A DNA stretch of 64,000 nt from Terriglobia bacterium (GTDB lineage: Bacteria > Acidobacteriota > Terriglobia > Terriglobales > Acidobacteriaceae). Below are positions 1 to 64,000 of the stretch, piece after piece. Position 1 is the stretch's first letter; every line of letters begins with the position of its first letter. The stretch is from NCBI GenBank assembly GCA_020073165.1, contig JAIQFP010000006.1, positions 186,001-250,000 of the forward strand. The letters run 5' to 3'. Position numbers and translations under genes: made by a program. The notes beneath the pieces are model-generated. The model was not told where the DNA came from. It was given only the letters and a program-made list of their open reading frames with translations, and ran no database searches.

Positions 1-384
1 CGGAGTATGTTTCGATGTCCTGGTCTTGTTGTAGAACGCCGCATCTTCTTCCTGCAGATGGCCGGAGTCCGGAAGGATGACCCCGCACAAGTCAATGGTT
101 GCCGAGGTTGCATAGATCGGCCCGCGGAATCCTTCCTTCACCAGCCGGGGAATCCAGCCACAGTGATCCAGGTGCGCGTGCGTAAGCACGACCGCATCAA
201 TTTCCCGCGCTGGAACCGGCGTGTCCTGCCAGTTGCGCTCCCGCCATTCCTTCGGTCCCTGGAACATCCCGCAGTCAATCAGGGTTTGACAGCCATCTTT
301 CCCGCTGGGATCCGGGCTGCTGTTGATCAGGTGCTTCGAGCCCGTGACCGTTCCCGCCGCGCCAAGAAACTGGATGTAGGCCAA
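1..384 (-). CDS. Beta-CASP metallo-beta-lactamase-fold RNA hydrolase (partial, N-terminal 128 residues)
   Basis: The gene runs off the left edge, so only its N-terminus is present. The protein opens with a GAAGTVTGS loop, followed by LIDCGMFQG and the zinc-binding motif THAHLDHCG (HxHxDH). In known families this combination marks beta-CASP exonucleases of the Ysh1/CPSF-73-like, RNA-processing kind. The start is a TTG at 382-384, preceded by a GGAGG Shine-Dalgarno six bases upstream; no ATG fits the conserved N-terminus. The Arg/KH parts of the beta-CASP domain lie outside the window, so the substrate (RNA rather than another ester) is inferred. It is encoded on the same strand as the peptidase-like gene beside it. 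Confidence 0.85.
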   Translation of the reverse strand, partial: MAYIQFLGAAGTVTGSKHLINSSPDPSGKDGCQTLIDCGMFQGPKEWRERNWQDTPVPAREIDAVVLTHAHLDHCGWIPRLVKEGFRGPIYATSATIDLCGVILPDSGHLQEEDAAFYNKTRTSKHTP

Positions 385-423
385 GTCTTACCTCCGGAGA
401 GTTCCGATTTTAACCTGCGAAAA

Positions 424-2148
424 TCACTTTGGAAGGGTGCCAGTCTCAATCTTCAAAACGTTGTTGCTCATGTCGCTTTCCGGCACGCTGCCGTCGTTCA
501 CCGTGACTTCCTGCGGCGCGGTTGGGGCCTCGATCCGCACCACCGCTTTCGACTTCGCTCGCGCCTCCAGCCGTTTGGTGATCTCTCCGCCCTCCACCTT
601 CAGCGTCACCGGCACTTCGGCGCCAGCCTGACCCAGGTTCTCCACCGACACGGTGACCACATACCCGCCCCCAACCGTCGCCCGCGGAATCGCCGAGTCC
701 ACCCGAAAATCCGGCAACCCGCGATCACGATAGACCCAGTCATCGAAAAACCATTCCAGGTCCCGCTTGCTCTGCGCCTCGATCAGGCGCTGCACGTACG
801 AAGGCGCTTTGTCCTCCTCGGGACGATACGCAGCCAGTGCCTTTTTCAGCGCCGCTTCACCCACCATGTCGCGCAGCATCCACCATACGTACATGGCTTT
901 GCTGCGGTATAGCTCCTCCACGCTGGTATTGACCAGCGACTCCCGCGCCGCCGCGCCCTTATCGTGCTCAGCCGTGATGGTGTTCTCGGCATTGGCCACC
1001 GCCGTGCGATGCTGCGCCATGAAATCCAGTGCCGCCTTTCGTCCGCTCTGCTGCTCGCGGAACGCCGCTTGCGCAAAATGCGCCAGCCCTTCGTAGATCC
1101 ACAGACGCTCTGAAGGAAACGCCGCATGTGTCAACTGGTGAACCGCCGTCATCTGTACCAGCCGTGTATCGGCGGATGGGCTGAGTGGCGTCAGCAGCAT
1201 GCTGCCGCTCTCGAACGGCGCAGCTTGCGGATCGGCGAGTTCCGCAACCACCGCCTTCCGTCGGGGAGCGCCAAACCATTCGGTGACGAACGGAGCACCC
1301 AACTCCACCGCCAGGGCGAAGTCTTCCGCGTTTGGCTTGTGACCGGGGAGATAGTGGATTGCCACGGCCGGGCGATCCAGCGTCGAGTAGTCGCCCAGAA
1401 CGAATGCGGGTGTGGTATGCCTTAGTGGCGTAAAAGTGTGTTCCTCGCAGTTCACTCCGGCTGTAGTCGCTGACGAACTCACCCCCGTCGCAGCCCCACG
1501 CTCATCGTTCATTAATCCCGTAGGCGATGTGGAGCAGAAATTGACCCGCATTTGCGCCGCCCCTTCCTTCTCCTTCCATCTCCCTACCGTCTCGAACAAG
1601 CTGTTCCCTTCCCCCAGGTCCGCCGACTCCGTCGCCACCGGATACCACACCACGTATCCAACCCCCCGCACCGCGGTGAACGCCTTGCCGATCTGGTCCC
1701 AGTCGGTATGTTTGGCCGCCTCCTCCGGAACCCCAATCCCGGTCAGCCGCGTGATGTCGAGCGCGATCGTGCCCTCGTAGCCCACCTCGATTTCAACCGT
1801 GCCGTTGGGCGCGACCGGCTGCGGTAACATCACAATCGCCTCCGACAGCCCGCCGGCGTGGTCAAGGTCAGAGAGATAAGGTTGCGAGACGAACTGCACT
1901 GCCTTGCCGCCAATCTGAACAGAACGCCAGTCGAGGCCCGAGGAAATCTGTAGGAAAACGTTTTTCTGCGGAGACGCCGAGTCGTTACGCAGCGTGATCT
2001 TGCCTCGCACCGCCAACCGCTGCTGCTCCGGCTCAACCCGGACATCCAGGTCGTAATTGGTGAAGGTGAACGCTTCGCGGTCCAGCGCAAATGCATTCAC
2101 CACAGAGGCACAGAGGACACCGAGAACGCAAATGGTCTTTAGCAACAT
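424..2148 (-). CDS. M1-like exported peptidase homologue with degenerate zinc motif
   Basis: About 574 residues with an N-terminal hydrophobic signal segment, a beta-rich N-terminal half, a helical M1-like middle and a C-terminal beta domain. It resembles M1 aminopeptidase family proteins. The place of the catalytic HExxH holds HQLTH (residues about 337-341), followed 12 residues later by the E of YEGLAHF. Canonical M1 enzymes have HExxH with the third ligand 18 residues on, so both the general-base Glu and the spacing are altered. It may be a non-catalytic or differently active homologue located outside the cytoplasm. The ATG at 2148 was preferred over a TTG four codons upstream; neither has a strong ribosome site. 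Confidence 0.83.
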   Translation of the reverse strand: MLLKTICVLGVLCASVVNAFALDREAFTFTNYDLDVRVEPEQQRLAVRGKITLRNDSASPQKNVFLQISSGLDWRSVQIGGKAVQFVSQPYLSDLDHAGGLSEAIVMLPQPVAPNGTVEIEVGYEGTIALDITRLTGIGVPEEAAKHTDWDQIGKAFTAVRGVGYVVWYPVATESADLGEGNSLFETVGRWKEKEGAAQMRVNFCSTSPTGLMNDERGAATGVSSSATTAGVNCEEHTFTPLRHTTPAFVLGDYSTLDRPAVAIHYLPGHKPNAEDFALAVELGAPFVTEWFGAPRRKAVVAELADPQAAPFESGSMLLTPLSPSADTRLVQMTAVHQLTHAAFPSERLWIYEGLAHFAQAAFREQQSGRKAALDFMAQHRTAVANAENTITAEHDKGAAARESLVNTSVEELYRSKAMYVWWMLRDMVGEAALKKALAAYRPEEDKAPSYVQRLIEAQSKRDLEWFFDDWVYRDRGLPDFRVDSAIPRATVGGGYVVTVSVENLGQAGAEVPVTLKVEGGEITKRLEARAKSKAVVRIEAPTAPQEVTVNDGSVPESDMSNNVLKIETGTLPK

Positions 2149-2165
2149 GAGAACGGTCAAAAATC

Positions 2166-2238
2166 TGGGCTTTGGGCTCTGGGCTCTAATTTCCGATCGC
2201 GCACCTAAAGCCTAATGCCTAGCGCCTAAAGCCTGATT
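2166..2238. repeat. Heptad-word palindromic repeat
   Basis: Three 7-bp units of the type TGGGCTC (2166-2186) are followed after about 17 bp by five units of the type CCTAAAG (2204-2238). The second block is roughly the reverse complement of the first, so the whole can fold into an imperfect hairpin. The right block overlaps the end of rlmB and encodes its last residues and stop codon. Confidence 0.75.
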
Positions 2239-2961
2239 CCGCCGCTGTCGCACAATCTCATACAGCACCACCGCCGCCGCCACCGACACATTCAGCGATG
2301 CCACCTTGCCCAGCATGGGAATCGAAACCAGGAAATCGCACTTCTTGCGCACTAACTCGTGGACGCCTTTGCCCTCCGCGCCCAGCACGATGGCGCAATC
2401 CATGTTGTAGTCGAGCGAGTCGTAGGTTTGTTTCCCACGCTCGTCGAGCCCCACAATCCACACATTGCGGTCTTTCAGCTCTTCCACCGTGCGCGCAATG
2501 TTCGTGACCTTGGCAATCGGCAAATGCTCGCTCGCGCCCGCCGACGCTTTGGTCACCGTCGGCGTCACTCCCACCGCCCGCCGCTCCGGAATCACCACCC
2601 CGTCCGCACCGGCCGCGTCTGCCGTGCGCAGGATGGCTCCCAGGTTATGCGGGTCCTCAATGCCGTCCAACACCACCAGCAGCGAATACTGTCCGCGCTT
2701 GGCCGCGATGACATCGTCGAGATCGTTGTACTGTTTGGCCGACGTGACCGCTACCACGCCCTGATGCGCGTTGTTGCCCGCCATGCGGTCCAGTTCCGCA
2801 CGCGCCAGAAAGCGTACCGCCACCCCGTTGCGCCGGCATTCGTCCACCACCCGCTGCAGCCGCAGATCGTGGCGTTCTTTGGCCACCCCCACCCACTCAA
2901 ACGCGCGGCCTCGCGCCTTCAGGGCTTCGGCGACGGCATTGATGCCATAAATGAAGTTCAT
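2212..2961 (-). CDS. rlmB: 23S rRNA (guanosine-2'-O)-methyltransferase RlmB, SpoU/TrmH family
   Basis: A 249-residue SPOUT methyltransferase. It has an N-terminal substrate-binding domain beginning NFIYGINAVAEALK and the three SpoU motifs: NLGAILRTADAAGADG, IVLGAEGKGVHEL and SLNVSVAAAVVLYE. The family methylates the ribose of G2251 in 23S rRNA with S-adenosylmethionine as donor. The ATG at 2961 is chosen because the upstream in-frame extension (to 2994) is not conserved-looking. The last residues (about QALGARH) are encoded by heptad repeat units, an odd 3' end probably created by repeat insertion. Confidence 0.92.
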   Translation of the reverse strand: MNFIYGINAVAEALKARGRAFEWVGVAKERHDLRLQRVVDECRRNGVAVRFLARAELDRMAGNNAHQGVVAVTSAKQYNDLDDVIAAKRGQYSLLVVLDGIEDPHNLGAILRTADAAGADGVVIPERRAVGVTPTVTKASAGASEHLPIAKVTNIARTVEELKDRNVWIVGLDERGKQTYDSLDYNMDCAIVLGAEGKGVHELVRKKCDFLVSIPMLGKVASLNVSVAAAVVLYEIVRQRRNQALGARH

Positions 2962-3033
2962 CGATCTTTCAGTGTACTGAAGACCACTCCACAAATGAAT
3001 TCACTCACCGAACGACCCCTCATCCATGCTGGC

Positions 3034-3077
3034 GTCATCCTGAACGGCCTTCCAGGCCGTGAAGGACCCTGCGCGCA
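3034..3077. repeat. REP-like repeat, GTCATCCTGA...GAAGGA family
   Basis: One copy of a repeat that begins GTCATCCTGAACGG, has a short palindromic core (GGCCTtccAGGCC) and ends GTGAAGGACC. Related copies occur near 24078, 42356, 47692, 51771 and 57740, always between genes. Confidence 0.7.
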
Positions 3078-3141
3078 CAACCTCTGCGGCCGGGGACGCA
3101 GCTTCTTAACCCTGCTAGACTAAAAGATTCGGAGGTGCCGC

Positions 3142-4323
3142 GTGCACGACGTCTACATCCTCTCCGCGGTCCGCACGCCCATCGGCAAGTTTGGAGGATC
3201 CCTCGCCTCTCTGACCGCCGCCGACATGGGCGTGGTCGCTGCCAAAGCCGCACTGGAGCGCGCCGGAGTTCGCGCCGACCAGGTCGAGGAAACCATCTTC
3301 GGCAACGGCCGCCAGGCCGGCGGAGGCCCCAATCCTGCCCGCCAGGTGTCGGTTCGCAGCGGCGTCCCACAGGAAGTTCCGGCCTACACCATAAACAAGG
3401 CCTGCGCCTCTGGCATAAAGACTATCGCCCTCGGATACCAGGAGATCGCTGTCGGCAATCTCGATTGCGTGCTCGCCGGAGGCACCGAGTCCATGTCCCG
3501 CCTGCCCTACTACCTCGACGGCGCCCGCTGGGGCTACCGCTTGGGTCACCAGGAGCTGGTGGACGGCATGTACCGTGACGGCTTCTTCTGTCCCATCGCC
3601 AAAATGATCATGGGCGAAACCGCTGAGCTGCTCGCCGAGCAATACAAGATTTCGCGCGACGAGCAAGACCAGTTCGCCCTCTGCTCGCAAACCCGCGCCG
3701 CCAAAGCCATCGAGGCCGGACGCTTCAAGAACGAAATCGTGCCGGTCACGCTGGAAAGCAAGAAAGGCCCGCAAACCTTCAGCCAGGACGAGCATCCCTT
3801 CGTCGGCGCTACGCTGGAGAAATTGGCCAAACTGCCCCCCGTATTCTCGAAGACCGGCACCATCACCGCCGGCAACTCTTCCGGCATCACCGACGCGGCC
3901 GCTGCCGTCATCGTCGCCAGCGAAGCTTTCGTGAAGAAAAACAACCTCAAGCCGCTGGCCCGCATTCTCGCCGTCACCTCCGCCGGCGTGGATGCGCGCA
4001 TCATGGGCATCGGCCCCGTCCCCGCCATGCGCAAAATGGAACAGAAGCACCAGCTTCGCCTCGCCGACTTCGATCTTGTCGAATTGAACGAAGCCTTCGC
4101 CGCCCAGGTGCTGGCCTGCGACCGCGACCTGCACTTCGATCACGACACCCTCAACGTCAACGGAGGCGCCATCGCCCTCGGCCACCCCATCGGCTGCACC
4201 GGCACCCGTATCACGGTCACCCTGCTGCACGAAATGCTCAAGCGCAAAGCCAGGCGCGGCGTAGCCACGCTCTGCGTGAGCGGAGGCATGGGCATGGCGC
4301 TAGCCCTGGAAAATGTTGCGTGA
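3142..4323 (+). CDS. Thiolase family acetyl-CoA C-acetyltransferase
   Basis: A 393-residue thiolase of the usual length. It begins VYILSAVRTPIGKFGG; the nucleophilic Cys lies in NKACASG (about residue 88), the His in NGGAIALGHPIGCTG and the second Cys in LCVSGGMG. The family condenses or cleaves acetyl-CoA units (acetoacetyl-CoA formation, or the last step of beta-oxidation). The GTG start has GGAGG upstream. Neighbours give no pathway: no 3-hydroxyacyl-CoA dehydrogenase lies nearby, so the biosynthetic or degradative role is undecided. Confidence 0.95.
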   Translation: MHDVYILSAVRTPIGKFGGSLASLTAADMGVVAAKAALERAGVRADQVEETIFGNGRQAGGGPNPARQVSVRSGVPQEVPAYTINKACASGIKTIALGYQEIAVGNLDCVLAGGTESMSRLPYYLDGARWGYRLGHQELVDGMYRDGFFCPIAKMIMGETAELLAEQYKISRDEQDQFALCSQTRAAKAIEAGRFKNEIVPVTLESKKGPQTFSQDEHPFVGATLEKLAKLPPVFSKTGTITAGNSSGITDAAAAVIVASEAFVKKNNLKPLARILAVTSAGVDARIMGIGPVPAMRKMEQKHQLRLADFDLVELNEAFAAQVLACDRDLHFDHDTLNVNGGAIALGHPIGCTGTRITVTLLHEMLKRKARRGVATLCVSGGMGMALALENVA

Positions 4324-4364
4324 TTCGCTGAGGCTGGCGGGTGCGAGAAAGTGCTTTTGGGTGG

Positions 4365-4418
4365 CGCAGCGCTTCAGCGCTGCGATAACGCTCTGGGATC
4401 ACGTGCGGCTTTAGCCGC
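4365..4418. repeat. Two small GC-rich hairpins between genes
   Basis: A perfect 8-bp stem (CGCAGCGC / GCGCTGCG, 4-nt loop) at 4365-4384 and a second stem GCGGCT-TT-AGCCGC at 4405-4418. They follow the thiolase gene. They lack a T-run, so a REP-type element is more likely than an intrinsic terminator. Confidence 0.5.
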
Positions 4419-4497
4419 CGAGGTACTTGTCTTGCTTGCTTTCGCGTCCTCTTCAGCCGCACCGCGAACTGCCACATGATTCTGCTGGCTTCTTAGC

Positions 4498-4971
4498 ATG
4501 GAACCATCTCTCCGCCTCGCCACCGAATCCGACGCCGACCTGCTCCTGGAATTCATGCGGGAGTATTACGCCTTCGACGGCCACGCCTTCGATCTTCCCC
4601 AAGCGCGCGCCGCACTGCTGGGATTGTTACGCGATCCTTTGCTCGGACGCGTGTGGCTGATCTCCGCCGGCCCGGAGGTGGCAGGCTATGTTGTCCTGAC
4701 GCTCGGCTACAGCCTGGAATTCCTCGGCCGCGACGCCTTCCTCGACGAGTTTTACCTGCGGGAGAATCATCGCGGCCAAGGCCTGGGCCGAAAGGTCCTC
4801 GAACTAGTGGAGGAGGCCGCGCGCTCCCTCCAGGTTCGCGCCCTCCATCTGGAAGCCGTCCGCCGCAACCAAGCCGCCCAGCAGTTCTACCGCAAACTCG
4901 GCTTCAAAGATCGCGAGCACTACCTGATGACCAAGTGGATCGACCGAACCAAGCGGAAATCCGGGCATTGA
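4498..4971 (+). CDS. GNAT family N-acetyltransferase
   Basis: A 157-residue single-domain GNAT protein. It shows the acetyl-CoA binding motif A region, FYLRENHRGQGLGRKVLEL (R/Q-x-x-G-x-G/A), followed by motif B with ALHLEAVRRNQAAQQFYRKLGF. The family transfers an acetyl group from acetyl-CoA to an amine; the substrate cannot be read from sequence. It stands alone between the thiolase gene and an oppositely directed hypothetical gene. Confidence 0.87.
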   Translation: MEPSLRLATESDADLLLEFMREYYAFDGHAFDLPQARAALLGLLRDPLLGRVWLISAGPEVAGYVVLTLGYSLEFLGRDAFLDEFYLRENHRGQGLGRKVLELVEEAARSLQVRALHLEAVRRNQAAQQFYRKLGFKDREHYLMTKWIDRTKRKSGH

Positions 4972-5015
4972 GTAGATACTAGAAGCCATTAGGCCAACTT
5001 TGCTTTGAATCGCGG

Positions 5016-5843
5016 TCACTTCGTCAGGGCTGCGCTGTGGAGCGCCTCGTAGAAGGCAGAAGAGTCACTACGCCAGCCCACGAAATTAGCGCGGAAGCTG
5101 TTCTGGGCGGTGGAGCACAGAATCTCGGCGAAGCGAGGATCCATCGGGGTCGGTCGTGTCTCCGCATATGGAACGATATCCCAACAAATCAGAGTCTCTT
5201 GCCCAAGCCAAACCATTCGCTTTGACAGTAACTTCGCGTGTGCTAAGTACTCCTCTAAGTACTTCTCGTTCGGCGGATCTGAAGAAGAGGTAGCGAAGAA
5301 AACCATTTCCGAGACTGGTTCTTCCTTCCGCCAGTATGGGCGAAGTCCCACTCGTCCGATTCCTTTTCCGGCGATAACCCACGCCGAGGAAGCACTGCCT
5401 CTACTCGCAACAATCCACGTCAGCGGAGTTTCGAGGCGGTATTGGTTCAACAAAACGGAGCGACCACAAAACAGGTGTGATACGAGGCCAGCCGTCTCGG
5501 GGAAAAATAGGAATATCGCCAGCACGCCCCCGGAAGGAATCCATAGTACCAAGCTGCGTAGTTTCCGGCGCCATGGATGCTCTCGCAACCTCGCTCGCCG
5601 GGACCTGCTGGCAAGCCATTTCTCCGCCTCCGCTACGATCCAGCGGTTGCGTGTCCTCTGGCGAAGATAGATCAGCAGACCAATCATGAAAACATTGCCG
5701 AAAACAAGGACAACGTCAGCGGCACACCGAAGGTGGAGATTTCTTTCGATGATGTAGGCCATGTACAGGAGAACGCCCAGCACGAGCAGATAGGCCACTA
5801 CGTAGCCGACCCCGAAGGCGATGATCATCAGAGTCCTTTTCAT
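5016..5843 (-). CDS. Hypothetical membrane protein
   Basis: 275 residues, no recognised family. Two hydrophobic helices lie at about residues 5-30 and 42-60, then a basic stretch rich in Arg, a third hydrophobic segment at about 97-115, and a soluble C-terminal part of about 150 residues containing several Trp and Cys. It looks like an inner-membrane protein with an extracytoplasmic or cytoplasmic C-terminal domain. Codon use is more A+T-rich than that of flanking genes, which may mean later acquisition. Its start region faces the ECF sigma gene divergently. Confidence 0.7.
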   Translation of the reverse strand: MKRTLMIIAFGVGYVVAYLLVLGVLLYMAYIIERNLHLRCAADVVLVFGNVFMIGLLIYLRQRTRNRWIVAEAEKWLASRSRRARLREHPWRRKLRSLVLWIPSGGVLAIFLFFPETAGLVSHLFCGRSVLLNQYRLETPLTWIVASRGSASSAWVIAGKGIGRVGLRPYWRKEEPVSEMVFFATSSSDPPNEKYLEEYLAHAKLLSKRMVWLGQETLICWDIVPYAETRPTPMDPRFAEILCSTAQNSFRANFVGWRSDSSAFYEALHSAALTK

Positions 5844-5970
5844 GCCACTTCCACTCTACTAGACACCAATGGACCAACTTTGTTCGGAGTTTTGAGTTGT
5901 GACGTGCATGCCAAGAAGAGTGCGGTCGTCACTATCTTCATTACTTTCAATAACTTAAGGGTACACAAAA

Positions 5971-5988
5971 CCACCACCACCACCACCC
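5971..5988. repeat. CCA trinucleotide microsatellite
   Basis: Five CCA units plus CCC, about 40 bp upstream of the ECF sigma factor start in the divergent intergenic region. Its length could vary by slippage. Confidence 0.7.
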
Positions 5989-6027
5989 TGCGTCTTTTTC
6001 TCCCCCTCCCCCGTATACCTATTTAGC

Positions 6028-6621
6028 ATGAACGCCACGGCCTGCTATTTCGTGAACTGGATGGAGCCCGAGAACACTGCCATCGCTCGCGGACTTCGGC
6101 GCCACGATCCCGACTTGCTGGATCGGCTGATCGAACAGTATCAGCATCGCCTGCTGCGCTATTTGATTTACCTGACCGGCAGCCGCGAAACCGCCGAAGA
6201 CCTCTTCCAGGAAACCTGGCTGCGGGTTCTGGAGCGCGGCGGGCAGTACGACGGCAAGCACAACTTCAGCACCTGGCTGTTCGCGGTGGCGCGCAACCTC
6301 ACCATCGATCTCCAGCGCCGCAAGAAGCCGGAGAGCCTGGATACTCCGCGTGGAGAGGACGAAGCCCCGCTCGACATACCCGACAGCGGGCAACCATCTG
6401 CCCTGGATGTGGTGGCCCAACGTGAACTGAGCGAGCGCGTCATGGCGGGGCTGGCCCGCATCCCTGCCGACTACCGCGAAACCATCGTGCTGCGTTTTCA
6501 CGAGGGACTTTCTTTGGAAGAAATCGCGACCGTCACCGGCGCCCCGGTGGGCACCGTGAAGTCGCGCCTCTACCGCGGATTGAACGCGTTGATGCCGCGG
6601 CTGAAGGGAGCACAAGGATGA
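6028..6621 (+). CDS. ECF-type RNA polymerase sigma factor
   Basis: About 197 residues with region 2 (LLDRLIEQYQHRLLRYLIYLTG, then AEDLFQETWLRVLE and STWLFAVARNLTIDL) and region 4 (LARIPADYRETIVLRF, then SLEEIATVTGAPVGTVKSRLYRG). This is the group-4 (ECF) sigma architecture that directs RNA polymerase to stress or envelope promoters. ATG at 6028 is used; an internal ATG at 6061 is also possible. The stop overlaps the start of the next gene by 4 bp (ATGA), so it is translationally coupled to its anti-sigma factor. Confidence 0.93.
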   Translation: MNATACYFVNWMEPENTAIARGLRRHDPDLLDRLIEQYQHRLLRYLIYLTGSRETAEDLFQETWLRVLERGGQYDGKHNFSTWLFAVARNLTIDLQRRKKPESLDTPRGEDEAPLDIPDSGQPSALDVVAQRELSERVMAGLARIPADYRETIVLRFHEGLSLEEIATVTGAPVGTVKSRLYRGLNALMPRLKGAQG

Positions 6622-7097
6622 CGCACGATCCTCATCAGCAAGCGCAGGAACTGATTGCCTGCCGGGGCGACGGCCTCACCGAGGCGCAGCAGACCTGGCT
6701 CCAGGCGCACCTCGCGTCCTGCGACTCCTGCCGCGACTACGCCGAGGCTGCCGATCAGTTGGTGCGCGCCCTGCGTTCGGTCCCGATTGCTGCTGATCCG
6801 GCGCTGGTGCGCACCACCCAGTTGCGGGCCAGGGCGTATGCTCACAAGCTTCAGCAGCAGCAGGAACGCATGTGGCTCATATGGATTTCCTGTGCGGTGG
6901 TCACTCTCTTCACCGCGCTGACGACGCCTCTGCTATGGCAGGGATTCGCCTGGGTGGGGGCATGGATTCGAGTTCCGGCCCTGCTCTGGCAGACGGGCTT
7001 TGTCATGTTCTGGATTGCACCCGCGCTGGCCGCCAGTCTGCTCTTTGCGGCGCGCGGCACGTTTCTGGGCAGCCGTAACGGTACACCGCAGGGATAG
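6618..7097 (+). CDS. Zinc-finger anti-sigma factor, membrane-bound
   Basis: 159 residues. The N-terminal part has the ZAS motif HLASCDSC (HxxxCxxC), which in this family binds zinc and holds the cognate ECF sigma factor. Two hydrophobic segments follow at about residues 90-115 and 125-150, consistent with an inner-membrane anchor. Its overlap with the sigma gene makes that protein its probable partner. The activating signal is not evident. Confidence 0.87.
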   Translation: MTHDPHQQAQELIACRGDGLTEAQQTWLQAHLASCDSCRDYAEAADQLVRALRSVPIAADPALVRTTQLRARAYAHKLQQQQERMWLIWISCAVVTLFTALTTPLLWQGFAWVGAWIRVPALLWQTGFVMFWIAPALAASLLFAARGTFLGSRNGTPQG

Positions 7098-7114
7098 CGA
7101 CAAGGAGAAGGAAA

Positions 7115-7630
7115 ATGCAAGTGACCAATGAAAAGCCGATCCGCTTCACCGACGAGCTGCGCTTAACCCCGTGGTGGGCCATCGTCCTGGCGGGGATCGG
7201 TTTCGTCTGCATGCAGTTCGTGTTCAATGTGGTCATCGCTCGCGAGGCGAATGCTCCACCGGCCTGGGGACGGGCCCTGCTTGGAATCTTTGTCGGCTTC
7301 GTCCTCGCGTGCTACTTCCTGCTCATCGGCTACGTGAGCCGCGATGCGGGGCGCCGCAACATGAGCCGCCCGCTATGGACTGCGGTCGCGATTCTCATTC
7401 CGAACGGGTTGGGCATTGTTCTTTACTTCATCCTGCGGCAACCGCTGCAGAACCGCTGCCCGCAATGTGGCGCCGGCGTCCAGAGCGCATTCCATTACTG
7501 CCCCAAGTGCAGCACGAAACTGCACCCCAGTTGCCCGCACTGCCAGCGCGAAGTACAGGTCGGCGACAAGTTTTGCCCCTATTGCGGCGGATCCCTGTCA
7601 GAATCCCACCCTGCGGAGTCCGCCCGGTAG
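7115..7630 (+). CDS. Membrane protein with two C-terminal zinc ribbons
   Basis: 171 residues: a short N-terminus, three hydrophobic helices at about residues 18-42, 55-75 and 88-107, then a cytoplasmic tail with two treble-clef or zinc-ribbon units (CPQCG...YCPKC and CPHC...FCPYCG). It has an AGGAG-like ribosome site and follows the anti-sigma gene by 17 bp, so it is likely in the same transcript. The function is not known. The operon position suggests that the sigma system senses or responds to an envelope condition in which this protein takes part. Confidence 0.8.
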   Translation: MQVTNEKPIRFTDELRLTPWWAIVLAGIGFVCMQFVFNVVIAREANAPPAWGRALLGIFVGFVLACYFLLIGYVSRDAGRRNMSRPLWTAVAILIPNGLGIVLYFILRQPLQNRCPQCGAGVQSAFHYCPKCSTKLHPSCPHCQREVQVGDKFCPYCGGSLSESHPAESAR

Positions 7631-7742
7631 CCGGTGTCATAACCTTGGTAATATCGCCCGGCCACCAAACTTTGCTATGCTGACAGGACTTCGCGACTAA
7701 ACCAAGCGTCGCCCTCAGTTTGCGAAACGCGAAAGGGAACCC

Positions 7743-8366
7743 ATGCGGAAACTTGCTGTGCGAATCTCGTGCCTGATTCTTGTCTTGAGCGCTGCCGCTT
7801 GTGCCCAGGATTTCTCCGCTGACCTGGTCAGCACCTACAAGCAGGGCAAGCCCCACACTTCCAAGATTTATGTCGGAAATAACAAGATGCGAGTAGAGAC
7901 CGGCGAGGAAGAAAGAACCGGAGCTGCGATCATCGATTTCACCAACAACACCGAACTGGTGGTGATGAACCAGCAGCATATGTATATGCAGATGCCGCTG
8001 CATCAAATGGCGGAGTCCGCTTTCACCTTCTGGCGTCCGGATCCGACCGATGCCTGCCCACAATGGCAAAAGATGGCCGCCACCTTCAAGAACGCCAAGG
8101 AGCACATTGTCAGCTGCCGCAAAGTCGGCAACGACATCGTCAATGGGCGCCCCGCGATCAAGTACGAAGGCACCTCCTCGGACGGCAAGACGGGCAACGC
8201 GTGGATCGATCCCAAGCTGCGCGATGTCATCAAGTGGCAGGGATCCGACGGCGGTATGGAATTGCAGAATATCCACGAGGGTTCGCAGCCGGCCAGCCTC
8301 TTCGAACCGCCTGCGGGATACCGCAAGTTCGACGCCAGCCAGTCGCTGGCGCACCGGCCGCAATAA
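7743..8366 (+). CDS. Exported protein, DUF4412-like
   Basis: 207 residues. A signal peptide (MRKLAVRISCLILVLSAAACA) has a possible lipobox-like Cys at its end. The rest is beta-rich, with phrases such as KIYVGNNKMRVE and ELVVMNQQHMYMQMP that resemble periplasmic DUF4412-type proteins. There are no catalytic residues I can name. It lies 112 bp after the zinc-ribbon gene and could be a separate transcript or the end of the sigma-factor group. Confidence 0.75.
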   Translation: MRKLAVRISCLILVLSAAACAQDFSADLVSTYKQGKPHTSKIYVGNNKMRVETGEEERTGAAIIDFTNNTELVVMNQQHMYMQMPLHQMAESAFTFWRPDPTDACPQWQKMAATFKNAKEHIVSCRKVGNDIVNGRPAIKYEGTSSDGKTGNAWIDPKLRDVIKWQGSDGGMELQNIHEGSQPASLFEPPAGYRKFDASQSLAHRPQ

Positions 8367-8484
8367 GTTCCGCCTGGAGTTCCGCGTGGCCCCGGACCCG
8401 CTCCGGGGCCACTGCCACTAGGCAGCCTTTGCGGTTAACATCTGGCCTGTGATCGAAAAGGCCGATCCTCTTCCACCCCCCGCG

Positions 8485-8514
8485 TTGACGCTTGCGAAAA
8501 CCCGCTTCTATACT
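8485..8514 (+). promoter_or_regulatory. Sigma70-type promoter for the LytTR regulator
   Basis: TTGACG at 8485-8490 and TATACT at 8509-8514, separated by 18 bp. The next ATG is 24 bp downstream at 8539. This argues for the ATG start and against a GTG at 8449 that lies upstream of the promoter. Confidence 0.55.
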
Positions 8515-8538
8515 TCCTTCAGAGCCCCAGGACCACCC

Positions 8539-9318
8539 ATGCCCCTTTCCGCTGTGATCGTGGACGACGAGCAACTGGCCCGCGACGAACTCGCCTATCT
8601 GCTCAAGAGCATTGGCGACGTGGACGTCGTGGCCCAGGGCAAAAACGGCGTGGAAGGCGTCAACCTCATCAAGGAACACAATCCTGACCTCGTCTTCCTC
8701 GACGTGCAGATGCCCGGCTTGGACGGCTTTGGCGTGATCAAGAAGCTGCTCGACAAGAAAATTCCTCTTCCAAAGATCGTCTTCGCCACCGCCTTCGATC
8801 AGTACGCGGTCAAGGCCTTCGAAGTGAACGCGGTCGATTACCTGCTCAAACCCTTCGACAAGAAGCGGGTCGCACAGTCGGTGCAGAAGGCACGCACAAA
8901 GGTCGAGGCCGGCAGCCCATCATCCGAAAAGCTAGAGACGCTGATGCGCATGCTGGAGTCGCAGAAGCCGCAGGCTTCCAAGATCCTGCTCAAGTCCGCC
9001 GGACGCCTCTTCCTGGTGAATCAGAAAGACATCTGTTTCGCGTCTATCGAAGACGGAGTCATCAGCGTGGTCACCGGCGGACCGAACGGCATGGAAGGCC
9101 AATCCAACTGCCGCACTCTTGAGGAACTGCTCGACAGTCTCGATCCCAACCTCTTCTGGCGCGCCCATCGCTCCTACCTGGTGAATATCAATCGCATCAA
9201 AGAAGTCGTCCCCTGGTTTAAGAGCTCCTACCAGTTGCGCCTCGACGACAAGAAGCAAACCGAAATTCCCGTCAGCCGGGCCCAGACCAAGCGACTGCGG
9301 GAACTGTTCGGGTTGTAG
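8539..9318 (+). CDS. LytTR-type response regulator
   Basis: 259 residues. An N-terminal receiver domain has the acidic pocket VDDEQ, the phospho-acceptor Asp in LVFLDVQMPG (about residue 56), the conserved Thr/Ala region FATAFDQYA and the Lys in LLKPFDKKR. The C-terminal half is a LytTR DNA-binding domain (FASIEDGVISVVT, then RTLEELLDSL, FWRAHRSYLVNINRI, and ending ISRAQ-like PVSRAQTKRLRELF). Such proteins bind DNA as dimers after phosphorylation by a partner histidine kinase. No kinase gene is adjacent, so the partner must be elsewhere. Confidence 0.94.
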   Translation: MPLSAVIVDDEQLARDELAYLLKSIGDVDVVAQGKNGVEGVNLIKEHNPDLVFLDVQMPGLDGFGVIKKLLDKKIPLPKIVFATAFDQYAVKAFEVNAVDYLLKPFDKKRVAQSVQKARTKVEAGSPSSEKLETLMRMLESQKPQASKILLKSAGRLFLVNQKDICFASIEDGVISVVTGGPNGMEGQSNCRTLEELLDSLDPNLFWRAHRSYLVNINRIKEVVPWFKSSYQLRLDDKKQTEIPVSRAQTKRLRELFGL

Positions 9319-9526
9319 AAGCAAGACGCAGGCCGCCAGCCAAACTAGAAGCGATGTCCTGATTGGCCGTTGGGGTAGTTGGGAGGCAAGGCAAGCGTGC
9401 GTGCATTCCGTGGATTCGGCAAATCTCGCGCTTTGACAAACGATTGCCGTGCAGACCAAGGTGAACGCGCAAGAGAGATACGTCTTAAGCATGCGCCTCG
9501 GTTAGGCTGCGACTGAGTGGAGGCAC

Positions 9527-11242
9527 GTGGATCTTTACAGCGCAATGCAATATTTGTTGTTTGTGGCCATCATCACCGCCCTGGTGAAACCTTTGGGCGG
9601 GTACATGGCACGGGTCTTTTCCAGGAAGAGGACCCTGCTTGATCGATTATGCCTTCCGGTTGAGCGGCTTATCTATCGCATTGCTGCGGTTGATCCCAAT
9701 GTGGAGATGACCGGCAAGGAGTACGCGACTTGTTTCGTGCTCTTTAGCCTTGCCGGCACGCTTCTCTTGTATGCCGTTCTCAGAATGCAGCAGTTTCTCC
9801 CCTGGTTCTTCCCCCCATACCACACGACACCGTTATCCCCCGACCTGGCTCTAAATACGGCGATCAGCTTCTCGACGACCACTACCTGGCAGGCCTACGC
9901 CGGCGAGAACACGATGAGCTATTTCAGCCAGATGGTGGGACTTTGCGCACAAAACTTCCTGGCGGGCGCTGCGGGGCTAGCCGTGGGTGTTGCCTTCATC
10001 CGCGGTCTTGCCCGGCAACTCTCCGACACGCTCGGCAACTTTTGGGTTGATCTGACACGCAGCCTGCTTTGGATCCTGCTGCCGGGAGCATTGTTAGGCG
10101 CAGTGCTGCTCGTCTGGCAGGGCGTTCCGATGAACTTCCACCTCTATGCGGTCGCCAGGACCGTCGAGGGTGCCCAGCAGGTTATCCCGCAGGGTCCGGT
10201 AGCCGCACTAGAGATCATCAAGAATCTCGGCACCAACGGTGGCGGCTTCTTTAACGCGAATGGGGCTCATCCGTATGAGAACCCCACGCCGCTTACAAAC
10301 TTTATTGAAATGCTGGCGATCATGCTCCTGCCTGCGGCATTGACCAACACCTTCGGCAGGATGGTCGGCCAGCCTCGACAGGGATGGCTTTTCTACTGGG
10401 TGATGGTGCTTCTCTTCGGCTGCGGACTGGTCTTCGTTCATAACTTTGAACAGCGGGCGCCCCACTTAGGAGATGAGGGTTTCGGAAATAGTAGCGTCCC
10501 GTCTGGTGGGAACATGGAAGGGAAGGAGGTGCGCTTCGGCACCAGCGGTTCCGCCCTCACGGCGGTGGTTACATCGAACACGGCGACGGGATCCTACAAC
10601 TCAATGCACGACAGCTACACCTCGCTCGGTGGCATGGTTTTGCTGGTGAACATGCTACTCGGAGAGCTCATATTCGGAGGCCTGGGGACTGGTCTCTACA
10701 GCATGGTCATGGCCGCTGCGATTGCAGTGTTTCTGGCAGGACTCATGGTTGGGCGCACGCCTGAGTACCTGGGAAAGAAGATAGGGCCCGCGGAAAATAA
10801 GATGATCATGCTGTACGCTTTGGCCGCGCCGCTGGTCATTCTCCCGCTCACCGCGCTTGCCTTGAGCACCAGGATTGGACTGTCCGGGCTGACGACCAAC
10901 AGCGGCCCGCACGGTTTTACTGAGATTCTGTTTGCCTATGCTTCCTGCTTCGCCAACAATGGCCAGACCTTCGCCGGTCTGAGTGCAAACAGCCCCTTTT
11001 ACAACCTCACCACGACACTGGCGATGATGATGGGGAGATTCGGCTTGGCCATTCCTGCATTGGCATTCGCCGGTCTGTTTGGGCGTCAGAGAAGTACCCC
11101 TCCTTCGTCGGGAACTCTTCCGACCCACTCTTTTTCGTTCGGAGTCCTGCTCACGACCTGTCTGATAACGATGGTAGCCCTGAGCTATCTTCCTGCCTTG
11201 GCCCTTGGTCCCCTGCTCGAACGCTTGCTCTTCGGAAGATAA
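9527..11242 (+). CDS. kdpA: Potassium-transporting ATPase subunit KdpA (orphan)
   Basis: 571 residues, about ten membrane helices and close to the usual KdpA length. Hallmarks are VKPLGGYMARVF near the N-terminus, LGTNGGGFFNANGAHP, the AGLMVGRTPEYLGKKIG loop and FAGLSANSPFYN. In known Kdp, KdpA forms the K+ channel-like pore of the KdpFABC pump. Here kdpB and kdpC do not follow; the next gene is a small exported protein. Two pore loops differ from the usual sequence: TTTTWQAY where most have TNTNWQ, and ANNGQTF where most have GNNGSAF. It may be a second, divergent copy. The GTG start is supported by conservation rather than by ribosome-site spacing. Confidence 0.9.
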   Translation: MDLYSAMQYLLFVAIITALVKPLGGYMARVFSRKRTLLDRLCLPVERLIYRIAAVDPNVEMTGKEYATCFVLFSLAGTLLLYAVLRMQQFLPWFFPPYHTTPLSPDLALNTAISFSTTTTWQAYAGENTMSYFSQMVGLCAQNFLAGAAGLAVGVAFIRGLARQLSDTLGNFWVDLTRSLLWILLPGALLGAVLLVWQGVPMNFHLYAVARTVEGAQQVIPQGPVAALEIIKNLGTNGGGFFNANGAHPYENPTPLTNFIEMLAIMLLPAALTNTFGRMVGQPRQGWLFYWVMVLLFGCGLVFVHNFEQRAPHLGDEGFGNSSVPSGGNMEGKEVRFGTSGSALTAVVTSNTATGSYNSMHDSYTSLGGMVLLVNMLLGELIFGGLGTGLYSMVMAAAIAVFLAGLMVGRTPEYLGKKIGPAENKMIMLYALAAPLVILPLTALALSTRIGLSGLTTNSGPHGFTEILFAYASCFANNGQTFAGLSANSPFYNLTTTLAMMMGRFGLAIPALAFAGLFGRQRSTPPSSGTLPTHSFSFGVLLTTCLITMVALSYLPALALGPLLERLLFGR

Positions 11243-11521
11243 AGCGTTTGAATTGCTCGAGCCAGGAGGTCGCTGGTTCGAACGCATCCGATTCGCGGGA
11301 ACGGGGAAGACCAGCCTGTGCGTGCAAAACAATAACAGCCGCAGCTTGTTTGACCCTGCCCTAACCCACTTTGGGGCGATCTGAACCTGGTCGACGGCCG
11401 CGGTTACGACCGGGCTTGAACCTTCGTTGACATGCGGAGTTAAAAAGCTGGGTACGCTCATTGCATTCGTTTCTCCCTACGCGATAGACTTGTAAGCAAA
11501 GCATTCGTGGGGTAAATCGTC

Positions 11522-11791
11522 GTGCGGTTGATCTTGAAAACGGTCGCGTCGGTGTGCCTGTTGCTGACCCTTTGGTCAGCCATCGCATTCGTTGCTCACC
11601 ACCATTCGAGCGCGACCGAATCGGCCAAGTGCACGGTCTGTGCCGTCGCCCATCACGCTGCTCCCAAAACCACTTCCACGCTCCACATTGCAAGCTTCGC
11701 CCCGGTGTCCACCTTCCAACCGGAGCCGGTTTCTGCCAAGCAACGCCTCATCGCGTTCTCTCTCAGCGTTCGTCCGCCTCCTCAAGCCTAG
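11522..11791 (+). CDS. Small exported His/Cys-containing protein
   Basis: 89 residues. A signal peptide (LILKTVASVCLLLTLWSAIAF) is followed by a short mature part with a histidine cluster (AHHHSS) and a CTVC pair with further His residues. The arrangement suggests metal binding in the periplasm, but no named family is certain. It starts with GTG and ends 60 bp before the TonB-dependent receptor, so co-transcription is likely and a role linked to that receptor's substrate is possible. Confidence 0.6.
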   Translation: MRLILKTVASVCLLLTLWSAIAFVAHHHSSATESAKCTVCAVAHHAAPKTTSTLHIASFAPVSTFQPEPVSAKQRLIAFSLSVRPPPQA

Positions 11792-11851
11792 GTCTTACAG
11801 GAACCGAAAGATCGTCATTCGTTCTGTAACCCTATTTCTCTGGAGGAAATC

Positions 11852-14509
11852 ATGCTGGCTTCTTACAAGAAGTTGCTGTTTGCTGTTTTTGTCATCGTTT
11901 TACTCGTAGCGCTGGTTCCCGCCGCCAACGCACAGTCGGGCGGAAGCTCGAGCTCCGTGTCCGGCACAGTCGTTGATCCGTCAGGCGCGGTCGTCCCCAA
12001 TGCTACCGTCGAAATACGCAACCCGGTCAGCGCCTTCTTCCGCACCGTCACCACGGATAGCGCCGGAAAATTCACCATCCCCAACGTGCCTTTCAATCCC
12101 TATCACCTCACGGTGACCGCGCAAGGGTTCGCGGCTTATTCCCAGGACACTGACGTTCGATCCCTGGTTCCAGTGAGCCTAAAGATCAGCCTGACCGTGG
12201 GCGCTTCGAGCGAAACCGTAACCGTTGAAGCGGCTGGGGAAGACCTGCTTGAGAACACGTCCTCCTTTCACACCGACGTGGACCGCGGCCTGTTCGATAA
12301 GATTCCTCTGGAGAGCCCGTCATCCTCGGTAAGTTCCCTGGTGACCCTGGCGACGCCTGGAATCGCTGCCGATTCGAATGGCCTCTTTCACGGCTTGGGC
12401 GACCATGCTGAGAACTCCTTCTCCGTGGACGGTCAGCCGATCACGGACCAGCAAAGCAAGGTTTTCTCCAATCAGATTCCCCTCGATTCTGTCCAGTCGA
12501 TGGAGGTCATCGCCGGTGCGCCACCAGCGGAATTTGGCGACAAGACCAGCGTCGTCATCAACGTGACCACTCGTTCCGGACAGGGTGTGACCACGCCCCA
12601 CGGCAGCGTCAACGTCGGGTACGGCTCCTTTGGATCGTCCACTGGCAGCTTTGACCTCGCGTATGGCGGCCAGAAGTGGGGGAACTTTATTTCTGCCGGC
12701 GGCTTGAACACCGGCCGTTTTCTTGATCCCCCCGAGTTCACCGTGCTCCATGCCAAGGGAAATCAGGAGAATCTGTTCGACCGGCTGGACTTTCAACTCT
12801 CCAATGCCGACTCGATCCACCTGAATCTGGGACTTACCCGCTCCTGGTTCCAGACGCCGAATTCCTTCGACGCCCAAGACGCGACGGCTTGGGCGGGCAC
12901 TGGCGGCCTCGGGCCTGATGGCTTTCCCGTGGGCCCGGCTGACCAGCGCTCCCAGATCAAGACCTTCAACATCGCGCCGTCGTGGACCCGGCTGATCAAC
13001 AACAATACGGTCTTGACCCTCGGCGCCTTCGTACGCCGCGATCAGTACAACTACTATCCCAGCGACAATCCCTTCGCCGACCTGGCGACGGGAGTGCAGG
13101 CACAGACCGTGGGCGAGGACCGTTTCCTGACGAATGCGGGAATTCGTTCCGACGTCTCCTATGTGAAGGGAATGCACAACCTGAAGGCGGGAGTCACTTA
13201 TCAGCAAACCTTCCTGCAAGAGAACAACCGCCTCGGTATAGTCGATCCCGCCTTCCTGGCATCCCTTACCGACGCCACTGGGAATTCCTGCGTGGACGAC
13301 GAGGGCAACCCGATAGCCCCTCCCTGCACCACCTTGGCGCCTTTTGACCTGACGCGCGGAGGAGGGCTTTTCACATTTCGCGGGCACACGGATGTGAAGG
13401 AGTTGTCTCTGTACCTGCAGGACACGATCACCAAGGGCAGCTGGTCGTTTAACCTCGGGCTGCGTGGCGATTTCTACAACGCTCTGACCACGCACCAGGA
13501 AGCGGAACCCCGCCTGGGAATCGCCTACAACATCAAACCCAGCAACACGGTGCTTCGCGTTTCCTACGCGCGGGTGCTGGAGACTCCCTTCAATGAGAAC
13601 CTGGTGCTCTCCAACCTGGGATGCGGAGATCCGGTCTTGAACCCGCTGCTGGGCTGCGCGACGCCCGGTGTGACCCCGTTTAGTCCCGGCTGGCGCAATG
13701 AGTTCCACGCCGGCATTCAGCAGGCTCTGGGTCGGTATCTGGTCTTTTCCGGCGAGTACATCTGGAAATACACGCACAACGCTTACGACTTCAGCGTGCT
13801 CGGCGCCACGCCTATCACGTTCCCGATCGAGTGGCACAACTCCAAGATTCCGGCGGTGGCAGGCCGGGTGAGCGTGCCGAATTTCCATGGCTTCTCGGCG
13901 CTCATGGTCTTCTCCAGCGTGGCTTCGCGCTTCTTTACTCCGCAACTCGGTGGCGCAGGCGCCACGCCCTCGGCGCCGTTGGGAGTGTTCCGCATCGACC
14001 ACGATGAGAAGTTCAACCAGACCACCCACCTGCAGTATCAGCTTCCCAAGAACGGGCCCTGGATCGGTTTCAACTGGCGTTACGACAGCGGCCTGGTGGC
14101 GGGCGCCGTTCCGGTGGCCGGCGATACGACCACACCGGTCGATCTGACCGGCTTGACCGCGGATCAGCAGATCCAAGCTGGTCTTTTCTGTGGCAACGTA
14201 TTCCCCACCCTGACCTCGCCGCTCATCACCTGCGCGCCCTCTCAGTACGGGTCTACACGAATCTCACTACCTGCGCCGGGAACCGAGAATGACGATCATA
14301 ATCCTCCGCGCATCGCTCCTCGCCACTTGTTTGATGTCAGTGTCGGTGACGACAACCTGTTCCGTGGGGACCGTTACAAGTGGAGTCTCGGCTTTACGGT
14401 CATCAACCTGACCAACAAGCAGGCGCTCTATAACTTCCTCTCCACCTTCAGTGGAACGCACTACGTCACCCCGCGCACTTACACGGCGCAACTGGGGTTC
14501 CACTTCTAA
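11852..14509 (+). CDS. TonB-dependent receptor with carboxypeptidase-regulatory-like domain (Oar-like)
   Basis: 885 residues. A signal peptide ends near NAQSG, then a CarboxypepD_reg-like beta-sandwich (about residues 35-115, with VSGTVVDPSGAVVPNATVEI). A plug domain follows (about 130-240, SVDGQPITDQQ and VVINVTTRSG), then a long outer-membrane beta-barrel ending in YTAQLGFHF with a C-terminal Phe. A GGAGGAAATC ribosome site precedes the ATG. This type is greatly expanded in Acidobacteriota and Bacteroidota and is energised by TonB-ExbBD. The ligand is unknown; the preceding His/Cys protein hints at a metal or metal-complex. Confidence 0.93.
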   Translation: MLASYKKLLFAVFVIVLLVALVPAANAQSGGSSSSVSGTVVDPSGAVVPNATVEIRNPVSAFFRTVTTDSAGKFTIPNVPFNPYHLTVTAQGFAAYSQDTDVRSLVPVSLKISLTVGASSETVTVEAAGEDLLENTSSFHTDVDRGLFDKIPLESPSSSVSSLVTLATPGIAADSNGLFHGLGDHAENSFSVDGQPITDQQSKVFSNQIPLDSVQSMEVIAGAPPAEFGDKTSVVINVTTRSGQGVTTPHGSVNVGYGSFGSSTGSFDLAYGGQKWGNFISAGGLNTGRFLDPPEFTVLHAKGNQENLFDRLDFQLSNADSIHLNLGLTRSWFQTPNSFDAQDATAWAGTGGLGPDGFPVGPADQRSQIKTFNIAPSWTRLINNNTVLTLGAFVRRDQYNYYPSDNPFADLATGVQAQTVGEDRFLTNAGIRSDVSYVKGMHNLKAGVTYQQTFLQENNRLGIVDPAFLASLTDATGNSCVDDEGNPIAPPCTTLAPFDLTRGGGLFTFRGHTDVKELSLYLQDTITKGSWSFNLGLRGDFYNALTTHQEAEPRLGIAYNIKPSNTVLRVSYARVLETPFNENLVLSNLGCGDPVLNPLLGCATPGVTPFSPGWRNEFHAGIQQALGRYLVFSGEYIWKYTHNAYDFSVLGATPITFPIEWHNSKIPAVAGRVSVPNFHGFSALMVFSSVASRFFTPQLGGAGATPSAPLGVFRIDHDEKFNQTTHLQYQLPKNGPWIGFNWRYDSGLVAGAVPVAGDTTTPVDLTGLTADQQIQAGLFCGNVFPTLTSPLITCAPSQYGSTRISLPAPGTENDDHNPPRIAPRHLFDVSVGDDNLFRGDRYKWSLGFTVINLTNKQALYNFLSTFSGTHYVTPRTYTAQLGFHF

Positions 14510-14517
14510 AACGAGGG

Positions 14518-14555
14518 CGGCGGCCGGGTACGTACCAACCCGGCCGCCGTTCTTG
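14518..14555. terminator. Bidirectional intrinsic terminator
   Basis: A 12-bp perfect stem (CGGCGGCCGGGT / ACCCGGCCGCCG) with an 8-nt loop, followed by TTCTT. It sits between the convergent TonB-receptor and Crp-family genes. Confidence 0.8.
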
Positions 14556-14570
14556 CACCGCACGGAACTC

Positions 14571-15284
14571 TTATGCCGCGAGGGTTTCCAACGCCGTCCT
14601 GTTGCGAATCACCAGGGTCGAACCGTCCAGCCGAATCCATTCCTTCTTTTTCAGGTCGCTGAGCACGCGGGTCACCGTCTCCCGCGAGGCCCCTATCATT
14701 TGCGCCATTTCCTCGTGGGTCAGGCTGGCGCGAATACGGATCTCGCTGTTCCCGGTCTCCCGGCCGCCCGTCCAGGAGAGCAGCAGTCGCGCCAACTTTC
14801 CTGCCGAGGAGCGGGCCAACACCAGTTCCTGAATGTCGCGGTACGCCGATTGGAATTCCCAGCTCAGCGCCTGGGCTGTGCGCAACCCCAGCTCTCCATT
14901 CTTCTCCACCAGCTTGATGAACGTTTCACGTTCTACGAACGTGACCTGGCAAGGCCCGGTGGTTTCGGCTGTAAGTTCATACTCCGTTCCTGAAATTGCC
15001 GCACTCAGCCCCAGCGCCTCACCCGGTTGCGCGATCTTGAGAATCAGCACCTTGCCTTCCCGGGAGGTCGTTGACAGTTTCACCCTGCCGGAGCAAAGCA
15101 CGAAGGCGCCGCGCGGCTTCTGCCCTTCCACGAACAGCAAGGCCCCTCCGGGGTAGGTGCTCTGATGGCTCGCCGCGCTGAAGGACTTCAACATCTCGGG
15201 AGAGAGATTGCAGAAACAGGACTCGATCCGCATGTTGCAATGAAGACAGCTATCGATGATTTCCAGTCCGTACGGAGTATTCAT
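14571..15284 (-). CDS. Crp/FNR-family transcriptional regulator
   Basis: 237 residues from the ATG at 15284 (NTPYGLEIID). The N-terminus carries a cysteine cluster, CLHCNMRIESCFC, like the cluster-binding region of FNR-type proteins. A cyclic-nucleotide-binding-like beta-roll, a dimerisation helix and a C-terminal winged HTH follow, with the recognition helix ASRETVTRVL. E. coli CRP has SRETVGRIL there, so a TGTGA-type site is plausible. Whether it senses oxygen, redox or a nucleotide is inference. The reading frame is open for another 97 codons upstream (see 15285-15575), so a longer protein is possible. Confidence 0.88.
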   Translation of the reverse strand: MNTPYGLEIIDSCLHCNMRIESCFCNLSPEMLKSFSAASHQSTYPGGALLFVEGQKPRGAFVLCSGRVKLSTTSREGKVLILKIAQPGEALGLSAAISGTEYELTAETTGPCQVTFVERETFIKLVEKNGELGLRTAQALSWEFQSAYRDIQELVLARSSAGKLARLLLSWTGGRETGNSEIRIRASLTHEEMAQMIGASRETVTRVLSDLKKKEWIRLDGSTLVIRNRTALETLAA

Positions 15285-15575
15285 CCCTACCACCTCAATC
15301 AAGTTGTTGTGCCTCTGTGCTGCCTCCAATCCCGACGCCCCACCCGTCGCCGCCTCCCAATCAGGCAGACTGGCAGCAGGCAGTCGCAAATTTTGCGCTT
15401 TCGCCAGCCAGGCCCTGGCAATCGCGCGCACAGCGATATCGCGAGACTTCAAGCCTCGGATCAGTTCCCACCCTGCGCCGGCATCGGCCGTCTTGTGCCA
15501 AAGCAGACCACACCCAAACAAGAAAAGGGGATCGACGGGCGCCTGCTGCGCCCCATCCTTGTCATTCCCGACCAC
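15285..15575 (-). other. In-frame upstream extension of the Crp/FNR gene, HEAT-like
   Basis: There is no stop codon between a GTG at 15575 and the Crp start at 15284. The 97 codons read like coding sequence (GCGLLWHKTADAGAGWELIRG, then SRDIAVRAIARAWLAKA), reminiscent of a HEAT-repeat unit. The GTG has GAGG five bases upstream and lies just beyond the STAS stop codon. Either the Crp protein has an extra N-terminal domain or a translation restart exists at 15284, where GAGG is also present. Confidence 0.45.
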
Positions 15576-15583
15576 GCGTGCCT

Positions 15584-15865
15584 CTACCCTGTACCTTGTT
15601 GTTGGATCTCCTGCACCAGATGACGGCACTGCGCTCCCCGGCCCACTAGCGTGGCCCCGGCCTCGTGCATTTCTCGCAGCAGAGACCGTCCCTCGTCGTC
15701 CACAAACGTCACCGCGTCCAGTTCGATCACCAACGCCCGGTTGTCCGGCCCGCTCAACGCGTCCTGATAGCAACGCTCCAACTCCTGCACCCATACGCCC
15801 GCCAGCTTTCCTTCTAACCGGAGCGTTGCGCGATTGCATTTCTCCTCAACATGGATCCGGAGCAT
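15584..15865 (-). CDS. STAS-domain protein (anti-sigma-factor-antagonist-like)
   Basis: About 93 residues with the STAS pattern ATLRLEGKLAGVWVQELE, then ALVIELDAVTFVDDEGRSLLREM. In SpoIIAA-type proteins the loop after the third strand holds a phosphorylatable Ser. Here the equivalent stretch is VDDEG, so regulation by phosphorylation would differ or be absent. ATG at 15865 has GAGG upstream. It precedes the Crp gene with about 9 bp to the GTG, suggesting one transcript. Confidence 0.8.
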   Translation of the reverse strand: MLRIHVEEKCNRATLRLEGKLAGVWVQELERCYQDALSGPDNRALVIELDAVTFVDDEGRSLLREMHEAGATLVGRGAQCRHLVQEIQQQGTG

Positions 15866-16075
15866 TGCACCTCGACGGGACCCGAGACTCTGTTTTGTTC
15901 GCAGTCCGGCTACCAAAGCCACACGCCGCTCTACCTCGTTGTAAATAAGGGGGACTACTACCGTCGGAGCAGGATTGAACCGCCATTGCCGGCACTCGAA
16001 ATGACGATGGCGTGGCAGCTTGCCGATGTCTCGTCACCCGACTGCGGAGATTTTCCTCGGTCCGCCTCGGCCCGA

Positions 16076-18094
16076 TCAGCCTTCGTAGTCGGTGCGTGAG
16101 ATACCCATCTTCTGAATTCGGGATTGGAGCGTTGTCCGCTTGAGCCCCAGGCGCGCCGCCGCACCCTTGACCCCGGAAATCACTCCGCGCGTTTCCCGTA
16201 GAGCGCGAATGATGTGTTCTCGCTCCAGGCTCTCCAGGGTGCTGGCCTTGGAAGACTGCTCATAGACCGGCCGCAACTCCGTTAGCGGCACCTTCAGGAC
16301 CGAGCCGCTGGACAGAATCACAGACCTCTCGATGAAATTCTCCAGTTCCCTCACGTTCCCTGGCCATTCCCAGCTCACCAGAGCATTCATGGTTTCCGTG
16401 GGGATGGTTTCGATCTGCTTGTTCATGCGGCGGGCGAACTTCTGCACAAAGTAACGCACTAGCAAGGGGATGTCCGTGCTGCGCTCGCGCAGCGGCGGCA
16501 TGCGCAGCGGAAAAACATTGAGGCGGTAGTACAGGTCGCTGCGAAACTCCCGGTTGGCTACGCTGTCGGCCAGATCTCGGTTGGTAGCCGCAATCAGGCG
16601 TATGCTCACTCGGATGGTGCGCGCGCTCCCCAGCCTCTCGAACTCCTGGTCCTGCAGAACGCGCAGCAGCTTCGGTTGCAGTTCGGGGGGAATATCGCCC
16701 ACTTCGTCCAGGAAAAGTGTGCCCTTGTCGGCCAGTTCCAACCGCCCCACTTTCTGATTGATCGCCCCCGTGAATGCGCCCTTTTCGTGTCCGAACAGTT
16801 CGCTTTCCAGCAGCCCAGTAGGAATCGCAGCACAATTCAGCTTGATGAAACTGGCGTCCTTCCGCGAGCTCATCCGGTGGATGGCTCGCGCGATCAACTC
16901 CTTGCCGGTCCCGGTCTCACCAAGAATCAGCGTGGTGGCGTCGCTGGGAGCCACAATCTTGGCCTGCGTCAGGACCCGTTTCAGAGCTGAGCTCTCCCCG
17001 ATGATTTCTTCGAAGTTGAGTTCCGTGAGAATCTCGTCTTCCAGGTAGAGTTTTTCTTTCGAGAGCTTGTCCTTGAGATCCGCGATTTCCTGGTAGGCCT
17101 TGGCGTTGTCCAGGGCGACCGCCACCTGTGAGGCCACCTGGTTGAGTAGATCGATGTCCGCGGAGGCGAACGCACTGCGGTGGGTGGATGCCAGGTTCAG
17201 TGTCCCAAGGGCCCTCTTGCTGGTAATCAGGGGCACGCAACAGCCGGACTCCACTCCCAGCTCGAACAATCCGCTCACCGCCAGCGAACGTTCCATCCGC
17301 GGGTCGGAGCGGTTGAAAAACGCCACTTTCCCCTCCCGCAAGGCTCGCGCCGCCACTGAATCCAAGCTGGTGATGAAGGTCCCCACTTCAATCCCCTTCA
17401 CCGGAGTGCTCCGGGCGTGGACCCGGAGCCCGCCCGCTTCCGGCTCACACAACGCCAGGCTCGCATGGTCCACTTTCATCACCCGTCCCAGGCTTTCCAC
17501 AATCGTGGGACACAGTTGCTTCAGGTCGAGGCTGGACACCAGGGCCCGGCTGATCTCCAACAACGTTTGCAGCCGCTCCTTTTCGTCATGCAGCGCTTGC
17601 CGTGTGAGGGAATTCTCCAATGCCATCGCCACCAGCTCGGCTACGCGACCCAACAACCGCATATCCTCTTCCTGGTAGGCATTCAATTGCGAGCTGCCCA
17701 GCCCCAGCGCACCCAAGCGCCTTTGCGCCGTGGTGAGCGGTATCACGCAATAGGAGCGCAGGCCCTTTTCGCGAAAGAGGTCAAAGACTCGCGGAAAACG
17801 CTCCTCTACTTGGAGGTCGCGAACGACCAGTGGCTGCTGGGTTTGCCACACCCATCCGCTGGGGCTGCTCTCCACCGGTACTTCGGTAGGGGCGCCGGCA
17901 GAGCCGGTGCGTTCCCACATGTGCACCTGCATCACTTTTTTCTCGGGATCGTACCGGGCGAAGCTGGCAAGTTCGAAAGCCGTGACCGGGTGCAACCGTT
18001 TCGCCAATTCCGAGAAAAGCTCGGGCAAGCTGCGATGGTGACCCATAATGTCCGCCATCTCCAGCAAGGCTTCGTAGTGGCGCTCGAAGTCCAT
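16076..18094 (-). CDS. Sigma54-dependent transcriptional activator with two GAF domains (Fis family)
   Basis: 672 residues. Two GAF sensor domains (about 20-165 and 185-335) are followed by an AAA+ sigma54-interaction domain: Walker A GETGTGKE, the GAFTGA loop that contacts sigma54, Walker [13 protein letters not shown] and the arginine region [15 protein letters not shown]. It ends in a Fis-type HTH ([22 protein letters not shown]). Proteins of this plan hydrolyse ATP to open sigma54 promoters after a ligand binds the GAF domains. The ligand is unknown and no receiver domain is present. A palindrome lies about 190 bp upstream at 18280-18297. Confidence 0.95.
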
Positions 18095-18279
18095 GGGTTA
18101 CTTCCACTGCCTTTCCGGGACAGTTTTTGTAAGGCCCTAACCACTCACCAAGATCTTCTGGCACCCGCCTTTCTCGTTCCTCAGAACTGTTGCGGCATAC
18201 ACACTTCGGCCAGTTGCGGATTGCCCGCAGGCGGGAAGGGTAACCGAAATTGTGGAGACTGAAACACCCGAGCTGGTCT

Positions 18280-18297
18280 TGTTCTGATTTCAGAACA
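18280..18297. promoter_or_regulatory. Palindromic operator candidate upstream of the sigma54 activator
   Basis: TGTTCTGA-TT-TCAGAACA, perfect 8-bp arms. On the minus strand it contains GAAATCAGAACAAGA (18277-18291), a 15-nt word found again at 20002-20016 just before the start of the gene at 20020. Confidence 0.4.
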
Positions 18298-18348
18298 GCA
18301 TCAACCAGGGCCTTATGGCAATTGGGAGGGTGCCCCATGGAACAGGGC

Positions 18349-18888
18349 CTAGAGAACGGCTGCCACCCGGGCGGCACGAGCCGGATTCTGCATCACCGCC
18401 AGCCGGGCTGCCAGTCCACTGAGGTGTTGGTAGCTTTCCAGTATCCCCGCCGGTGACAGGCGCAACTGGGGTAGGGCAATTCCCGTATACAACCGGGCCA
18501 GTGCCCCCAGGCTGTAGAGGCGAAGGCGCAAGGCGCTATCCACCAATTGTTGTCCCGCGGCGGCGATCCCGGGATCGGGATGCTGGCGGGCGGCTTCGCC
18601 CAACCGCAACAGGATGGCCGCATTGTGAGCGGCCCGCCTGACGTACTCCACGGCCGCCCGCAAGCGCGCTCTCCGGATGGTACAAAACTCATTCACTGGC
18701 AAGTTGGCGCGTAAGAATTCCTCCTCCTCAGGATCGACCAGGTTGCGAAACGCTTCGAGGTCCACGGGCCGCGTGTTGCCCGCCAGATCCTCCAACTTGC
18801 TCACCGGAGCGCTTCGCCCGCGGGCCGCGTGGAGCAACAATCCCAACGTCACCAGCGAGACCACAACGAGAATCGCAGCCGTCATCAT
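18349..18888 (-). CDS. Hypothetical single-pass membrane protein
   Basis: About 179 residues. One hydrophobic helix lies at the N-terminus (TAAILVVVSLVTLGLLLHAA), then a mostly helical, Arg- and Ala-rich soluble part of about 150 residues. No family is recognised. ATG at 18888 overlaps the stop of the preceding seven-helix gene (ATGA), so the two are translationally coupled and their products probably act together in the inner membrane. Confidence 0.68.
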   Translation of the reverse strand: MMTAAILVVVSLVTLGLLLHAARGRSAPVSKLEDLAGNTRPVDLEAFRNLVDPEEEEFLRANLPVNEFCTIRRARLRAAVEYVRRAAHNAAILLRLGEAARQHPDPGIAAAGQQLVDSALRLRLYSLGALARLYTGIALPQLRLSPAGILESYQHLSGLAARLAVMQNPARAARVAAVL

Positions 18889-19646
18889 TGCATTAGCAGG
18901 CGCTGCAGCGCCGCATTCCATTCTTGGAGGTTATGATCGGGTAACTCCTTCACGGTACGCCGGGTAGATTCGGGAACCAGAAGATAGACCAACCAGATCA
19001 GAACGCAGCAGTGATAGGTCGCCATGGTGACCAAACTGAAGATGTAACTACCTCCGCCGAGTCCCGTCGCCACCCGAATTGCCGACGTTGCCAGATCGAC
19101 ACTGGCGAAAATTCCCATCCCGACAGCAATCCCGTAAACGTAGCTCTTCCAGGAAACGCCAAAGTAGGAGGCAAATAGAAAAAGGAAGACCAGCAAGCCG
19201 CTCTGTACCAAGGCGACAGCGCGGTCGACTACGTTGATCCCCGCAAGAATCGGGGGTGTCGTATCTCCAGGGGCGTACGCAGCTACCCCCACCGCGATCA
19301 GCACCAGCACCACGCTGGCCCAAAGCAACACCAACCGGCTCAGTTCCTTAAGTCCGGAGTAAGGACGGAAAACTTGCGCGAAGATCTCATGTATGATGGC
19401 AAACCGCAACCCAATACTGACACTCAGAGCAATCCATGCCACCTGCCAGTACTGTTGGGGAGATATGGTCTCGCTGTGATCCAAGACAACCAGAACTCCG
19501 CATTGCACGATCTCGAATACCGTGTAAGCGAAGAACATCGGGAAATCGCGCCACGACCTGCGCCGGATCATGACTACCGCAATGATCGCCTGGAGGGCGT
19601 GCGGGGCGATCCACAGGTAGTACCACAAGAACGAGTGCGGGGACAT
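18885..19646 (-). CDS. Seven-helix integral membrane protein of unknown function
   Basis: 253 residues with about seven hydrophobic helices (about 8-25, 37-57, 68-88, 103-123, 137-160, 168-187 and 205-230), short loops and a soluble C-terminal tail. The topology resembles receptor-like or sensor membrane modules, but no kinase, cyclase or transport motif is visible. It is the first gene of a pair with the single-pass protein at 18349-18888 and starts 122 bp from an exported peptide gene on the same strand. Confidence 0.8.
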   Translation of the reverse strand: MSPHSFLWYYLWIAPHALQAIIAVVMIRRRSWRDFPMFFAYTVFEIVQCGVLVVLDHSETISPQQYWQVAWIALSVSIGLRFAIIHEIFAQVFRPYSGLKELSRLVLLWASVVLVLIAVGVAAYAPGDTTPPILAGINVVDRAVALVQSGLLVFLFLFASYFGVSWKSYVYGIAVGMGIFASVDLATSAIRVATGLGGGSYIFSLVTMATYHCCVLIWLVYLLVPESTRRTVKELPDHNLQEWNAALQRLLMQ

Positions 19647-19768
19647 AACTTACCGCGAGTTACTATATTCCTGCTCCGCCACACTCGCAATCATTATCAT
19701 CCCCTGCGGCTCGCCACCGCCTCCCGCCAGTTCGATAGGTCCCTGGGTTCCCCAGCCGCCCCAGCTGG

Positions 19769-19900
19769 CTACGGCTTACAAACTAGTCCCTTCGGGCAGT
19801 CAGTACCGGGATTGCCGTCAGCCCGCACGATCGGTGGAGTGGATAGCATGCCGAAAAGTACAACGGCGGTGGCCAGGACGAGTAGCGCTCTCTTTTTCAC
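19769..19900 (-). CDS. Small exported peptide, 43 residues
   Basis: GTG start with AGGAG seven bases upstream. The product has a textbook signal peptide (KKRALLVLATAVVLFGML, then a cleavage-like VRADG). Cleavage after VRA would leave a mature peptide of about 16 residues with two cysteines (DCPKGLVCKP at the end). There is no family I can name. It lies between the seven-helix membrane gene and the divergent gene at 20020. A signalling, toxin or envelope role is possible but unproven. Confidence 0.6.
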   Translation of the reverse strand: MKKRALLVLATAVVLFGMLSTPPIVRADGNPGTDCPKGLVCKP

Positions 19901-19980
19901 GGTAGAACTCCTTTTCCAGGTGGTTTTGGTTGGTCCGACCGTGATACTTTGAGGGGCGCACTGCTATCTGCAGCATCGGT

Positions 19981-20016
19981 TTTCGGAAAGTCTGGTTTTC
20001 CGAAATCAGAACAAGA
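19981..20016 (+). promoter_or_regulatory. Inverted-repeat operator upstream of the small protein gene
   Basis: TTTCGGAAA-N7-TTTCCGAAA (19981-20005), perfect 9-bp arms. It overlaps the word GAAATCAGAACAAGA (20002-20016), which recurs in the promoter of the sigma54 activator gene. It ends 4 bp before the ATG at 20020, so binding there would block transcription or initiation. Confidence 0.45.
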
Positions 20017-20019
20017 ACG

Positions 20020-20439
20020 ATGACCTTGAAATCAGCGCTCGAAGATCTGCTAGCAACGACTCTTGCTGCGGTATCGGGGATTGTGGGAAAGTTGGAGTAT
20101 CTTTCCAGCTTGCGGGACCCGCAGAAGGGGTCTTATTCCCACTGGGGACTTACCCGGGTCTACGGCGACGGCGCCGCCCAGCAGGCCTTGGCCGAAGCTC
20201 ATAGCCTATTGTTCCTGAGAGTCCTGCGGACTTCCTTGCGCACGCTGCGGGGTGATGTTGCGGTATCCAGCGAGGCGTTGCAGATGCCGCCGGAGAAGTA
20301 CGTGGAAAATCTGCGCAACCACTTGCCTGCCCTGCTGCCGCAGGATTTGGGCGGCGGATCGGCCCGCCACTTTAGTTCAGTGCTGCACGCTCTTTCGAGT
20401 CTGGCAAAGACTCGACGGGACGCCAATCCCCCAGCCTGA
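20020..20439 (+). CDS. Hypothetical small cytoplasmic protein
   Basis: 139 residues, predicted mostly helical, with no signal peptide or membrane helix. No family is recognised. Conserved-looking phrases are LEYLSSLRDPQKGSYSHWGL and MPPEKYVENLRNHLPALLP. It is directly preceded by a palindromic operator. Its last 68 bp overlap the 3' end of the convergent XRE gene, so the two transcripts are antisense to each other there. Confidence 0.67.
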   Translation: MTLKSALEDLLATTLAAVSGIVGKLEYLSSLRDPQKGSYSHWGLTRVYGDGAAQQALAEAHSLLFLRVLRTSLRTLRGDVAVSSEALQMPPEKYVENLRNHLPALLPQDLGGGSARHFSSVLHALSSLAKTRRDANPPA

Positions 20440-21178
20440 CCGCGATTCCCACCACCTGCCCGACTACTTCCGCGTGCTGCGGATGCCGCAACACCCTTAC
20501 CGCCACCGGTGAGAGCGAATGCGGCTGCAGCGTGATGGTATCTCCCTTCAGCGTGCACCAACAGCAGGTATACCCTTCGCGCGTCTCCACAAAATAGATG
20601 GGACGCTCCAGTTCCGAGCGCCATACCCCGGACTGGATCCGATTCTTGGATTCGTCAATCTGCAGAAAAGTCCCCGGTGGTAGCAGCGGATACATGGTGA
20701 AATCTTCGCTGCCGATGTACCCATAGGTGTAGTTGGTGCTAGCGAACTGGGCCAGGTACGCTACCGGCACTAATCCCCACTTTTCCACCATGCGGCCTAG
20801 ATTCGTCGTACGCCGGGGATCGAATGCCGGATCCAGCCGTGTCGGCATCTGCACCACCGCCGCACTCTGCAGAACATCTGCGACGTGGGATTTCCGCGGC
20901 ACACTCAGCTTCAAGTCCGCCGCCGCACCGTTCAGGTCAATCCCGTACCACGACAAGATCTCGCGCAGGTCATGCCGGTAGATCACCGCCAACGAATACA
21001 GACGGAAGACGCTGGGTACCAAGCCCTTGGTCTCGATATCGGAGAGGCGGCTGGGGCTGATGGCAAACTCAACGTTGCCGTGCTTCCCCGCGATGCGCAC
21101 ACTGGCGCTCGCCACATCCCGCATAGTGAGCCCGAGACGCTCACGCGAAGCGCGCAGATTAAGTCCGGCTGTAAGTAT
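20372..21178 (-). CDS. XRE-family regulator with S24/LexA-like C-terminal domain
   Basis: The N-terminal HTH reads LRASRERLGLTMRDVASAS, then FAISPSRLSDIETKG; the C-terminal part (YPLLPPGTFLQIDES, RPIYFVETREGYTCCWC, VVGQVVGIAVRLGDW) resembles S24-type domains. The first ATG (21124) would start inside HTH helix 1. The conserved helix extends in frame to about 21178, where no ATG, GTG or TTG exists between it and a stop at 21194-21196. I extend the gene to an ATA at 21178 that follows GGAGAAGGG; a CTG at 21157 is an alternative. It is probably a repressor, possibly of its own island. Confidence 0.83.
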   Translation of the reverse strand: MLTAGLNLRASRERLGLTMRDVASASVRIAGKHGNVEFAISPSRLSDIETKGLVPSVFRLYSLAVIYRHDLREILSWYGIDLNGAAADLKLSVPRKSHVADVLQSAAVVQMPTRLDPAFDPRRTTNLGRMVEKWGLVPVAYLAQFASTNYTYGYIGSEDFTMYPLLPPGTFLQIDESKNRIQSGVWRSELERPIYFVETREGYTCCWCTLKGDTITLQPHSLSPVAVRVLRHPQHAEVVGQVVGIAVRLGDWRPVESLPDSKERAALN

Positions 21179-21198
21179 GTGCCCTTCTCCCCGTCAGC

Positions 21199-21327
21199 TC
21201 ACGATGTCACCGAATGTACTGGCCCGCCAAGGTACAACTTAACCGCGGCCACCTGTTCCAGCGCCCGAGCACCCTCAGGCAGACCGCGATCATAGAACGA
21301 ATTGCCTTCGCAGCAAAGCAATTTCAT
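21199..21327 (-). CDS. Possible 42-residue small protein upstream of the XRE gene
   Basis: An open frame starting MKLLCCEGNSFYDRGLPEGA and ending just before the XRE gene's ribosome site. It contains two adjacent Cys. It has weak ribosome-site support and no family is recognised. It could be a short leader gene or a remnant of a longer one. Confidence 0.25.
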   Translation of the reverse strand: MKLLCCEGNSFYDRGLPEGARALEQVAAVKLYLGGPVHSVTS

Positions 21328-21499
21328 TCCCAGGTGGTGGGCGGCTTTGGGCAGACCAGCCCCTTACCCATTCCCAGGTTTACATGGCTCGCGTCCTTGG
21401 GACTTAGGCACTTTTCGTGCCTGCGTTCGCATTTTCGCGAACTGACATTACACTCCTCCTCCGTCCAATCCGCAAGCCCGGCACCCTGTCCCCACCGGA

Positions 21500-21505
21500 T
21501 ATAAT
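21500..21505 (+). promoter_or_regulatory. Perfect -10 box, likely leaderless start
   Basis: TATAAT ends only 7 bp before the ATG at 21513, so transcription would begin at or next to the start codon. No convincing -35 box was seen. Confidence 0.45.
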
Positions 21506-21512
21506 CTGTGCT

Positions 21513-21755
21513 ATGGCGCGTGGTTGGGAAAGCAAGTCCATCGAGCAGCAGCAGGCCGAGATCACCGACGTTTCCGCCCCGAAGCGAGAACGACTCACAC
21601 CCCAGCAAGTGGCCGCTCGCAGGCAGAAAGAGGGTCTACTGCTCGACCGCAAGCGTGTCCTGCAGCAGCTCCAGGCGGCGCAAAACCCCAACCATCGCCA
21701 AGTCCTGGAGGATGCGCTTGCTGACTTGGATTCACGCCTCGCCCACCTGGGCTGA
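21513..21755 (+). CDS. Hypothetical small charged protein
   Basis: 80 residues, no family recognised. It begins ARGWESKSIEQQQAEI and continues as a highly charged, Gln- and Arg-rich helical protein (LTPQQVAARRQKEGLLLDRK). It is probably cytoplasmic and coiled-coil forming. The ATG at 21513 sits right after a TATAAT box, which excludes the upstream in-frame start at 21417. It precedes purS in the same direction by 55 bp. Confidence 0.7.
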   Translation: MARGWESKSIEQQQAEITDVSAPKRERLTPQQVAARRQKEGLLLDRKRVLQQLQAAQNPNHRQVLEDALADLDSRLAHLG

Positions 21756-21791
21756 GGCGGGTGGTTTGCCGCTCCGCGGCCGATTCTGACG

Positions 21792-21797
21792 TATAAT
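21792..21797 (+). promoter_or_regulatory. Perfect -10 box of the purS promoter
   Basis: TATAAT, 13 bp before the purS ATG. The implied leader is only a few bases long and no Shine-Dalgarno sequence is present. Confidence 0.5.
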
Positions 21798-21810
21798 CTC
21801 TTTTACCCCC

Positions 21811-22056
21811 ATGAAAGCCTATGTCTACGTTTCGCTGAAAAAGAGCGTTCTGGATCCCCAGGGAAAGACCATCCAGGGAGCTTTGAAGAAGATGGGGTTC
21901 AAGGGGTTGGAGGAGGTCCGCCAGGGCAAGTATTTTGAGCTGACGCTCGACGGCGGCCTGACCCGGGCCGAAGCCGAGTCCGAGGTGGCGCGCATCGCCC
22001 GCGACGTCCTCACCAACCCGGTAATTGAGGAGTTTCGTTTCTCCCTTGAGGACTAG
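21811..22056 (+). CDS. purS: Phosphoribosylformylglycinamidine synthase subunit PurS
   Basis: 81 residues, the normal length. It begins KAYVYVSLKKSVLDPQGKTI, with KKMGFKGLEEVRQGKYFEL in the middle and NPVIEEFRF near the end. PurS links PurL and PurQ in the three-part enzyme that converts FGAR to FGAM in purine synthesis, using glutamine-derived ammonia. purQ and purL are not next to it here, unlike the usual purSQL arrangement. Confidence 0.93.
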   Translation: MKAYVYVSLKKSVLDPQGKTIQGALKKMGFKGLEEVRQGKYFELTLDGGLTRAEAESEVARIARDVLTNPVIEEFRFSLED

Positions 22057-22161
22057 CGGCGTTCTTGACTCGCACTCCCCCGGAACCGCCTGCGGTAGCC
22101 ACGGAATCAGATTGTTTGGGTCACCTCAACTGGGTTAGTGTGATGGGGTAAGGAGTTTCAC

Positions 22162-24033
22162 ATGTGCGGCATCGTGGGATACGTCGGCAAGAAGCGCGTC
22201 GTCCCCGTCATTATTGACGGGCTCAAGCGTCTGGAATATCGCGGCTACGACTCCGCTGGCATCGCGGTCTGCGGCAATGGCGAGGGTCTGCAGATTCGCC
22301 GCGCCGAGGGCAAGCTGCGCAACCTCGAGGAGGTCATCCGCCTCAAGCCGCTGGACGGCACCTACGGCATCGGCCACACCCGCTGGGCCACTCACGGCCG
22401 TCCCACCGAAGAGAATGCCCACCCGCATCGCGACTGCACCGGCCGTGTGGTCGTGGTGCACAACGGCATCATCGAGAACTACGTCACCCTCAAGAAGAAG
22501 CTGATCGAGGAAGGCCACAAGTTCACCACTGAAACCGACACCGAGGTCATTGCCCACTTGGTCGAGAAGTACTTCATGAAGACCAACGGTCATCGTCCCT
22601 CACTCGAGGAGGCCGTGCGCAAGACCGTAGGACAGCTCACCGGCGTCTTCGCGCTGGCAGTGATTGCGGTCGACGAACCCAACAAGATCGTTGCCGCCCG
22701 CAACGGCCCCCCGGCGGTCATCGGACTGGGCAAGGATGAGTATTTCGTCGCCTCCGATGTGCCCGCGATTCTGTATCACACCCGCGATCTGTTCTTCCTT
22801 GCCGATGGTGACCTTGCCGTCATCACGCCCGACGGTGTGCAGCTCACCGATTTCAACGGCCAGCCTATCGTCCGCCAGGTCCAGCATGTCACCTGGGACC
22901 CCATCATGGCGGAAAAGGGCGGGTTCAAGCATTTCATGCTGAAGGAGATTTACGAGCAGCCCCGCGCCGTCCGCGATACCACGCTGGGGCGCATTTCCCA
23001 GGAGACGGGCCACATCTTCCTTGACGAGATGGAGATCAACGAGGCGGAGTTCCGGGCCGCAAAGAAGGTCAACATCGCCGCCTGCGGCACCAGTTGGCAC
23101 GCGGCCCAGGCCGGCAAGTTCATGATTGAGCGCCTGGCGCGCCTGTCGGTCGAGGTGGATTACGCCAGCGAGTGGCGCTATCGCGACCCCATCATCGCCC
23201 CCGACACCATCACCATGCTGATCTCTCAGTCCGGCGAAACCGCTGACACCATCGCCGCCCAGAGAGAAGCCAAAGCCAAGGGCTCCAAGACCGTGGCCAT
23301 CTGCAATGTCGTGGGCTCCATGATCACGCGTGAAGCCGCCGGCACCATCTACACTCACGCCGGGCCGGAGATTGGCGTGGCCTCGACCAAGGCTTTTACT
23401 GCGCAACTGACCGCTCTTTACTTGTTCGCTCTCTACCTCGCCCAACTGCGAGGCACGCTGAACGAAGAGCAGGCGAAAGATGCCATCCAGGAACTCACCC
23501 GCCTTCCCGGCAAGCTCGAACACATGCTCACCCACGAGGAAGACTGCGAAGACCTCGCCAAGGAATACGTGCGTTCCCAGGACTTCCTCTTTCTCGGCCG
23601 CGGCATCCACTATCCCATCGCCCTCGAAGGCGCCCTGAAACTGAAGGAAATTTCTTACATCCACGCCGAAGGCTACCCCGCCGGCGAGATGAAGCATGGG
23701 CCCAACGCGCTCATTGACGAGAATCTGCCGGTGGTCATCATCGCCACTCGCGATCCCAAAGACGCCCTCTCCATGGTGCGCTACGAAAAAACCATCTCTA
23801 ACCTGAAAGAAGTCAAAGCGCGCTCCGGCGTGGTCATTGCTCTGGCGACCGATGGTGACGAAGAGATCAAAGAAGCCGCCGACCACGTGCTCTACGTTCC
23901 GCCCGCGCCCGAAGAGCTTTTGCCGATTCTCGAAATCGTGCCGCTCCAGTTGCTCGCCTACCACATCGCTGTCCGCCGCGGTTGCGACGTGGATCAACCT
24001 AGGAACCTGGCCAAATCGGTCACCGTGGAGTAG
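22162..24033 (+). CDS. glmS: Glutamine--fructose-6-phosphate aminotransferase (isomerizing)
   Basis: 623 residues. The N-terminal glutaminase domain starts with the catalytic Cys (MCGIVGYVG), with [16 protein letters not shown] following. Two SIS sugar-isomerase domains come next ([28 protein letters not shown], then [29 protein letters not shown]), and the end is [16 protein letters not shown]. It makes glucosamine-6-phosphate from fructose-6-phosphate and glutamine, the entry to cell-wall amino sugars. An AAGGAG site precedes the ATG. No glmS ribozyme core was recognised upstream. Confidence 0.97.
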
Positions 24034-24077
24034 AAACGCGGTTGACCACTTGCCAGCCGTCAGCCCGCCCAAGATCT

Positions 24078-24136
24078 GTCATCCAGAGCGGAGCAGGCCG
24101 CTGCAAAGCGGCCTGTGGAGTCGAAGGACCCTGCGC
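24078..24136. repeat. REP-like repeat, GTCATCC...CGAAGGA family
   Basis: GTCATCCAGAGCGGAGC, a palindromic core (CAGGCCGCT / AGCGGCCTG) and TCGAAGGACC. It lies between glmS and the reductase gene. Confidence 0.7.
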
Positions 24137-24213
24137 TTGCCGCCAGCGGCACGGTTGTCCCAGGGAATTCTCCCCGCGCACCCGCTGTGCCATACTCGTC
24201 ATCCAAGTAGCTG

Positions 24214-24936
24214 ATGCCTCCCTTCCAAACCCACACTGCGCGCCTGGTTCGCTCTGTTCCACTTTCAGAACAGACCAAACACCTCGAACTTGACATGGTG
24301 GGTATCCCCCGCTTCGGCTTCGTCGCCGGGCAATGGCTCTCGCTGAAAGCGAACAAGCCCGACGGCGGGGAGATCACCCGCGCCTACTCCATCGCTTCGC
24401 CGCCCGGCGACGACAACCGCTTCGCCCTCTGCCTCAACCGCGTGCAGGACGGCTTCATGTCCAACTTCCTTTGCGACATGAAAGAAGACACCGAGATCCG
24501 GTGCCAGGGCCCCTTCGGAGACTTCATCCTCCGCCCGCCCCTGCGCGATACTCTGTTCATCGCTACCGGCACCGGCATCGCCCCTTTCCGCTCCATGCTG
24601 CACTGGCTGCTGGCTGATCCGTCGCGTCATGAAGGCCGCCAACTCTGGCTGCTCTTCGGCAGCCGCTACGAGAAAGACATCTACTACCACGACGAATTTC
24701 TCCGCCTCGCGCAGGCCCACTCCAACTTTCACTACCACCCAACTCTCAGCCGCGGCGGTCCGGAATGGACCGGACTGCGTGGCTACGTGCAGGAGCACGT
24801 CCTCGAGATCGTGCAAGGCCGCACCGATCTGCACGCCTACATCTGCGGCCTGGACAAGATGATCAAAGCTAACCGGGATCTGCTGAAGGGGCTGGGATGG
24901 GACCGGAAGGCGATCCGGTATGAGAAGTACGACTAA
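24214..24936 (+). CDS. fpr: Ferredoxin--NADP(+) reductase
   Basis: 240 residues. FAD-binding RxYS motif: RAYSIASPPGDDNRF (about residues 55-69). NAD(P)-binding part: FIATGTGIAPFRSML, then LLFGSRYEKDIYYHDEF. C-terminal CGLDKMIKANRDLL. It moves electrons between NADPH and ferredoxin or flavodoxin. A link to the ferredoxin-dependent KorDABC enzyme encoded 30 kb away is only a possibility. No clear Shine-Dalgarno precedes the ATG. Confidence 0.9.
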   Translation: MPPFQTHTARLVRSVPLSEQTKHLELDMVGIPRFGFVAGQWLSLKANKPDGGEITRAYSIASPPGDDNRFALCLNRVQDGFMSNFLCDMKEDTEIRCQGPFGDFILRPPLRDTLFIATGTGIAPFRSMLHWLLADPSRHEGRQLWLLFGSRYEKDIYYHDEFLRLAQAHSNFHYHPTLSRGGPEWTGLRGYVQEHVLEIVQGRTDLHAYICGLDKMIKANRDLLKGLGWDRKAIRYEKYD

Positions 24937-25005
24937 ACGAATTACCGCTGCGCTATATTGGCGACAGTTGAGAGGGTCGAATCCAGGAATTCCTGCTGAC
25001 TCTGT

Positions 25006-25045
25006 GTACCCATGCTGGGTACGTCCGTACCCAATTCGGGTACGG
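25006..25045. repeat. Tandem GTACCC/GGGTAC hairpins
   Basis: Two adjacent perfect hairpins: GTACCC-atgct-GGGTAC (25006-25022) and CCGTACCC-aattc-GGGTACGG (25025-25045). The loops are both 5 nt. They lie about 115 bp upstream of the next gene and have no T-run. Tandem operators or RNA hairpins are both possible. Confidence 0.55.
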
Positions 25046-25159
25046 CGCCAAGAAGGAGTTCATATCTGAAATCTGAGGACACAAGGAACGTTCCCCATTT
25101 CTCCCCGTGGCAAATTGGGTCAAGTTCCGTCTGTCCCCGAATCTCCAGCAGAGTTCGGC

Positions 25160-25899
25160 ATGTTTAAGCGCACGGTGCTAGTTATCCTCGCTGCGGTGCT
25201 CCTCATCGGGACCTACTTATGGTTTTTGGCTTCCAAACATTGATGGTCTTGGAGACGCGCTACAACTATCGCAACATGCCCATCGCAAGCATGGTTCCCG
25301 TTGCCTTGCCCGGCCAACCAGTCAGTGCAGCAACCGGAACTAAGTTGTCATCCTTCGGGTATGAATTTGAAGTGCCTTGGCCGGATGAAGACGTCCCCAA
25401 TGTCCAGAGGAAGGTCATAGACCTTTTCTCCTTTCGCTCCGGAATGCTGGTATTGGTGGGACATGGCTCGAACCACGACATGATTGAAACTCTTGCCAAA
25501 GAGTGGAAGCTCAAACCGGAAGATGTGCGCTCGAGCTACGGCGACTCTGACTATGAATTCCTGCAGGCCGCCCTGAATACAACTCCGGCTTCCCTGCATT
25601 TGACGGATTCGACACAGGAGTCATTTCGCAAGGCAATGCTGTTGCTATTGAAAACGATCATTGTTCCGGGTGACTCTGGAATCTTCAAAGTCAGCATGCC
25701 GCAGTTTAAGGGATTCCAGTATGGCAACCCGGCAAAACATCCGCGCAAAATCGTCCTGGCGTTGTACTCTTCGCACGGTCTGGTCGAGCTCACGTTCTCT
25801 CGAAGAGACGGAAATGCGATGCAAGACCTATCCCAGGCGGATGTCAATCGCGCAATTCAGACCATGCGGTACGTGGAAACTCCTTCCGCCGCAAAGTGA
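25160..25899 (+). CDS. Hypothetical membrane-anchored protein with apparent frameshift
   Basis: The main frame (25219-25899, 226 residues) encodes a soluble alpha/beta protein of no family I recognise (FEVPWPDEDVPNVQRKVID is typical). Just upstream an ATG at 25160 opens a second frame encoding a clear membrane helix (FKRTVLVILAAVLLIGTYLW), which stops at 25243. One extra T in the T5 run at 25223-25227 would join the helix to the main frame. So it is either a real frameshift or an assembly indel, or the protein starts at 25219 without an anchor. It is more A+T-rich than its neighbours. Confidence 0.6.
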
Positions 25900-25963
25900 G
25901 CTCTTTTGTCTTCTTCATCGTGGGCGCTCCCCGCATCCCTCCCACCCCCTCCCGCATCTAAAC

Positions 25964-25993
25964 CTTGACAACAACTCACTCAAGTCTTAGCAT
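25964..25993 (+). promoter_or_regulatory. dnaK promoter overlapped by an HspR (HAIR-type) operator
   Basis: CTTGACA-N7-ACTCAAG at 25964-25984 matches the HAIR consensus CTTGAGT-N7-ACTCAAG in 12 of 14 positions. TTGACA (25965-25970) within it, 17 bp of spacer and TAGCAT (25988-25993) form a sigma70-type promoter, so the operator covers the -35 box. hspR itself is at 32392. Confidence 0.75.
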
Positions 25994-26057
25994 ATTGCTG
26001 AGTGCATCCATGATCGCATTGATTGTAAAGCACTTATAGTTTCAGGAGGATCCAGTT

Positions 26058-27992
<1,935 letters not shown>

Positions 27993-27997
27993 CTCGC

Positions 27998-28039
27998 GTG
28001 GGGACGGGCGCCTCGCCCGTCCCGCCGAGCGCAGCGAGG
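27998..28039. repeat. REP-like repeat, GACGGGCGCCTCGCCCGTC family
   Basis: A perfect hairpin core (GACGGGCG / CGCCCGTC) followed by CCGAGCGCAGCGAGG. It lies directly after dnaK. Similar copies are at 46758 and 55064, with a weaker one at 53627. Confidence 0.75.
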
Positions 28040-28110
28040 TAACCGCTGCTGGCATCTGACCCCCGAGAGTGGCCTCACAACCTAGCATGCCGAGAGGGGT
28101 AAACGAACCC

Positions 28111-28893
28111 ATGAGCCATCCGAGTCTTGCGGACAACGATACTCGTCGGCTGAGAAAACGCGGTCTCATTTTCGCGATATGCTGCATCTTGACGTCGGTC
28201 GCCCACTCGCAGCGCATGCCGTTGACGGGCCGGGTTACTGATGCCGCGGGCAAGCCCATCGCTAGCGTGCTTGTCGGCGGTTTCCACAAGCTTCAAGGTG
28301 GCGGATACCGCACCGACCGGGTTGAGACAGATAGCGATGGCCACTACAGGCTGAATGATGGTGGAAGAGTGATCTTTTTCCGCAAGCTAGGATTCCGGCC
28401 GGTCACGAAGCTTCCTTCGAGTACTGATTCAGTGTTGAATGTGACACTGGAAGAGCAAGAATCCGACTGGATCTTGCCTCAGTGCACGCCTGGGATTGAG
28501 AAAGTAGACAAGCACTATGGAGACAACCTTATTTTTCTTGTTCCACCGGGTACAGAGGTGAAAGAGGGCACCCCTGATGATGACAACTGGAAGGTGTGGT
28601 TGCTTTTCCCTGAGGATCACCAGCCGCGCCTGCTGATCTGGTCTGGTGGCCTGCTGGGTGGCGGCATTATCTACTTTCCTGAAGAGTCTTGGTTTCTTGA
28701 TGGCTCAGTGATCAGCGAAAAGAGTGATCCGAAACATGGTGCAATGGACGTCCGAGGCAAAATGCCCGATGGGCGGAATTGGCGATCCTTATCCTTCATT
28801 AGCGACATCGCCGAATATCACGGAGCTTCTGACCAGGCGGCCAGATTCTTCGATGAGGTTCTTGACGCTGCATGCCTTAACATGAATCCGTAA
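28111..28893 (+). CDS. Hypothetical exported protein with carboxypeptidase-regulatory-like domain
   Basis: About 260 residues. The N-terminus is polar, then a hydrophobic signal-like segment (GLIFAICCILTSVAHS), then a CarboxypepD_reg-like sandwich (LTGRVTDAAGKPIASVLVGG). The C-terminal domain is unknown and Trp/Asp-rich (DWILPQCTPG, RLLIWSGGLLGGGIIYFPE). ATG at 28111 is preferred to one at 28069. The gene lies between dnaK and dnaJ and uses more A+T-rich codons than either, so it looks inserted into a chaperone operon. Confidence 0.7.
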   Translation: MSHPSLADNDTRRLRKRGLIFAICCILTSVAHSQRMPLTGRVTDAAGKPIASVLVGGFHKLQGGGYRTDRVETDSDGHYRLNDGGRVIFFRKLGFRPVTKLPSSTDSVLNVTLEEQESDWILPQCTPGIEKVDKHYGDNLIFLVPPGTEVKEGTPDDDNWKVWLLFPEDHQPRLLIWSGGLLGGGIIYFPEESWFLDGSVISEKSDPKHGAMDVRGKMPDGRNWRSLSFISDIAEYHGASDQAARFFDEVLDAACLNMNP

Positions 28894-28905
28894 ACGCCAA
28901 GAACT

Positions 28906-28919
28906 GAGTGCTGAGTGCT
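28906..28919. repeat. Heptad-word repeat before dnaJ
   Basis: Two GAGTGCT units immediately upstream of the dnaJ ATG (28924), in the place of the normal ribosome site. Confidence 0.55.
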
Positions 28920-28923
28920 CTAA

Positions 28924-30147
28924 ATGGCCACCACCACCAAAAAGGACTACTACGAGCTCCTCGGCGTGAAGAAATCCGCCTCCGCCGAGGACATCCGCAA
29001 GGCTTTTCGCAAACTCGCCCGCAAGTACCATCCCGACGTCAATCCGGGCGACAAGACGGCGGAAGAGAAGTTCAAGGCCATCTCCGAGGCCAACGATGTT
29101 CTCTCCGATCCCAAGAAGCGCAAAATCTACGACCAGGTCGGCTTCTACTCCGACAACATCGACCCCGCCACGGCCGAGGCCTACGCTCGCGCCGGCGGAG
29201 GCGCTGGCGGCTTCCCCGGCGAATTCAGTGGCGGTCAACCCGGCGCCGGCGGACCCCAAGGCGTCCATTTCGACTTCGGGGGCTTCGACTTTTCTGACCT
29301 CTTTGAGGGCGGCCGTGGCCAGAGGCCCAGCAGCGCCGGCGGCTTTCGTGACATCTTTTCCGGAATGTTCGGCGGCCGCCCTGCCGCCGCCCAGGAAGGC
29401 CCCGAGCCCGGTTCCGATCTGGAATACCAGGTCAACGTCCCCTTCTGGACCGCGATCCGCGGCGGCGTGATGCGCCTGAACATCACCCGCCGCGATGCCT
29501 GCAACCAGTGCCGAGGCCACGGCTACGTCGAGGGCGCGGGCCCCTGTCCCGAGTGCGGCGGCAAGGGTCAGGTCACCCAGACCGGCGGCCGCATGAAGTT
29601 CAATGTCCCTTGTCCCCGCTGCAACGGGACAGGCAAGAACATCTCCACCTGCCCCCACTGCCATGGCGAGGGCAGCATCGAACGCGCCGAACCCCTGGAA
29701 GTCCGCATCAAGGCCGGCACCCGCGACGGCCAGCGCATCCGCATTGCCGGCAAGGGAAATGCCGGGTTGCGCGGCGGCCCCTCCGCCGATCTCTATGTAA
29801 TCATCCGCACCGCCGACCACCCCATCTTCCACCGCGAGGGCGACGATATCCACCTGACCGTGCCCGTCACCGCCACCGAAGCTGCCCTGGGTGCCAAAAT
29901 CGAGGTCCCCACCATCGACGGCCGCACCCTGCTCAAGATTCCCCCCGGCACCCAGTCCGGCCAGAAGCTCCGCCTGCGCGAGAAGGGCGTCCCCTCGGCA
30001 ACTAAAGACGGCGTCCGCGGAGATGAGATCGTCGAAGTCAAGATCACCGTCCCCATGCCCCACGACGAAAAGACCAAGGAACTCCTGCGCGAACTAGCCA
30101 AGTTAAACCCGGAAGACCCCCGCGCGGAGCTTTGGAAGAACGTCTGA
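28924..30147 (+). CDS. dnaJ: Chaperone DnaJ (Hsp40)
   Basis: 407 residues. J domain with the HPD motif ([17 protein letters not shown]), then a long Gly/Phe-rich linker (about residues 75-160). Four CxxCxGxG zinc motifs follow ([32 protein letters not shown]), then the C-terminal substrate domains. It stimulates DnaK ATPase and delivers substrates. No Shine-Dalgarno is visible before the ATG because heptad repeats occupy that position. The gene is cut off from dnaK by an exported-protein gene. Confidence 0.97.
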
Positions 30148-30259
30148 GCCTCTCCCATCTGGGGCGTCCGCTCCCGCTTCCCGATTACGTCCGGTCCGCG
30201 TCCTCCGACAAAAAAATTCTTTAAATTTTTTCCGCAGCGAACCAATTTTGCCGTATTCT

Positions 30260-30332
30260 GCGGTTGCGAACTAACTCCACCCAATCCGCGGAATCGCGTG
30301 CAACCGCGAGCCCCGCAACAAGGGAGACGGGG
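30260..30332 (+). other. Structured 5' leader of the permease gene
   Basis: GCGGTTGC (30260-30267) pairs perfectly with GCAACCGC (30300-30307). A second hairpin, CCCCG (30311-30315) with CGGGG (30328-30332), follows, and the ribosome site GAGGAGGAAG comes about 20 bp later. An A/T palindrome lies just upstream near 30210-30230. It matches no riboswitch class I can name. Confidence 0.4.
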
Positions 30333-30370
30333 TGGTGAGAGTGAGTCGCTCGAGGAGGAAGCCATAGAAA

Positions 30371-31771
30371 TTGGCGACAGCTACCGCGCACACCCAGCCT
30401 GAGCAGCATCCTTTTGCACTCCCCTCCAGGAAAAAATCCGTTCGTCTGACCCTGTGGCCCCTGGTCGCCGCTACCTTCTTTATGGTGTCGGGCGGCACCT
30501 ACGGTATCGAAGACATCGTGCACGGGGCCGGCTACGGGCGCGCCATCCTGATTCTGCTGCTCACCCCGATTCTCTGGAGTCTCCCCACCGCCTTTATGAT
30601 CGGCGAACTCTCCAGCGCCCTGCCCCATGAGGGCGGCTATTATGCCTGGGTGCGCCGTGCGATGGGCAATTTCTGGGGATTCCAGGGAGCCTGGCTTTCG
30701 CTGGTAGCTTCGATCTTCGACATGGCGATTTACCCGACCCTGTTCGTGCTCTACCTCACCCGCATGTTCCCCTGGTTCGCCGAAGGCCATCGCGGGGTGA
30801 TGGTCGGGCTTGCGGTGGTCATCGTCTGCGCGCTGCTGAACATCGCGGGAGTGAAGGTCGTCTCGACGACTTCGCTATGGCTCTTCTTCCTGCTGTCGGC
30901 ACCGTTCGCGCTGATGGTGGTGCTCTCACCTTTTAAATATGGTGGCCTGCTTCACGCTGTCACGACGCCCACCACCTCCTCGGTGGACCTGATAGGCGGC
31001 CTGCTCATCGGCATGTGGAACTACATGGGATGGGACAACGCCTCCACCATTGCCACTGAAGTAGAGCGCCCGCAGCGCACCTATCCGCGCGCCATGCTCG
31101 CCTCCGTGGTCATCGTCGCCCTGTGCTACATCGTGCCCGTGGCCGCCGTCTGGATGACCGGACTGCCGCCCACGGCATGGGAAACCGGTTCCTGGGCTGA
31201 TATCGCCGGATTGTTGGGAGGCCCGCTGCTACGCGTCGGCCTGGTGCTGGGCGGCATGATCAGCGCCTTCGGCATGTTCAATGCGCTGGTGATGAGTTAC
31301 TCCCGCTTGCCCCTGGCGATGGCGCAGGACGGTATGCTGCCTCGCGTTTTCGGCAAACTGCATCCCCGCACCCGTGCCCCCTGGGTCGCGATCGTGGTCT
31401 GCGCCATCGGGTGGGCTTGCTGCCTCGGCCTGGGCTTTGCTCGCCTGGTGACCATCGACATCCTGCTCTACGGTGCCAGCCTGATGCTGGAATTCGTGGC
31501 CCTGGTCGTCTTGCGCATCCGCGAACCCAACCTGCCGCGGGCCTTCCGCGTGCCCGGAGGAATGTTCGGAGCCGTTGCCGCCGGCGTGACTCCCATGCTG
31601 CTGCTTGGCTTTTCCGTGGTCCGCAGCGAAACCGAGCAGGTCCTTGGCATGAGTTCCTTCGCCTTCGGCATGTGGCTGATCGCGGCCGGCGTCCTGGCGT
31701 ATTTCCTGAACGTCGCCCTGAAGCCAACCGGCTGGGCCCAACCAGCCGAGAAGCACGGAACCGCCGCCTAG
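30371..31771 (+). CDS. APC-superfamily amino acid permease
   Basis: 466 residues, about 12 membrane helices. The first helix region has the APC signature GGTYGIEDIVHGAG, where the unwound Gly motif binds substrate. Further family phrases are ELSSALPHEGGYYAWVRRAMG and YMGWDNASTIATEVERPQRTYP. These transporters take up or exchange amino acids or related amines across the inner membrane; specificity is not readable. It uses a TTG start with GAGGAGGAAG upstream. A structured leader precedes it and a strong terminator follows at 31789. Confidence 0.92.
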   Translation: MATATAHTQPEQHPFALPSRKKSVRLTLWPLVAATFFMVSGGTYGIEDIVHGAGYGRAILILLLTPILWSLPTAFMIGELSSALPHEGGYYAWVRRAMGNFWGFQGAWLSLVASIFDMAIYPTLFVLYLTRMFPWFAEGHRGVMVGLAVVIVCALLNIAGVKVVSTTSLWLFFLLSAPFALMVVLSPFKYGGLLHAVTTPTTSSVDLIGGLLIGMWNYMGWDNASTIATEVERPQRTYPRAMLASVVIVALCYIVPVAAVWMTGLPPTAWETGSWADIAGLLGGPLLRVGLVLGGMISAFGMFNALVMSYSRLPLAMAQDGMLPRVFGKLHPRTRAPWVAIVVCAIGWACCLGLGFARLVTIDILLYGASLMLEFVALVVLRIREPNLPRAFRVPGGMFGAVAAGVTPMLLLGFSVVRSETEQVLGMSSFAFGMWLIAAGVLAYFLNVALKPTGWAQPAEKHGTAA

Positions 31772-31788
31772 TCCCCGATTCGACCCGT

Positions 31789-31817
31789 AGAGACGCAGCC
31801 TGCTGCGTCTCTTTTTG
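31789..31817 (+). terminator. Intrinsic terminator after the permease gene
   Basis: A 10-bp perfect stem (AGAGACGCAG / CTGCGTCTCT) with a 4-nt loop, followed by TTTTG. Confidence 0.85.
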
Positions 31818-31853
31818 TTATGGGCTACTATCGTTGGGCTGAAGGAGCCTTCT

Positions 31854-32327
31854 GTGACCATCAAGAAGAGGCCCTTGTGGACGTGCCCGCGCTGCGGCCA
31901 CCGCTTTGTGACCCGCAACATGTACCACTCCTGCGTCCGGGTGAAGATCGCCGATCACTTCCGTGGTAAGGACCCGTTGGTGCGCCACCTCTATCGCTCC
32001 TATCGGGTGCTGGTGAAGCGCTGTGGCCCAGTCACCGTCTACGCGAACATGACCGGCATCGTCTTTCAGGCCCGCGTTCGCTTCACCGGCGTCACTCCCA
32101 AAAAGCACTGGCTCGACGGCGGCTTCTGGCTCAAGCGCCGCGTGGAGAATCCTCGGTTCTATCGCATCGAGACCATCCCGCCGGGCGATTACATTCACCG
32201 CTTTCGCCTGACCAAGATCTCCGACATCGACAAGGAGCTCGCGGACTTCGTGCGCGAAGCCTACGACGTTGGCTGCCAGAAGTATCTGGAGACTCGACCA
32301 CGCAGACGCTCCGGTTCCGCCGACTAA
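31854..32327 (+). CDS. DUF5655-type small protein with N-terminal zinc knuckle
   Basis: 157 residues from a GTG with AGGAG upstream. It begins TIKKRPLWTCPRCGHRF and continues to YHSCVRVKIADHF, a CxxC...HxC zinc-knuckle-like start typical of DUF5655-like proteins. A compact alpha/beta domain follows, with VYANMTGIVFQARVRF and RVENPRFYRIE. The biochemical function is not known. It is probably separate from the permease transcript because of the terminator. Confidence 0.75.
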   Translation: MTIKKRPLWTCPRCGHRFVTRNMYHSCVRVKIADHFRGKDPLVRHLYRSYRVLVKRCGPVTVYANMTGIVFQARVRFTGVTPKKHWLDGGFWLKRRVENPRFYRIETIPPGDYIHRFRLTKISDIDKELADFVREAYDVGCQKYLETRPRRRSGSAD

Positions 32328-32391
32328 GTGAAATCTCATCGCTGATGTAAAGTAGGGGGAGAGGAATAGGTATGCCTGAACGAGGGAACTG

Positions 32392-32790
32392 GTGACCAAG
32401 CGTAAGTCCAAGGGCGCGTACATGATCTCGGCGGTAGCCGAAATGTACGGCATCCACCCGCAGACCTTGCGCCTCTACGAACGCGAGGGCCTGCTCAAAC
32501 CCTCCCGCACCGAGGGCAACACCCGCCTCTACACCGACGAAGACCTGCAGCGCCTGGAGTTCGTCCTCTCGCTCGCCCGCGACTTGGGCGTAAACATCTC
32601 CGGCATCGCCATCATCCTGCAAATGCGCGAGCGCATGGAAGAAATGCAGCGCCAGATCCAGGATTTCGTGAAGTACATCCAGGAAGAAGTGCTTTCCCGT
32701 GCCACCGCCGCCGCCGACCCATCCAAAGGAGCGATTGTTCCGGTCCGCCGCATCGCAGTTACCACTCCATCGCCACCGAAAAGGAAGTAG
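32392..32790 (+). CDS. hspR: MerR-family heat-shock repressor HspR
   Basis: 132 residues with a MerR-type winged HTH at the N-terminus (YMISAVAEMYGIHPQTLRLY, then EREGLLKPSRTEGNTRLY), as in HspR of actinobacteria. A helical dimerisation part follows (LQMRERMEEMQRQIQDF). HspR binds HAIR inverted repeats with DnaK as co-repressor. The dnaK promoter at 25964 has such a site, so a feedback loop is likely. Unusually, hspR is not in the dnaK operon; two unrelated genes and dnaJ lie between. GTG start. Confidence 0.93.
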   Translation: MTKRKSKGAYMISAVAEMYGIHPQTLRLYEREGLLKPSRTEGNTRLYTDEDLQRLEFVLSLARDLGVNISGIAIILQMRERMEEMQRQIQDFVKYIQEEVLSRATAAADPSKGAIVPVRRIAVTTPSPPKRK

Positions 32791-32887
32791 CCGCCCCTCC
32801 CTGGTCCAGCCATAGGGCGCGGCGTTTCAGGCTGCTGAGCGCTCACCCGAACGCGTATGATAATTAGTTTTCAACACTGGACCGGCT

Positions 32888-32922
32888 GAATGCTGAATGC
32901 TGACTGCTGAGTGCTGAATGCT
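32888..32922. repeat. Heptad-word repeat, five units
   Basis: Five 7-bp units of the type GAATGCT (with GACTGCT and GAGTGCT variants). The ATG of the next gene (32918) lies inside the last unit. Confidence 0.8.
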
Positions 32923-33925
32923 GCCCTTCAAGCTCGTCTACAGCGACGACTACTACCTGCCCATCGGCACCCACGTCTTCCCCGCCGAAAAATATCGGCG
33001 CATTCACAACCGCCTGCTCGAGACCGGAGTCGCCGAACCGAAAGACTTCGTCACCCCGCAACCCGCCTCCGACCTCGACGTCCTGCTTGTCCACACCCCG
33101 CAGTACGTACATAAGCTCAAGACCGGGACCCTCTCCGCTCGCGAAGAACTGGAAATGGAAGTCCCCTACTCGCCCGAACTGGTGCGCGCTTTCTGGCTGG
33201 CGGCCGGCGGCTCCATTCTCGCTGCCAACCATGCGCTCAACGACCGCATTGCCTTCAGCGTCGGGGGCGGATTCCACCACGCTTTCCCCGATCACGGCGA
33301 AGGTTTCTGCATGATCCACGATGTCGCTATCGCCATCCGCCGCCTGCAGCGTGACGATAAAATCACCCGTGCCATGACCGTGGACTGCGATGTTCACCAG
33401 GGCAATGGCACCGCCGCCATCTTCGCCGGGGTCCGCGTCCCCAGCCGCTCCTTGCCCTCAACCGCGCCGTCCGCGCTGAGTCCCTCCGCCGCCGCGAAGC
33501 TGCGCAACGCCCATGCCGGTGACGTCTTCACCATCTCGCTGCACCAGGAAAACAATTACCCCGCGTTCAAACCACCGTCGTCGATTGATGTCGACCTCCC
33601 CGACGAAATCGGAGACGACGATTACCTCGCTTGGCTCGACAACGCTCTCAGTTCCGGCCTGCGCCAGTTTGATCCCGAATTGCTCTGCTACATCGCCGGC
33701 GCCGACCCCTACCGCGAGGACCAGCTCGGCGGCCTCGCTCTCACCATCGAAGGCCTCAAACGCCGTGACGAACTGGTGTTTCGCGTGGCCCGTGCCCGCG
33801 ACATCCCCGTCATGGTCACCTTCGCCGGAGGCTACGCCCGAAAGGTTGAAGACACGGTGACCATCCACTGCAACACGGTGATTGCCGCCAAAGAAATTTT
33901 CTCCGCGCCAAAATTGTCATCCTGA
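32918..33925 (+). CDS. Histone-deacetylase-like (AcuC/HDAC family) deacetylase
   Basis: 335 residues. HDAC motifs: GGGFHHAFPDHGEGFC (active-site His pair), VDCDVHQGNGTA (zinc Asp and His) and IAGADPYREDQLGGL (zinc Asp). In bacteria this family removes acetyl groups from acetoin-type substrates, polyamines or acetyl-lysine; which applies here is unknown. Between GTAAIF and VFTISLHQ, normally close together, there is an insertion of about 32 Ser/Ala/Pro-rich residues. The start codon lies in a heptad repeat and lacks a normal ribosome site. Confidence 0.92.
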   Translation: MLPFKLVYSDDYYLPIGTHVFPAEKYRRIHNRLLETGVAEPKDFVTPQPASDLDVLLVHTPQYVHKLKTGTLSAREELEMEVPYSPELVRAFWLAAGGSILAANHALNDRIAFSVGGGFHHAFPDHGEGFCMIHDVAIAIRRLQRDDKITRAMTVDCDVHQGNGTAAIFAGVRVPSRSLPSTAPSALSPSAAAKLRNAHAGDVFTISLHQENNYPAFKPPSSIDVDLPDEIGDDDYLAWLDNALSSGLRQFDPELLCYIAGADPYREDQLGGLALTIEGLKRRDELVFRVARARDIPVMVTFAGGYARKVEDTVTIHCNTVIAAKEIFSAPKLSS

Positions 33926-34033
33926 GCCGGAGGCCGCGACTCGCGCAAGTCGTCATCGGCAAACAGCAGGCAGCGGACGTAATGGATGGTCTTGGCGGTT
34001 TCGCCGCTCGGGGCTAACGTACGGAGCGACGAC

Positions 34034-34571
34034 TCAACGACGCCAATTGTCCGCCGTCTCATCGGAAAAAATAGAGCATTGGTAGTCGTCTCTCAGCCTA
34101 ATGCTCTCCAGGGGCTTTAGCTGCTCCGTTTCTTCGAACCAAACGATAAGATGTTTGACTACGTCCGGCGTGTTGTCTTTAGTGCCGAATGCCAAGAACT
34201 GTGTTGTCGCTTCGCGGGGGTACCGAGATGTACCAAAAGTCGCCGTCTTGATGACCGATGGTGCTGGACGAATTACGAAGGAGATGGAACTCCTGGGAAT
34301 CCTTGAGCAATGTGACTCGCTGAAACCCTGTGTCAGATATCACTCGGAGAGACTGCGTGCAGGTGGGCTGCGGAGAGGACTGCTTTTGATCGATGACCTC
34401 GAGATAGTACTTGTGGTCACGCATCACATATATTCTCGTTTCTCGGGTTTCCCCCAGGTGCCGTGTGACACGGGCAACGCTCAGAATTGCTCTTACACTC
34501 TTACTTCCTTGAACTGAGAGAGACGAGAAAAGCGCTAAACAAACCGTGGCAATACAAATTCGCAGCCTCAT
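34034..34571 (-). pseudogene. Hypothetical exported protein with frameshift at a G5 run
   Basis: It starts at ATG 34571 with a signal peptide (RLRICIATVCLALFSSLSVQ) and continues in one frame to a stop at 34179. The next 145 bp downstream are clearly coding in the +1 frame (AFGTKDNTPDVVKHLIVWF, then SIRLRDDYQCSIFSDE) and stop at 34034. Removing one G from the run at 34216-34220 joins them into a protein of about 178 residues (SVPREATTQFLAFGTK at the join). No family is recognised. It could be a young pseudogene, phase variation at the homopolymer, or an assembly error. Confidence 0.6.
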
Positions 34572-34665
34572 ATCGTTATTAGACACCGACGACGGGGTGA
34601 AGGGGAGAGTGGGGGCGAGTTTTTCCGCAACCCGCCAAACGGTCCTTATCATTTACCATTTCCCC

Positions 34666-35427
34666 ATGCGCCTCCGCCTCATCCGCCACGCCACGCTGAT
34701 CGTCGAATACAACCAGCAAACCCTCCTCATCGATCCCATGCTCGACGACGACGGCGCGCGCCCGCCTATTCAGAACTCACCTAACCCGCGCAACAATCCG
34801 CTGGTTCCGCTCCCGATCGCCGCGGAAGAACTGTTGCGAGGCGTGGTTGCCGTCCTCGTCACCCACACTCACAGCGACCACTGGGATGCCACTGCTGCAG
34901 ACCTCCTACCCAAGCCGATCCCGTTCTTCGGCCAGCCCGAAGACCAGGCAAAGTTCCGCACCCAGGCTTTTTCGAAGGTGCAGCCGGTTCAAGAGTCGCT
35001 GACCTGGAGAGGAATCGCGATCCACCGCACTGGCGGCCAGCACGGCACCGGAGAAATCGGCAAGGCCATGGCCCCCGTCTCCGGCTTCATTCTCCGCGCC
35101 GACGGTGAGCCCACCCTCTATATCGCCGGAGACACCACCTGGTGCAGCGATGTCCAGAACGCCCTGCGTGAGCACCAGCCAGACATCGTTGTGGTCAATA
35201 CCGGAGCTGCGCAGTTCCTGGAAGGCGATCCCATCACCATGACCGCCGATGATGTAATCACAACGTGCAAGGCTGCACCCAACGCCCAAATCGTCGCAGT
35301 CCATATGGAGTCCATCAACCACTGCCTGCTGACTCGCGCCGATCTGGCGTTTCAATTGGAAGCGGCGCGCGTGATCCAGCAGGTGGCGATCCCCAACGAC
35401 GGCGACTGGGTTGAACTCAGGGCGTGA
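34666..35427 (+). CDS. MBL-fold metallohydrolase (UlaG-like)
   Basis: 253 residues from ATG 34666. It begins RLRLIRHATLIVEYNQQTLL; zinc motif THTHSDHWD (HxHxDH), then YIAGDTTWC (metal-bridging Asp) and VAVHMESINHCLLTRADL (late His). This belongs to the short MBL-fold group related to UlaG/YtnP-like lactonases. The substrate is not predictable. It has no signal peptide, so it is cytoplasmic. Confidence 0.9.
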   Translation: MRLRLIRHATLIVEYNQQTLLIDPMLDDDGARPPIQNSPNPRNNPLVPLPIAAEELLRGVVAVLVTHTHSDHWDATAADLLPKPIPFFGQPEDQAKFRTQAFSKVQPVQESLTWRGIAIHRTGGQHGTGEIGKAMAPVSGFILRADGEPTLYIAGDTTWCSDVQNALREHQPDIVVVNTGAAQFLEGDPITMTADDVITTCKAAPNAQIVAVHMESINHCLLTRADLAFQLEAARVIQQVAIPNDGDWVELRA

Positions 35428-35459
35428 AGATCCCTGTTCTCGATTTCACCTTGTAAGAA

Positions 35460-36182
35460 CTACCTAAGAAAGTGCCTGAGCAGCAGCCCGGTCACGCCAT
35501 CCTGCAGGAAGTGGGCAATCATCCCCGGCCGCAGGCTCCGCCTACGGTAGGCCAGACATCCGAAGAGACAACCGTACACCGCGATGGTCAACATGAACTT
35601 TGCACCCTGGTATCCATGGGAGACTCCGAAGACAATGCCTTGCAACAGCAGCCCCGCGGCCGCGCTCCTGGTCATCAGACCTAGCTGTTTCTGCAAGTAG
35701 CCGCGGAAAATGACCTCTTCGCAGAAACCCGCCGTCATTGCCAGCACCATCCACAACCCGATCTCGGCGGGAGTTTGCGGGATGATGTTGCGCATCGCAG
35801 GGGTGGGCGTTGCCTTGAGAGCAAATCTCATGACTCCCAAAACCACGTTCGCCACAACCAGGAACAGCAGGGCAATGCCCAGGTCGCGCAAGATGGCAGT
35901 CCACCTGGGCCAACCGCCGGCAATCAGATCCGCAATGCCAATGCCGCGACCCCGCACCCCCCACCCGATGAACGCCACGGTAAGCCACTCAAACACCATG
36001 ATCACCGCATAGTTCACCAGGCGGGCATAGGGCCCCGCATTGCCAGTCCCGGTCTGCGACCCCCTCCACACCGAGAACGCAGAGAACCCGAACAAAACCA
36101 GGAGCACGATAGCCGTATGCCATGCTGGCGCAATCAGCCCGGAATCCGCTTCATTCGAAGGTAATGTGGCCGAGGTTGCCAT
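35460..36182 (-). CDS. CPBP-family intramembrane glutamic protease (Rce1/Abi-like)
   Basis: 240 residues, about six to seven membrane helices. Catalytic motif FCEEVIFRGYL (EExxxR), then GVSHGYQG with the second-motif His and AHFLQD near the end. Bacterial CPBP proteins cleave within membranes or serve in bacteriocin self-immunity and protein maturation. The partner is unknown and neighbours give no clue. Confidence 0.9.
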   Translation of the reverse strand: MATSATLPSNEADSGLIAPAWHTAIVLLVLFGFSAFSVWRGSQTGTGNAGPYARLVNYAVIMVFEWLTVAFIGWGVRGRGIGIADLIAGGWPRWTAILRDLGIALLFLVVANVVLGVMRFALKATPTPAMRNIIPQTPAEIGLWMVLAMTAGFCEEVIFRGYLQKQLGLMTRSAAAGLLLQGIVFGVSHGYQGAKFMLTIAVYGCLFGCLAYRRRSLRPGMIAHFLQDGVTGLLLRHFLR

Positions 36183-36322
36183 GGAATCTCCTATCCAGCC
36201 TTAGCGCCGGTATCGTCTGGCCGTAGCGCAGCCTGCCCGAAGCGCACTCGGCCACCTGCCAACCGGACACGCGAAACTCTCTCCCCGCCCTCAAACCAAA
36301 CGTCACCCTGGGTCGAGGTCAA

Positions 36323-37549
36323 TCAATCGCCCGCGTTGCCGGTTGCTGCCGCGCGGATAGAACGAAGGGCAAGCCCACCCAGGACCACGACGGCGGCAAT
36401 GATCGCAATCCAAAGCACCACGGGATGACGTTCCGACCAGGCGCGGTCATCCGGACGTCCCGTGTAGGCAGGGTTAGCCACCTCGGGCCCCAACGTCACC
36501 TGGCTAGCAGCCTTGTCTCGCTGAAACAGTTTGGCGTAGTCATAGACCGGCGGTTCCAGCTTTTCATCGCCGAAATACAGCGTCCCCTGGCCCGGTCCAA
36601 CCGAGTCAAAGTAAACGCGACGTTCCATTTGCTGCAGGCGGGCACCGGTCAGCTTGAGAGGCGGATCGTCGCCGTTGTGGATCACGACCTTGATGATCTT
36701 CTGTCCGTTACTGGAGAAGGCGACTTCCTGACCTTCCGAGTCGATCTTTTGCCCTGCACGCACCATATGGATCCGGTTGATCTCGCCTGCACCGATCCAT
36801 CCGCCCTTTTCGTCCTGAATCTCGATTCTGCGCTGAAAATCTGGTTGCGTTGAATCCACGGCAAATACCACCCTCTCGGCGGGCACGTTCTCTGCCAGAT
36901 CAAAAGCCAGCACCGTATCTTTGTCTTTGGCGTTCTGTTCCTGGCGAGGTGCTCCGCTTACGTCGCGCCACAGGGCGGGCAGGTTCTCCCCCATTTCGGA
37001 AGTCGCGCCCATGACATCCGTGGGTTTCACCGGTCCATCCATGACGACGCGCAGATATTTGTACGTGGCCCGTGGCAGGCGCAGCATGCTATTGCGGCCC
37101 AGGTTCTCCTTGGAAAGATCGTAGAGAATGCTGTCGCCGAGCGCCGCCCAACGCCGCCCGTGGACATCGTCGCTGCCCTCCACGCGCGCGTGAGCGACAA
37201 AGTTCCGAGTCGCGAGATTCAAATCCACATGGTCATATTCCGCCAGGGCGGACATATCAATCAGAAACTGGGTCTTCTCCCCCACGGCGGACTGTTGCAG
37301 TACGGGTACCGGGATGCGCTCTCGCTGCGAGTTCCCGCGCTCGACTACCAGGCAGTAAGGAGTCTCCGACTCAGCCGCGTAAAGCCGCAGGTCGCCCAGG
37401 TCAGGCCGGGCATGTTTCCAGACGGTTTCGTCCACCGTAATGTAGTGCTGCCCCGCATTGGAAACTTGCACCGGCCGCAGATAGTGGAAATACGAGGGCG
37501 AAGGACCCGTCAACAAAACCAACGCAACCAGGCCCGTGAGGGTGTTCAC
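36323..37549 (-). CDS. DUF3999 family exported protein
   Basis: About 408 residues from a GTG that overlaps the stop of the upstream gene (GTGA). N-terminal signal segment (NTLTGLVALVLLTGP), a long beta-rich extracytoplasmic part (YLRPVQVSNAGQHYITVD onwards) and one C-terminal membrane helix (HPVVLWIAIIAAVVVLGGLA). This matches DUF3999. The frame stays open upstream to 37882, but that part is Arg-rich shadow sequence of the neighbouring gene. The pairing with a DUF2339 gene is the usual arrangement for both families; function is unknown. Confidence 0.83.
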   Translation of the reverse strand: MNTLTGLVALVLLTGPSPSYFHYLRPVQVSNAGQHYITVDETVWKHARPDLGDLRLYAAESETPYCLVVERGNSQRERIPVPVLQQSAVGEKTQFLIDMSALAEYDHVDLNLATRNFVAHARVEGSDDVHGRRWAALGDSILYDLSKENLGRNSMLRLPRATYKYLRVVMDGPVKPTDVMGATSEMGENLPALWRDVSGAPRQEQNAKDKDTVLAFDLAENVPAERVVFAVDSTQPDFQRRIEIQDEKGGWIGAGEINRIHMVRAGQKIDSEGQEVAFSSNGQKIIKVVIHNGDDPPLKLTGARLQQMERRVYFDSVGPGQGTLYFGDEKLEPPVYDYAKLFQRDKAASQVTLGPEVANPAYTGRPDDRAWSERHPVVLWIAIIAAVVVLGGLALRSIRAAATGNAGD

Positions 37550-39390
37550 GCTGCTGTCTCCGGGCCGCCGCGATCGGAAAGCTTGAGCCAGTCGCGATGA
37601 TAGATGTAAGAAATAGCCATCAAGACCGCTCCCAATGCGATAAAGCTCAAGATGCGGTAGCCCTGCTGCAGCGCCGATGCGTCGAAGATGAACACCTTGC
37701 CGATGGTGACCGCGATGAGCACCAATGCCTGCCAGCGCACGAACGCCGACCGCCTCCCGAAGCCGAACATCATCAGGCCGGCCCCGTACGCCAACCAAAT
37801 GGCGGAATAGCTGAAGTTGCGGGCGAATTCGATCTGCTGCAGGGGTCCTCCGTAGCCGCCTGCGGGGTGCCGCTGGTACCAACTGGCGGCTTGCCGGCCA
37901 AAATAGTCTGAGGCCTCCAGGGTGAGCGCGATCAGCGCCAGCAGGTTCACGCCGATTCCCGCAAACCGCACGAATGGCATCTCCCGGCTGCTCGCAAACC
38001 GTTCGCCTACCACCGCGATCCCGCCCAGGATACCGATCGCCACCAGATAGGTGGCAAAACGGGCATTGAAGAGCAAGGTCTGAACGTCGAAGTTATCGAA
38101 AAACAGCAGGCGTACGATTCCCAGGGACAGCGTGACCACCGCGAAATAACGCAGGAAGTCGGCGCGCGTGCGCACCGCCACAAACAGCAATACCGCCGAT
38201 TCGATCAACCAACCGATGGTAATCCAGTGCGCGTTCAACTTCAGTGGGATGGCGATCGTGATGAAGGCAATCGCGACGGCAATATGCAGAAGATTGATTA
38301 CTTTGACCACATCCTGATCGCTCCCGGCGCGCCGCTTGAACTGGCTACTCAGCAAGAGGTAGGCCGCGGCCAGAGCCAGCGTGTACCAGGTGAGCGTGAC
38401 CCTCTCGTTTTCGTACATCGCAAACAGGGCCAGGAAGAGAGCGGCCGCATTGACCAGCGGCAGCAGTGTCAAGGTAACGGAAAATCCCTGGTGCCATCGT
38501 GACTTGGTCAGCGGAGTGAGCAGAGGAATGACGGCAAAGATGGCGGCAAACACCCCCACAAAGAACACCGTGGTGGCTCGCTGCTGCTGCGTGTAGTATT
38601 CGGCGAACCATCCGAAGTACAGAATTGCGGTACCGGTGAAGCTCCCCACCAGCAGCAGCCGCCAGGGCTTGAATGTGACCATACCCAGGATCGCCAGATC
38701 CAGCAGGCTGGCGTAGGAGAAGAGCACGATCTCATGGTTCTGCCCGGTGGAAAGAAGGACTGGCGTGCTGAAACCGCCAATCATGGCGAAGGCCGCCAGA
38801 ATCTCGGCGTCATAGCTGAGGGCCATCGCGATGGTGGAGGCGGTCACCACCACCATGGCGGCAAACGCCACTCCGGAGGGCACCAGATGATAGATCTGGA
38901 ATGCGCCCCAAAGCGAGAGATAGAGCGTCCCAATGCCGACTGCCTTTAAGGAATAGGAAAAGACGACATAGCCCTTGCTGCGGAAACGCTCACTCCACAA
39001 AACCAACCCGATACCTGCCAGCACCCCCAACGTGATCTTTCCCGTGGGACCGATCCAGCCGCTATCGAACGCATACTTGATGAAGTAAGAGACGCCGATC
39101 AAGATCGCGAAAATTCCAATCCGGTTGAGCCAGAGTTTGCCGATCTTGCTTTCAAATTCCTCGCTTTCGTGCTTTGGTGCAGCCACGAAACTCGGGACCT
39201 GGAGGGGCGGCGCCGATGCCGGGGGCAGGGGCGCGGGCGGCGGCACGGGCTGCGCTTCAGGAGGCGTGATCGCGACCTCGGGTCGTGACTGTACGGCTAT
39301 GCCGGCTTTCTCTTCCAGTCGGTAGATGCGAGCCGCGAGCGCCGCTATGTCCGAGCGCAGCGCCTGCAGCTCATCCTGCGGATTGGGCAT
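37546..39390 (-). CDS. DUF2339 family polytopic membrane protein
   Basis: 614 residues. An N-terminal coiled-coil (LQALRSDIAALAARIYRLEE), a Pro/Ala-rich linker, the hallmark ESKIGKLWLNRIGIFAILIG and then about 15-18 membrane helices. The architecture is that of DUF2339 proteins. They are almost always encoded with a DUF3999 partner, as here, and may form an envelope complex. The overlap with the DUF3999 gene implies translational coupling. Confidence 0.88.
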   Translation of the reverse strand: MPNPQDELQALRSDIAALAARIYRLEEKAGIAVQSRPEVAITPPEAQPVPPPAPLPPASAPPLQVPSFVAAPKHESEEFESKIGKLWLNRIGIFAILIGVSYFIKYAFDSGWIGPTGKITLGVLAGIGLVLWSERFRSKGYVVFSYSLKAVGIGTLYLSLWGAFQIYHLVPSGVAFAAMVVVTASTIAMALSYDAEILAAFAMIGGFSTPVLLSTGQNHEIVLFSYASLLDLAILGMVTFKPWRLLLVGSFTGTAILYFGWFAEYYTQQQRATTVFFVGVFAAIFAVIPLLTPLTKSRWHQGFSVTLTLLPLVNAAALFLALFAMYENERVTLTWYTLALAAAYLLLSSQFKRRAGSDQDVVKVINLLHIAVAIAFITIAIPLKLNAHWITIGWLIESAVLLFVAVRTRADFLRYFAVVTLSLGIVRLLFFDNFDVQTLLFNARFATYLVAIGILGGIAVVGERFASSREMPFVRFAGIGVNLLALIALTLEASDYFGRQAASWYQRHPAGGYGGPLQQIEFARNFSYSAIWLAYGAGLMMFGFGRRSAFVRWQALVLIAVTIGKVFIFDASALQQGYRILSFIALGAVLMAISYIYHRDWLKLSDRGGPETAA

Positions 39391-39551
39391 GCGCGTAAAG
39401 CTACCGCATCGAGTTCAGCTTGAAAAGCATTTTTTCGGGGCAGTAGCGCGCACGCGGTCTGACCGCTTTCGCGCACTCGCGGCCAGAAGGCAACCACTCA
39501 ACGCCGGAGTGTCAGCGCTCTCCGCTGGCTGCTAAAATAGTCATCTACCCT

Positions 39552-40910
39552 ATGTTTGAGAATCTCCAGGAAAAACTTCAGCGCGCGTTCAAGAGCCTGC
39601 GAGGCCAGGCCGTCCTCACTGAAGAAAACATTCAGGAGGCCCTCCGCGAGATCCGCCTCGCCCTGCTCGAAGCTGACGTCAACTTCAAGGTCGTCAAGGA
39701 TCTCATCGACCGCATCCAGGCCAAAGCCGTCGGCCAGCAGGTGATGACCGCGCTTTCCCCCGGCGAGCAGGTCATCAAGATCGTCCGCGACGAACTGGTC
39801 GAGACCCTGGGCAAAGATACGGCTAAGATGAAGTTCGCTTCGCAGCCGCCCACGGTCGTGCTCATGGCCGGCCTGCAAGGTTCGGGCAAGACAACCACTT
39901 CCGGCAAGCTGGCCAACTGGCTCAAGAACGGCGGCCACCGCCCGCTGCTGGTTTCGGTGGACGTCTACCGCCCGGCCGCGCGCGAGCAGCTCAAAGTCGT
40001 CGCTCAGGCCATCAAGGCCCACATCTACGAAGGTGAAGTCGGCGAGTCGAACACGGCCACGGTTGAGCGCCTCGCCAAAGAAGCCCGCCGCGAAGCCGTC
40101 GTCAGCGGCTGCGACGTGCTCATCGTGGACACCGCCGGCCGCCTCCACATCGACGACCAGCTCATGGAAGAGATGCAGTCGCTCAAGCGTCTGCTCAATC
40201 CTCAGGAGATTCTCTTCGTTGCTGACTCCATGACCGGACAGGACGCAGTCCGCTCCGCCGACGAGTTCCACAAAAAGCTCTCGCTCACCGGCGTGATCCT
40301 CACCAAGATGGACGGCGACGCCCGCGGTGGCGCCGCGATCTCCATCCGCCAGGTCACCGGCCAGCCCATCAAGTTCATCGGCGTCGGTGAAAAATACGAC
40401 GCGCTCGAACCCTTCCACCCCGACCGCATCGTCTCTCGCATCCTGGGCATGGGCGACATCCTCTCGCTCATCGAAAAAGCCGAATCGCAGATCGACAAGA
40501 AAAAGGCCGAGGAACTTGCCACCAAAGCCCTCGCCGGAGACGGCTTCTCCCTCGAAGATTTTCGCGACCAACTGCGCCAGGTGAAAAAAATGGGCTCACT
40601 GCAAAGCCTGATGGGCATGCTGCCCAGCATCGGCCCCTTTGCTGGACTGCAAAAGGCCGCCGACAAGGTGGACGAGAAGCAGGTCAACCGGGTCGAAGCC
40701 ATCATCAACTCGATGACCACGCACGAACGCAATCACCACGAGGTCATCAACGGCAGCCGCCGCAAACGCATCGCCCGCGGCTCCGGCACCACGGTGCAGG
40801 AGGTCAACAACCTCCTCCGCCAGTACGCCCAGATGAGAAAAATGTTCAAGCAGATGGGCAAAGCCAGCTTCGGGCGCAAGCTGGCAGGGATGAAGTTTCC
40901 GGGAATGTAG
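39552..40910 (+). CDS. ffh: Signal recognition particle protein Ffh
   Basis: 452 residues. N domain, then the G domain with the P-loop GLQGSGKTTTSGKLA, DVYRPAAREQL, VDTAGRLHID, LTKMDGDARGGAA and IGVGEKYDALEPFHPD. The methionine-rich M domain follows (MGMLPSIGPF, RRKRIARGSGTTVQEVNNLL, ending GKLAGMKFPGM-like). It binds 4.5S RNA and signal sequences and targets ribosomes to FtsY. It heads the ffh-rpsP-rimM-trmD-rplS order, interrupted here by two genes. No SRP RNA gene was seen in the window. Confidence 0.98.
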   Translation: MFENLQEKLQRAFKSLRGQAVLTEENIQEALREIRLALLEADVNFKVVKDLIDRIQAKAVGQQVMTALSPGEQVIKIVRDELVETLGKDTAKMKFASQPPTVVLMAGLQGSGKTTTSGKLANWLKNGGHRPLLVSVDVYRPAAREQLKVVAQAIKAHIYEGEVGESNTATVERLAKEARREAVVSGCDVLIVDTAGRLHIDDQLMEEMQSLKRLLNPQEILFVADSMTGQDAVRSADEFHKKLSLTGVILTKMDGDARGGAAISIRQVTGQPIKFIGVGEKYDALEPFHPDRIVSRILGMGDILSLIEKAESQIDKKKAEELATKALAGDGFSLEDFRDQLRQVKKMGSLQSLMGMLPSIGPFAGLQKAADKVDEKQVNRVEAIINSMTTHERNHHEVINGSRRKRIARGSGTTVQEVNNLLRQYAQMRKMFKQMGKASFGRKLAGMKFPGM

Positions 40911-40914
40911 AAAC

Positions 40915-40956
40915 GGACCTTGGACCTCAGACCTTGGACCTCAGACCTCGGACCTC
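40915..40956. repeat. Heptad-word repeat, six units
   Basis: Six tandem 7-bp units alternating GGACCTC and AGACCTT types, starting a few bases after the ffh stop codon. Confidence 0.8.
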
Positions 40957-41025
40957 AGCGCCGGCAGAAAATATGGGCGACTTTCCTGCAACTCTGCGGA
41001 CGATCAAACGCGAATTGCCGTGGTG

Positions 41026-41053
41026 GATGACTGAAAGCTGACGGCTGACTTAT
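41026..41053. repeat. Heptad-word repeat before the peroxiredoxin gene
   Basis: Units GATGACT, GAAAGCT and GACGGCT, then GACTTAT; the ATG at 41052 shares the last unit. Confidence 0.6.
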
Positions 41054-41744
41054 GAAATGGCGCTCCCTCGAAGAATCGGCTCCCGCAACGGACCTTCGCC
41101 CGCTTCGCGAAATCTACGCCGATCGCAAAGCGCTCATCGAAAAATACGTTCCCCAGGAAACCCAAGCCGTCCACGCGCGTGTGATTGCCGAACTGAGAGA
41201 GCGGAGGCTGGCCGAAAACAGCCTTCAGGTCGGCGCCAAAGCCCCGGCATTCGAACTCAAAGACCACAACGGCAAGCTAACTTCTTCAGCGGGCCTGCTC
41301 CGCTGTGGCCGTTTGGCGATCTGTTTCTTTCGCGGTCGCTGGTGTCCGTTTTGTGTGGGACAACTGGAAGCCATAAACGTGATCCTGCCCCAGATCGATC
41401 ACGCTGGAGCTTCCCTGGTCGCCATCTCCCCGCAAACCGTGCAGCAGTCCTTCTTCATGGCCGACCAGCACCAGCTGCGTTTCCCTCTGCTCAGCGACGC
41501 CGGCAACCAGGTCGCCCGCCAGTTCGGACTCGTCTACCGTGTCCCCGATTGCCAGCAGTCCCTCTATCGTCGCGCCTTCGTCAATCTGCCATTCGCGAAC
41601 GGCGATGAAAACTGGGAACTTCCCATCCCCGCCACCTACATCCTCGACCGCGACGGCACCATCCTCTACGCCTCCGCCAACGCGGACTACACCGAGCGAC
41701 CCGAACCGGAGAGCACGTTGCAGTTCCTTAGGAATGAGAAGTAA
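41052..41744 (+). CDS. AhpC/TSA-family peroxiredoxin-like protein
   Basis: 230 residues. The N-terminal 60 residues are helical; a thioredoxin-fold domain follows (VGAKAPAFELKDHNGKLTS) with the active site FRGRWCPFCVGQLEAI, a CxxC pair where typical peroxiredoxins have PxxxTxxC. It probably reduces peroxides or acts as a thiol oxidoreductase in the cytoplasm. It is one of two genes inserted between ffh and rpsP. Its start lies at the end of a heptad repeat. Confidence 0.87.
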   Translation: MKWRSLEESAPATDLRPLREIYADRKALIEKYVPQETQAVHARVIAELRERRLAENSLQVGAKAPAFELKDHNGKLTSSAGLLRCGRLAICFFRGRWCPFCVGQLEAINVILPQIDHAGASLVAISPQTVQQSFFMADQHQLRFPLLSDAGNQVARQFGLVYRVPDCQQSLYRRAFVNLPFANGDENWELPIPATYILDRDGTILYASANADYTERPEPESTLQFLRNEK

Positions 41745-41789
41745 GGACCTGGCACCACTCGCCCCAACTGACCCTATAATGCCCAAATA

Positions 41790-42320
41790 ATGCCCACTGT
41801 GGGATTCAAGTGGACTGCCTTCGTCGTGCTAGCTGTAGCAATCGTGGTGACAATTTTCTGGTCTCGTGCTGAGGACAGTCCGTTACCGATGGACGCCAAG
41901 GCAGATCAGGTCGTCGTCATAAAACACGATCGCACCCTGGCGCTGTTAAGCCACGGGCAGGTGCTGAAGACCTACAAAGTCTCGCTGGGGCGCTCGCCAA
42001 CCGGACAGAAGTCCCGGCAGGGCGACCACAAAACTCCAGAAGGTCTTTACATTCTGGATCGGAGAAATGCTGGCAGCCACTTCTATCTTTCTGTCCACAT
42101 CTCATATCCAAACTCCGAGGACCGGGCAAGGGCTGCAAAGGCAGGAGTCGACCCGGGAGGTGACGTCATGATCCACGGCTTGCAGAACGGACTCGGCTGG
42201 CTTGGTAAGTTGCATCGCTCAATCGACTGGACCGACGGCTGTATCGCAGTCACTGACACAGAAATGCATGAGATTTGGCGAGCCGTAGCCGATGGCACAC
42301 CGATCGAGATCAGGCCGTGA
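41790..42320 (+). CDS. L,D-transpeptidase family (YkuD) protein
   Basis: 176 residues. An N-terminal membrane anchor or signal (FKWTAFVVLAVAIVVTIFW), then a YkuD catalytic domain with the motif MIHGLQNG, then SIDWTDGCIAVTDTEM (HG...S-x-GC type, catalytic Cys in DGC). Such enzymes form 3-3 cross-links in peptidoglycan or attach proteins to it, in the periplasm. The domain lacks an added LysM, so it is a minimal form. It belongs to the two-gene insertion in the ffh-rpsP region. Confidence 0.87.
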   Translation: MPTVGFKWTAFVVLAVAIVVTIFWSRAEDSPLPMDAKADQVVVIKHDRTLALLSHGQVLKTYKVSLGRSPTGQKSRQGDHKTPEGLYILDRRNAGSHFYLSVHISYPNSEDRARAAKAGVDPGGDVMIHGLQNGLGWLGKLHRSIDWTDGCIAVTDTEMHEIWRAVADGTPIEIRP

Positions 42321-42355
42321 TTAGGGTGGCCCCCTTCAGATTGGTCATCCCTCGG

Positions 42356-42378
42356 GGATCCTTCGCTACGCTCAGGAT
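42356..42378. repeat. REP-like repeat, inverted copy of the GTCATCC/GAAGGATC family
   Basis: GGATCCTTCGC-TACGCTCAGGAT, which reads ATCCTGAGCG...GCGAAGGATCC on the other strand. It lies between the L,D-transpeptidase gene and rpsP. Confidence 0.65.
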
Positions 42379-42496
42379 TTCGGCGCGCGGCTCGGACGCC
42401 GCGCCAACGCCTCAACTTGCCAATCCCCCTAACTTCCGCGATAATAACAGTTTGTCTGACCCCTCCGGGAGGAATTAGGAAAGGAACTTAAGCTCT

Positions 42497-42754
42497 GTGC
42501 TAATGATCCGTCTAGCGCGCACGGGTGCGCGCAAACAGCCGTACTATCGCGTGGTCGTCATTGAAAAGGAACGCGCCCGCAATGGCCGCCCGGTGGAAGT
42601 GGTCGGGACCTACAACCCCCGCACCAGCCCCGCCAGCATTGCGCTCCAGCGCGAGCGCATTGACTACTGGGTGTCCAAGGGCGCCAGGATGTCGGGCCGG
42701 GTCAGCAAGATCGTGTCTCAGCCGGCTCCGGCTACCGCCGGCTCCGCTGCCTGA
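42497..42754 (+). CDS. rpsP: 30S ribosomal protein S16
   Basis: 85 residues, the normal length. It begins LMIRLARTGARKQPYYRVVV and has the typical GTYNPRTSPASIALQRERIDYW. It is part of the small ribosomal subunit near 16S helices 15-17. GTG at 42497 is used, with AGGAA upstream; an ATG two codons later is an alternative. First gene of the rpsP-khpA-rimM-trmD-rplS group. Confidence 0.97.
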   Translation: MLMIRLARTGARKQPYYRVVVIEKERARNGRPVEVVGTYNPRTSPASIALQRERIDYWVSKGARMSGRVSKIVSQPAPATAGSAA

Positions 42755-42802
42755 TCCCGCAGTGCGTATCGGATACAGTCACCCCACCCCAAGGAGCCGC
42801 AT

Positions 42803-43054
42803 ATGAGCGAGCAAAGTGGGGACATGCGGGCTTTAATCGAGCAGATCGCCAGGGCCCTGGTCGATGAACCCGACCACGTCTCGGTCAAAGAGGTCGATGG
42901 AGAACAAGCCATCGTGCTTGAACTCAAGGTGGCCCCCAACGACCTGGGCAAGGTGATCGGCAAGCAGGGACGCACCGCCCGCGCCATGCGTACGTTGCTG
43001 GGCGCAGCCGGCATGAAGCTGCACAAGCGCTTCACCCTCGAAATCCTGGAATAG
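42803..43054 (+). CDS. khpA: KH-domain RNA-binding protein KhpA (YlqC)
   Basis: 83 residues. A single KH domain with [20 protein letters not shown] (GxxG loop GKQG) and the conserved end [12 protein letters not shown]-like. In other bacteria KhpA pairs with KhpB and binds many RNAs, affecting cell division and translation. AAGGAG precedes the ATG. It is tightly placed between rpsP and rimM, the usual position. Confidence 0.94.
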
Positions 43055-43064
43055 GAAGATCGCG

Positions 43065-43640
43065 ATCGGAGAGTCGGGAATAGCTGGCGAGTTCATTACT
43101 CTCGCCCGCGTCCTCAAGACCCAGGGACGCCGCGGCGAGGTTGCTGCGGAGTTGCACAGCGACGTTCCGGACCGCTTTCGCCCAGGCATGCGAATGTCGG
43201 CCCTCGCGGAAGACGGCAGCCGCCGCGAACTGAAAGTAGAAGAACTCTGGCCCCACAAAGGTCACGTGGTTCTGAAGTTTGCAGGCGTGGATTCGATCTC
43301 CGATGCCGAAGCGCTGGTGGGCTGCGAACTGCAGGTGCCGCAAGCCGAGCGCGCGAGGCTTGAGTCCGGCTGGACCTACGTCAGCGATCTGGTCGGATGC
43401 ATGGTATTCGACGGCAATCGCGAGATCGGCAAGCTTGAAGATGTGCAGTTTGGCGCCGGCGAGGCGCCGCTCCTGATCGTGAAGGCGGGATCGAGAGAAT
43501 TCGAAATCCCCTTTGCCGAAGCGTACCTGAGGAGCGTGAGCGTAGAGCATAAGCGCATCGAAATGCAGCTGCCCGAGGGCATGCTGGAAATAAATGCGCC
43601 GCTGACGCCGGAAGAGAAAGAACAGCAGAGAAGAAAGTAG
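43065..43640 (+). CDS. rimM: Ribosome maturation factor RimM
   Basis: About 191 residues. The conserved N-terminal RimM domain (GEFITLARVLKTQGRRGEVA) is in frame upstream of the first standard start (TTG 43152) and is clearly part of the protein. No ATG, GTG or TTG occurs in that upstream stretch back to an in-frame TGA. The best site is ATC at 43065, preceded by AGGAAG and falling where family members begin. The PRC-barrel C-terminal domain follows (GWTYVSDLVGCMVFDGNREI). RimM assists 30S head assembly by binding S19. Confidence 0.92.
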   Translation: MGESGIAGEFITLARVLKTQGRRGEVAAELHSDVPDRFRPGMRMSALAEDGSRRELKVEELWPHKGHVVLKFAGVDSISDAEALVGCELQVPQAERARLESGWTYVSDLVGCMVFDGNREIGKLEDVQFGAGEAPLLIVKAGSREFEIPFAEAYLRSVSVEHKRIEMQLPEGMLEINAPLTPEEKEQQRRK

Positions 43641-43712
43641 TCAGGAGTCGGTAGTCAGGGGTCAGCAGTGGTAGTTGATTGCCGACTCCTGACTACTGAC
43701 TGCTGACTCCTG
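43639..43712. repeat. Heptad-word palindromic repeat
   Basis: The left arm holds about four units of the type AGTCAGG (43639-43666) and the right arm four of the type GACTCCT (43684-43711), the inverse of the left. A 28-bp imperfect hairpin results. It fills the space between rimM and trmD. Confidence 0.75.
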
Positions 43713-43721
43713 GTCCCCGAA

Positions 43722-44540
43722 ATGAAGATCGACATCTTAACGATCTTTCCCGACTTCTTTCGCGGACCGCTGGATTACGGTATTATCCGCCGGGCCCGGG
43801 AAGCCGGCCTGGCGAGCATCGAAGTTCACGACCTGCGGGCGTTCGCGCACGATCGCCATCGCACCGTGGATGACCGCCCTTTCGGCGGCGGCGAAGGCAT
43901 GGTCCTGAAGCCGGAACCGATCTTTGAATGTATGGAAATGCTGGCGATAGCGCCGCGCGCCCAGCGCCTCGGCGGCTCTGCGAAACAGAGTGTGGTTCTG
44001 CTCTCGGCGCAGGGCAAACGCTTTGAGCAGGGCGTCGCCCAGGAACTCGCCGCGCTCGACCGAATCGTCCTGATCTGCGGCCGCTATGAAGGCGTGGACG
44101 AACGCGTCAGCGACTTCCTCGCCGACCGCGAGCTTTCGATCGGCGATTACGTGCTGAGTGGAGGCGAGCTGGGCGCGGCGGTAATCGTGGACACGGTGAC
44201 CCGCCTGCTTCCCGGCGCGCTGGGCAACGAAGCCTCCTCGCGGCAGGAATCGTTCACCGCGCAGGCTGAATCGCCGGCAGGCAATGGAAGCGGCCCCAGC
44301 TCCACCTGCGCTTCCGGAGGATTGCTGGATTACCCGCACTACACCCGGCCGGCGGACTTTCGCGGCATGGGTGTTCCGGAAGTGCTGGTTTCCGGGAATC
44401 ACGAAGACATTCGCCGCTGGCGCCGGCGTACCGCGCTCGAAAAAACGCTGCGCAACCGCCCCGATCTTCTGGATCGGACGACGCTCAGCGAAGAAGACCA
44501 GGATTTGCTGGCCCAGATTACGGGCCCGAAGCATACTTAG
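43722..44540 (+). CDS. trmD: tRNA (guanine-37-N1)-methyltransferase TrmD
   Basis: 272 residues. It begins [23 protein letters not shown]-binding trefoil knot with [13 protein letters not shown] and [20 protein letters not shown]; the C-terminal part has [16 protein letters not shown] and [12 protein letters not shown]. It methylates G37 of tRNAs to prevent frameshifting. Between QESF and [10 protein letters not shown] there is a Ser/Gly-rich insertion of about 20 residues (near 44255-44320) not usual in the family. Usual operon position before rplS. Confidence 0.96.
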
Positions 44541-44557
44541 AACGAAGGGACAAGATC

Positions 44558-44935
44558 ATGTCGAACCTCATCATCGAAAAGCTGCTGGCCAAGACCAAGC
44601 GCACCGATATTCCCGCCTTCGCCCCGGGCGACACCGTCCGCGTCCATGTCAAGATCAAGGAAGGCGACAAAGAACGTCTGCAGGCGTTTGAAGGTGTCGT
44701 CATCGCCCGCTCCCGCGGCCCGCAGGCCAGCTTCACCGTGCGCAAGATGAGCTTCGGCCACGGTGTGGAGCGCATTTTCCCCGAGAACTCGCGGGTGATC
44801 GAGAAGGTGGAACTGCTGCGCTCTTCCAAGGTCCGCCGCGCCAAGCTCTATTACCTGCGCAGCCTCCGGGGCAAGGCCGCCCGTCTGAAGGACGTCGAGA
44901 AAGAGCACGCGATGGTGGAAGCGGCCACAAAATAG
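44558..44935 (+). CDS. rplS: 50S ribosomal protein L19
   Basis: 125 residues. The core shows [47 protein letters not shown] and [20 protein letters not shown], all typical of L19, which lies at the 30S-50S interface. AAGGGA precedes the ATG and the gene follows trmD by 17 bp. A weak terminator follows. Confidence 0.97.
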
Positions 44936-44939
44936 CAGC

Positions 44940-44995
44940 AGCCGAAGCGCCGGCGCTCACCGGCCAATTCGAGCTTTCGGCTAAGGGATTTTTTA
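44940..44995 (+). terminator. Probable terminator after rplS
   Basis: AGCCGAA (44940-44946) pairs with TTCGGCT (44976-44982), enclosing a smaller CCGG stem. T6 begins about 8 bp after the stem, so the structure is looser than a classical intrinsic terminator. Confidence 0.45.
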
Positions 44996-45021
44996 CCGGA
45001 TCGCCGAAGAATCTTCTGCCT

Positions 45022-45780
45022 TCACAGCGAGACGATCGCGGCCTTGGTCTTGGGCTTCTCTTCTTCTTTTTCCGCCAGCCTGCGCAGCAGGAATTGCAGT
45101 ACCTGGCGGTCGCCCTTGCGAATTTCCCGGAACTCGATGCCCACTCCAAAATCGAGGGCAACCCGCCGCACCCGGCCTCGAAACCGCAGATCCTGATTAC
45201 CGACTTGCAGCACCAACTTCAACTCCGTGCCGGGCATGAGCTTGTGATTGCTGGTAACCAGGCAACCGGTCTCAGACAGATTCTTCAGAATGGCTCCGGT
45301 GTGGTCGGCGCTGGGATCCCGCTTCAACAAGTCCACGACCCCCTGGATATCGAACCGCGGCTGCCGCCGGCGGTTCCCGTTGAGGCTGCCAGAAACCGAG
45401 TTCATGCGGTACGGGCTGTTTTCCCCCTGGATCTTTTCATATACCTCTTCCAGGCCCCGCAACTCGGTTTCAAACATCATGCGGTCGGACTCGATGCATT
45501 GAATCCCCACTTGCCCGCGCAACTCTGTATTCGGCTCGCCCACCCATACCACCCGGCAATAGGCTTTGCTCCGGCCGCGCTCCACCGCAATGATTTCTCC
45601 CGCTTCCTTCACACACCGCAGACCGGTCACCCGCGCCCCGCGCGCAGAAATGTCATAGGTACAGGCCAGGTCCAGGCAGGGTTTGTTGTCGCTGTCCCAG
45701 TACGTCACCCGAATGGGTAGGGCAACGTGAATGCGCTTGTCCGAGCGCTCGGGCGGCTGTTTGGAATTCTCTTCGCTCAC
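45022..45780 (-). CDS. Protein with two PilZ-like domains
   Basis: 252 residues. Two PilZ-type beta-barrels in tandem. The first (about 10-110) has RSDKRIHVALPIRVTYWD and DISARGARV; the second (about 135-235) has RRRQPRFDIQGVVDLL and NLSETGCLV. PilZ domains bind cyclic di-GMP through RxxxR and (D/N)xSxxG motifs. The second copy keeps RRRQPR and NLSETG, and the first is close (DISARG). A c-di-GMP effector role is plausible. It lies opposite to the rplS and rnhB genes. Confidence 0.85.
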   Translation of the reverse strand: MSEENSKQPPERSDKRIHVALPIRVTYWDSDNKPCLDLACTYDISARGARVTGLRCVKEAGEIIAVERGRSKAYCRVVWVGEPNTELRGQVGIQCIESDRMMFETELRGLEEVYEKIQGENSPYRMNSVSGSLNGNRRRQPRFDIQGVVDLLKRDPSADHTGAILKNLSETGCLVTSNHKLMPGTELKLVLQVGNQDLRFRGRVRRVALDFGVGIEFREIRKGDRQVLQFLLRRLAEKEEEKPKTKAAIVSL

Positions 45781-45927
45781 TGCGCGTCTGCTGAAGTCAC
45801 TCCTTAGTTGGAAACTAGCAAGCCGTTACCAAAGGGTCAATGAACGCCGGTAACAACCGCGAGGTTACTTGTGACCACCTGAATCGGCGGGCCTTAGCAG
45901 GAGCCAGCCAGCTCACCGTTCGTAACC

Positions 45928-46746
45928 GTGCAGGCTCGTGCTGATCTTTTCCCGCTTGCGTCCCAGGCCCGTCTCGGCGAAGATGCACCTATCTCCTATT
46001 CCGTGTCGCCCAGGACAAAGTCCGCCGCCGAGAAAGAACTCTCCACCGCCGCCGCCAAACTGCGCCTGTTGAAAAAGCTACGTTGCACGTTGAACTACGA
46101 GAAGAAAGCCTGGCAAGCGGGCGCCCGCCTGGTGGCCGGAGTAGATGAGGTCGGTCGTGGCAGCTTATTCGGACCCGTAGTTGCCGCTGCGGTGATCCTC
46201 GATCCCGCGTATCGCATCCGCGGCCTGCGTGATTCCAAACTGCTGCTCTCCGAGCGCCGCGAGATCCTGGCCGAGCGCATCCGCCAACACGCCATCGCCT
46301 GGGCGGTCGCTGCGGTGGATGCTGCCCGTATTGACCAGATCAACATCTACCAGGCATCCCGCGTCGCCATGCGGGAGGCGGTCCTGCGTCTCGAACCCGG
46401 CCCCGACCACTTGCTGGTGGACGCCGTGCATCTCGATTGCGAGCTGCCGCAGAAGCCCATCATCCACGGCGACGCTCTTTCCGCCTCCATTGCCGCCGCC
46501 TCCATCCTCGCCAAGGTGGAACGCGACCGCATGGTCAGCCAATGGGACCCCGTCTTCCCCGTCTACGCGCTCGCCTCCAATAAGGGATACAGCACCCCCC
46601 GCCACCTCGCCGCTCTGCGCGAGCACGGCCCTTGCCCCCTGCACCGCCTGTCCTTCGCGCCCGTCTGGAACGCCCCCGTCCCGCAAGAAGTCCTGGCCTT
46701 CATGCTGGAAGAAAGGCGTAGCACTGGCGTCCCGCCGGCCACCTAG
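45928..46746 (+). CDS. rnhB: Ribonuclease HII
   Basis: 272 residues. Catalytic motif VAGVDEVGRGSLFGPVVAAA (D, E), then LRDSKLLLSERR, LLVDAVHLD (third Asp) and ILAKVERDRMV with NKGYSTPRHLAAL. It removes RNA from RNA-DNA hybrids and misinserted ribonucleotides. The N-terminus is about 60 residues longer than typical; the GTG start at 45928 or a later one could be right. It keeps the conserved position downstream of rplS, with a PilZ gene inserted between on the other strand. Confidence 0.94.
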   Translation: MQARADLFPLASQARLGEDAPISYSVSPRTKSAAEKELSTAAAKLRLLKKLRCTLNYEKKAWQAGARLVAGVDEVGRGSLFGPVVAAAVILDPAYRIRGLRDSKLLLSERREILAERIRQHAIAWAVAAVDAARIDQINIYQASRVAMREAVLRLEPGPDHLLVDAVHLDCELPQKPIIHGDALSASIAAASILAKVERDRMVSQWDPVFPVYALASNKGYSTPRHLAALREHGPCPLHRLSFAPVWNAPVPQEVLAFMLEERRSTGVPPAT

Positions 46747-46757
46747 GCACAGGCCGT

Positions 46758-46799
46758 GTGGCGACGGGCGCCTCGCCCGTCCACCGAGCGAAGCGAGGC
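46758..46799. repeat. REP-like repeat, GACGGGCGCCTCGCCCGTC family
   Basis: Hairpin core GACGGGCG / CGCCCGTC followed by CACCGAGCGAAGCGAGG, directly after rnhB. Confidence 0.75.
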
Positions 46800-46925
46800 C
46801 GCTTCCCGACAGTCTGATTTGTGTCGCATCACAACCCGAATCGCCCCAACCCGCCCCGCACATTGCCCACTCTGGCTAAGTGCTTTGCCTGGACGTTTCC
46901 GATTAGAATCACTGCGAGAACAACC

Positions 46926-47672
46926 ATGCTCCGCATGATGGCCGTCACCGCTCACCCCGATGACGAAGCCGGAGGCTTCGGCGGCTCGCTGCGCCTCTAC
47001 CGCGACCGTGGCGTCGAAACCTGCGTGATCTGTCTTACTCCCGGGCAAGGCGCTTCCCATCGCGGAGGCGCCCACACCGATCACGAACTGGCCGCCCTCC
47101 GCCGCAGAGAATTCGCCGCCTCGTGCAAAATCCTCAAGGTCGGCCGCGCCATCGTGCTCGATTATCCCGACGGCCAGTTGCACCGCCAGGACCTGTACCG
47201 TGTGGTTTGCGACCTCACGCTGCACCTGCGCGAATTCCGTCCGCACATCGTGCTGACCTTCGGTCCGGAAGGCTCAGTCACCGGCCACACCGATCACTCC
47301 ATGGCTTCCGTTTTCGCCAGCCTCGCCTTCCACTGGGCTGGACGCAACAACCGCTATCCCGACCAGCTCAAAGACGGTATCACCCCGCATCGTGCCCAGA
47401 AGCTGTACTATTCCACCACCAACTTCACTCTGCCGGACCGTGGGCCGATCACGTTGTCTCCCGCCACCGCGATTATCGAAATCGGCGAATACCTGGAAAC
47501 CAAGATCGCTGCCTTCAAGGCCCACACCACCCAGGCCCCGCTGTGGAGTCTTGTCGAGACACACCTGCGTCAGCGCGGACGAAAGGAAATGTTTCATCTC
47601 GCTGCCACGGTGAACCCGGGACTGATCCAACAGGAAACTGACTTGTTTGCCGGCGTCACCGAAGGTGATTGA
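46926..47672 (+). CDS. PIG-L/LmbE-family N-acetylglucosaminyl deacetylase
   Basis: 248 residues. The zinc motif AHPDDEAGGFGG (PDD) lies near the N-terminus, then RRREFAASCKILKV and TFGPEGSVTGHTDHSMAS (HxDH-like). The family removes N-acetyl groups from GlcNAc-linked small molecules, as in mycothiol or bacillithiol synthesis and sugar catabolism. ATG at 46926 fits the conserved start; upstream in-frame sequence is repeat-derived. The substrate is not shown by context. Confidence 0.9.
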   Translation: MLRMMAVTAHPDDEAGGFGGSLRLYRDRGVETCVICLTPGQGASHRGGAHTDHELAALRRREFAASCKILKVGRAIVLDYPDGQLHRQDLYRVVCDLTLHLREFRPHIVLTFGPEGSVTGHTDHSMASVFASLAFHWAGRNNRYPDQLKDGITPHRAQKLYYSTTNFTLPDRGPITLSPATAIIEIGEYLETKIAAFKAHTTQAPLWSLVETHLRQRGRKEMFHLAATVNPGLIQQETDLFAGVTEGD

Positions 47673-47691
47673 CGATAAAACCTCTGATGGC

Positions 47692-47726
47692 GTCATCTTG
47701 AGCGGCCCTCAGGCCGTGAAGGATCT
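47692..47726. repeat. REP-like repeat, GTCATCC...GAAGGATC family
   Basis: GTCATCTTGAGCGGCCCTC, then AGGCCGTGAAGGATC. It lies between the convergent deacetylase and M61 genes. Confidence 0.65.
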
Positions 47727-47783
47727 GGCGTGGAGCGGCAGGAATGCCGGCCTGAAAAAGCTCTTAGGATGATCAATAGCAGG

Positions 47784-49664
47784 CTATCGTGCCTTGATGA
47801 TCTCGCTCATCACGTCCGGCTTCGCTTCATCCCGCGCCAGGTGGGGATACTTCTCCCCGCCGTGATAATCAACTTTGTAGGTCTGATAGTAATCCGTGTT
47901 TTCGACCAGCAACTCCAGCGGCTTCGCGCTGCTCTTCCCTGCCCGCAGCGCATCCCGCAGCACATTTGCCGTGAATTTCTTGCCGTTGACCGCCGCTACT
48001 TCCATGCCCGGCCCGATCCCGGCCACCGCCGCCGGCATGCCCTCAATCGTGTCCACGATGCGTCCATCTTCGTTTAACGTCAGCCCGATCGAATACTCGG
48101 CATTGATGGTCTTGTTTTTCTCTTCTGTGGCCCTTACCTCCTCCGACCGGGTTTCGTCGTACACCAGCTTCCACCCGCTGTGCGCAATGCCATCGAGCGG
48201 CGCACCCGGTCCGTGGTTCTGCAACCGCTCCGTCCAGAAGCCCCGCCAGTCATACGGAGCGATCTGATTCAAGGCGTTCACCACATCATCAAAAGTGTAA
48301 GTCTTCACCTCCGGAGCACCACTCTGTCCCCCATGAAACAAATGGCAGAAGTCGTCGATCGATTTCTTTCCCTGCGTCTGTTGCCGGATGATCATGTCCA
48401 CCCACAGCCAGTTCAGCACGTCCTCGTCGTAGTAATCCAGCTCCCTCCGCCACGACACCCACTCGCGCGGCGCGTCCTGCATAGCGGGCACGCCATCCGC
48501 CGTGTCCTGCAGATTGCGCCACGTGCGTCCCGGCCGATGATCCAAGTCCGCCGCGATCTGCGCCAGCGCGTCCCGAAACTGTTCCGGCGTCCGCAATCCA
48601 CTGCGCCCGCTCAGTACGTCCCCCAAATATGACGTCAGCCCCTCGTAAACCCACAACAGGTCATCCTGCATGGGCTTCTGGTAGTCCGGTGTGGTCAGGT
48701 CCGCCGGACGCCGGTATTTTCCGTTCCAGGAGTGCACATACTCGTGCGTCAGTAGTCCGGCCCTTAGCAGCCGCTTGTCCGGGTCGACCATGGTGCGCTC
48801 ATCCACCCGGCTGTCGTTCGACTCGTGGTGCTCCAACCCGCCATGCGCCACGTGATCGCTCAGGCTGTACAGGAAATGGTAGTCGCGGTAGTGCTCCGCT
48901 CCGAACATTTTGCGCGCCTGGACAACCATTTCTTTATAGTGCTGAATGTCCTCCGGAGGCGCTTCCAGAGCAGCCGGGCTGTCCGCGGCAATGTTCATCT
49001 CGACCAGAGGATTAGTGGCCAGCGGCACTGTGCGCAGATACTCGCCCGCGATCACCGGCGAATCCACCAGGGTGGTCAGCGACGCCGGTTTGAACTTGAT
49101 CTCGCCGCCTGACTGGGACGCAAGCGGCAAGGGTGTGCCGAACTTCCATCCCGCCGGCAGCCGTAGACTCGCGTCATAGGTCAACTCGTCGGAAGTCGGG
49201 CCCGCAGGATAGAGCAGCACGGTGTTCCAAATGAGCACCATCATTTTGTCCGTCGCGGAGACTCCTCCGGGTGCTCCGATGTTGCCCTCCCGCCCCGCGG
49301 GCGAGATGAAGTCCAGCGACGCATCTACCATGGACGCTCCCGCCGGCACCTCCACGTGAAAGGTCCACCCATCCAGCAGGTCCCGCCGCCATTTCAAGAT
49401 CTGCCCGTTGGCCGTGAACTTCAGACCCGCCAGGTCCTCGATCGGCCCGGTCGGCCCGTGTTCCCCCGGAATCCATTTCGGGTAATAAAGAGTGAGCGTG
49501 CCCGGGCTGGCCGGAATCTGCAACTGCGCGTGAAGGATCTTCCGCGGCGCCTCGCTGGCGTCAACCGAGAGGCTGATATGCTGCCCAACCGCAGTGACTC
49601 CCGGCACCGCCAGAAGTACGAGCAGCAAGAACCAACGCAAGGCACGACCAGGGAGAGTCGCCAT
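47784..49664 (-). CDS. M61-family metallopeptidase with PDZ domain
   Basis: About 626 residues from ATG 49664. A signal peptide (LRWFLLLVLLAVPGVTAV) and a beta-rich N-terminal domain precede the catalytic zinc motif LLTHEYVHSWNGK (HExxH) with the third ligand Glu in LLWVYEGLTSYLG. A C-terminal PDZ domain follows (SIGLTLNEDGRIVDTIEGMPA, then GPGMEVAAVNGKKF). This is the glycyl-aminopeptidase-like M61 plan, acting in the periplasm. It keeps all catalytic residues, in contrast to the M1-like protein at 424-2148. Confidence 0.93.
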   Translation of the reverse strand: MATLPGRALRWFLLLVLLAVPGVTAVGQHISLSVDASEAPRKILHAQLQIPASPGTLTLYYPKWIPGEHGPTGPIEDLAGLKFTANGQILKWRRDLLDGWTFHVEVPAGASMVDASLDFISPAGREGNIGAPGGVSATDKMMVLIWNTVLLYPAGPTSDELTYDASLRLPAGWKFGTPLPLASQSGGEIKFKPASLTTLVDSPVIAGEYLRTVPLATNPLVEMNIAADSPAALEAPPEDIQHYKEMVVQARKMFGAEHYRDYHFLYSLSDHVAHGGLEHHESNDSRVDERTMVDPDKRLLRAGLLTHEYVHSWNGKYRRPADLTTPDYQKPMQDDLLWVYEGLTSYLGDVLSGRSGLRTPEQFRDALAQIAADLDHRPGRTWRNLQDTADGVPAMQDAPREWVSWRRELDYYDEDVLNWLWVDMIIRQQTQGKKSIDDFCHLFHGGQSGAPEVKTYTFDDVVNALNQIAPYDWRGFWTERLQNHGPGAPLDGIAHSGWKLVYDETRSEEVRATEEKNKTINAEYSIGLTLNEDGRIVDTIEGMPAAVAGIGPGMEVAAVNGKKFTANVLRDALRAGKSSAKPLELLVENTDYYQTYKVDYHGGEKYPHLARDEAKPDVMSEIIKAR

Positions 49665-49778
49665 GGATGGGCTCCTTTGGGATTGTGGGATTTCGATCAC
49701 GAAGTTAACGAATATATCAGAGCATTCAGCAAGTAGCCCGTTGGGGTTTCTCAACGTCAGGCATGAGCCTGAGAGACT

Positions 49779-49844
49779 AGGTGCTAAGTGCTGATTTGCC
49801 AGACGCCTTGGTGCCTGAGTGCTGACTGCTGAGTGCTGAATGCT
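49779..49844. repeat. Heptad-word repeat upstream of tmk
   Basis: Degenerate units AGGTGCT, AAGTGCT and GATTTGC, then four clear units of the GAGTGCT/GAATGCT type at 49817-49844. The tmk start is 12 bp away. Confidence 0.75.
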
Positions 49845-49855
49845 AGAATTTCCCC

Positions 49856-50545
49856 GTGCCCACGCACCCCCATCGCGGCAAGTTCATCACCTTGGAGGGC
49901 CTGGACGGTTGCGGCAAGAGCACGCAACTGGAAAGGCTCGCCGCCGTCCTCCGTGCTGACGGATTCTCCGTGGTGACGACTCGCGAACCTGGGGGCACCG
50001 AAACCGGAGAAAAAATCCGCAAGCTGCTGCTCGACACCGCCACCTCGGGCCTTTCCCCACTCTCGGAACTGGCGCTGATGTTTGCCTCCCGCGCTCAGCA
50101 CATCAAGGAGGTTATCCAGCCGGCGCTCGCCGAGGGCCGCATCGTGCTTTGCGACCGCTTCACCGATTCCAGCGAGGCCTACCAGGGCGGCGGCCGCAAA
50201 CTGGGCAGCGAAGCGGTCCTCGCTCTGCACCGCATTCTCTGCGGCGGCCTCCAGCCGGAACTCACCATCCTGATGGATTCCGAACTGGCCGCCAGTGTGG
50301 ACAGGGCCCGCCGCCGCAACCAGGCCCGCACTGCCGGCAGTAGCAGCGGTGAGAGCGACGAGAATCGCTTCGAGCACGAAAGTCGAGCCTTCTTCGAGAG
50401 GGTGCGCACCGCGTATTTAGCCATCGCCGCCCGCGAACCCCAGCGTGTAGTCGTGGTAGACGCACGCGGCACGGCCGAAGACACCCACAAGCAGATCGTG
50501 GAAATTGTCCGCCGTAAGCTGAAGCTCGCGGCGAAAACAGCGTGA
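49856..50545 (+). CDS. tmk: Thymidylate kinase
   Basis: 229 residues. P-loop FITLEGLDGCGKSTQLERLA, DR(Y/F) motif VLCDRFTDSSEAYQGGGR, and a helical lid. It phosphorylates dTMP to dTDP for DNA synthesis. The GTG start at 49856 lies right after a heptad repeat and lacks a Shine-Dalgarno sequence. The lid region contains a Ser/Gly-rich stretch (TAGSSSGESDENRF). It is followed at once by holB, a common pairing. Confidence 0.95.
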   Translation: MPTHPHRGKFITLEGLDGCGKSTQLERLAAVLRADGFSVVTTREPGGTETGEKIRKLLLDTATSGLSPLSELALMFASRAQHIKEVIQPALAEGRIVLCDRFTDSSEAYQGGGRKLGSEAVLALHRILCGGLQPELTILMDSELAASVDRARRRNQARTAGSSSGESDENRFEHESRAFFERVRTAYLAIAAREPQRVVVVDARGTAEDTHKQIVEIVRRKLKLAAKTA

Positions 50546-50635
50546 GCTCTCAGCAACTGGCAGTCAACAGTTAGCACTGCGGCGTTGCGGTGTGTAAAAT
50601 TGCTTTCTCCGCGCCTCCCTGTCTCCGTGGTGAAT

Positions 50636-51730
50636 ATGGCTTTCTCCGATTTTCACGGTAACGCCGAAGTCATCCGCCGCTTGCGCGAGATGCTGGCCCA
50701 CCAGCGCTTTCCGCAAGCGGTGGTTCTTGCCGGCCCCACCGGTTCCGGCAAGTACACCCTCGCCCTGATGCTGGCGAAGGCCATGAATTGCCTGTCGCCC
50801 CCGACCACCGACGGCTTGCCGGATTTCTGCGGCAAGTGCTCCAACTGCCTCCGCATCGCTCAGGCCGAGGATCTCGAAGCCCGCGTCGCCGAAGCAGTGG
50901 AGGCCCGTGAGAATCTGCGCGAGACCGACAAGAAAGAAACCCGTCTGTTCGTCCAGACTCATCCCGATGTGCTCATCATCCCGCCCGACCCGCCACAACT
51001 GATGATCAAAGTGGACCAGGTGCGCCGCGTGATCGAAACCATCTATTACCGTCCCGGCGACGCCAAAGAGCGGGTCTACATCTTCACCGACTCCGCCTTC
51101 ATGAAAGAGGCGGCCAATTCCCTGCTCAAAGTTCTGGAGGAGCCGCCTGACTTCGCCACCATCTTTCTATTGGCTGAAAATCCCGGCGAACTGCTGCCCA
51201 CCATCCGCTCGCGCTCCATGATTGTTTCTCTCGCTGCCTTGTCCGTCGAAGAACTCGAAAGCTACCTGGTGAAACATCGCCCCGACTGGACAGCGAAACA
51301 GCGCGCTCTGGTGGCCCGTCTCGCGGAAGGCGCCGTGGGACGCGCCCGCAGTTTCGATCTCGCCGCCTACACCGCCGCCCGGGCCCACGCACTTACCATC
51401 CTGAACTCCGCCCTGCGCACCGCCGATCACAGCGACCTGTTCAAGATCACCGAAACCTACCGCGCCGGAGTCGAAGGCCGCGAAAAGACTGAAAGGCTCC
51501 TGCGTACCCTCTATTCCCTGCTCCAGGACCTGACCTTTCTCAACTCGGGAACCCCCGATCTGGTCCGCAACACCGATATTCACCCTGATCTGAAGAGGCT
51601 GGCCGAAGCCGCCGATTTCGCCTGGATCACCGCCGCCGCCGACCGCCTGGCCGAGGTCGAGCGCGGCATGCGCCGTAACCTGTTGCGATCGCTCTCTCTG
51701 GATGCCTTTGCGACGGCAATGGAGAGGTAG
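50636..51730 (+). CDS. holB: DNA polymerase III subunit delta'
   Basis: About 364 residues. AAA+ clamp-loader fold with VVLAGPTGSGKYTLALMLAK (P-loop), zinc-binding cysteines (CGKCSNCLR), VYIFTDSAFMKEAANSLLKV and LEEPPDFATIFLLAE, and the IRSRSM sensor. It is part of the loader that places the sliding clamp on DNA. ATG at 50636 is preferred to a GTG two codons before it. An unusual acidic helical segment (EDLEARVAEAVEARENLRET) follows the zinc module. The stop codon touches the first unit of a heptad repeat. Confidence 0.92.
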   Translation: MAFSDFHGNAEVIRRLREMLAHQRFPQAVVLAGPTGSGKYTLALMLAKAMNCLSPPTTDGLPDFCGKCSNCLRIAQAEDLEARVAEAVEARENLRETDKKETRLFVQTHPDVLIIPPDPPQLMIKVDQVRRVIETIYYRPGDAKERVYIFTDSAFMKEAANSLLKVLEEPPDFATIFLLAENPGELLPTIRSRSMIVSLAALSVEELESYLVKHRPDWTAKQRALVARLAEGAVGRARSFDLAAYTAARAHALTILNSALRTADHSDLFKITETYRAGVEGREKTERLLRTLYSLLQDLTFLNSGTPDLVRNTDIHPDLKRLAEAADFAWITAAADRLAEVERGMRRNLLRSLSLDAFATAMER

Positions 51731-51863
51731 CACTCAGCATTCAGCATTCAGCCATTCCGCAGTTGATGACGTCATCCTGAACCCGGCTTCAGCGGGGTGA
51801 AGGATCTTGCGCGCACCACCGAGACTCTTTGCCGGCTCAGTGCTGAATGCTGAGTGCTGACTG
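51727..51863. mobile_element. MITE-like palindromic element with heptad arms
   Basis: Left arm 51727-51754 (AGCATTC-type units) and right arm 51836-51863 (GAATGCT-type units) are inverted and match at about 24 of 28 positions. The 81-bp interior contains a REP-like unit starting GTCATCCTGA at 51771 and ending GAAGGATC. No transposase is encoded, and target-site duplications could not be decided. Confidence 0.55.
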
Positions 51864-52023
51864 GGTACTTTCGTCTCAAAGTGATTGCCCCACCACCATT
51901 GGCTCATTGTCATTCCCACCTTGCCTGTGCTACGGTTATCACAAATTTCACGCCTCTGTACCACAATCACAGCAGCGCCGTGTTGTGGCCCGCGACAAAA
52001 AAGCGTGTCGGACAGGTGGTGCC

Positions 52024-52446
52024 ATGACCATAAAAGATACGATTGATTCCATCCCAGCCGAGCGATCCGTCGAAGCAGAAGGTTTTGCCAACCGCAAGCT
52101 GATCCGGCCTTCACTGAACCGCACCGACCACAACCACAACCACAACCATACCGCCGCCCCCGTGGGAGAGCGCCGCCCCGACCGCCCGGAGCGTAACGAT
52201 CGTCCTAACGGCCCCAGGAAGGCCACCCCTCCAGAACAAACCAATGCCGAGAATTTCTATTATCAGAAGCAGATGCAATCTCGCACCCCCATGGTGGTGG
52301 TCCTGACGGATGGGGAAGAGATTCACGGCGTCATCGAGTGGTACGACAAGACCTGCATCAAAGTAACCCGCAACGGCTCCCCTAATCTGATGATCTACAA
52401 GCCTTCCATCAAGTACATGTTCAAGGAAGCTGAGAAGAGGAGCTAG
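52024..52446 (+). CDS. hfq: Hfq-like RNA chaperone with long N-terminal extension
   Basis: 140 residues from ATG 52024. The C-terminal 65 residues form an Sm/Hfq domain: NFYYQKQMQSRTPMVVVLTD, GEEIHGVIEWYDKTCIKV and MIYKPSIKYMF, where the second Sm motif has YKPS in place of the usual YKHA. The first 73 residues are an extension that includes HNHNHNH (about 36-42) and an Arg/Pro/Asp-rich linker, not part of classical Hfq. Hfq hexamers pair small RNAs with mRNAs. Metal or RNA binding by the extension is inference. Confidence 0.88.
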   Translation: MTIKDTIDSIPAERSVEAEGFANRKLIRPSLNRTDHNHNHNHTAAPVGERRPDRPERNDRPNGPRKATPPEQTNAENFYYQKQMQSRTPMVVVLTDGEEIHGVIEWYDKTCIKVTRNGSPNLMIYKPSIKYMFKEAEKRS

Positions 52447-52563
52447 TTGCGAGCTGCCAGCAAGAGGGCAGGAATTCCACCAAGAATTTCCATATTGAAA
52501 GGGACGATCCTAGTCGTCCCTGGTAGGGTATTACCTCGCAACTCGGTACTCGCAACTCGTTAC
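52443..52563. repeat. Palindromic element with heptad arms between hfq and dcd
   Basis: The left arm has TAGTTGC and GAGCTGC units (about 52443-52461). The right arm has four CTCGCAA/CTCGGTA-type units (52535-52562), inverted relative to the left. A hairpin GGGACGA...TCGTCCC lies inside (52501-52520). The last unit contains the dcd stop codon. Confidence 0.55.
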
Positions 52564-53111
52564 AATTTCGGCAACACAATCCCCTTCTGCGCCTGATACT
52601 TCCCCTTCCGATCTGCGTAACTGGTCTCGCACACTTCATCGCCCTGGAAGAAGATGATCTGGCACAGGCCTTCATTTGCGTAGATCTTCGCCGGCAACGG
52701 CGTGGTATTTGAGATCTCTAGCGTTACGAACCCTTCCCATTCCGGCTCAAACGGCGTGACGTTCACGATGATCCCGCAGCGCGCATACGTGGACTTGCCC
52801 ACGCAAATGGTCAGCACATCGCGCGGAATCTTGAAATACTCCACCGACCGTGCCAGCGCAAAAGAATTCGGCGGCACAATCGCGCAATCCGAGCGCACTG
52901 TGACGAAAGATCGCTCGTCGAAATTCTTCGGGTCCACCACCGTGCAGTTCACGTTGGTAAAAATCTTGAACTCATCGGCCACGCGCAGATCGTAGCCATA
53001 CGAAGACAGCCCATACGACACCACGCCTTCCCGCACCTGCTTCTCCGAGAAGGGATTAATCATGTCGTGTTCCAGCGCCATCTTGCGGATCCAGCGGTCA
53101 CTCTTCAGCAT
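52560..53111 (-). CDS. dcd: dCTP deaminase
   Basis: 183 residues. It begins [20 protein letters not shown]; active-site region [19 protein letters not shown], then [20 protein letters not shown] and [20 protein letters not shown] (the catalytic Glu lies in the last). It converts dCTP to dUTP, feeding dTMP synthesis, which agrees with tmk being close by. ATG at 53111 fits the family; upstream in-frame sequence comes from a repeat. Confidence 0.95.
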
Positions 53112-53112
53112 G

Positions 53113-53220
53113 AGTCTCCTTGGGAATTGTGTAATCGAGTAATTCTGTAATTTGGTAATTTGAAAGCGGAGGGTCCACCTGAAAATTCTCAAATTACCCG
53201 ATTACCAAATTACGAAATTC
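53113..53220. repeat. A+T-rich palindromic element with octad arms
   Basis: The left arm has four 8-bp units of the type GTAATTTG (about 53123-53154). The right arm has units of the type AAATTACC (about 53185-53220), inverted. The element lies immediately upstream of dcd. It has the same design as the heptad elements but period 8 and a very different composition. Confidence 0.6.
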
Positions 53221-53335
53221 GTTCGGCTGGGTGCCGCCATCTTACGGGAGATAACCTCCCGTTGACAATCTCCCTTATCTCCCTTAGCATCAACCACTTG
53301 GTGAACTGTTGTGATTCCGCCGCCGGGAGCCGCCT

Positions 53336-53605
53336 GTGATTAAGCTCGACATCATCAACGAAGTCGTCAACAAAACCGGGATCACCAAGACCAAAGCCGA
53401 ACTGGCCGTCGAGACCGTCTTTGAGAGCATGAAGCGCGCGCTCTCCAAGGGCGATCGCATTGAATTGCGCGGCTTTGGCGTGTTCAACGTCCGCCCGCGC
53501 AAGACCGGCATCGGACGCAACCCGCGCACCGGCGCGGAGGTTTCCATCCCGCCGGGCAAGGCCGTGCGCTTCAAGCCCGGCAAGGAGTTGCAGTCCATCG
53601 ACTAA
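53336..53605 (+). CDS. HU/IHF-family DNA-binding protein
   Basis: 89 residues, the usual length. It begins IKLDIINEVVNKTGITKTKA, with GDRIELRGFGVFNVRPRKTG, then RNPRTGAEVSIPPGKAVRFK, including the DNA-intercalating Pro loop (RNPRTG). It bends and compacts DNA as a dimer. Which subfamily (HU or IHF-like) applies cannot be settled. GTG start with GGGAG upstream. Confidence 0.93.
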   Translation: MIKLDIINEVVNKTGITKTKAELAVETVFESMKRALSKGDRIELRGFGVFNVRPRKTGIGRNPRTGAEVSIPPGKAVRFKPGKELQSID

Positions 53606-53686
53606 GTGTGACGCCGCTACAGCTGGTGTGGCCGCGGGCGACTCACCCGCGCCTGCTTCGTCCAAAGCGCATCCCCGGGACTTCCG

Positions 53687-54718
53687 ATGTCTGACCCAAC
53701 TTCCCCAATCTCCTCCACCACCGACCTCTATCGTCCAGTCGAGGTGTTCGTCGTCCGCCCTCCGAAGCAGCGTTACTGGCTGCACGCCCTGCTGCTGCTG
53801 GCCACCATCTTCACCACCCTGGTTGTCGGTGCCCGCATGGAATTCAATTTCCTGCACAACCTGCCGGCGTTTTCGTTGAACGACGATGCACTCCATTCCT
53901 TTTTCCCGTTGCGCTGGATCATCGCCCAACCCTCGCGCCTGCTGCTGGGCGTACCCTTCGCCGCCACCCTGATGCTCATTCTCCTGGTCCACGAGATGGG
54001 ACACTATCTCTACTGTCGCTACTACCGGGTCTACGCGACGCTTCCCTTGTTCATTCCCGCACCCACCTTGATCGGCACTCTGGGAGCCTTCATCCGCATC
54101 CGTTCCCCCATCCGCTCGCGCGCCGCTCTATTTGATATTGGAATAGCCGGCCCGATTGCGGGATTCGTGGTCGCCGTGGTCGTGCTCGCAGTCGCGCTAG
54201 GACTCTCCAGGCCGGTGCCTGCTGGAACGCCCGGAGCTGAAATCGAACTTGGCTATCCCCTGATTTTCTACGCGATGCACAACCTGCTCGCCGCCTCCGG
54301 CTTGGCTCACGGGATCGCTGCCCTGCCGTTCGATCACGTATTCCTGCACCCCACCGCCATTGCCGCTTGGGTTGGAATGTTTGCCACAGCGCTCAATCTT
54401 TTGCCGGGCGGCCAACTCGACGGCGGACACATCGTCTTCTCGCTGGCCCCCCGCGCCCATCGCTACGTGTCGCGCTTGACCATCCTAGCGCTCATTCCGA
54501 TGGCAATCTACTTCTGGGCCGGCTGGCTCATTTGGGCGATTCTGCTCCGCATCAGCGGTATGCGCCATCCCGTAGTACCCGACTGGCCGGGAATCACTGG
54601 CCACCGCCGCTGGCTAGCCCTCTTCGCCCTGCTCATGCTCGTGCTCACCCTCACTCCCGCCCCGTTCGTTCATGGCTCGCTGCTGGAATTCGTGAGGGAT
54701 CTGCGCAGCGGCCAATAA
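53687..54718 (+). CDS. Site-2 protease family (M50) intramembrane metalloprotease
   Basis: 343 residues, about seven membrane helices. Zinc motif LLVHEMGHYLYCRY (HExxH) and, later, NLLPGGQLDGGHI (the LDG Asp ligand). Between them is the G-rich re-entrant loop LIGTLGAFIRIRS. Such proteases cleave membrane-bound regulators or signal peptides. The target is unknown; the zinc-finger anti-sigma factor at 6618 is one candidate but is not linked by position. ATG at 53687. Confidence 0.92.
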   Translation: MSDPTSPISSTTDLYRPVEVFVVRPPKQRYWLHALLLLATIFTTLVVGARMEFNFLHNLPAFSLNDDALHSFFPLRWIIAQPSRLLLGVPFAATLMLILLVHEMGHYLYCRYYRVYATLPLFIPAPTLIGTLGAFIRIRSPIRSRAALFDIGIAGPIAGFVVAVVVLAVALGLSRPVPAGTPGAEIELGYPLIFYAMHNLLAASGLAHGIAALPFDHVFLHPTAIAAWVGMFATALNLLPGGQLDGGHIVFSLAPRAHRYVSRLTILALIPMAIYFWAGWLIWAILLRISGMRHPVVPDWPGITGHRRWLALFALLMLVLTLTPAPFVHGSLLEFVRDLRSGQ

Positions 54719-54744
54719 TCCCTGTGCCCTCCCTCACCAAGCCA

Positions 54745-54760
54745 CGTGACCGCCGTCACA
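54745..54760. promoter_or_regulatory. CRP-like palindrome upstream of korDABC
   Basis: CGTGA-N6-TCACA, one mismatch from the CRP half-site pattern TGTGA-N6-TCACA, about 75 bp before the korD start. Confidence 0.45.
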
Positions 54761-54835
54761 CCCCGCTGCGACTTCTCCACCGCATAATCAAGCTTCAGTT
54801 CGGGAGTGCCCATCACTCCCTGACGTGGGGGTCAC

Positions 54836-55144
54836 GTGGCAAAAGGACGTGTTTCCATTGTGGTAGAGCGCTGTAAGGCCTGCGGCTTCTGTGTGGAGTT
54901 CTGTCCCACCAAGGTCCTGGCGCTCTCTTCCGCCTTCAATTCCAAGGGCTACCACCCGCCGCACGTGGTCAACCCGGAAAAATGCAGCGGTTGCGATCTG
55001 TGCGGCATGTACTGCCCCGACTTCGCCATCTACGGCTACAAGCTCGAAACAGGCCAAGCTCACGTGGCGACGGCCGCCTCGGCCGTCCACCGAGCGCAGC
55101 GAGGCCCCGGCAACCAAAGCACAGGAGTAGAAGATGAAGGCTGA
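54836..55144 (+). CDS. korD: 2-oxoacid:ferredoxin oxidoreductase delta (ferredoxin) subunit
   Basis: 102 residues. Two 4Fe-4S motifs: CKACGFCVEFCP (Cys 13, 16, 19, 23) and CSGCDLCGMYCP (Cys 50, 53, 56, 60). It carries electrons for the KorAB catalytic subunits. The natural end of such subunits is near YGYKLE (about residue 71). The remaining 30 residues are largely encoded by a REP-like repeat (55064-55105) and look added. GTG start. The stop overlaps korA by 11 bp. Confidence 0.92.
   Translation: MAKGRVSIVVERCKACGFCVEFCPTKVLALSSAFNSKGYHPPHVVNPEKCSGCDLCGMYCPDFAIYGYKLETGQAHVATAASAVHRAQRGPGNQSTGVEDEG
55064..55105. repeat. REP-like repeat inside korD
   Basis: Hairpin core GACGGCCG / CGGCCGTC followed by CACCGAGCGCAGCGAGG, the same family as at 27998 and 46758 but read through as codons of korD. 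Confidence 0.75.
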
Positions 55145-56291
55145 TCCCCGCGGCGTCCTCACCGGTGTGCACTTCCTGGACGGCGACCACGCCTGCTGCG
55201 AAGGTGCTCTCGCCGCCGGCGCCCGCTTTGCCTCCGGATACCCCATCACCCCCTCCACCGAAATCGTCGAGCGCTTTGCCGCCCGTGTCCCCACCGTCGG
55301 CGGAACCTTTATTCAGATGGAAGACGAGTTGGCCGCATCCATCACCCTGCAAGGAGCAGTCTGGGGCGGAGCGAAAGCTTTTACCGTGACCTCCGGCCCC
55401 GGCTTCTCCTTGATGATGGAGCACATCGGCTACGCCGCCATGACCGAAACGCCCTGCGTGTTCGTGGACGTGCAGCGCGGCGGTCCGTCCACCGGCCTCC
55501 CCACCCTTCCCGCGCAGGCTGACATGATGCAGGCCCGTTGGGGCTCGCATGGCGATTACGAGATCATCGCCCTCTGTCCCAACTCGCCCCAGGAATGTTT
55601 CGATCTCACTATCAAGGCCTTCAACCTGGCCGAAGAGTACCGCGTGCCCGTCATGTTCATGATGGACGAGGTGGTGGGACACATGACCGAGAAGGTCGTG
55701 ATTCCGCCCGCCGACCAGATCGAAGTTGTGCCTCGCCGCCACACCCGCAAGCCGCTTGGCGAGTACCTGCCTTATCAGACCAACGGAGACATGGTCCCCG
55801 AGATCGCGCACGCCGGCGAAGGCTACAAGTTCCACATCACTGGCCTGACCCACGATGAGCGCGGCTATCCCAACATGACCCCGCCGGTGCAGGACAAACT
55901 GGTCCGCCGCCTGCAGAACAAGATCCGCAACGCCGCCGACCGCATCGCCCTGTATGAGGAAGAAAATCTGCAGGATGCGGAAGTCGTAGTCGTCTCTTAC
56001 GGCATCACCTCGCGCGTCGCGCAGCGGGCCATTGAGATGGCCCGCGCCAAGAAACTGCCGGTGGGCAAGCTGCGGCTGATCACCGCGTGGCCCTTTCCCG
56101 AGACGAAAATCCGTGAGCTCTCTGCCTACGTGAAAGCCTTCGTCGTCCCCGAACTCAATCTCGGACAGATGGTGCACGAAGTGGAGCGCGCTGCTGCCGG
56201 CAAAGCCAGAACCTTCGCCGTCCCCCACGCCGGGGGCAGCGTCCATCATCCGGAAGACATCCTGAAAGTCATCGTGGAGGCATGCCGATGA
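55134..56291 (+). CDS. korA: 2-oxoacid:ferredoxin oxidoreductase subunit alpha
   Basis: 385 residues. It begins with GDHACCEGALAAGARFASGYP, then the PITPSTEIVE motif of the pyrimidine-binding half and FIQMEDELAASITLQGA. A C-terminal domain II reads VVVVSYGITSRVAQRAIEMA. KorA forms half of the thiamine-diphosphate site and converts 2-oxoglutarate (or another 2-oxoacid) plus CoA to acyl-CoA, CO2 and reduced ferredoxin. Which acid is used is not certain, but the D-A-B-C order fits 2-oxoglutarate enzymes. Confidence 0.94.
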   Translation: MKADPRGVLTGVHFLDGDHACCEGALAAGARFASGYPITPSTEIVERFAARVPTVGGTFIQMEDELAASITLQGAVWGGAKAFTVTSGPGFSLMMEHIGYAAMTETPCVFVDVQRGGPSTGLPTLPAQADMMQARWGSHGDYEIIALCPNSPQECFDLTIKAFNLAEEYRVPVMFMMDEVVGHMTEKVVIPPADQIEVVPRRHTRKPLGEYLPYQTNGDMVPEIAHAGEGYKFHITGLTHDERGYPNMTPPVQDKLVRRLQNKIRNAADRIALYEEENLQDAEVVVVSYGITSRVAQRAIEMARAKKLPVGKLRLITAWPFPETKIRELSAYVKAFVVPELNLGQMVHEVERAAAGKARTFAVPHAGGSVHHPEDILKVIVEACR

Positions 56292-57148
56292 GCGACTTCA
56301 CCAATCCTGTCGAACCGTTCCTGCGAACGGACCGCATGCCCCACATCTGGTGCCCGGGATGCGGCATCGGCACCACCGTGAATTGCTTCGCCCGCGCCCT
56401 GATCGAATCGAAGATTGACCTAGAGTCGCTCGCCCTGGTCTCGGGCATCGGCTGCACCGGACGCGTCGCCGGCTACGTGAAGCTCGATTCGTTCCACACC
56501 ACCCACGGTCGCGCCATCCCATTCGCCACCGGACTGAAGCTGGCGAATCCCAAGCTGAATGTTGTCGTGTACTCCGGCGACGGAGATCTCTCCGCCATCG
56601 GCGGCAACCATCTCATCCACGCAGCGCGCCGCAACATCGATCTCAAGGTCATCTGCGTTAACAACCTGATCTACGCCATGACCGGAGGCCAGACCGCTCC
56701 CACCACGCCCAGCCACGCCATCACGTCCACGTCTCCCTACGGCACCTGCGAGCCCGCCTTCAACCTGCCGCATCTCGTCGAGGCCGCCGGCGCCGTGTAC
56801 GTAGCCCGCTGGACCACTTTCCACGTGCGGCAACTGGCCCGCTCCATTGCAGAAGCTTTCAACAAGAAGGGTTTCTCTTTTATCGAAGTGATCTCGCCCT
56901 GCCCCACCCTCTACCAGCGACGCAACAAGCTGGGCGACGGGCTGGACACCATGAAGTACTACAAAGAGAAAAGCAAAGTGAAGCATGGCGCGCCCACCAG
57001 TGAAGTCGGACTCACTATGACCGGAGAAATCATCGTGGGCAAATTTGTGGACCGCGACCGCCCCGACTACCAGACCATGGTGCGCGCGCAACTCACCGAG
57101 TCGCTGGGCGACCGGTTCGTAGAACAAGCGGAGATGGTATGCAGCTAA
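56288..57148 (+). CDS. korB: 2-oxoacid:ferredoxin oxidoreductase subunit beta
   Basis: About 286 residues. It begins DRMPHIWCPGCGIGTTVNCF, then GIGCTGRVAGYVKLDSFHTT and the thiamine-diphosphate motif VVYSGDGDLSAIGGNHLIHA (GDGD) with NNLIYAMTGGQTAPTT. It binds the cofactor pyrophosphate and completes the active site with KorA. ATG at 56288 overlaps the korA stop (ATGA) and has GGAGG seven bases upstream; an ATG two codons earlier is too close to it. Confidence 0.95.
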   Translation: MSDFTNPVEPFLRTDRMPHIWCPGCGIGTTVNCFARALIESKIDLESLALVSGIGCTGRVAGYVKLDSFHTTHGRAIPFATGLKLANPKLNVVVYSGDGDLSAIGGNHLIHAARRNIDLKVICVNNLIYAMTGGQTAPTTPSHAITSTSPYGTCEPAFNLPHLVEAAGAVYVARWTTFHVRQLARSIAEAFNKKGFSFIEVISPCPTLYQRRNKLGDGLDTMKYYKEKSKVKHGAPTSEVGLTMTGEIIVGKFVDRDRPDYQTMVRAQLTESLGDRFVEQAEMVCS

Positions 57149-57726
57149 CCGAAATTCGTCTCGCCGGCTTCGGCGGCCAGGGAGTCATTCTCTCCGCCAT
57201 TATCCTGGGCAAGGCCGCCTCGATTCATCAAGGCGCCTTCGCCACCATGACCCAGAGCTTCGGGCCCGAAGCCCGCGGCGGCGCCTGCAGCGCCCAACTG
57301 ATCGTCTCCGACTCGCCCGTCCTCTACCCCTATGTCACCGAGCCGGACATCCTGGTCGTCATGTCGCAGGAGGCCTACACTCGCTTCGTCCCCGAATTGA
57401 AAGACGGTGGTATTTTGATTGTGGAACAGGACCTGGTGCGCGTCACCGATCTTCCCCGCGAAACCCAGATCTACAGTGTCCCCGCCACCCGCCTCGCCGA
57501 AGAACTCGGAAAGCGCATGGTCTTGAATTCTGTGATGGTAGGCTTCTTCACCGCAGTCACCCACCTGCTCGATCCCGACGCCGTCCGCAAAGCCGTCGCC
57601 GACTCCGTCCCCGCCAGCTTCCGCGACCTGAACCTCAAAGCCTTCGAAAAAGGCTTCGCGTACGGAAGCACTGCCCAGGCGGTAACATCAGATTCGGAAG
57701 ATGAAGCTATCTACGCGAAGGAATAA
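57139..57726 (+). CDS. korC: 2-oxoacid:ferredoxin oxidoreductase subunit gamma
   Basis: 195 residues. It begins LTEIRLAGFGGQGVILSAII, then FGPEARGGACSAQLIVSD and DILVVMSQEAY, all typical of the gamma domain that binds CoA. It overlaps korB by 10 bp, so all four kor genes are translationally coupled. The last 20 residues are acidic and variable. Confidence 0.94.
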   Translation: MQLTEIRLAGFGGQGVILSAIILGKAASIHQGAFATMTQSFGPEARGGACSAQLIVSDSPVLYPYVTEPDILVVMSQEAYTRFVPELKDGGILIVEQDLVRVTDLPRETQIYSVPATRLAEELGKRMVLNSVMVGFFTAVTHLLDPDAVRKAVADSVPASFRDLNLKAFEKGFAYGSTAQAVTSDSEDEAIYAKE

Positions 57727-57739
57727 CTAGAACAAAACT

Positions 57740-57796
57740 GTCATCCTGAGCGGAGTTGTCGGTCGCGAAGCGAACGGCAACGTAGTCGAAGGATCC
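57740..57796. repeat. REP-like repeat, GTCATCC...GAAGGATC family
   Basis: GTCATCCTGAGCGGAG, a central GGTCGCGAAGCGAACGG part and GTAGTCGAAGGATCC. It lies between convergent korC and the exporter gene. Confidence 0.7.
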
Positions 57797-57871
57797 CGCG
57801 TCGCTGCCAGGGAGGTAACGCTCGAAAGGCATTCTCACGAGAACGTTCGTACCGAAAGAGCACACGACTAT

Positions 57872-59218
57872 CTACTCCCCCATCCGCGCCGTAATCTCCT
57901 CCGCTGGTTCGCCTCCCGCCACGGCCTGCGCCACGATCAGGCGATGTGCCTCCACTCGCACCTTGGGCAGCTGCATCCCGAACCAGAGCGCCCCGCCGAG
58001 CGAGGCCACCGCTCCCACCGCAACCGTAACCGGCGCGCCCAACCGGTCGGCGATGGCTCCGCCCAGCAACGCTCCAAACGGAGCCATGCCCATGAACATC
58101 ATCGAATACAGCGCCATCACCCGCCCCCGCAACTCGTCGGGCACCATCGCCTGAATCAGTGTGTTCGACGACGACATCTGCAGCATCATGCAAAATCCCA
58201 CGGGCAACAGCAGCGCCACCGACAACCAGAAATTGCGCGAGAAGGCGAACAGAATCAAGCTCACTCCGAAGCCTCCGCACGAGTACGCCACCCATCGCCC
58301 CAGTCCTCGCACTCCGGTGCGCGAGGCCAAAGTTAGAGCTCCCAGCAGCGCTCCCACTCCGGTCGCACCCATCAGGATCCCCAGTCCCCGCGCCCCGCCA
58401 TGCAGCACCTTGTCGGCAAACACCGGCATCAGCACCGTGTAGGGCATCGCCACCAGGCTCACCAGCCCGAGCAGCAACAGCAGCGCCCGGATAGGCCCGG
58501 TTTCCCGCACCCAGCGGAAGCCTTGCAGAATGTGCGCCAGCGGCGATCCGGCCGCCGTCGATAATGCGCGAGCCTGCACCCGCATCATCACCAGCCCGAC
58601 AATCACCGCGATGTAGCTCACCGCATTCGCGAAAAAGCACCAGCCCTCGCCGATCTTCGCCACCAGGATTCCCGCAATCGCCGGCCCAATGATGCGCGCC
58701 CCGTTGAACATGGAAGAATTCAGCGCGATCGCGTTCATCAAGTCTTCCTTGCCCACCATGTCCACCAGGAACGCCTGCCGCCCCGGAATATCGAACGCAT
58801 TCACCACGCCCAGCAGCACTGCCAGCACAAAGATGTGCCACACCTGCACTCGCCCGCTCAGCGTCAGTCCCGCCAGAATGCCTGCCAGCACCATCGAGGC
58901 GATCTGCGTGCCGATCACCACGCGATGCCGGTTCATGCGGTCGGCAACGATGCCTCCCAAGGGCGCCACAATGAACACCGGAAACTGGCTGGCGAATCCC
59001 ACCACACCCAGCAGCAGCGACGACCCCGTCATCCGGTAGACCAGCCACGACTGGGCCACGCTCTGCATCCAGGTCCCGACCAACGAGATGAGTTGTCCGC
59101 TGAAAAACAGCTGGAAGTTGCGGTGTTTCAACGCCCGCAGAGTTGCGGGCAGCCCGCCGTTACCCGGCGCACTTGGCCGCGAGCCCCCGTCTGCCTGCAG
59201 GTCTACCGGATTGGCCAC
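57872..59218 (-). CDS. MFS transporter, DHA3/EntS-like exporter
   Basis: 448 residues, about 12 membrane helices. It begins with a polar segment, then LKHRNFQLFFSGQLISLVGT and WMQSVAQSWLVYRMTGSS, the start of DHA3-type exporters. The loop motif GGIVADRMNRHRVVI (motif A-like) lies between helices 2 and 3, and PGRQAFLVDMVGKEDLMNAI follows. Members export siderophores or drugs by proton antiport. The substrate is unknown and no biosynthetic genes are beside it. Confidence 0.92.
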   Translation of the reverse strand: MANPVDLQADGGSRPSAPGNGGLPATLRALKHRNFQLFFSGQLISLVGTWMQSVAQSWLVYRMTGSSLLLGVVGFASQFPVFIVAPLGGIVADRMNRHRVVIGTQIASMVLAGILAGLTLSGRVQVWHIFVLAVLLGVVNAFDIPGRQAFLVDMVGKEDLMNAIALNSSMFNGARIIGPAIAGILVAKIGEGWCFFANAVSYIAVIVGLVMMRVQARALSTAAGSPLAHILQGFRWVRETGPIRALLLLLGLVSLVAMPYTVLMPVFADKVLHGGARGLGILMGATGVGALLGALTLASRTGVRGLGRWVAYSCGGFGVSLILFAFSRNFWLSVALLLPVGFCMMLQMSSSNTLIQAMVPDELRGRVMALYSMMFMGMAPFGALLGGAIADRLGAPVTVAVGAVASLGGALWFGMQLPKVRVEAHRLIVAQAVAGGEPAEEITARMGE

Positions 59219-59529
59219 TTTGCGTCCCGTTCTAGTGGATGCCGCCGTGCTTGCCCAGGACGGGAATTTTCCCGCGTCCTCAATTTATGACTTTCCCCCA
59301 GCCTCAAGCTGATGTAGAGTTTGCCTGGTTACTCTCAGGGTTCAACCCGGGAAACATGCCGGCAGCGCACCGTCTAGTATAGAGGCTATGCCACAGCCGG
59401 CCTTGGATCCCCGCAAAACCCGGAAGAGGATCTGGCCGCCATGTCTCTGTCCCGCGCGTTTCGTCTCGTCGTCCCCGCGCGCATCCCCGCACCTATTGCC
59501 ACGTGCACCCGCCGCCTTGGGGAGAAGCT
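59219..59529. other. Intergenic region without a visible gene
   Basis: About 310 bp between the divergent exporter and PilZ genes. A TATAGA near 59380 could be a -10 box for the rightward gene. No convincing open frame, repeat or hairpin was found. Confidence 0.5.
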
Positions 59530-59979
59530 ATGAGCACTGACTCTGTTCATCTCGAGCGTCGCGCGGCACAGCGCTTCGACTTTCACCTTCCCGTCTGCGT
59601 GCGCCTGGCCGGAAGCGATCAAGAGGGCCATGGATTTACCCAGGACTTGAGCGCGCGCGGCGCCCTCTTTTACACCGATTTCGCTCTCAACGAAGGGGAT
59701 GCCATTGAACTGACTTTGGTCATGCCCTCTGAGATCACGCTGGCCGAGAACATGCGCGTCCGCTGCCGCGGCAAAGTGGTGCGCGTGGCCAAGCCCGCAG
59801 TGGGCTCTCGCACTGGCGTCGCCGTCCACCTCGAAGGCTACGAGTTCCTGCCCGACGCGGACACCACCAACGAGTCCGCCACCAGCTTTGGCCGCATCTC
59901 CGCGCTTCACCAGCACAGGTCGGAGGAACCGGAGGCGGTGGAACCGCCCGCAGTTCCGCGGCCGACGCTGGTCCCTTGA
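59530..59979 (+). CDS. PilZ-domain protein
   Basis: 149 residues from ATG 59530 with GGAGAAG upstream. One PilZ domain: ERRAAQRFDFHLPVCVRL (RxxxR region), TQDLSARGALFYTDF (DxSxxG) and a C-terminal VGSRTGVAVHLEGYEF. A Glu/Pro-rich tail follows. It probably binds cyclic di-GMP. It is 296 bp before a TadZ/CpaE-like gene, and c-di-GMP and type IV pilus functions are often linked, so a joint surface role is possible. Confidence 0.88.
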   Translation: MSTDSVHLERRAAQRFDFHLPVCVRLAGSDQEGHGFTQDLSARGALFYTDFALNEGDAIELTLVMPSEITLAENMRVRCRGKVVRVAKPAVGSRTGVAVHLEGYEFLPDADTTNESATSFGRISALHQHRSEEPEAVEPPAVPRPTLVP

Positions 59980-60274
59980 AGCCAGGTGCCTTGACGTTTC
60001 CTGTCTTGGCACTTTCCTTGCGTGGCGCGGATTTTGCTCAATCCCCGCTTTTCAATCGCCCCGCTTTTGCATAGAATGGTCACAGCACAGGGACATCCTT
60101 GGCGTCGGAAGCTTTCCGCAAGTCGAGTTGGTCTTTCGCCTCCACTTGAAGTTCGGCGTGGCATAAGAAGGGGTTTTTTCTCTGTGGATTCACCCTCGGT
60201 TACCGAAGTCACTTGGCGCAATCTGTATCTCTTCATAACATGCTCATACTGGGTGTATCAGTGAGGCCCGAGCC

Positions 60275-61510
60275 ATGCACGGTGTAGCCGTTACCCTCCT
60301 GAGCGAGGATCGCGAACGCCTTTCGGTGCTCCAGCAGCGCCTCGAAGGCACCCAGTTGGGTCGCACTGTCTTCGCCCATCTCGGCTTCCCCACCAGCTCC
60401 ACCGACCCTATCCTGCGCCAGGTCCAGGATGTCGGCTCCGAAGTGGTGGTGGTGGATATTGATCCGCAAAACGTCCAGCGCGCCATTCATGCCATTGAAC
60501 TGATCCACGCCACCACCGACGACATTGGTATTTTTGCCGCAGGCGAAATGAGCCATCCGCCCACCATCGTCTCTGCCATGCGCGCCGGCGCCGGTGAATA
60601 CCTGGAACGCAGCCCTTCTTCCGAAGCCCTGCTGGAGGCCTTGACCCGTTTTACCGCCTCGCGCAACAAGCTCCGCACGACCTCCGGGCGCGCCCGTGTC
60701 TTCACTGTCACCAACGCGAAAGGCGGGTCTGGCGCCACCACCGCTGCCGTGAACACTGCCATCGCCCTCCAGGAAACTCACGGCGGAACCCTGCTGGTGG
60801 ACTTCGCCCCGCTCGGCCATTGCGCGCTTCATCTCAACGTCCGCCCCGCCTTCGGGGTCCCCGATGCCTTGCAGAATCTTCACCGCCTCGATGCTTCCTT
60901 GCTCGAGGGCTTGATGACCCCCTGCAAAGGCGGACTGCAACTGCTGGCAGGGGCGCAGCAGCCCTCAGCCCTGGCCCCCACCTCCGCCGAACTGGCCCGA
61001 CTCTTCGATCTGCTGGTCTCCCACTTCCGCTACGTGGTGGTGGACTGCTCCGGCCGTGTGGACCAGACCACGCGCCTGCTCTGCGACCTGTCCAACGCTG
61101 TGCTGCTGGTGGCCCAGACTGACGTGGTTTCTCTGTGGAGCGCCAGCCGCATGCGCACTTTTCTCGACGAGGGCGCCGGCCGTGACCGCGTTCGCCTCGT
61201 ACTCAACCGCTACAAGAAGATTCCCGGGTTCAGCGAAGACGACGTCGAGAAAGCCACCAATTGCAAACTCCTGTGGAAGTTACCCAACAGTTATCAGTTG
61301 GTCTCGCCCGCCATCGACAAAGGCGCGCCCGTCGCCCTCCTCGACAATCAGGACATCGGCCGCTCCTTCCGCTCCCTGGCTGCCATGCTGGCCGAAGCTT
61401 CGATCACCGCCGAAGGATCCCTGGATCTCGTGTACACCCACGACAAAGTGGATTCCAAGAAGAAGGCGTCCGGCCGCCTGCTGATCTCGCCCCTGCGCGC
61501 CGGTCAGTAA
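60275..61510 (+). CDS. TadZ/CpaE-like ParA/MinD-family ATPase
   Basis: 411 residues. The N-terminal 125 residues form a receiver-like domain (EVVVVDIDPQNVQRAIHAI). A MinD/ParA domain follows with the deviant Walker A KGGSGATT (about residues 149-156), keeping the signature Lys but with Ala where the P-loop Lys normally stands. Later come LLVDFAPLGHCALHL and VVVDCSGRVDQTTRL. This layout is that of CpaE/TadZ, which places Tad pili at the cell pole. No other tad or cpa gene is in the window. Confidence 0.9.
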   Translation: MHGVAVTLLSEDRERLSVLQQRLEGTQLGRTVFAHLGFPTSSTDPILRQVQDVGSEVVVVDIDPQNVQRAIHAIELIHATTDDIGIFAAGEMSHPPTIVSAMRAGAGEYLERSPSSEALLEALTRFTASRNKLRTTSGRARVFTVTNAKGGSGATTAAVNTAIALQETHGGTLLVDFAPLGHCALHLNVRPAFGVPDALQNLHRLDASLLEGLMTPCKGGLQLLAGAQQPSALAPTSAELARLFDLLVSHFRYVVVDCSGRVDQTTRLLCDLSNAVLLVAQTDVVSLWSASRMRTFLDEGAGRDRVRLVLNRYKKIPGFSEDDVEKATNCKLLWKLPNSYQLVSPAIDKGAPVALLDNQDIGRSFRSLAAMLAEASITAEGSLDLVYTHDKVDSKKKASGRLLISPLRAGQ

Positions 61511-61664
61511 GCCGCTATCACCGCGATCCCCCTCAACGTCCCACAAAGTGCGACTGGGCGAGCATTTCCCCTCTCTAGTGCCCGGCTGAGCCAGCGACAA
61601 CCTTTGTTGCCTGTTTCTGTCCCCCGAACCCAGAATCCCAAAAGGGGACGATCTCACCTCCCGC

Positions 61665-61680
61665 TGTGACCGCTGTCACA
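61665..61680. promoter_or_regulatory. CRP-consensus palindrome
   Basis: TGTGA-N6-TCACA, a perfect match to the classical CRP pattern. It lies in the 490-bp region before the S8 protease gene, about 100 bp upstream of a possible -10 box (TACAAT near 61775). Confidence 0.5.
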
Positions 61681-61797
61681 ATCCGTGACACCCAAACCGG
61701 CTTAGCATGGCAGACGTCCCCCAGCAGCAGGTTTCCACCATGTTTTCTTTGTTCGTGGACCGCACCCCGGTGATACAATCGCGGGCACTCAAGGAGG

Positions 61798-61933
61798 GCG
61801 AATGAAGCGGCCGCACGCCGCCCATCGCGCTTCATTCGCAAGGCACATTTTGCAACTCAGCGGAGCCACAGTTCTCGTGCGGCTCACACTCCCAAGACTG
61901 CTACGCAACAGTTTCCGGTCTCCTCGCAACTAA
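61798..61933 (+). other. 12-bp hairpin over a possible 43-codon leader frame
   Basis: GCGAATGAAGCG (61798-61809) pairs perfectly with CGCTTCATTCGC (61828-61839). The ATG at 61802 in the left arm follows AAGGAGGG and opens a 43-codon Arg-rich frame ending at 61933. The hairpin would hide the start codon. The rest of the 61511-62001 interval holds a CRP-like site and no other gene. Confidence 0.35.
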
Positions 61934-62001
61934 TTGAGGCCAGTCTTTTGACTGGCAGGCTCCGAACGTCAGCACGTGCGAATTTAGAAATGAGGCATTT
62001 C

Positions 62002-64000
62002 ATGAGATCACGTCGATTTACCGCACCCACGCTCGCCTTACTGGTCATCTTTACACTGTCTGCCTTTCTATCTGCTCAGGTTACGAAGCGGGGCGGCGCC
62101 ACCGATCTGAACACGCACAAGTTCCAGCCCCAGGGGATGACCATCCCGGCTCCCAATACATCTGGGAAACCGGTCACTATCAGCCCCTCTGCTCTTCAGC
62201 AGATCAGCGCACTGGAGCTGGACAAGAAGCAACGTACTCGCACACAATCCAAGATCAGCTCCCGCGTTCTCTACACTTCCAGAATGCTGCAGGGACTCCC
62301 GGCCGCGGTCGGCGTCCAATACCTGCGGACGGGCCTTGAACTCGATAACCAAAACAACATGCTTGTGGACATCAAGGCACGGGTCACGGACGATCTGCTG
62401 AAACAACTTCAGGCCGCGGGCGTCCGCATCATCAGTTCCAACAAGGCTTACCGCCGCGTTCACGCCTTTGTCCCCCCGTCCAATGTTGAGAGCATCGCTG
62501 CCTTGCCGGACGTCATCTTCATACAGCCCAGACAGGAGGCGATTACGCAGGGTCAGGCCGCGGCTTCCAAGGCGGTTGCTGCGCAGCGCTTGTCTTCCGG
62601 CTTCTCCCAGCGGGCTGCCAGCATCCGGGCAAAACTGTCTCATGCCATCAAGAACGACACCGGACAGGGCAGCGTGACTAGCGAAGGTGACGCGACCCAT
62701 CGCGCCGCGGATGCGCGCACCACTTTTGTCACCACTGGAGCGGGCCTCAATATCGGTGTTCTTTCCGACGGTGTCGACGGCCTTGCGGAAAGCCAGGGGA
62801 CGGGCGACCTGGGAGCCGTCACCGTACTGCCAGGACAGGACGGTAGCGGCGCCGAGGGCACAGCCATGCTGGAGATCATCCACGACTTGGCTCCGGGGGC
62901 GAATCTGTTCTTTGCTACAGCAATTCCACCCCCCTTTGGCGACATTGACGTCTTTGCTCAGAACATCCGTGACCTGCGTACCGCCGGCTGCGACATCATC
63001 GTGGATGACGTCTTCTATTTTGTTGAAACCCCCTTCCAGGACGGGCAGGATCCCAGCATCGTGTCCGACACCGATGGCGGGGTTGTCATCCAGGCCGTCA
63101 ACGATGTCACCGCCGACGGTGCCATGTACTTCTCCTCCGCGGGCAACGAGGGCAACTTTGACGACGACTTCTCGAGCGCCATCGAAACCGACTTCGTCAA
63201 CGGCGGTACGAATCCCTTGGTCCCCGGGGGCAATCTAGCCCTGTTCGGCGCCAACCAGTTTGACACCATCACCTTTACTGGCTCCGCGCTCTTCCTGTTC
63301 TGGTCCGATCCGCTGGGCGGCTCCAACAACGATTACGACCTGTTCGTCCTGGATTCCACGGGAACGGTGGTGTTGGATTCATCCACTGACACTCAAGACG
63401 GAACCATAGATCCGATTGAGGCGACAGGCGAGGATTCTCAGGGCGATCTCGCCGTTGTCTTGCAGGTGACGGGAGCCGCTGACCGGTTCCTCCACCTGGA
63501 CACCATTGGAGGAGGTTTGGAACTTACCTCCCCCGGACAACTGCACGGCCATGCAGCCGCCGCCCAAGCCTTCGCCGTTGCAGCCACCCCGGCCGCCGGC
63601 GCTATTGCTTCGGGCTTCCCCTCGGGGCCATTTCCCAACCCATTCAACTCGAGCAACGTCGTCGAGCCCTACAGCTCTGACGGGCCACGGCAGATTTTCT
63701 TCGAGTCCGATGGCACTGCCATCACTCCCGGTGATTTCTCCTCCACCGGAGGCCTGATCCGCCAGAAGCCGGATGTCACCGCTGCGGACGGCGTATCGGT
63801 GACCGGAGATGGGGGCTTCCCGAGCCCGTTCTACGGCACTTCGGCTGCTGCTCCCCATGCGGCCGCCATCGCTGCTCTGGTCAAGGCCGCCGTCCCCGGC
63901 GTGACCCAGACCAATGACGATGTCAGAACCGCGCTCACCAGTACGGCCATTGACATTGAGGGTCTCGGCACGGACCGCGACTCCGGTGCCGGTATCCTCG
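62002..64000 (+). CDS. S8 (subtilisin-like) family serine peptidase, exported (partial)
   Basis: About 666 residues are present; the gene continues past the window. Signal peptide (FTAPTLALLVIFTLSAFLSA), then an N-terminal propeptide-like part. The catalytic Asp lies in NIGVLSDGVDG (about residue 256) and the Ser in FYGTSAAAPHAAAIAAL (about residue 614). Where most subtilases have the catalytic HGT, this one has AEGTAMLEIIHDLAPGA: Glu at about 285 and a His at about 294. ATG 62002 has GAGG upstream; an ATG four codons earlier is the alternative. Confidence 0.9.
   Translation, partial: MRSRRFTAPTLALLVIFTLSAFLSAQVTKRGGATDLNTHKFQPQGMTIPAPNTSGKPVTISPSALQQISALELDKKQRTRTQSKISSRVLYTSRMLQGLPAAVGVQYLRTGLELDNQNNMLVDIKARVTDDLLKQLQAAGVRIISSNKAYRRVHAFVPPSNVESIAALPDVIFIQPRQEAITQGQAAASKAVAAQRLSSGFSQRAASIRAKLSHAIKNDTGQGSVTSEGDATHRAADARTTFVTTGAGLNIGVLSDGVDGLAESQGTGDLGAVTVLPGQDGSGAEGTAMLEIIHDLAPGANLFFATAIPPPFGDIDVFAQNIRDLRTAGCDIIVDDVFYFVETPFQDGQDPSIVSDTDGGVVIQAVNDVTADGAMYFSSAGNEGNFDDDFSSAIETDFVNGGTNPLVPGGNLALFGANQFDTITFTGSALFLFWSDPLGGSNNDYDLFVLDSTGTVVLDSSTDTQDGTIDPIEATGEDSQGDLAVVLQVTGAADRFLHLDTIGGGLELTSPGQLHGHAAAAQAFAVAATPAAGAIASGFPSGPFPNPFNSSNVVEPYSSDGPRQIFFESDGTAITPGDFSSTGGLIRQKPDVTAADGVSVTGDGGFPSPFYGTSAAAPHAAAIAALVKAAVPGVTQTNDDVRTALTSTAIDIEGLGTDRDSGAGIL

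Follow-up and report, generated by a model that had tools for sequence, protein, structure and literature searches.

Anatomy of the intergenic unit

The window analysed here, a single stretch of 64 kb from a genome we denote G000 (G001 being that of a sister species), contains a hairpin in the gap between a holB-like and an Hfq/Lsm-like gene, with arms made of heptads and a REP-like palindrome in its loop (Table 1). Named from their translations, the upstream gene is one we take to encode a DNA polymerase III delta' homologue, and the downstream gene presumably encodes an Hfq/Lsm-like protein. The first base of the 5' arm (51730) is also the final base of the holB-like stop codon. Read directly, the arms pair best between 51730-51753 and 51834-51857 (22 of 24 matches), with an alternative register of 51726-51753 against 51834-51861 (24 of 28), while a repeat search of the window sequence returns inverted arms of 22 nt at 91%. 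A preceding sequence-only reading had described inverted 28 bp arms with about 24 matches, which holds in the alternative register, but the exact ends it gave (51727-51754 and 51836-51863) lie one to two bases out of place and match at 6 of 28 positions. Its description of the interior as a REP-like repeat is borne out by the CGTC-tagged palindrome, the interior sequence reading CGTCATCC...GGATC TTGCGCGC.

Table 1 Features of the holB-like/Hfq-like gap and of a second heptad hairpin in the window
Feature	Position	Strand	Basis and remarks
holB-like gene (presumed)	50585..51730	+	ORF list, sequence; stop TAG at 51728-51730
5' arm, heptads GCACTCA GCATTCA GCATTCA GCC	51730..51753	+	Sequence, repeat search
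5' spacer, arm to REP	51754..51769	+	Sequence
CGTC-tagged REP-like palindrome, CGTC-ATCCT...AGGAT-CTTGCGCGC	51770..51814	+	Sequence, pattern scan, DNA fold
3' spacer ACCACCGAGACTCTTTGCCGGC	51815..51836	+	Spacer mismatch search; final 3 bases overlap 3' arm
3' arm, inverted heptads GGCTCAGTGCTGAATGCTGAGTGCTGACTG	51834..51863	+	Sequence, repeat search
Hfq/Lsm-like gene (presumed), 3' of unit	52024..52446	+	ORF list; anchor for orthologous sites
Heptad hairpin, class AGTCRGN, no REP	43636..43713	+	Inverted pair 43636-43697; sister-species counterpart is site #3

Inverted arms that agree at 20 or more of 22 positions, within a total length of up to 174 bp, occur at two places in the 64 kb window, this unit and the REP-free hairpin of Table 1, and none as good was found in any of 20 first-order Markov surrogates of the window. 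The unit is more stable when folded than its shuffled versions, reaching -65.2 kcal/mol as RNA (z -5.0 against 200 shuffles) and -33.4 as DNA (z -4.2, 200 shuffles). The window yielded no Rfam match at the gathering threshold and no tRNA, and an intrinsic terminator (GC stem, short loop and T-run) was not found in 51500-52100. By inspection of the ORF list, all ORFs crossing the unit continue into its neighbours; the unit thus has the form of a MITE in that its terminal inverted repeats fall within 15-30 bp and it is without coding capacity. Elsewhere in the window, at 53120-53219 and close to an ORF boundary (53192), lies an inverted pair whose repeat unit is eight bases long (GTAATTTG / CAAATTAC), the octad equivalent of the heptad hairpins.

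REP-like palindromes and composite copies

The palindrome opens with an unpaired CGTC tag followed by A-T and T-A as the first stem pairs (CGTC ATCCT...AGGAT, 51770-51805), as in CGTC-tagged REPs. In the DNA fold this stem is paired, and further pairs appear just 5' of it. Stem, loop and tail taken together depart from that class, the stem being interrupted (5+4+2 pairs) with a loop of 4 and a CTT tail. A medium-stringency pattern finds 21 REP-like palindromes in 500 kb, among them five HH dimers (CGTC outside), one TT and no HT, the orientation preference of CGTC-tagged REPs, and control strings gave no match in the same 500 kb. A looser pattern (47 matches, 19 inside genes) was dropped for tighter ones with 12 and 21 matches. 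A heptad array lies within 170 bp of 5 of the 21 REP-like palindromes (500 kb), a proportion not clearly above that of gaps with an array (35 of 288).

All or part of the arm-REP-arm arrangement recurs at six other G000 loci (L002 to L007). The search for copies in related genomes, proposed by the sequence-only reading, returned near-full-length composites at non-orthologous sites in G001, with identities of 81% (query 16-144) and 79% (10-142 of 151). Three G000 loci (C20, C8 and C29) have the 3' spacer with 0, 0 and 1 mismatches, respectively, and in G001 it occurs with 2 mismatches at two loci and with 3 at the counterpart of the window unit. A reversed spacer, allowed up to 3 mismatches, gave 0-3 matches on each strand of each genome, as numerous as the 3-mismatch matches. 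The common inner spacer indicates that copying took in the entire unit, spacer included, for at least some composites.

Orthologous sites

G000 and G001 were compared at 19 places with an array in either genome, over aligned stretches of about 97 kb altogether. At the site of the window unit both species have arms and REP, with arms that differ in heptad number. Elsewhere the interior changes. At site #14 a 66-bp stretch of the interior matches the sister species at every base when inverted (inverted score 66, same orientation 8-9), with both flanks keeping the same orientation, and at site #19 the arms are present in both species and a REP is recognised in G000 only. Arms and heptads vary too: site #11 has a 3' arm in G001 that is missing from G000, and site #2 has differing heptads at one place in the two species. 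Site #13 could be followed into L165 (Terriglobia bacterium SRVP_32), both of whose flanks are orthologous (scores of 210 and 113) and which by eye has another palindrome pair between the arms; on this ground G000 is presumed to come from an acidobacterium. Among the G000/G001 comparisons listed, we saw no composite new in one species opposite a clean empty site in the other. At the 10 of 19 sites with two arms markable by eye in both species, arms paired better within than across species at five, equally at two and worse at three (sums 372 and 350, not significant), and we therefore make no claim of concerted arm evolution. GACCTYR heptads at 40914-40959 of the window face, in the same gap of the sister species (G001:C34:30882-31016), a 135-bp GGCTCTA/GGCTCTG array, the heptad sequence itself being replaced.

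The holB-like/Hfq-like gap was also followed across relatives with the Hfq-like protein as anchor, which has a match in 54 of 61 genomes; 30 loci were scored, 22 of them from family f1, of which 15 have a recognisable holB end upstream. A heptad hairpin at the gap is clear in G000, G001 and G010 and borderline in G015 (score 11 against a shuffle maximum of 12), and was not seen in 11 of the 15 scored family genomes. In G010 and, with the same borderline score, G015, the arms are of another heptad sequence and enclose no REP. Family members without the unit thus exist, as the sequence-only reading had asked, but none offers a base-exact empty junction, the flanks being too diverged to align. 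In the same gap of G051, from another family of the class, an inverted pair 5' of the Hfq-like gene (L082; score 24, shuffle maximum 11) is by eye built from roughly ten-base units resembling ATCGGCGTTC.

That the parts of the unit also occur separately, and that it may be a composite, had been proposed beforehand, and both points hold: REP-free heptad hairpins and heptad-free REPs are both found, and at orthologous sites the interior alters as the arms persist. On these grounds we read the unit as a composite of two separable repeats. One alternative is that the REPs alone are mobile: on several independent occasions, and perhaps carried by a RAYT/TIRYT, they would have entered heptad hairpins already in place. 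REP dimers inside palindromes of A. variabilis and H. neapolitanus provide a precedent in the parts of PMC3733652 drawn on here, and the differing palindrome pair within the same hairpin in L165 and the REP-free arms in G010 agree with it. The spacer ACCACCNAGNCTCTTTG, which lies outside the REP and is common to three loci, is better explained there by copying of a larger unit, and we regard repeated independent entry as possible but doubtful.

Heptad arrays across the genome and beyond

In 450 kb of G000 we found 29 arrays of period 7 (threshold 17), against 0-6 for each of the other periods 4-13 and 15, and 11 for period 14, a multiple of 7. At threshold 16, 500 kb of G000 hold 49 arrays, 44 of them intergenic. 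Degenerate, tandem, intergenic and numerous per genome, these arrays have the features of the heptad SSR/STRR class. At a threshold below 17, a scan of G000 (600 kb) and G001 (191 kb) gave 34 paired units and 56 partnerless arrays, 56 of 90 entries (arrays or pairs) being without a partner at the threshold used. The heptad varies by locus (GCANTCA, AGTCRGN, GTCGTTG, GATTGTT and others), and polarity is uniform within each of four heptad classes (9, 8, 6 and 2 units, none opposite; 25 of 25), in a tally that places 9 of the 34 units outside any class and counts some G000/G001 orthologues twice.

Among the matches listed in relatives, all five pairs of G027, from another genus of the same family, share the G000 polarity, whereas in G051 the polarity is reversed in 13 of 14 pairs and the remaining pair links two adjacent units. 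In the scan of relatives a reversed-pattern control was mostly lower, and higher in sum in G008, G010, G016 and G031. A perfect heptad pattern scanned over named genomes gave at least 119 stretches, the 80 titles listed coming from Cyanobacteria, Chloroflexi, Lentisphaerae, Verrucomicrobia, Planctomycetota, Nitrospira, Chlorobiaceae, Proteobacteria and Acidobacteria or members of these groups. Among the matches listed, 24 of 114 arrays with full flanks have an inverted partner within 300 bp and 90 do not, some pairs being counted from both arms and the null being 2.9% per flank or about 6% for two flanks; 23 of the 24 partnered arrays listed have a polarity opposite to that of the G000 genus. 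In Acidobacteria gp1 AA119 (L151, from 6556) a longer mirrored structure was noticed, in which heptads of two classes, and the non-heptad spacer that parts them, seem by eye to recur in mirror image.

Arrays of this kind might be neutral simple-sequence expansions, with polymerase slippage favouring a period of 7 and inverted partners supplied by template switching. Heptads are over-represented in many bacteria, for which the parts of PMC4692102 considered here hold a polymerase-contact idea, and the numerous partnerless arrays of G000 and G001 are consistent with such an origin. A single polarity per class, and its reversal in G051 (13 to 1 among the matches listed), would be unexpected if hairpins arose singly, which makes neutral expansion rather unlikely in our view.

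Position relative to genes

By a home-made gene caller that predicts 419 genes in 500 kb, and on which the intergenic count of arrays also rests, an array edge lies within 10 bp of a stop codon in 16 of the 27 non-divergent gaps that bear arrays, while random placement in the same 27 gaps gave a mean of 6.8 and a maximum of 14, none of 2000 trials reaching 16. Most arrays (33 of 49) lie between tandem genes, and convergent gaps are not enriched (4 of 48 hold arrays, against 26 of 184 tandem gaps). The stop-codon adjacency, the tandem setting and the strong predicted RNA fold would all suit a functional RNA, an intercistronic hairpin that protects the holB transcript or separates it from the hfq-like one. 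The hairpin was not seen at this gap in most of the scored family genomes, and a preference for convergent genes is lacking; such a function is therefore, we think, unlikely to account for the unit.

Tests of mobility

The sequence-only reading had called the unit MITE-like and suggested looking for target duplications and for an IS200/IS605-type transposase with matching ends, and neither check came out in its favour. Over 34 paired units the longest word shared by the flanks averages 3.18, as it does in permuted flanks (3.18; 266 of 500 permutations as high). A search for the Y1_Tnp family alone gave six loci, at which a pattern scan found no REP and no GCANTCA pair, the ends carrying other repeats by eye. 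A RAYT/TIRYT as mover was rejected, none of the six loci being flanked by the same REP. Near three Y1 transposase genes (L031, L032 and L034) we observed repeats GGGGACAGACGGGAC / TTCCGTCTGTCCCC, by eye seemingly a separate repeat family.

The earlier proposal would have been undermined by the absence of any second full copy and of any empty orthologous site, a situation that does not obtain, since near-full-length copies occur elsewhere and family genomes lack the unit at this gap. A true MITE, in which the heptad arms are the terminal inverted repeats of a 130-bp element with the REP-like core as interior and a transposase acting in trans, would fit those copies at non-orthologous loci, the inner spacer common to three G000 loci and the 11 family genomes without a hairpin at the gap, but it is very unlikely given flanks without target duplication, six Y1_Tnp loci without matching ends, REPs or heptads, arms whose heptad number varies between species (site #5), REPs and hairpins found apart, and no new composite opposite a clean empty site among the comparisons listed. 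The missing target duplication, variable arm length and separable parts led us to reject a classical MITE as the main reading.

Putative origin of the composite

We conclude that the window unit is probably a composite, non-autonomous intergenic repeat. Its host would be a heptad-array hairpin from a genome-wide class that uses several different heptads, keeps a single polarity within each class and tends to adjoin stop codons, and its guest a CGTC-tagged REP-like palindrome that can flip, vanish or be replaced, some composites being copied whole; any RNA role would be secondary. We observed directly how the unit is built, where its copies lie, the uniform polarity, the closeness to stop codons and the altered interiors between species. 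Slippage or template switching inside the hairpin could change the length of the arms, whose growth would halt at coding sequence, and recombination between the arms could flip the interior. The interior flip is seen at one site (#14) and may instead reflect gene conversion from an oppositely oriented paralogue. A hairpin in the transcript, if active at all, would act as an intercistronic or 3'-end RNA structure and not as a classical terminator.

A far broader proposal would make heptad-armed hairpins one widespread bacterial class of intergenic repeat, present in many phyla, with polarity fixed by lineage and ends at stop codons, propagated by one shared mechanism that copies the hairpin itself, and serving as platforms on which REPs land and are exchanged with arm-driven flips. 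We offer it as speculation that is quite unlikely to hold as a whole, and the 90 of 114 named-genome arrays without an inverted partner within 300 bp (among the matches listed) count against it.

Comparison with known repeats

A full-text literature search, covering few subscription journals, turned up no account of heptad pairs in Acidobacteria, nor any of a REP enclosed by a heptad hairpin. The closest relatives of the arrays are the GGGAATC heptads of Xanthomonas, for which the portions of PMC4692102 used here report 70 and 75 inverted pairs, lying near stop codons and for the most part between same-direction genes. As there, the heptads of G000 are intergenic and tandem, often form convergent inverted pairs, and lie near stop codons and mostly between genes of the same direction. 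The Xanthomonas heptads are G-rich and read as G-quadruplexes in those portions of the paper, whereas the arms described here are without G-tracts, several heptad sequences occur within the one genome and some hairpins enclose REPs. Since the same architecture recurs without G-tracts, what unites these repeats may be the hairpin together with its seven-base period.

The P6b element of the Nostoc tRNA-Leu (trnL) intron provides a second parallel. According to the sections of PMC4476775 consulted, its stems are built of heptads (motif NNTGAGT or TDNGATT) and entire stem classes are replaced. The likeness extends to a hairpin stem of heptads on both strands, to replacement of whole stem classes with the structure kept, and to the class II motif NNTGAGT, which fits GCTGAGT, the complement of ACTCAGC here; P6b lies within a group I intron, whereas the heptad hairpins described here are intergenic and genome-wide. 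The TAACTGA repeats of Beggiatoaceae and cyanobacteria, judged from part of PMC4679880, similarly form numerous intergenic heptad arrays per genome with a patchy distribution across phyla, but they comprise one heptad, with 169 direct sets and one inverted set in the main genome, mostly just upstream of start codons.

For the guest, the relevant part of PMC3733652 describes CGTC-tagged REPs with a stem of 8-9 bp, a loop of 4-5 nt and a tail that is mostly CCA. The palindrome of the window shares the CGTC tag followed by A-T and T-A stem pairs, the predominance of HH dimers and the lack of a linked transposase, and REP dimers within larger palindromes are also reported in that part of the paper; it differs in its longer, interrupted stem, in its tail (CTT, not CCA) and in an enclosing palindrome made of heptads. 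Hairpins that enclose a REP offer a natural experiment on two questions: do inverted heptad arms turn round or swap what lies between them, and what sets hairpin polarity in a lineage? With stop-codon heptad pairs known from Xanthomonas and heptad stems from Nostoc, as described in the parts of those papers drawn on here, the window hairpin is best seen as a variant of an already described type of repeat and not as a classical MITE.
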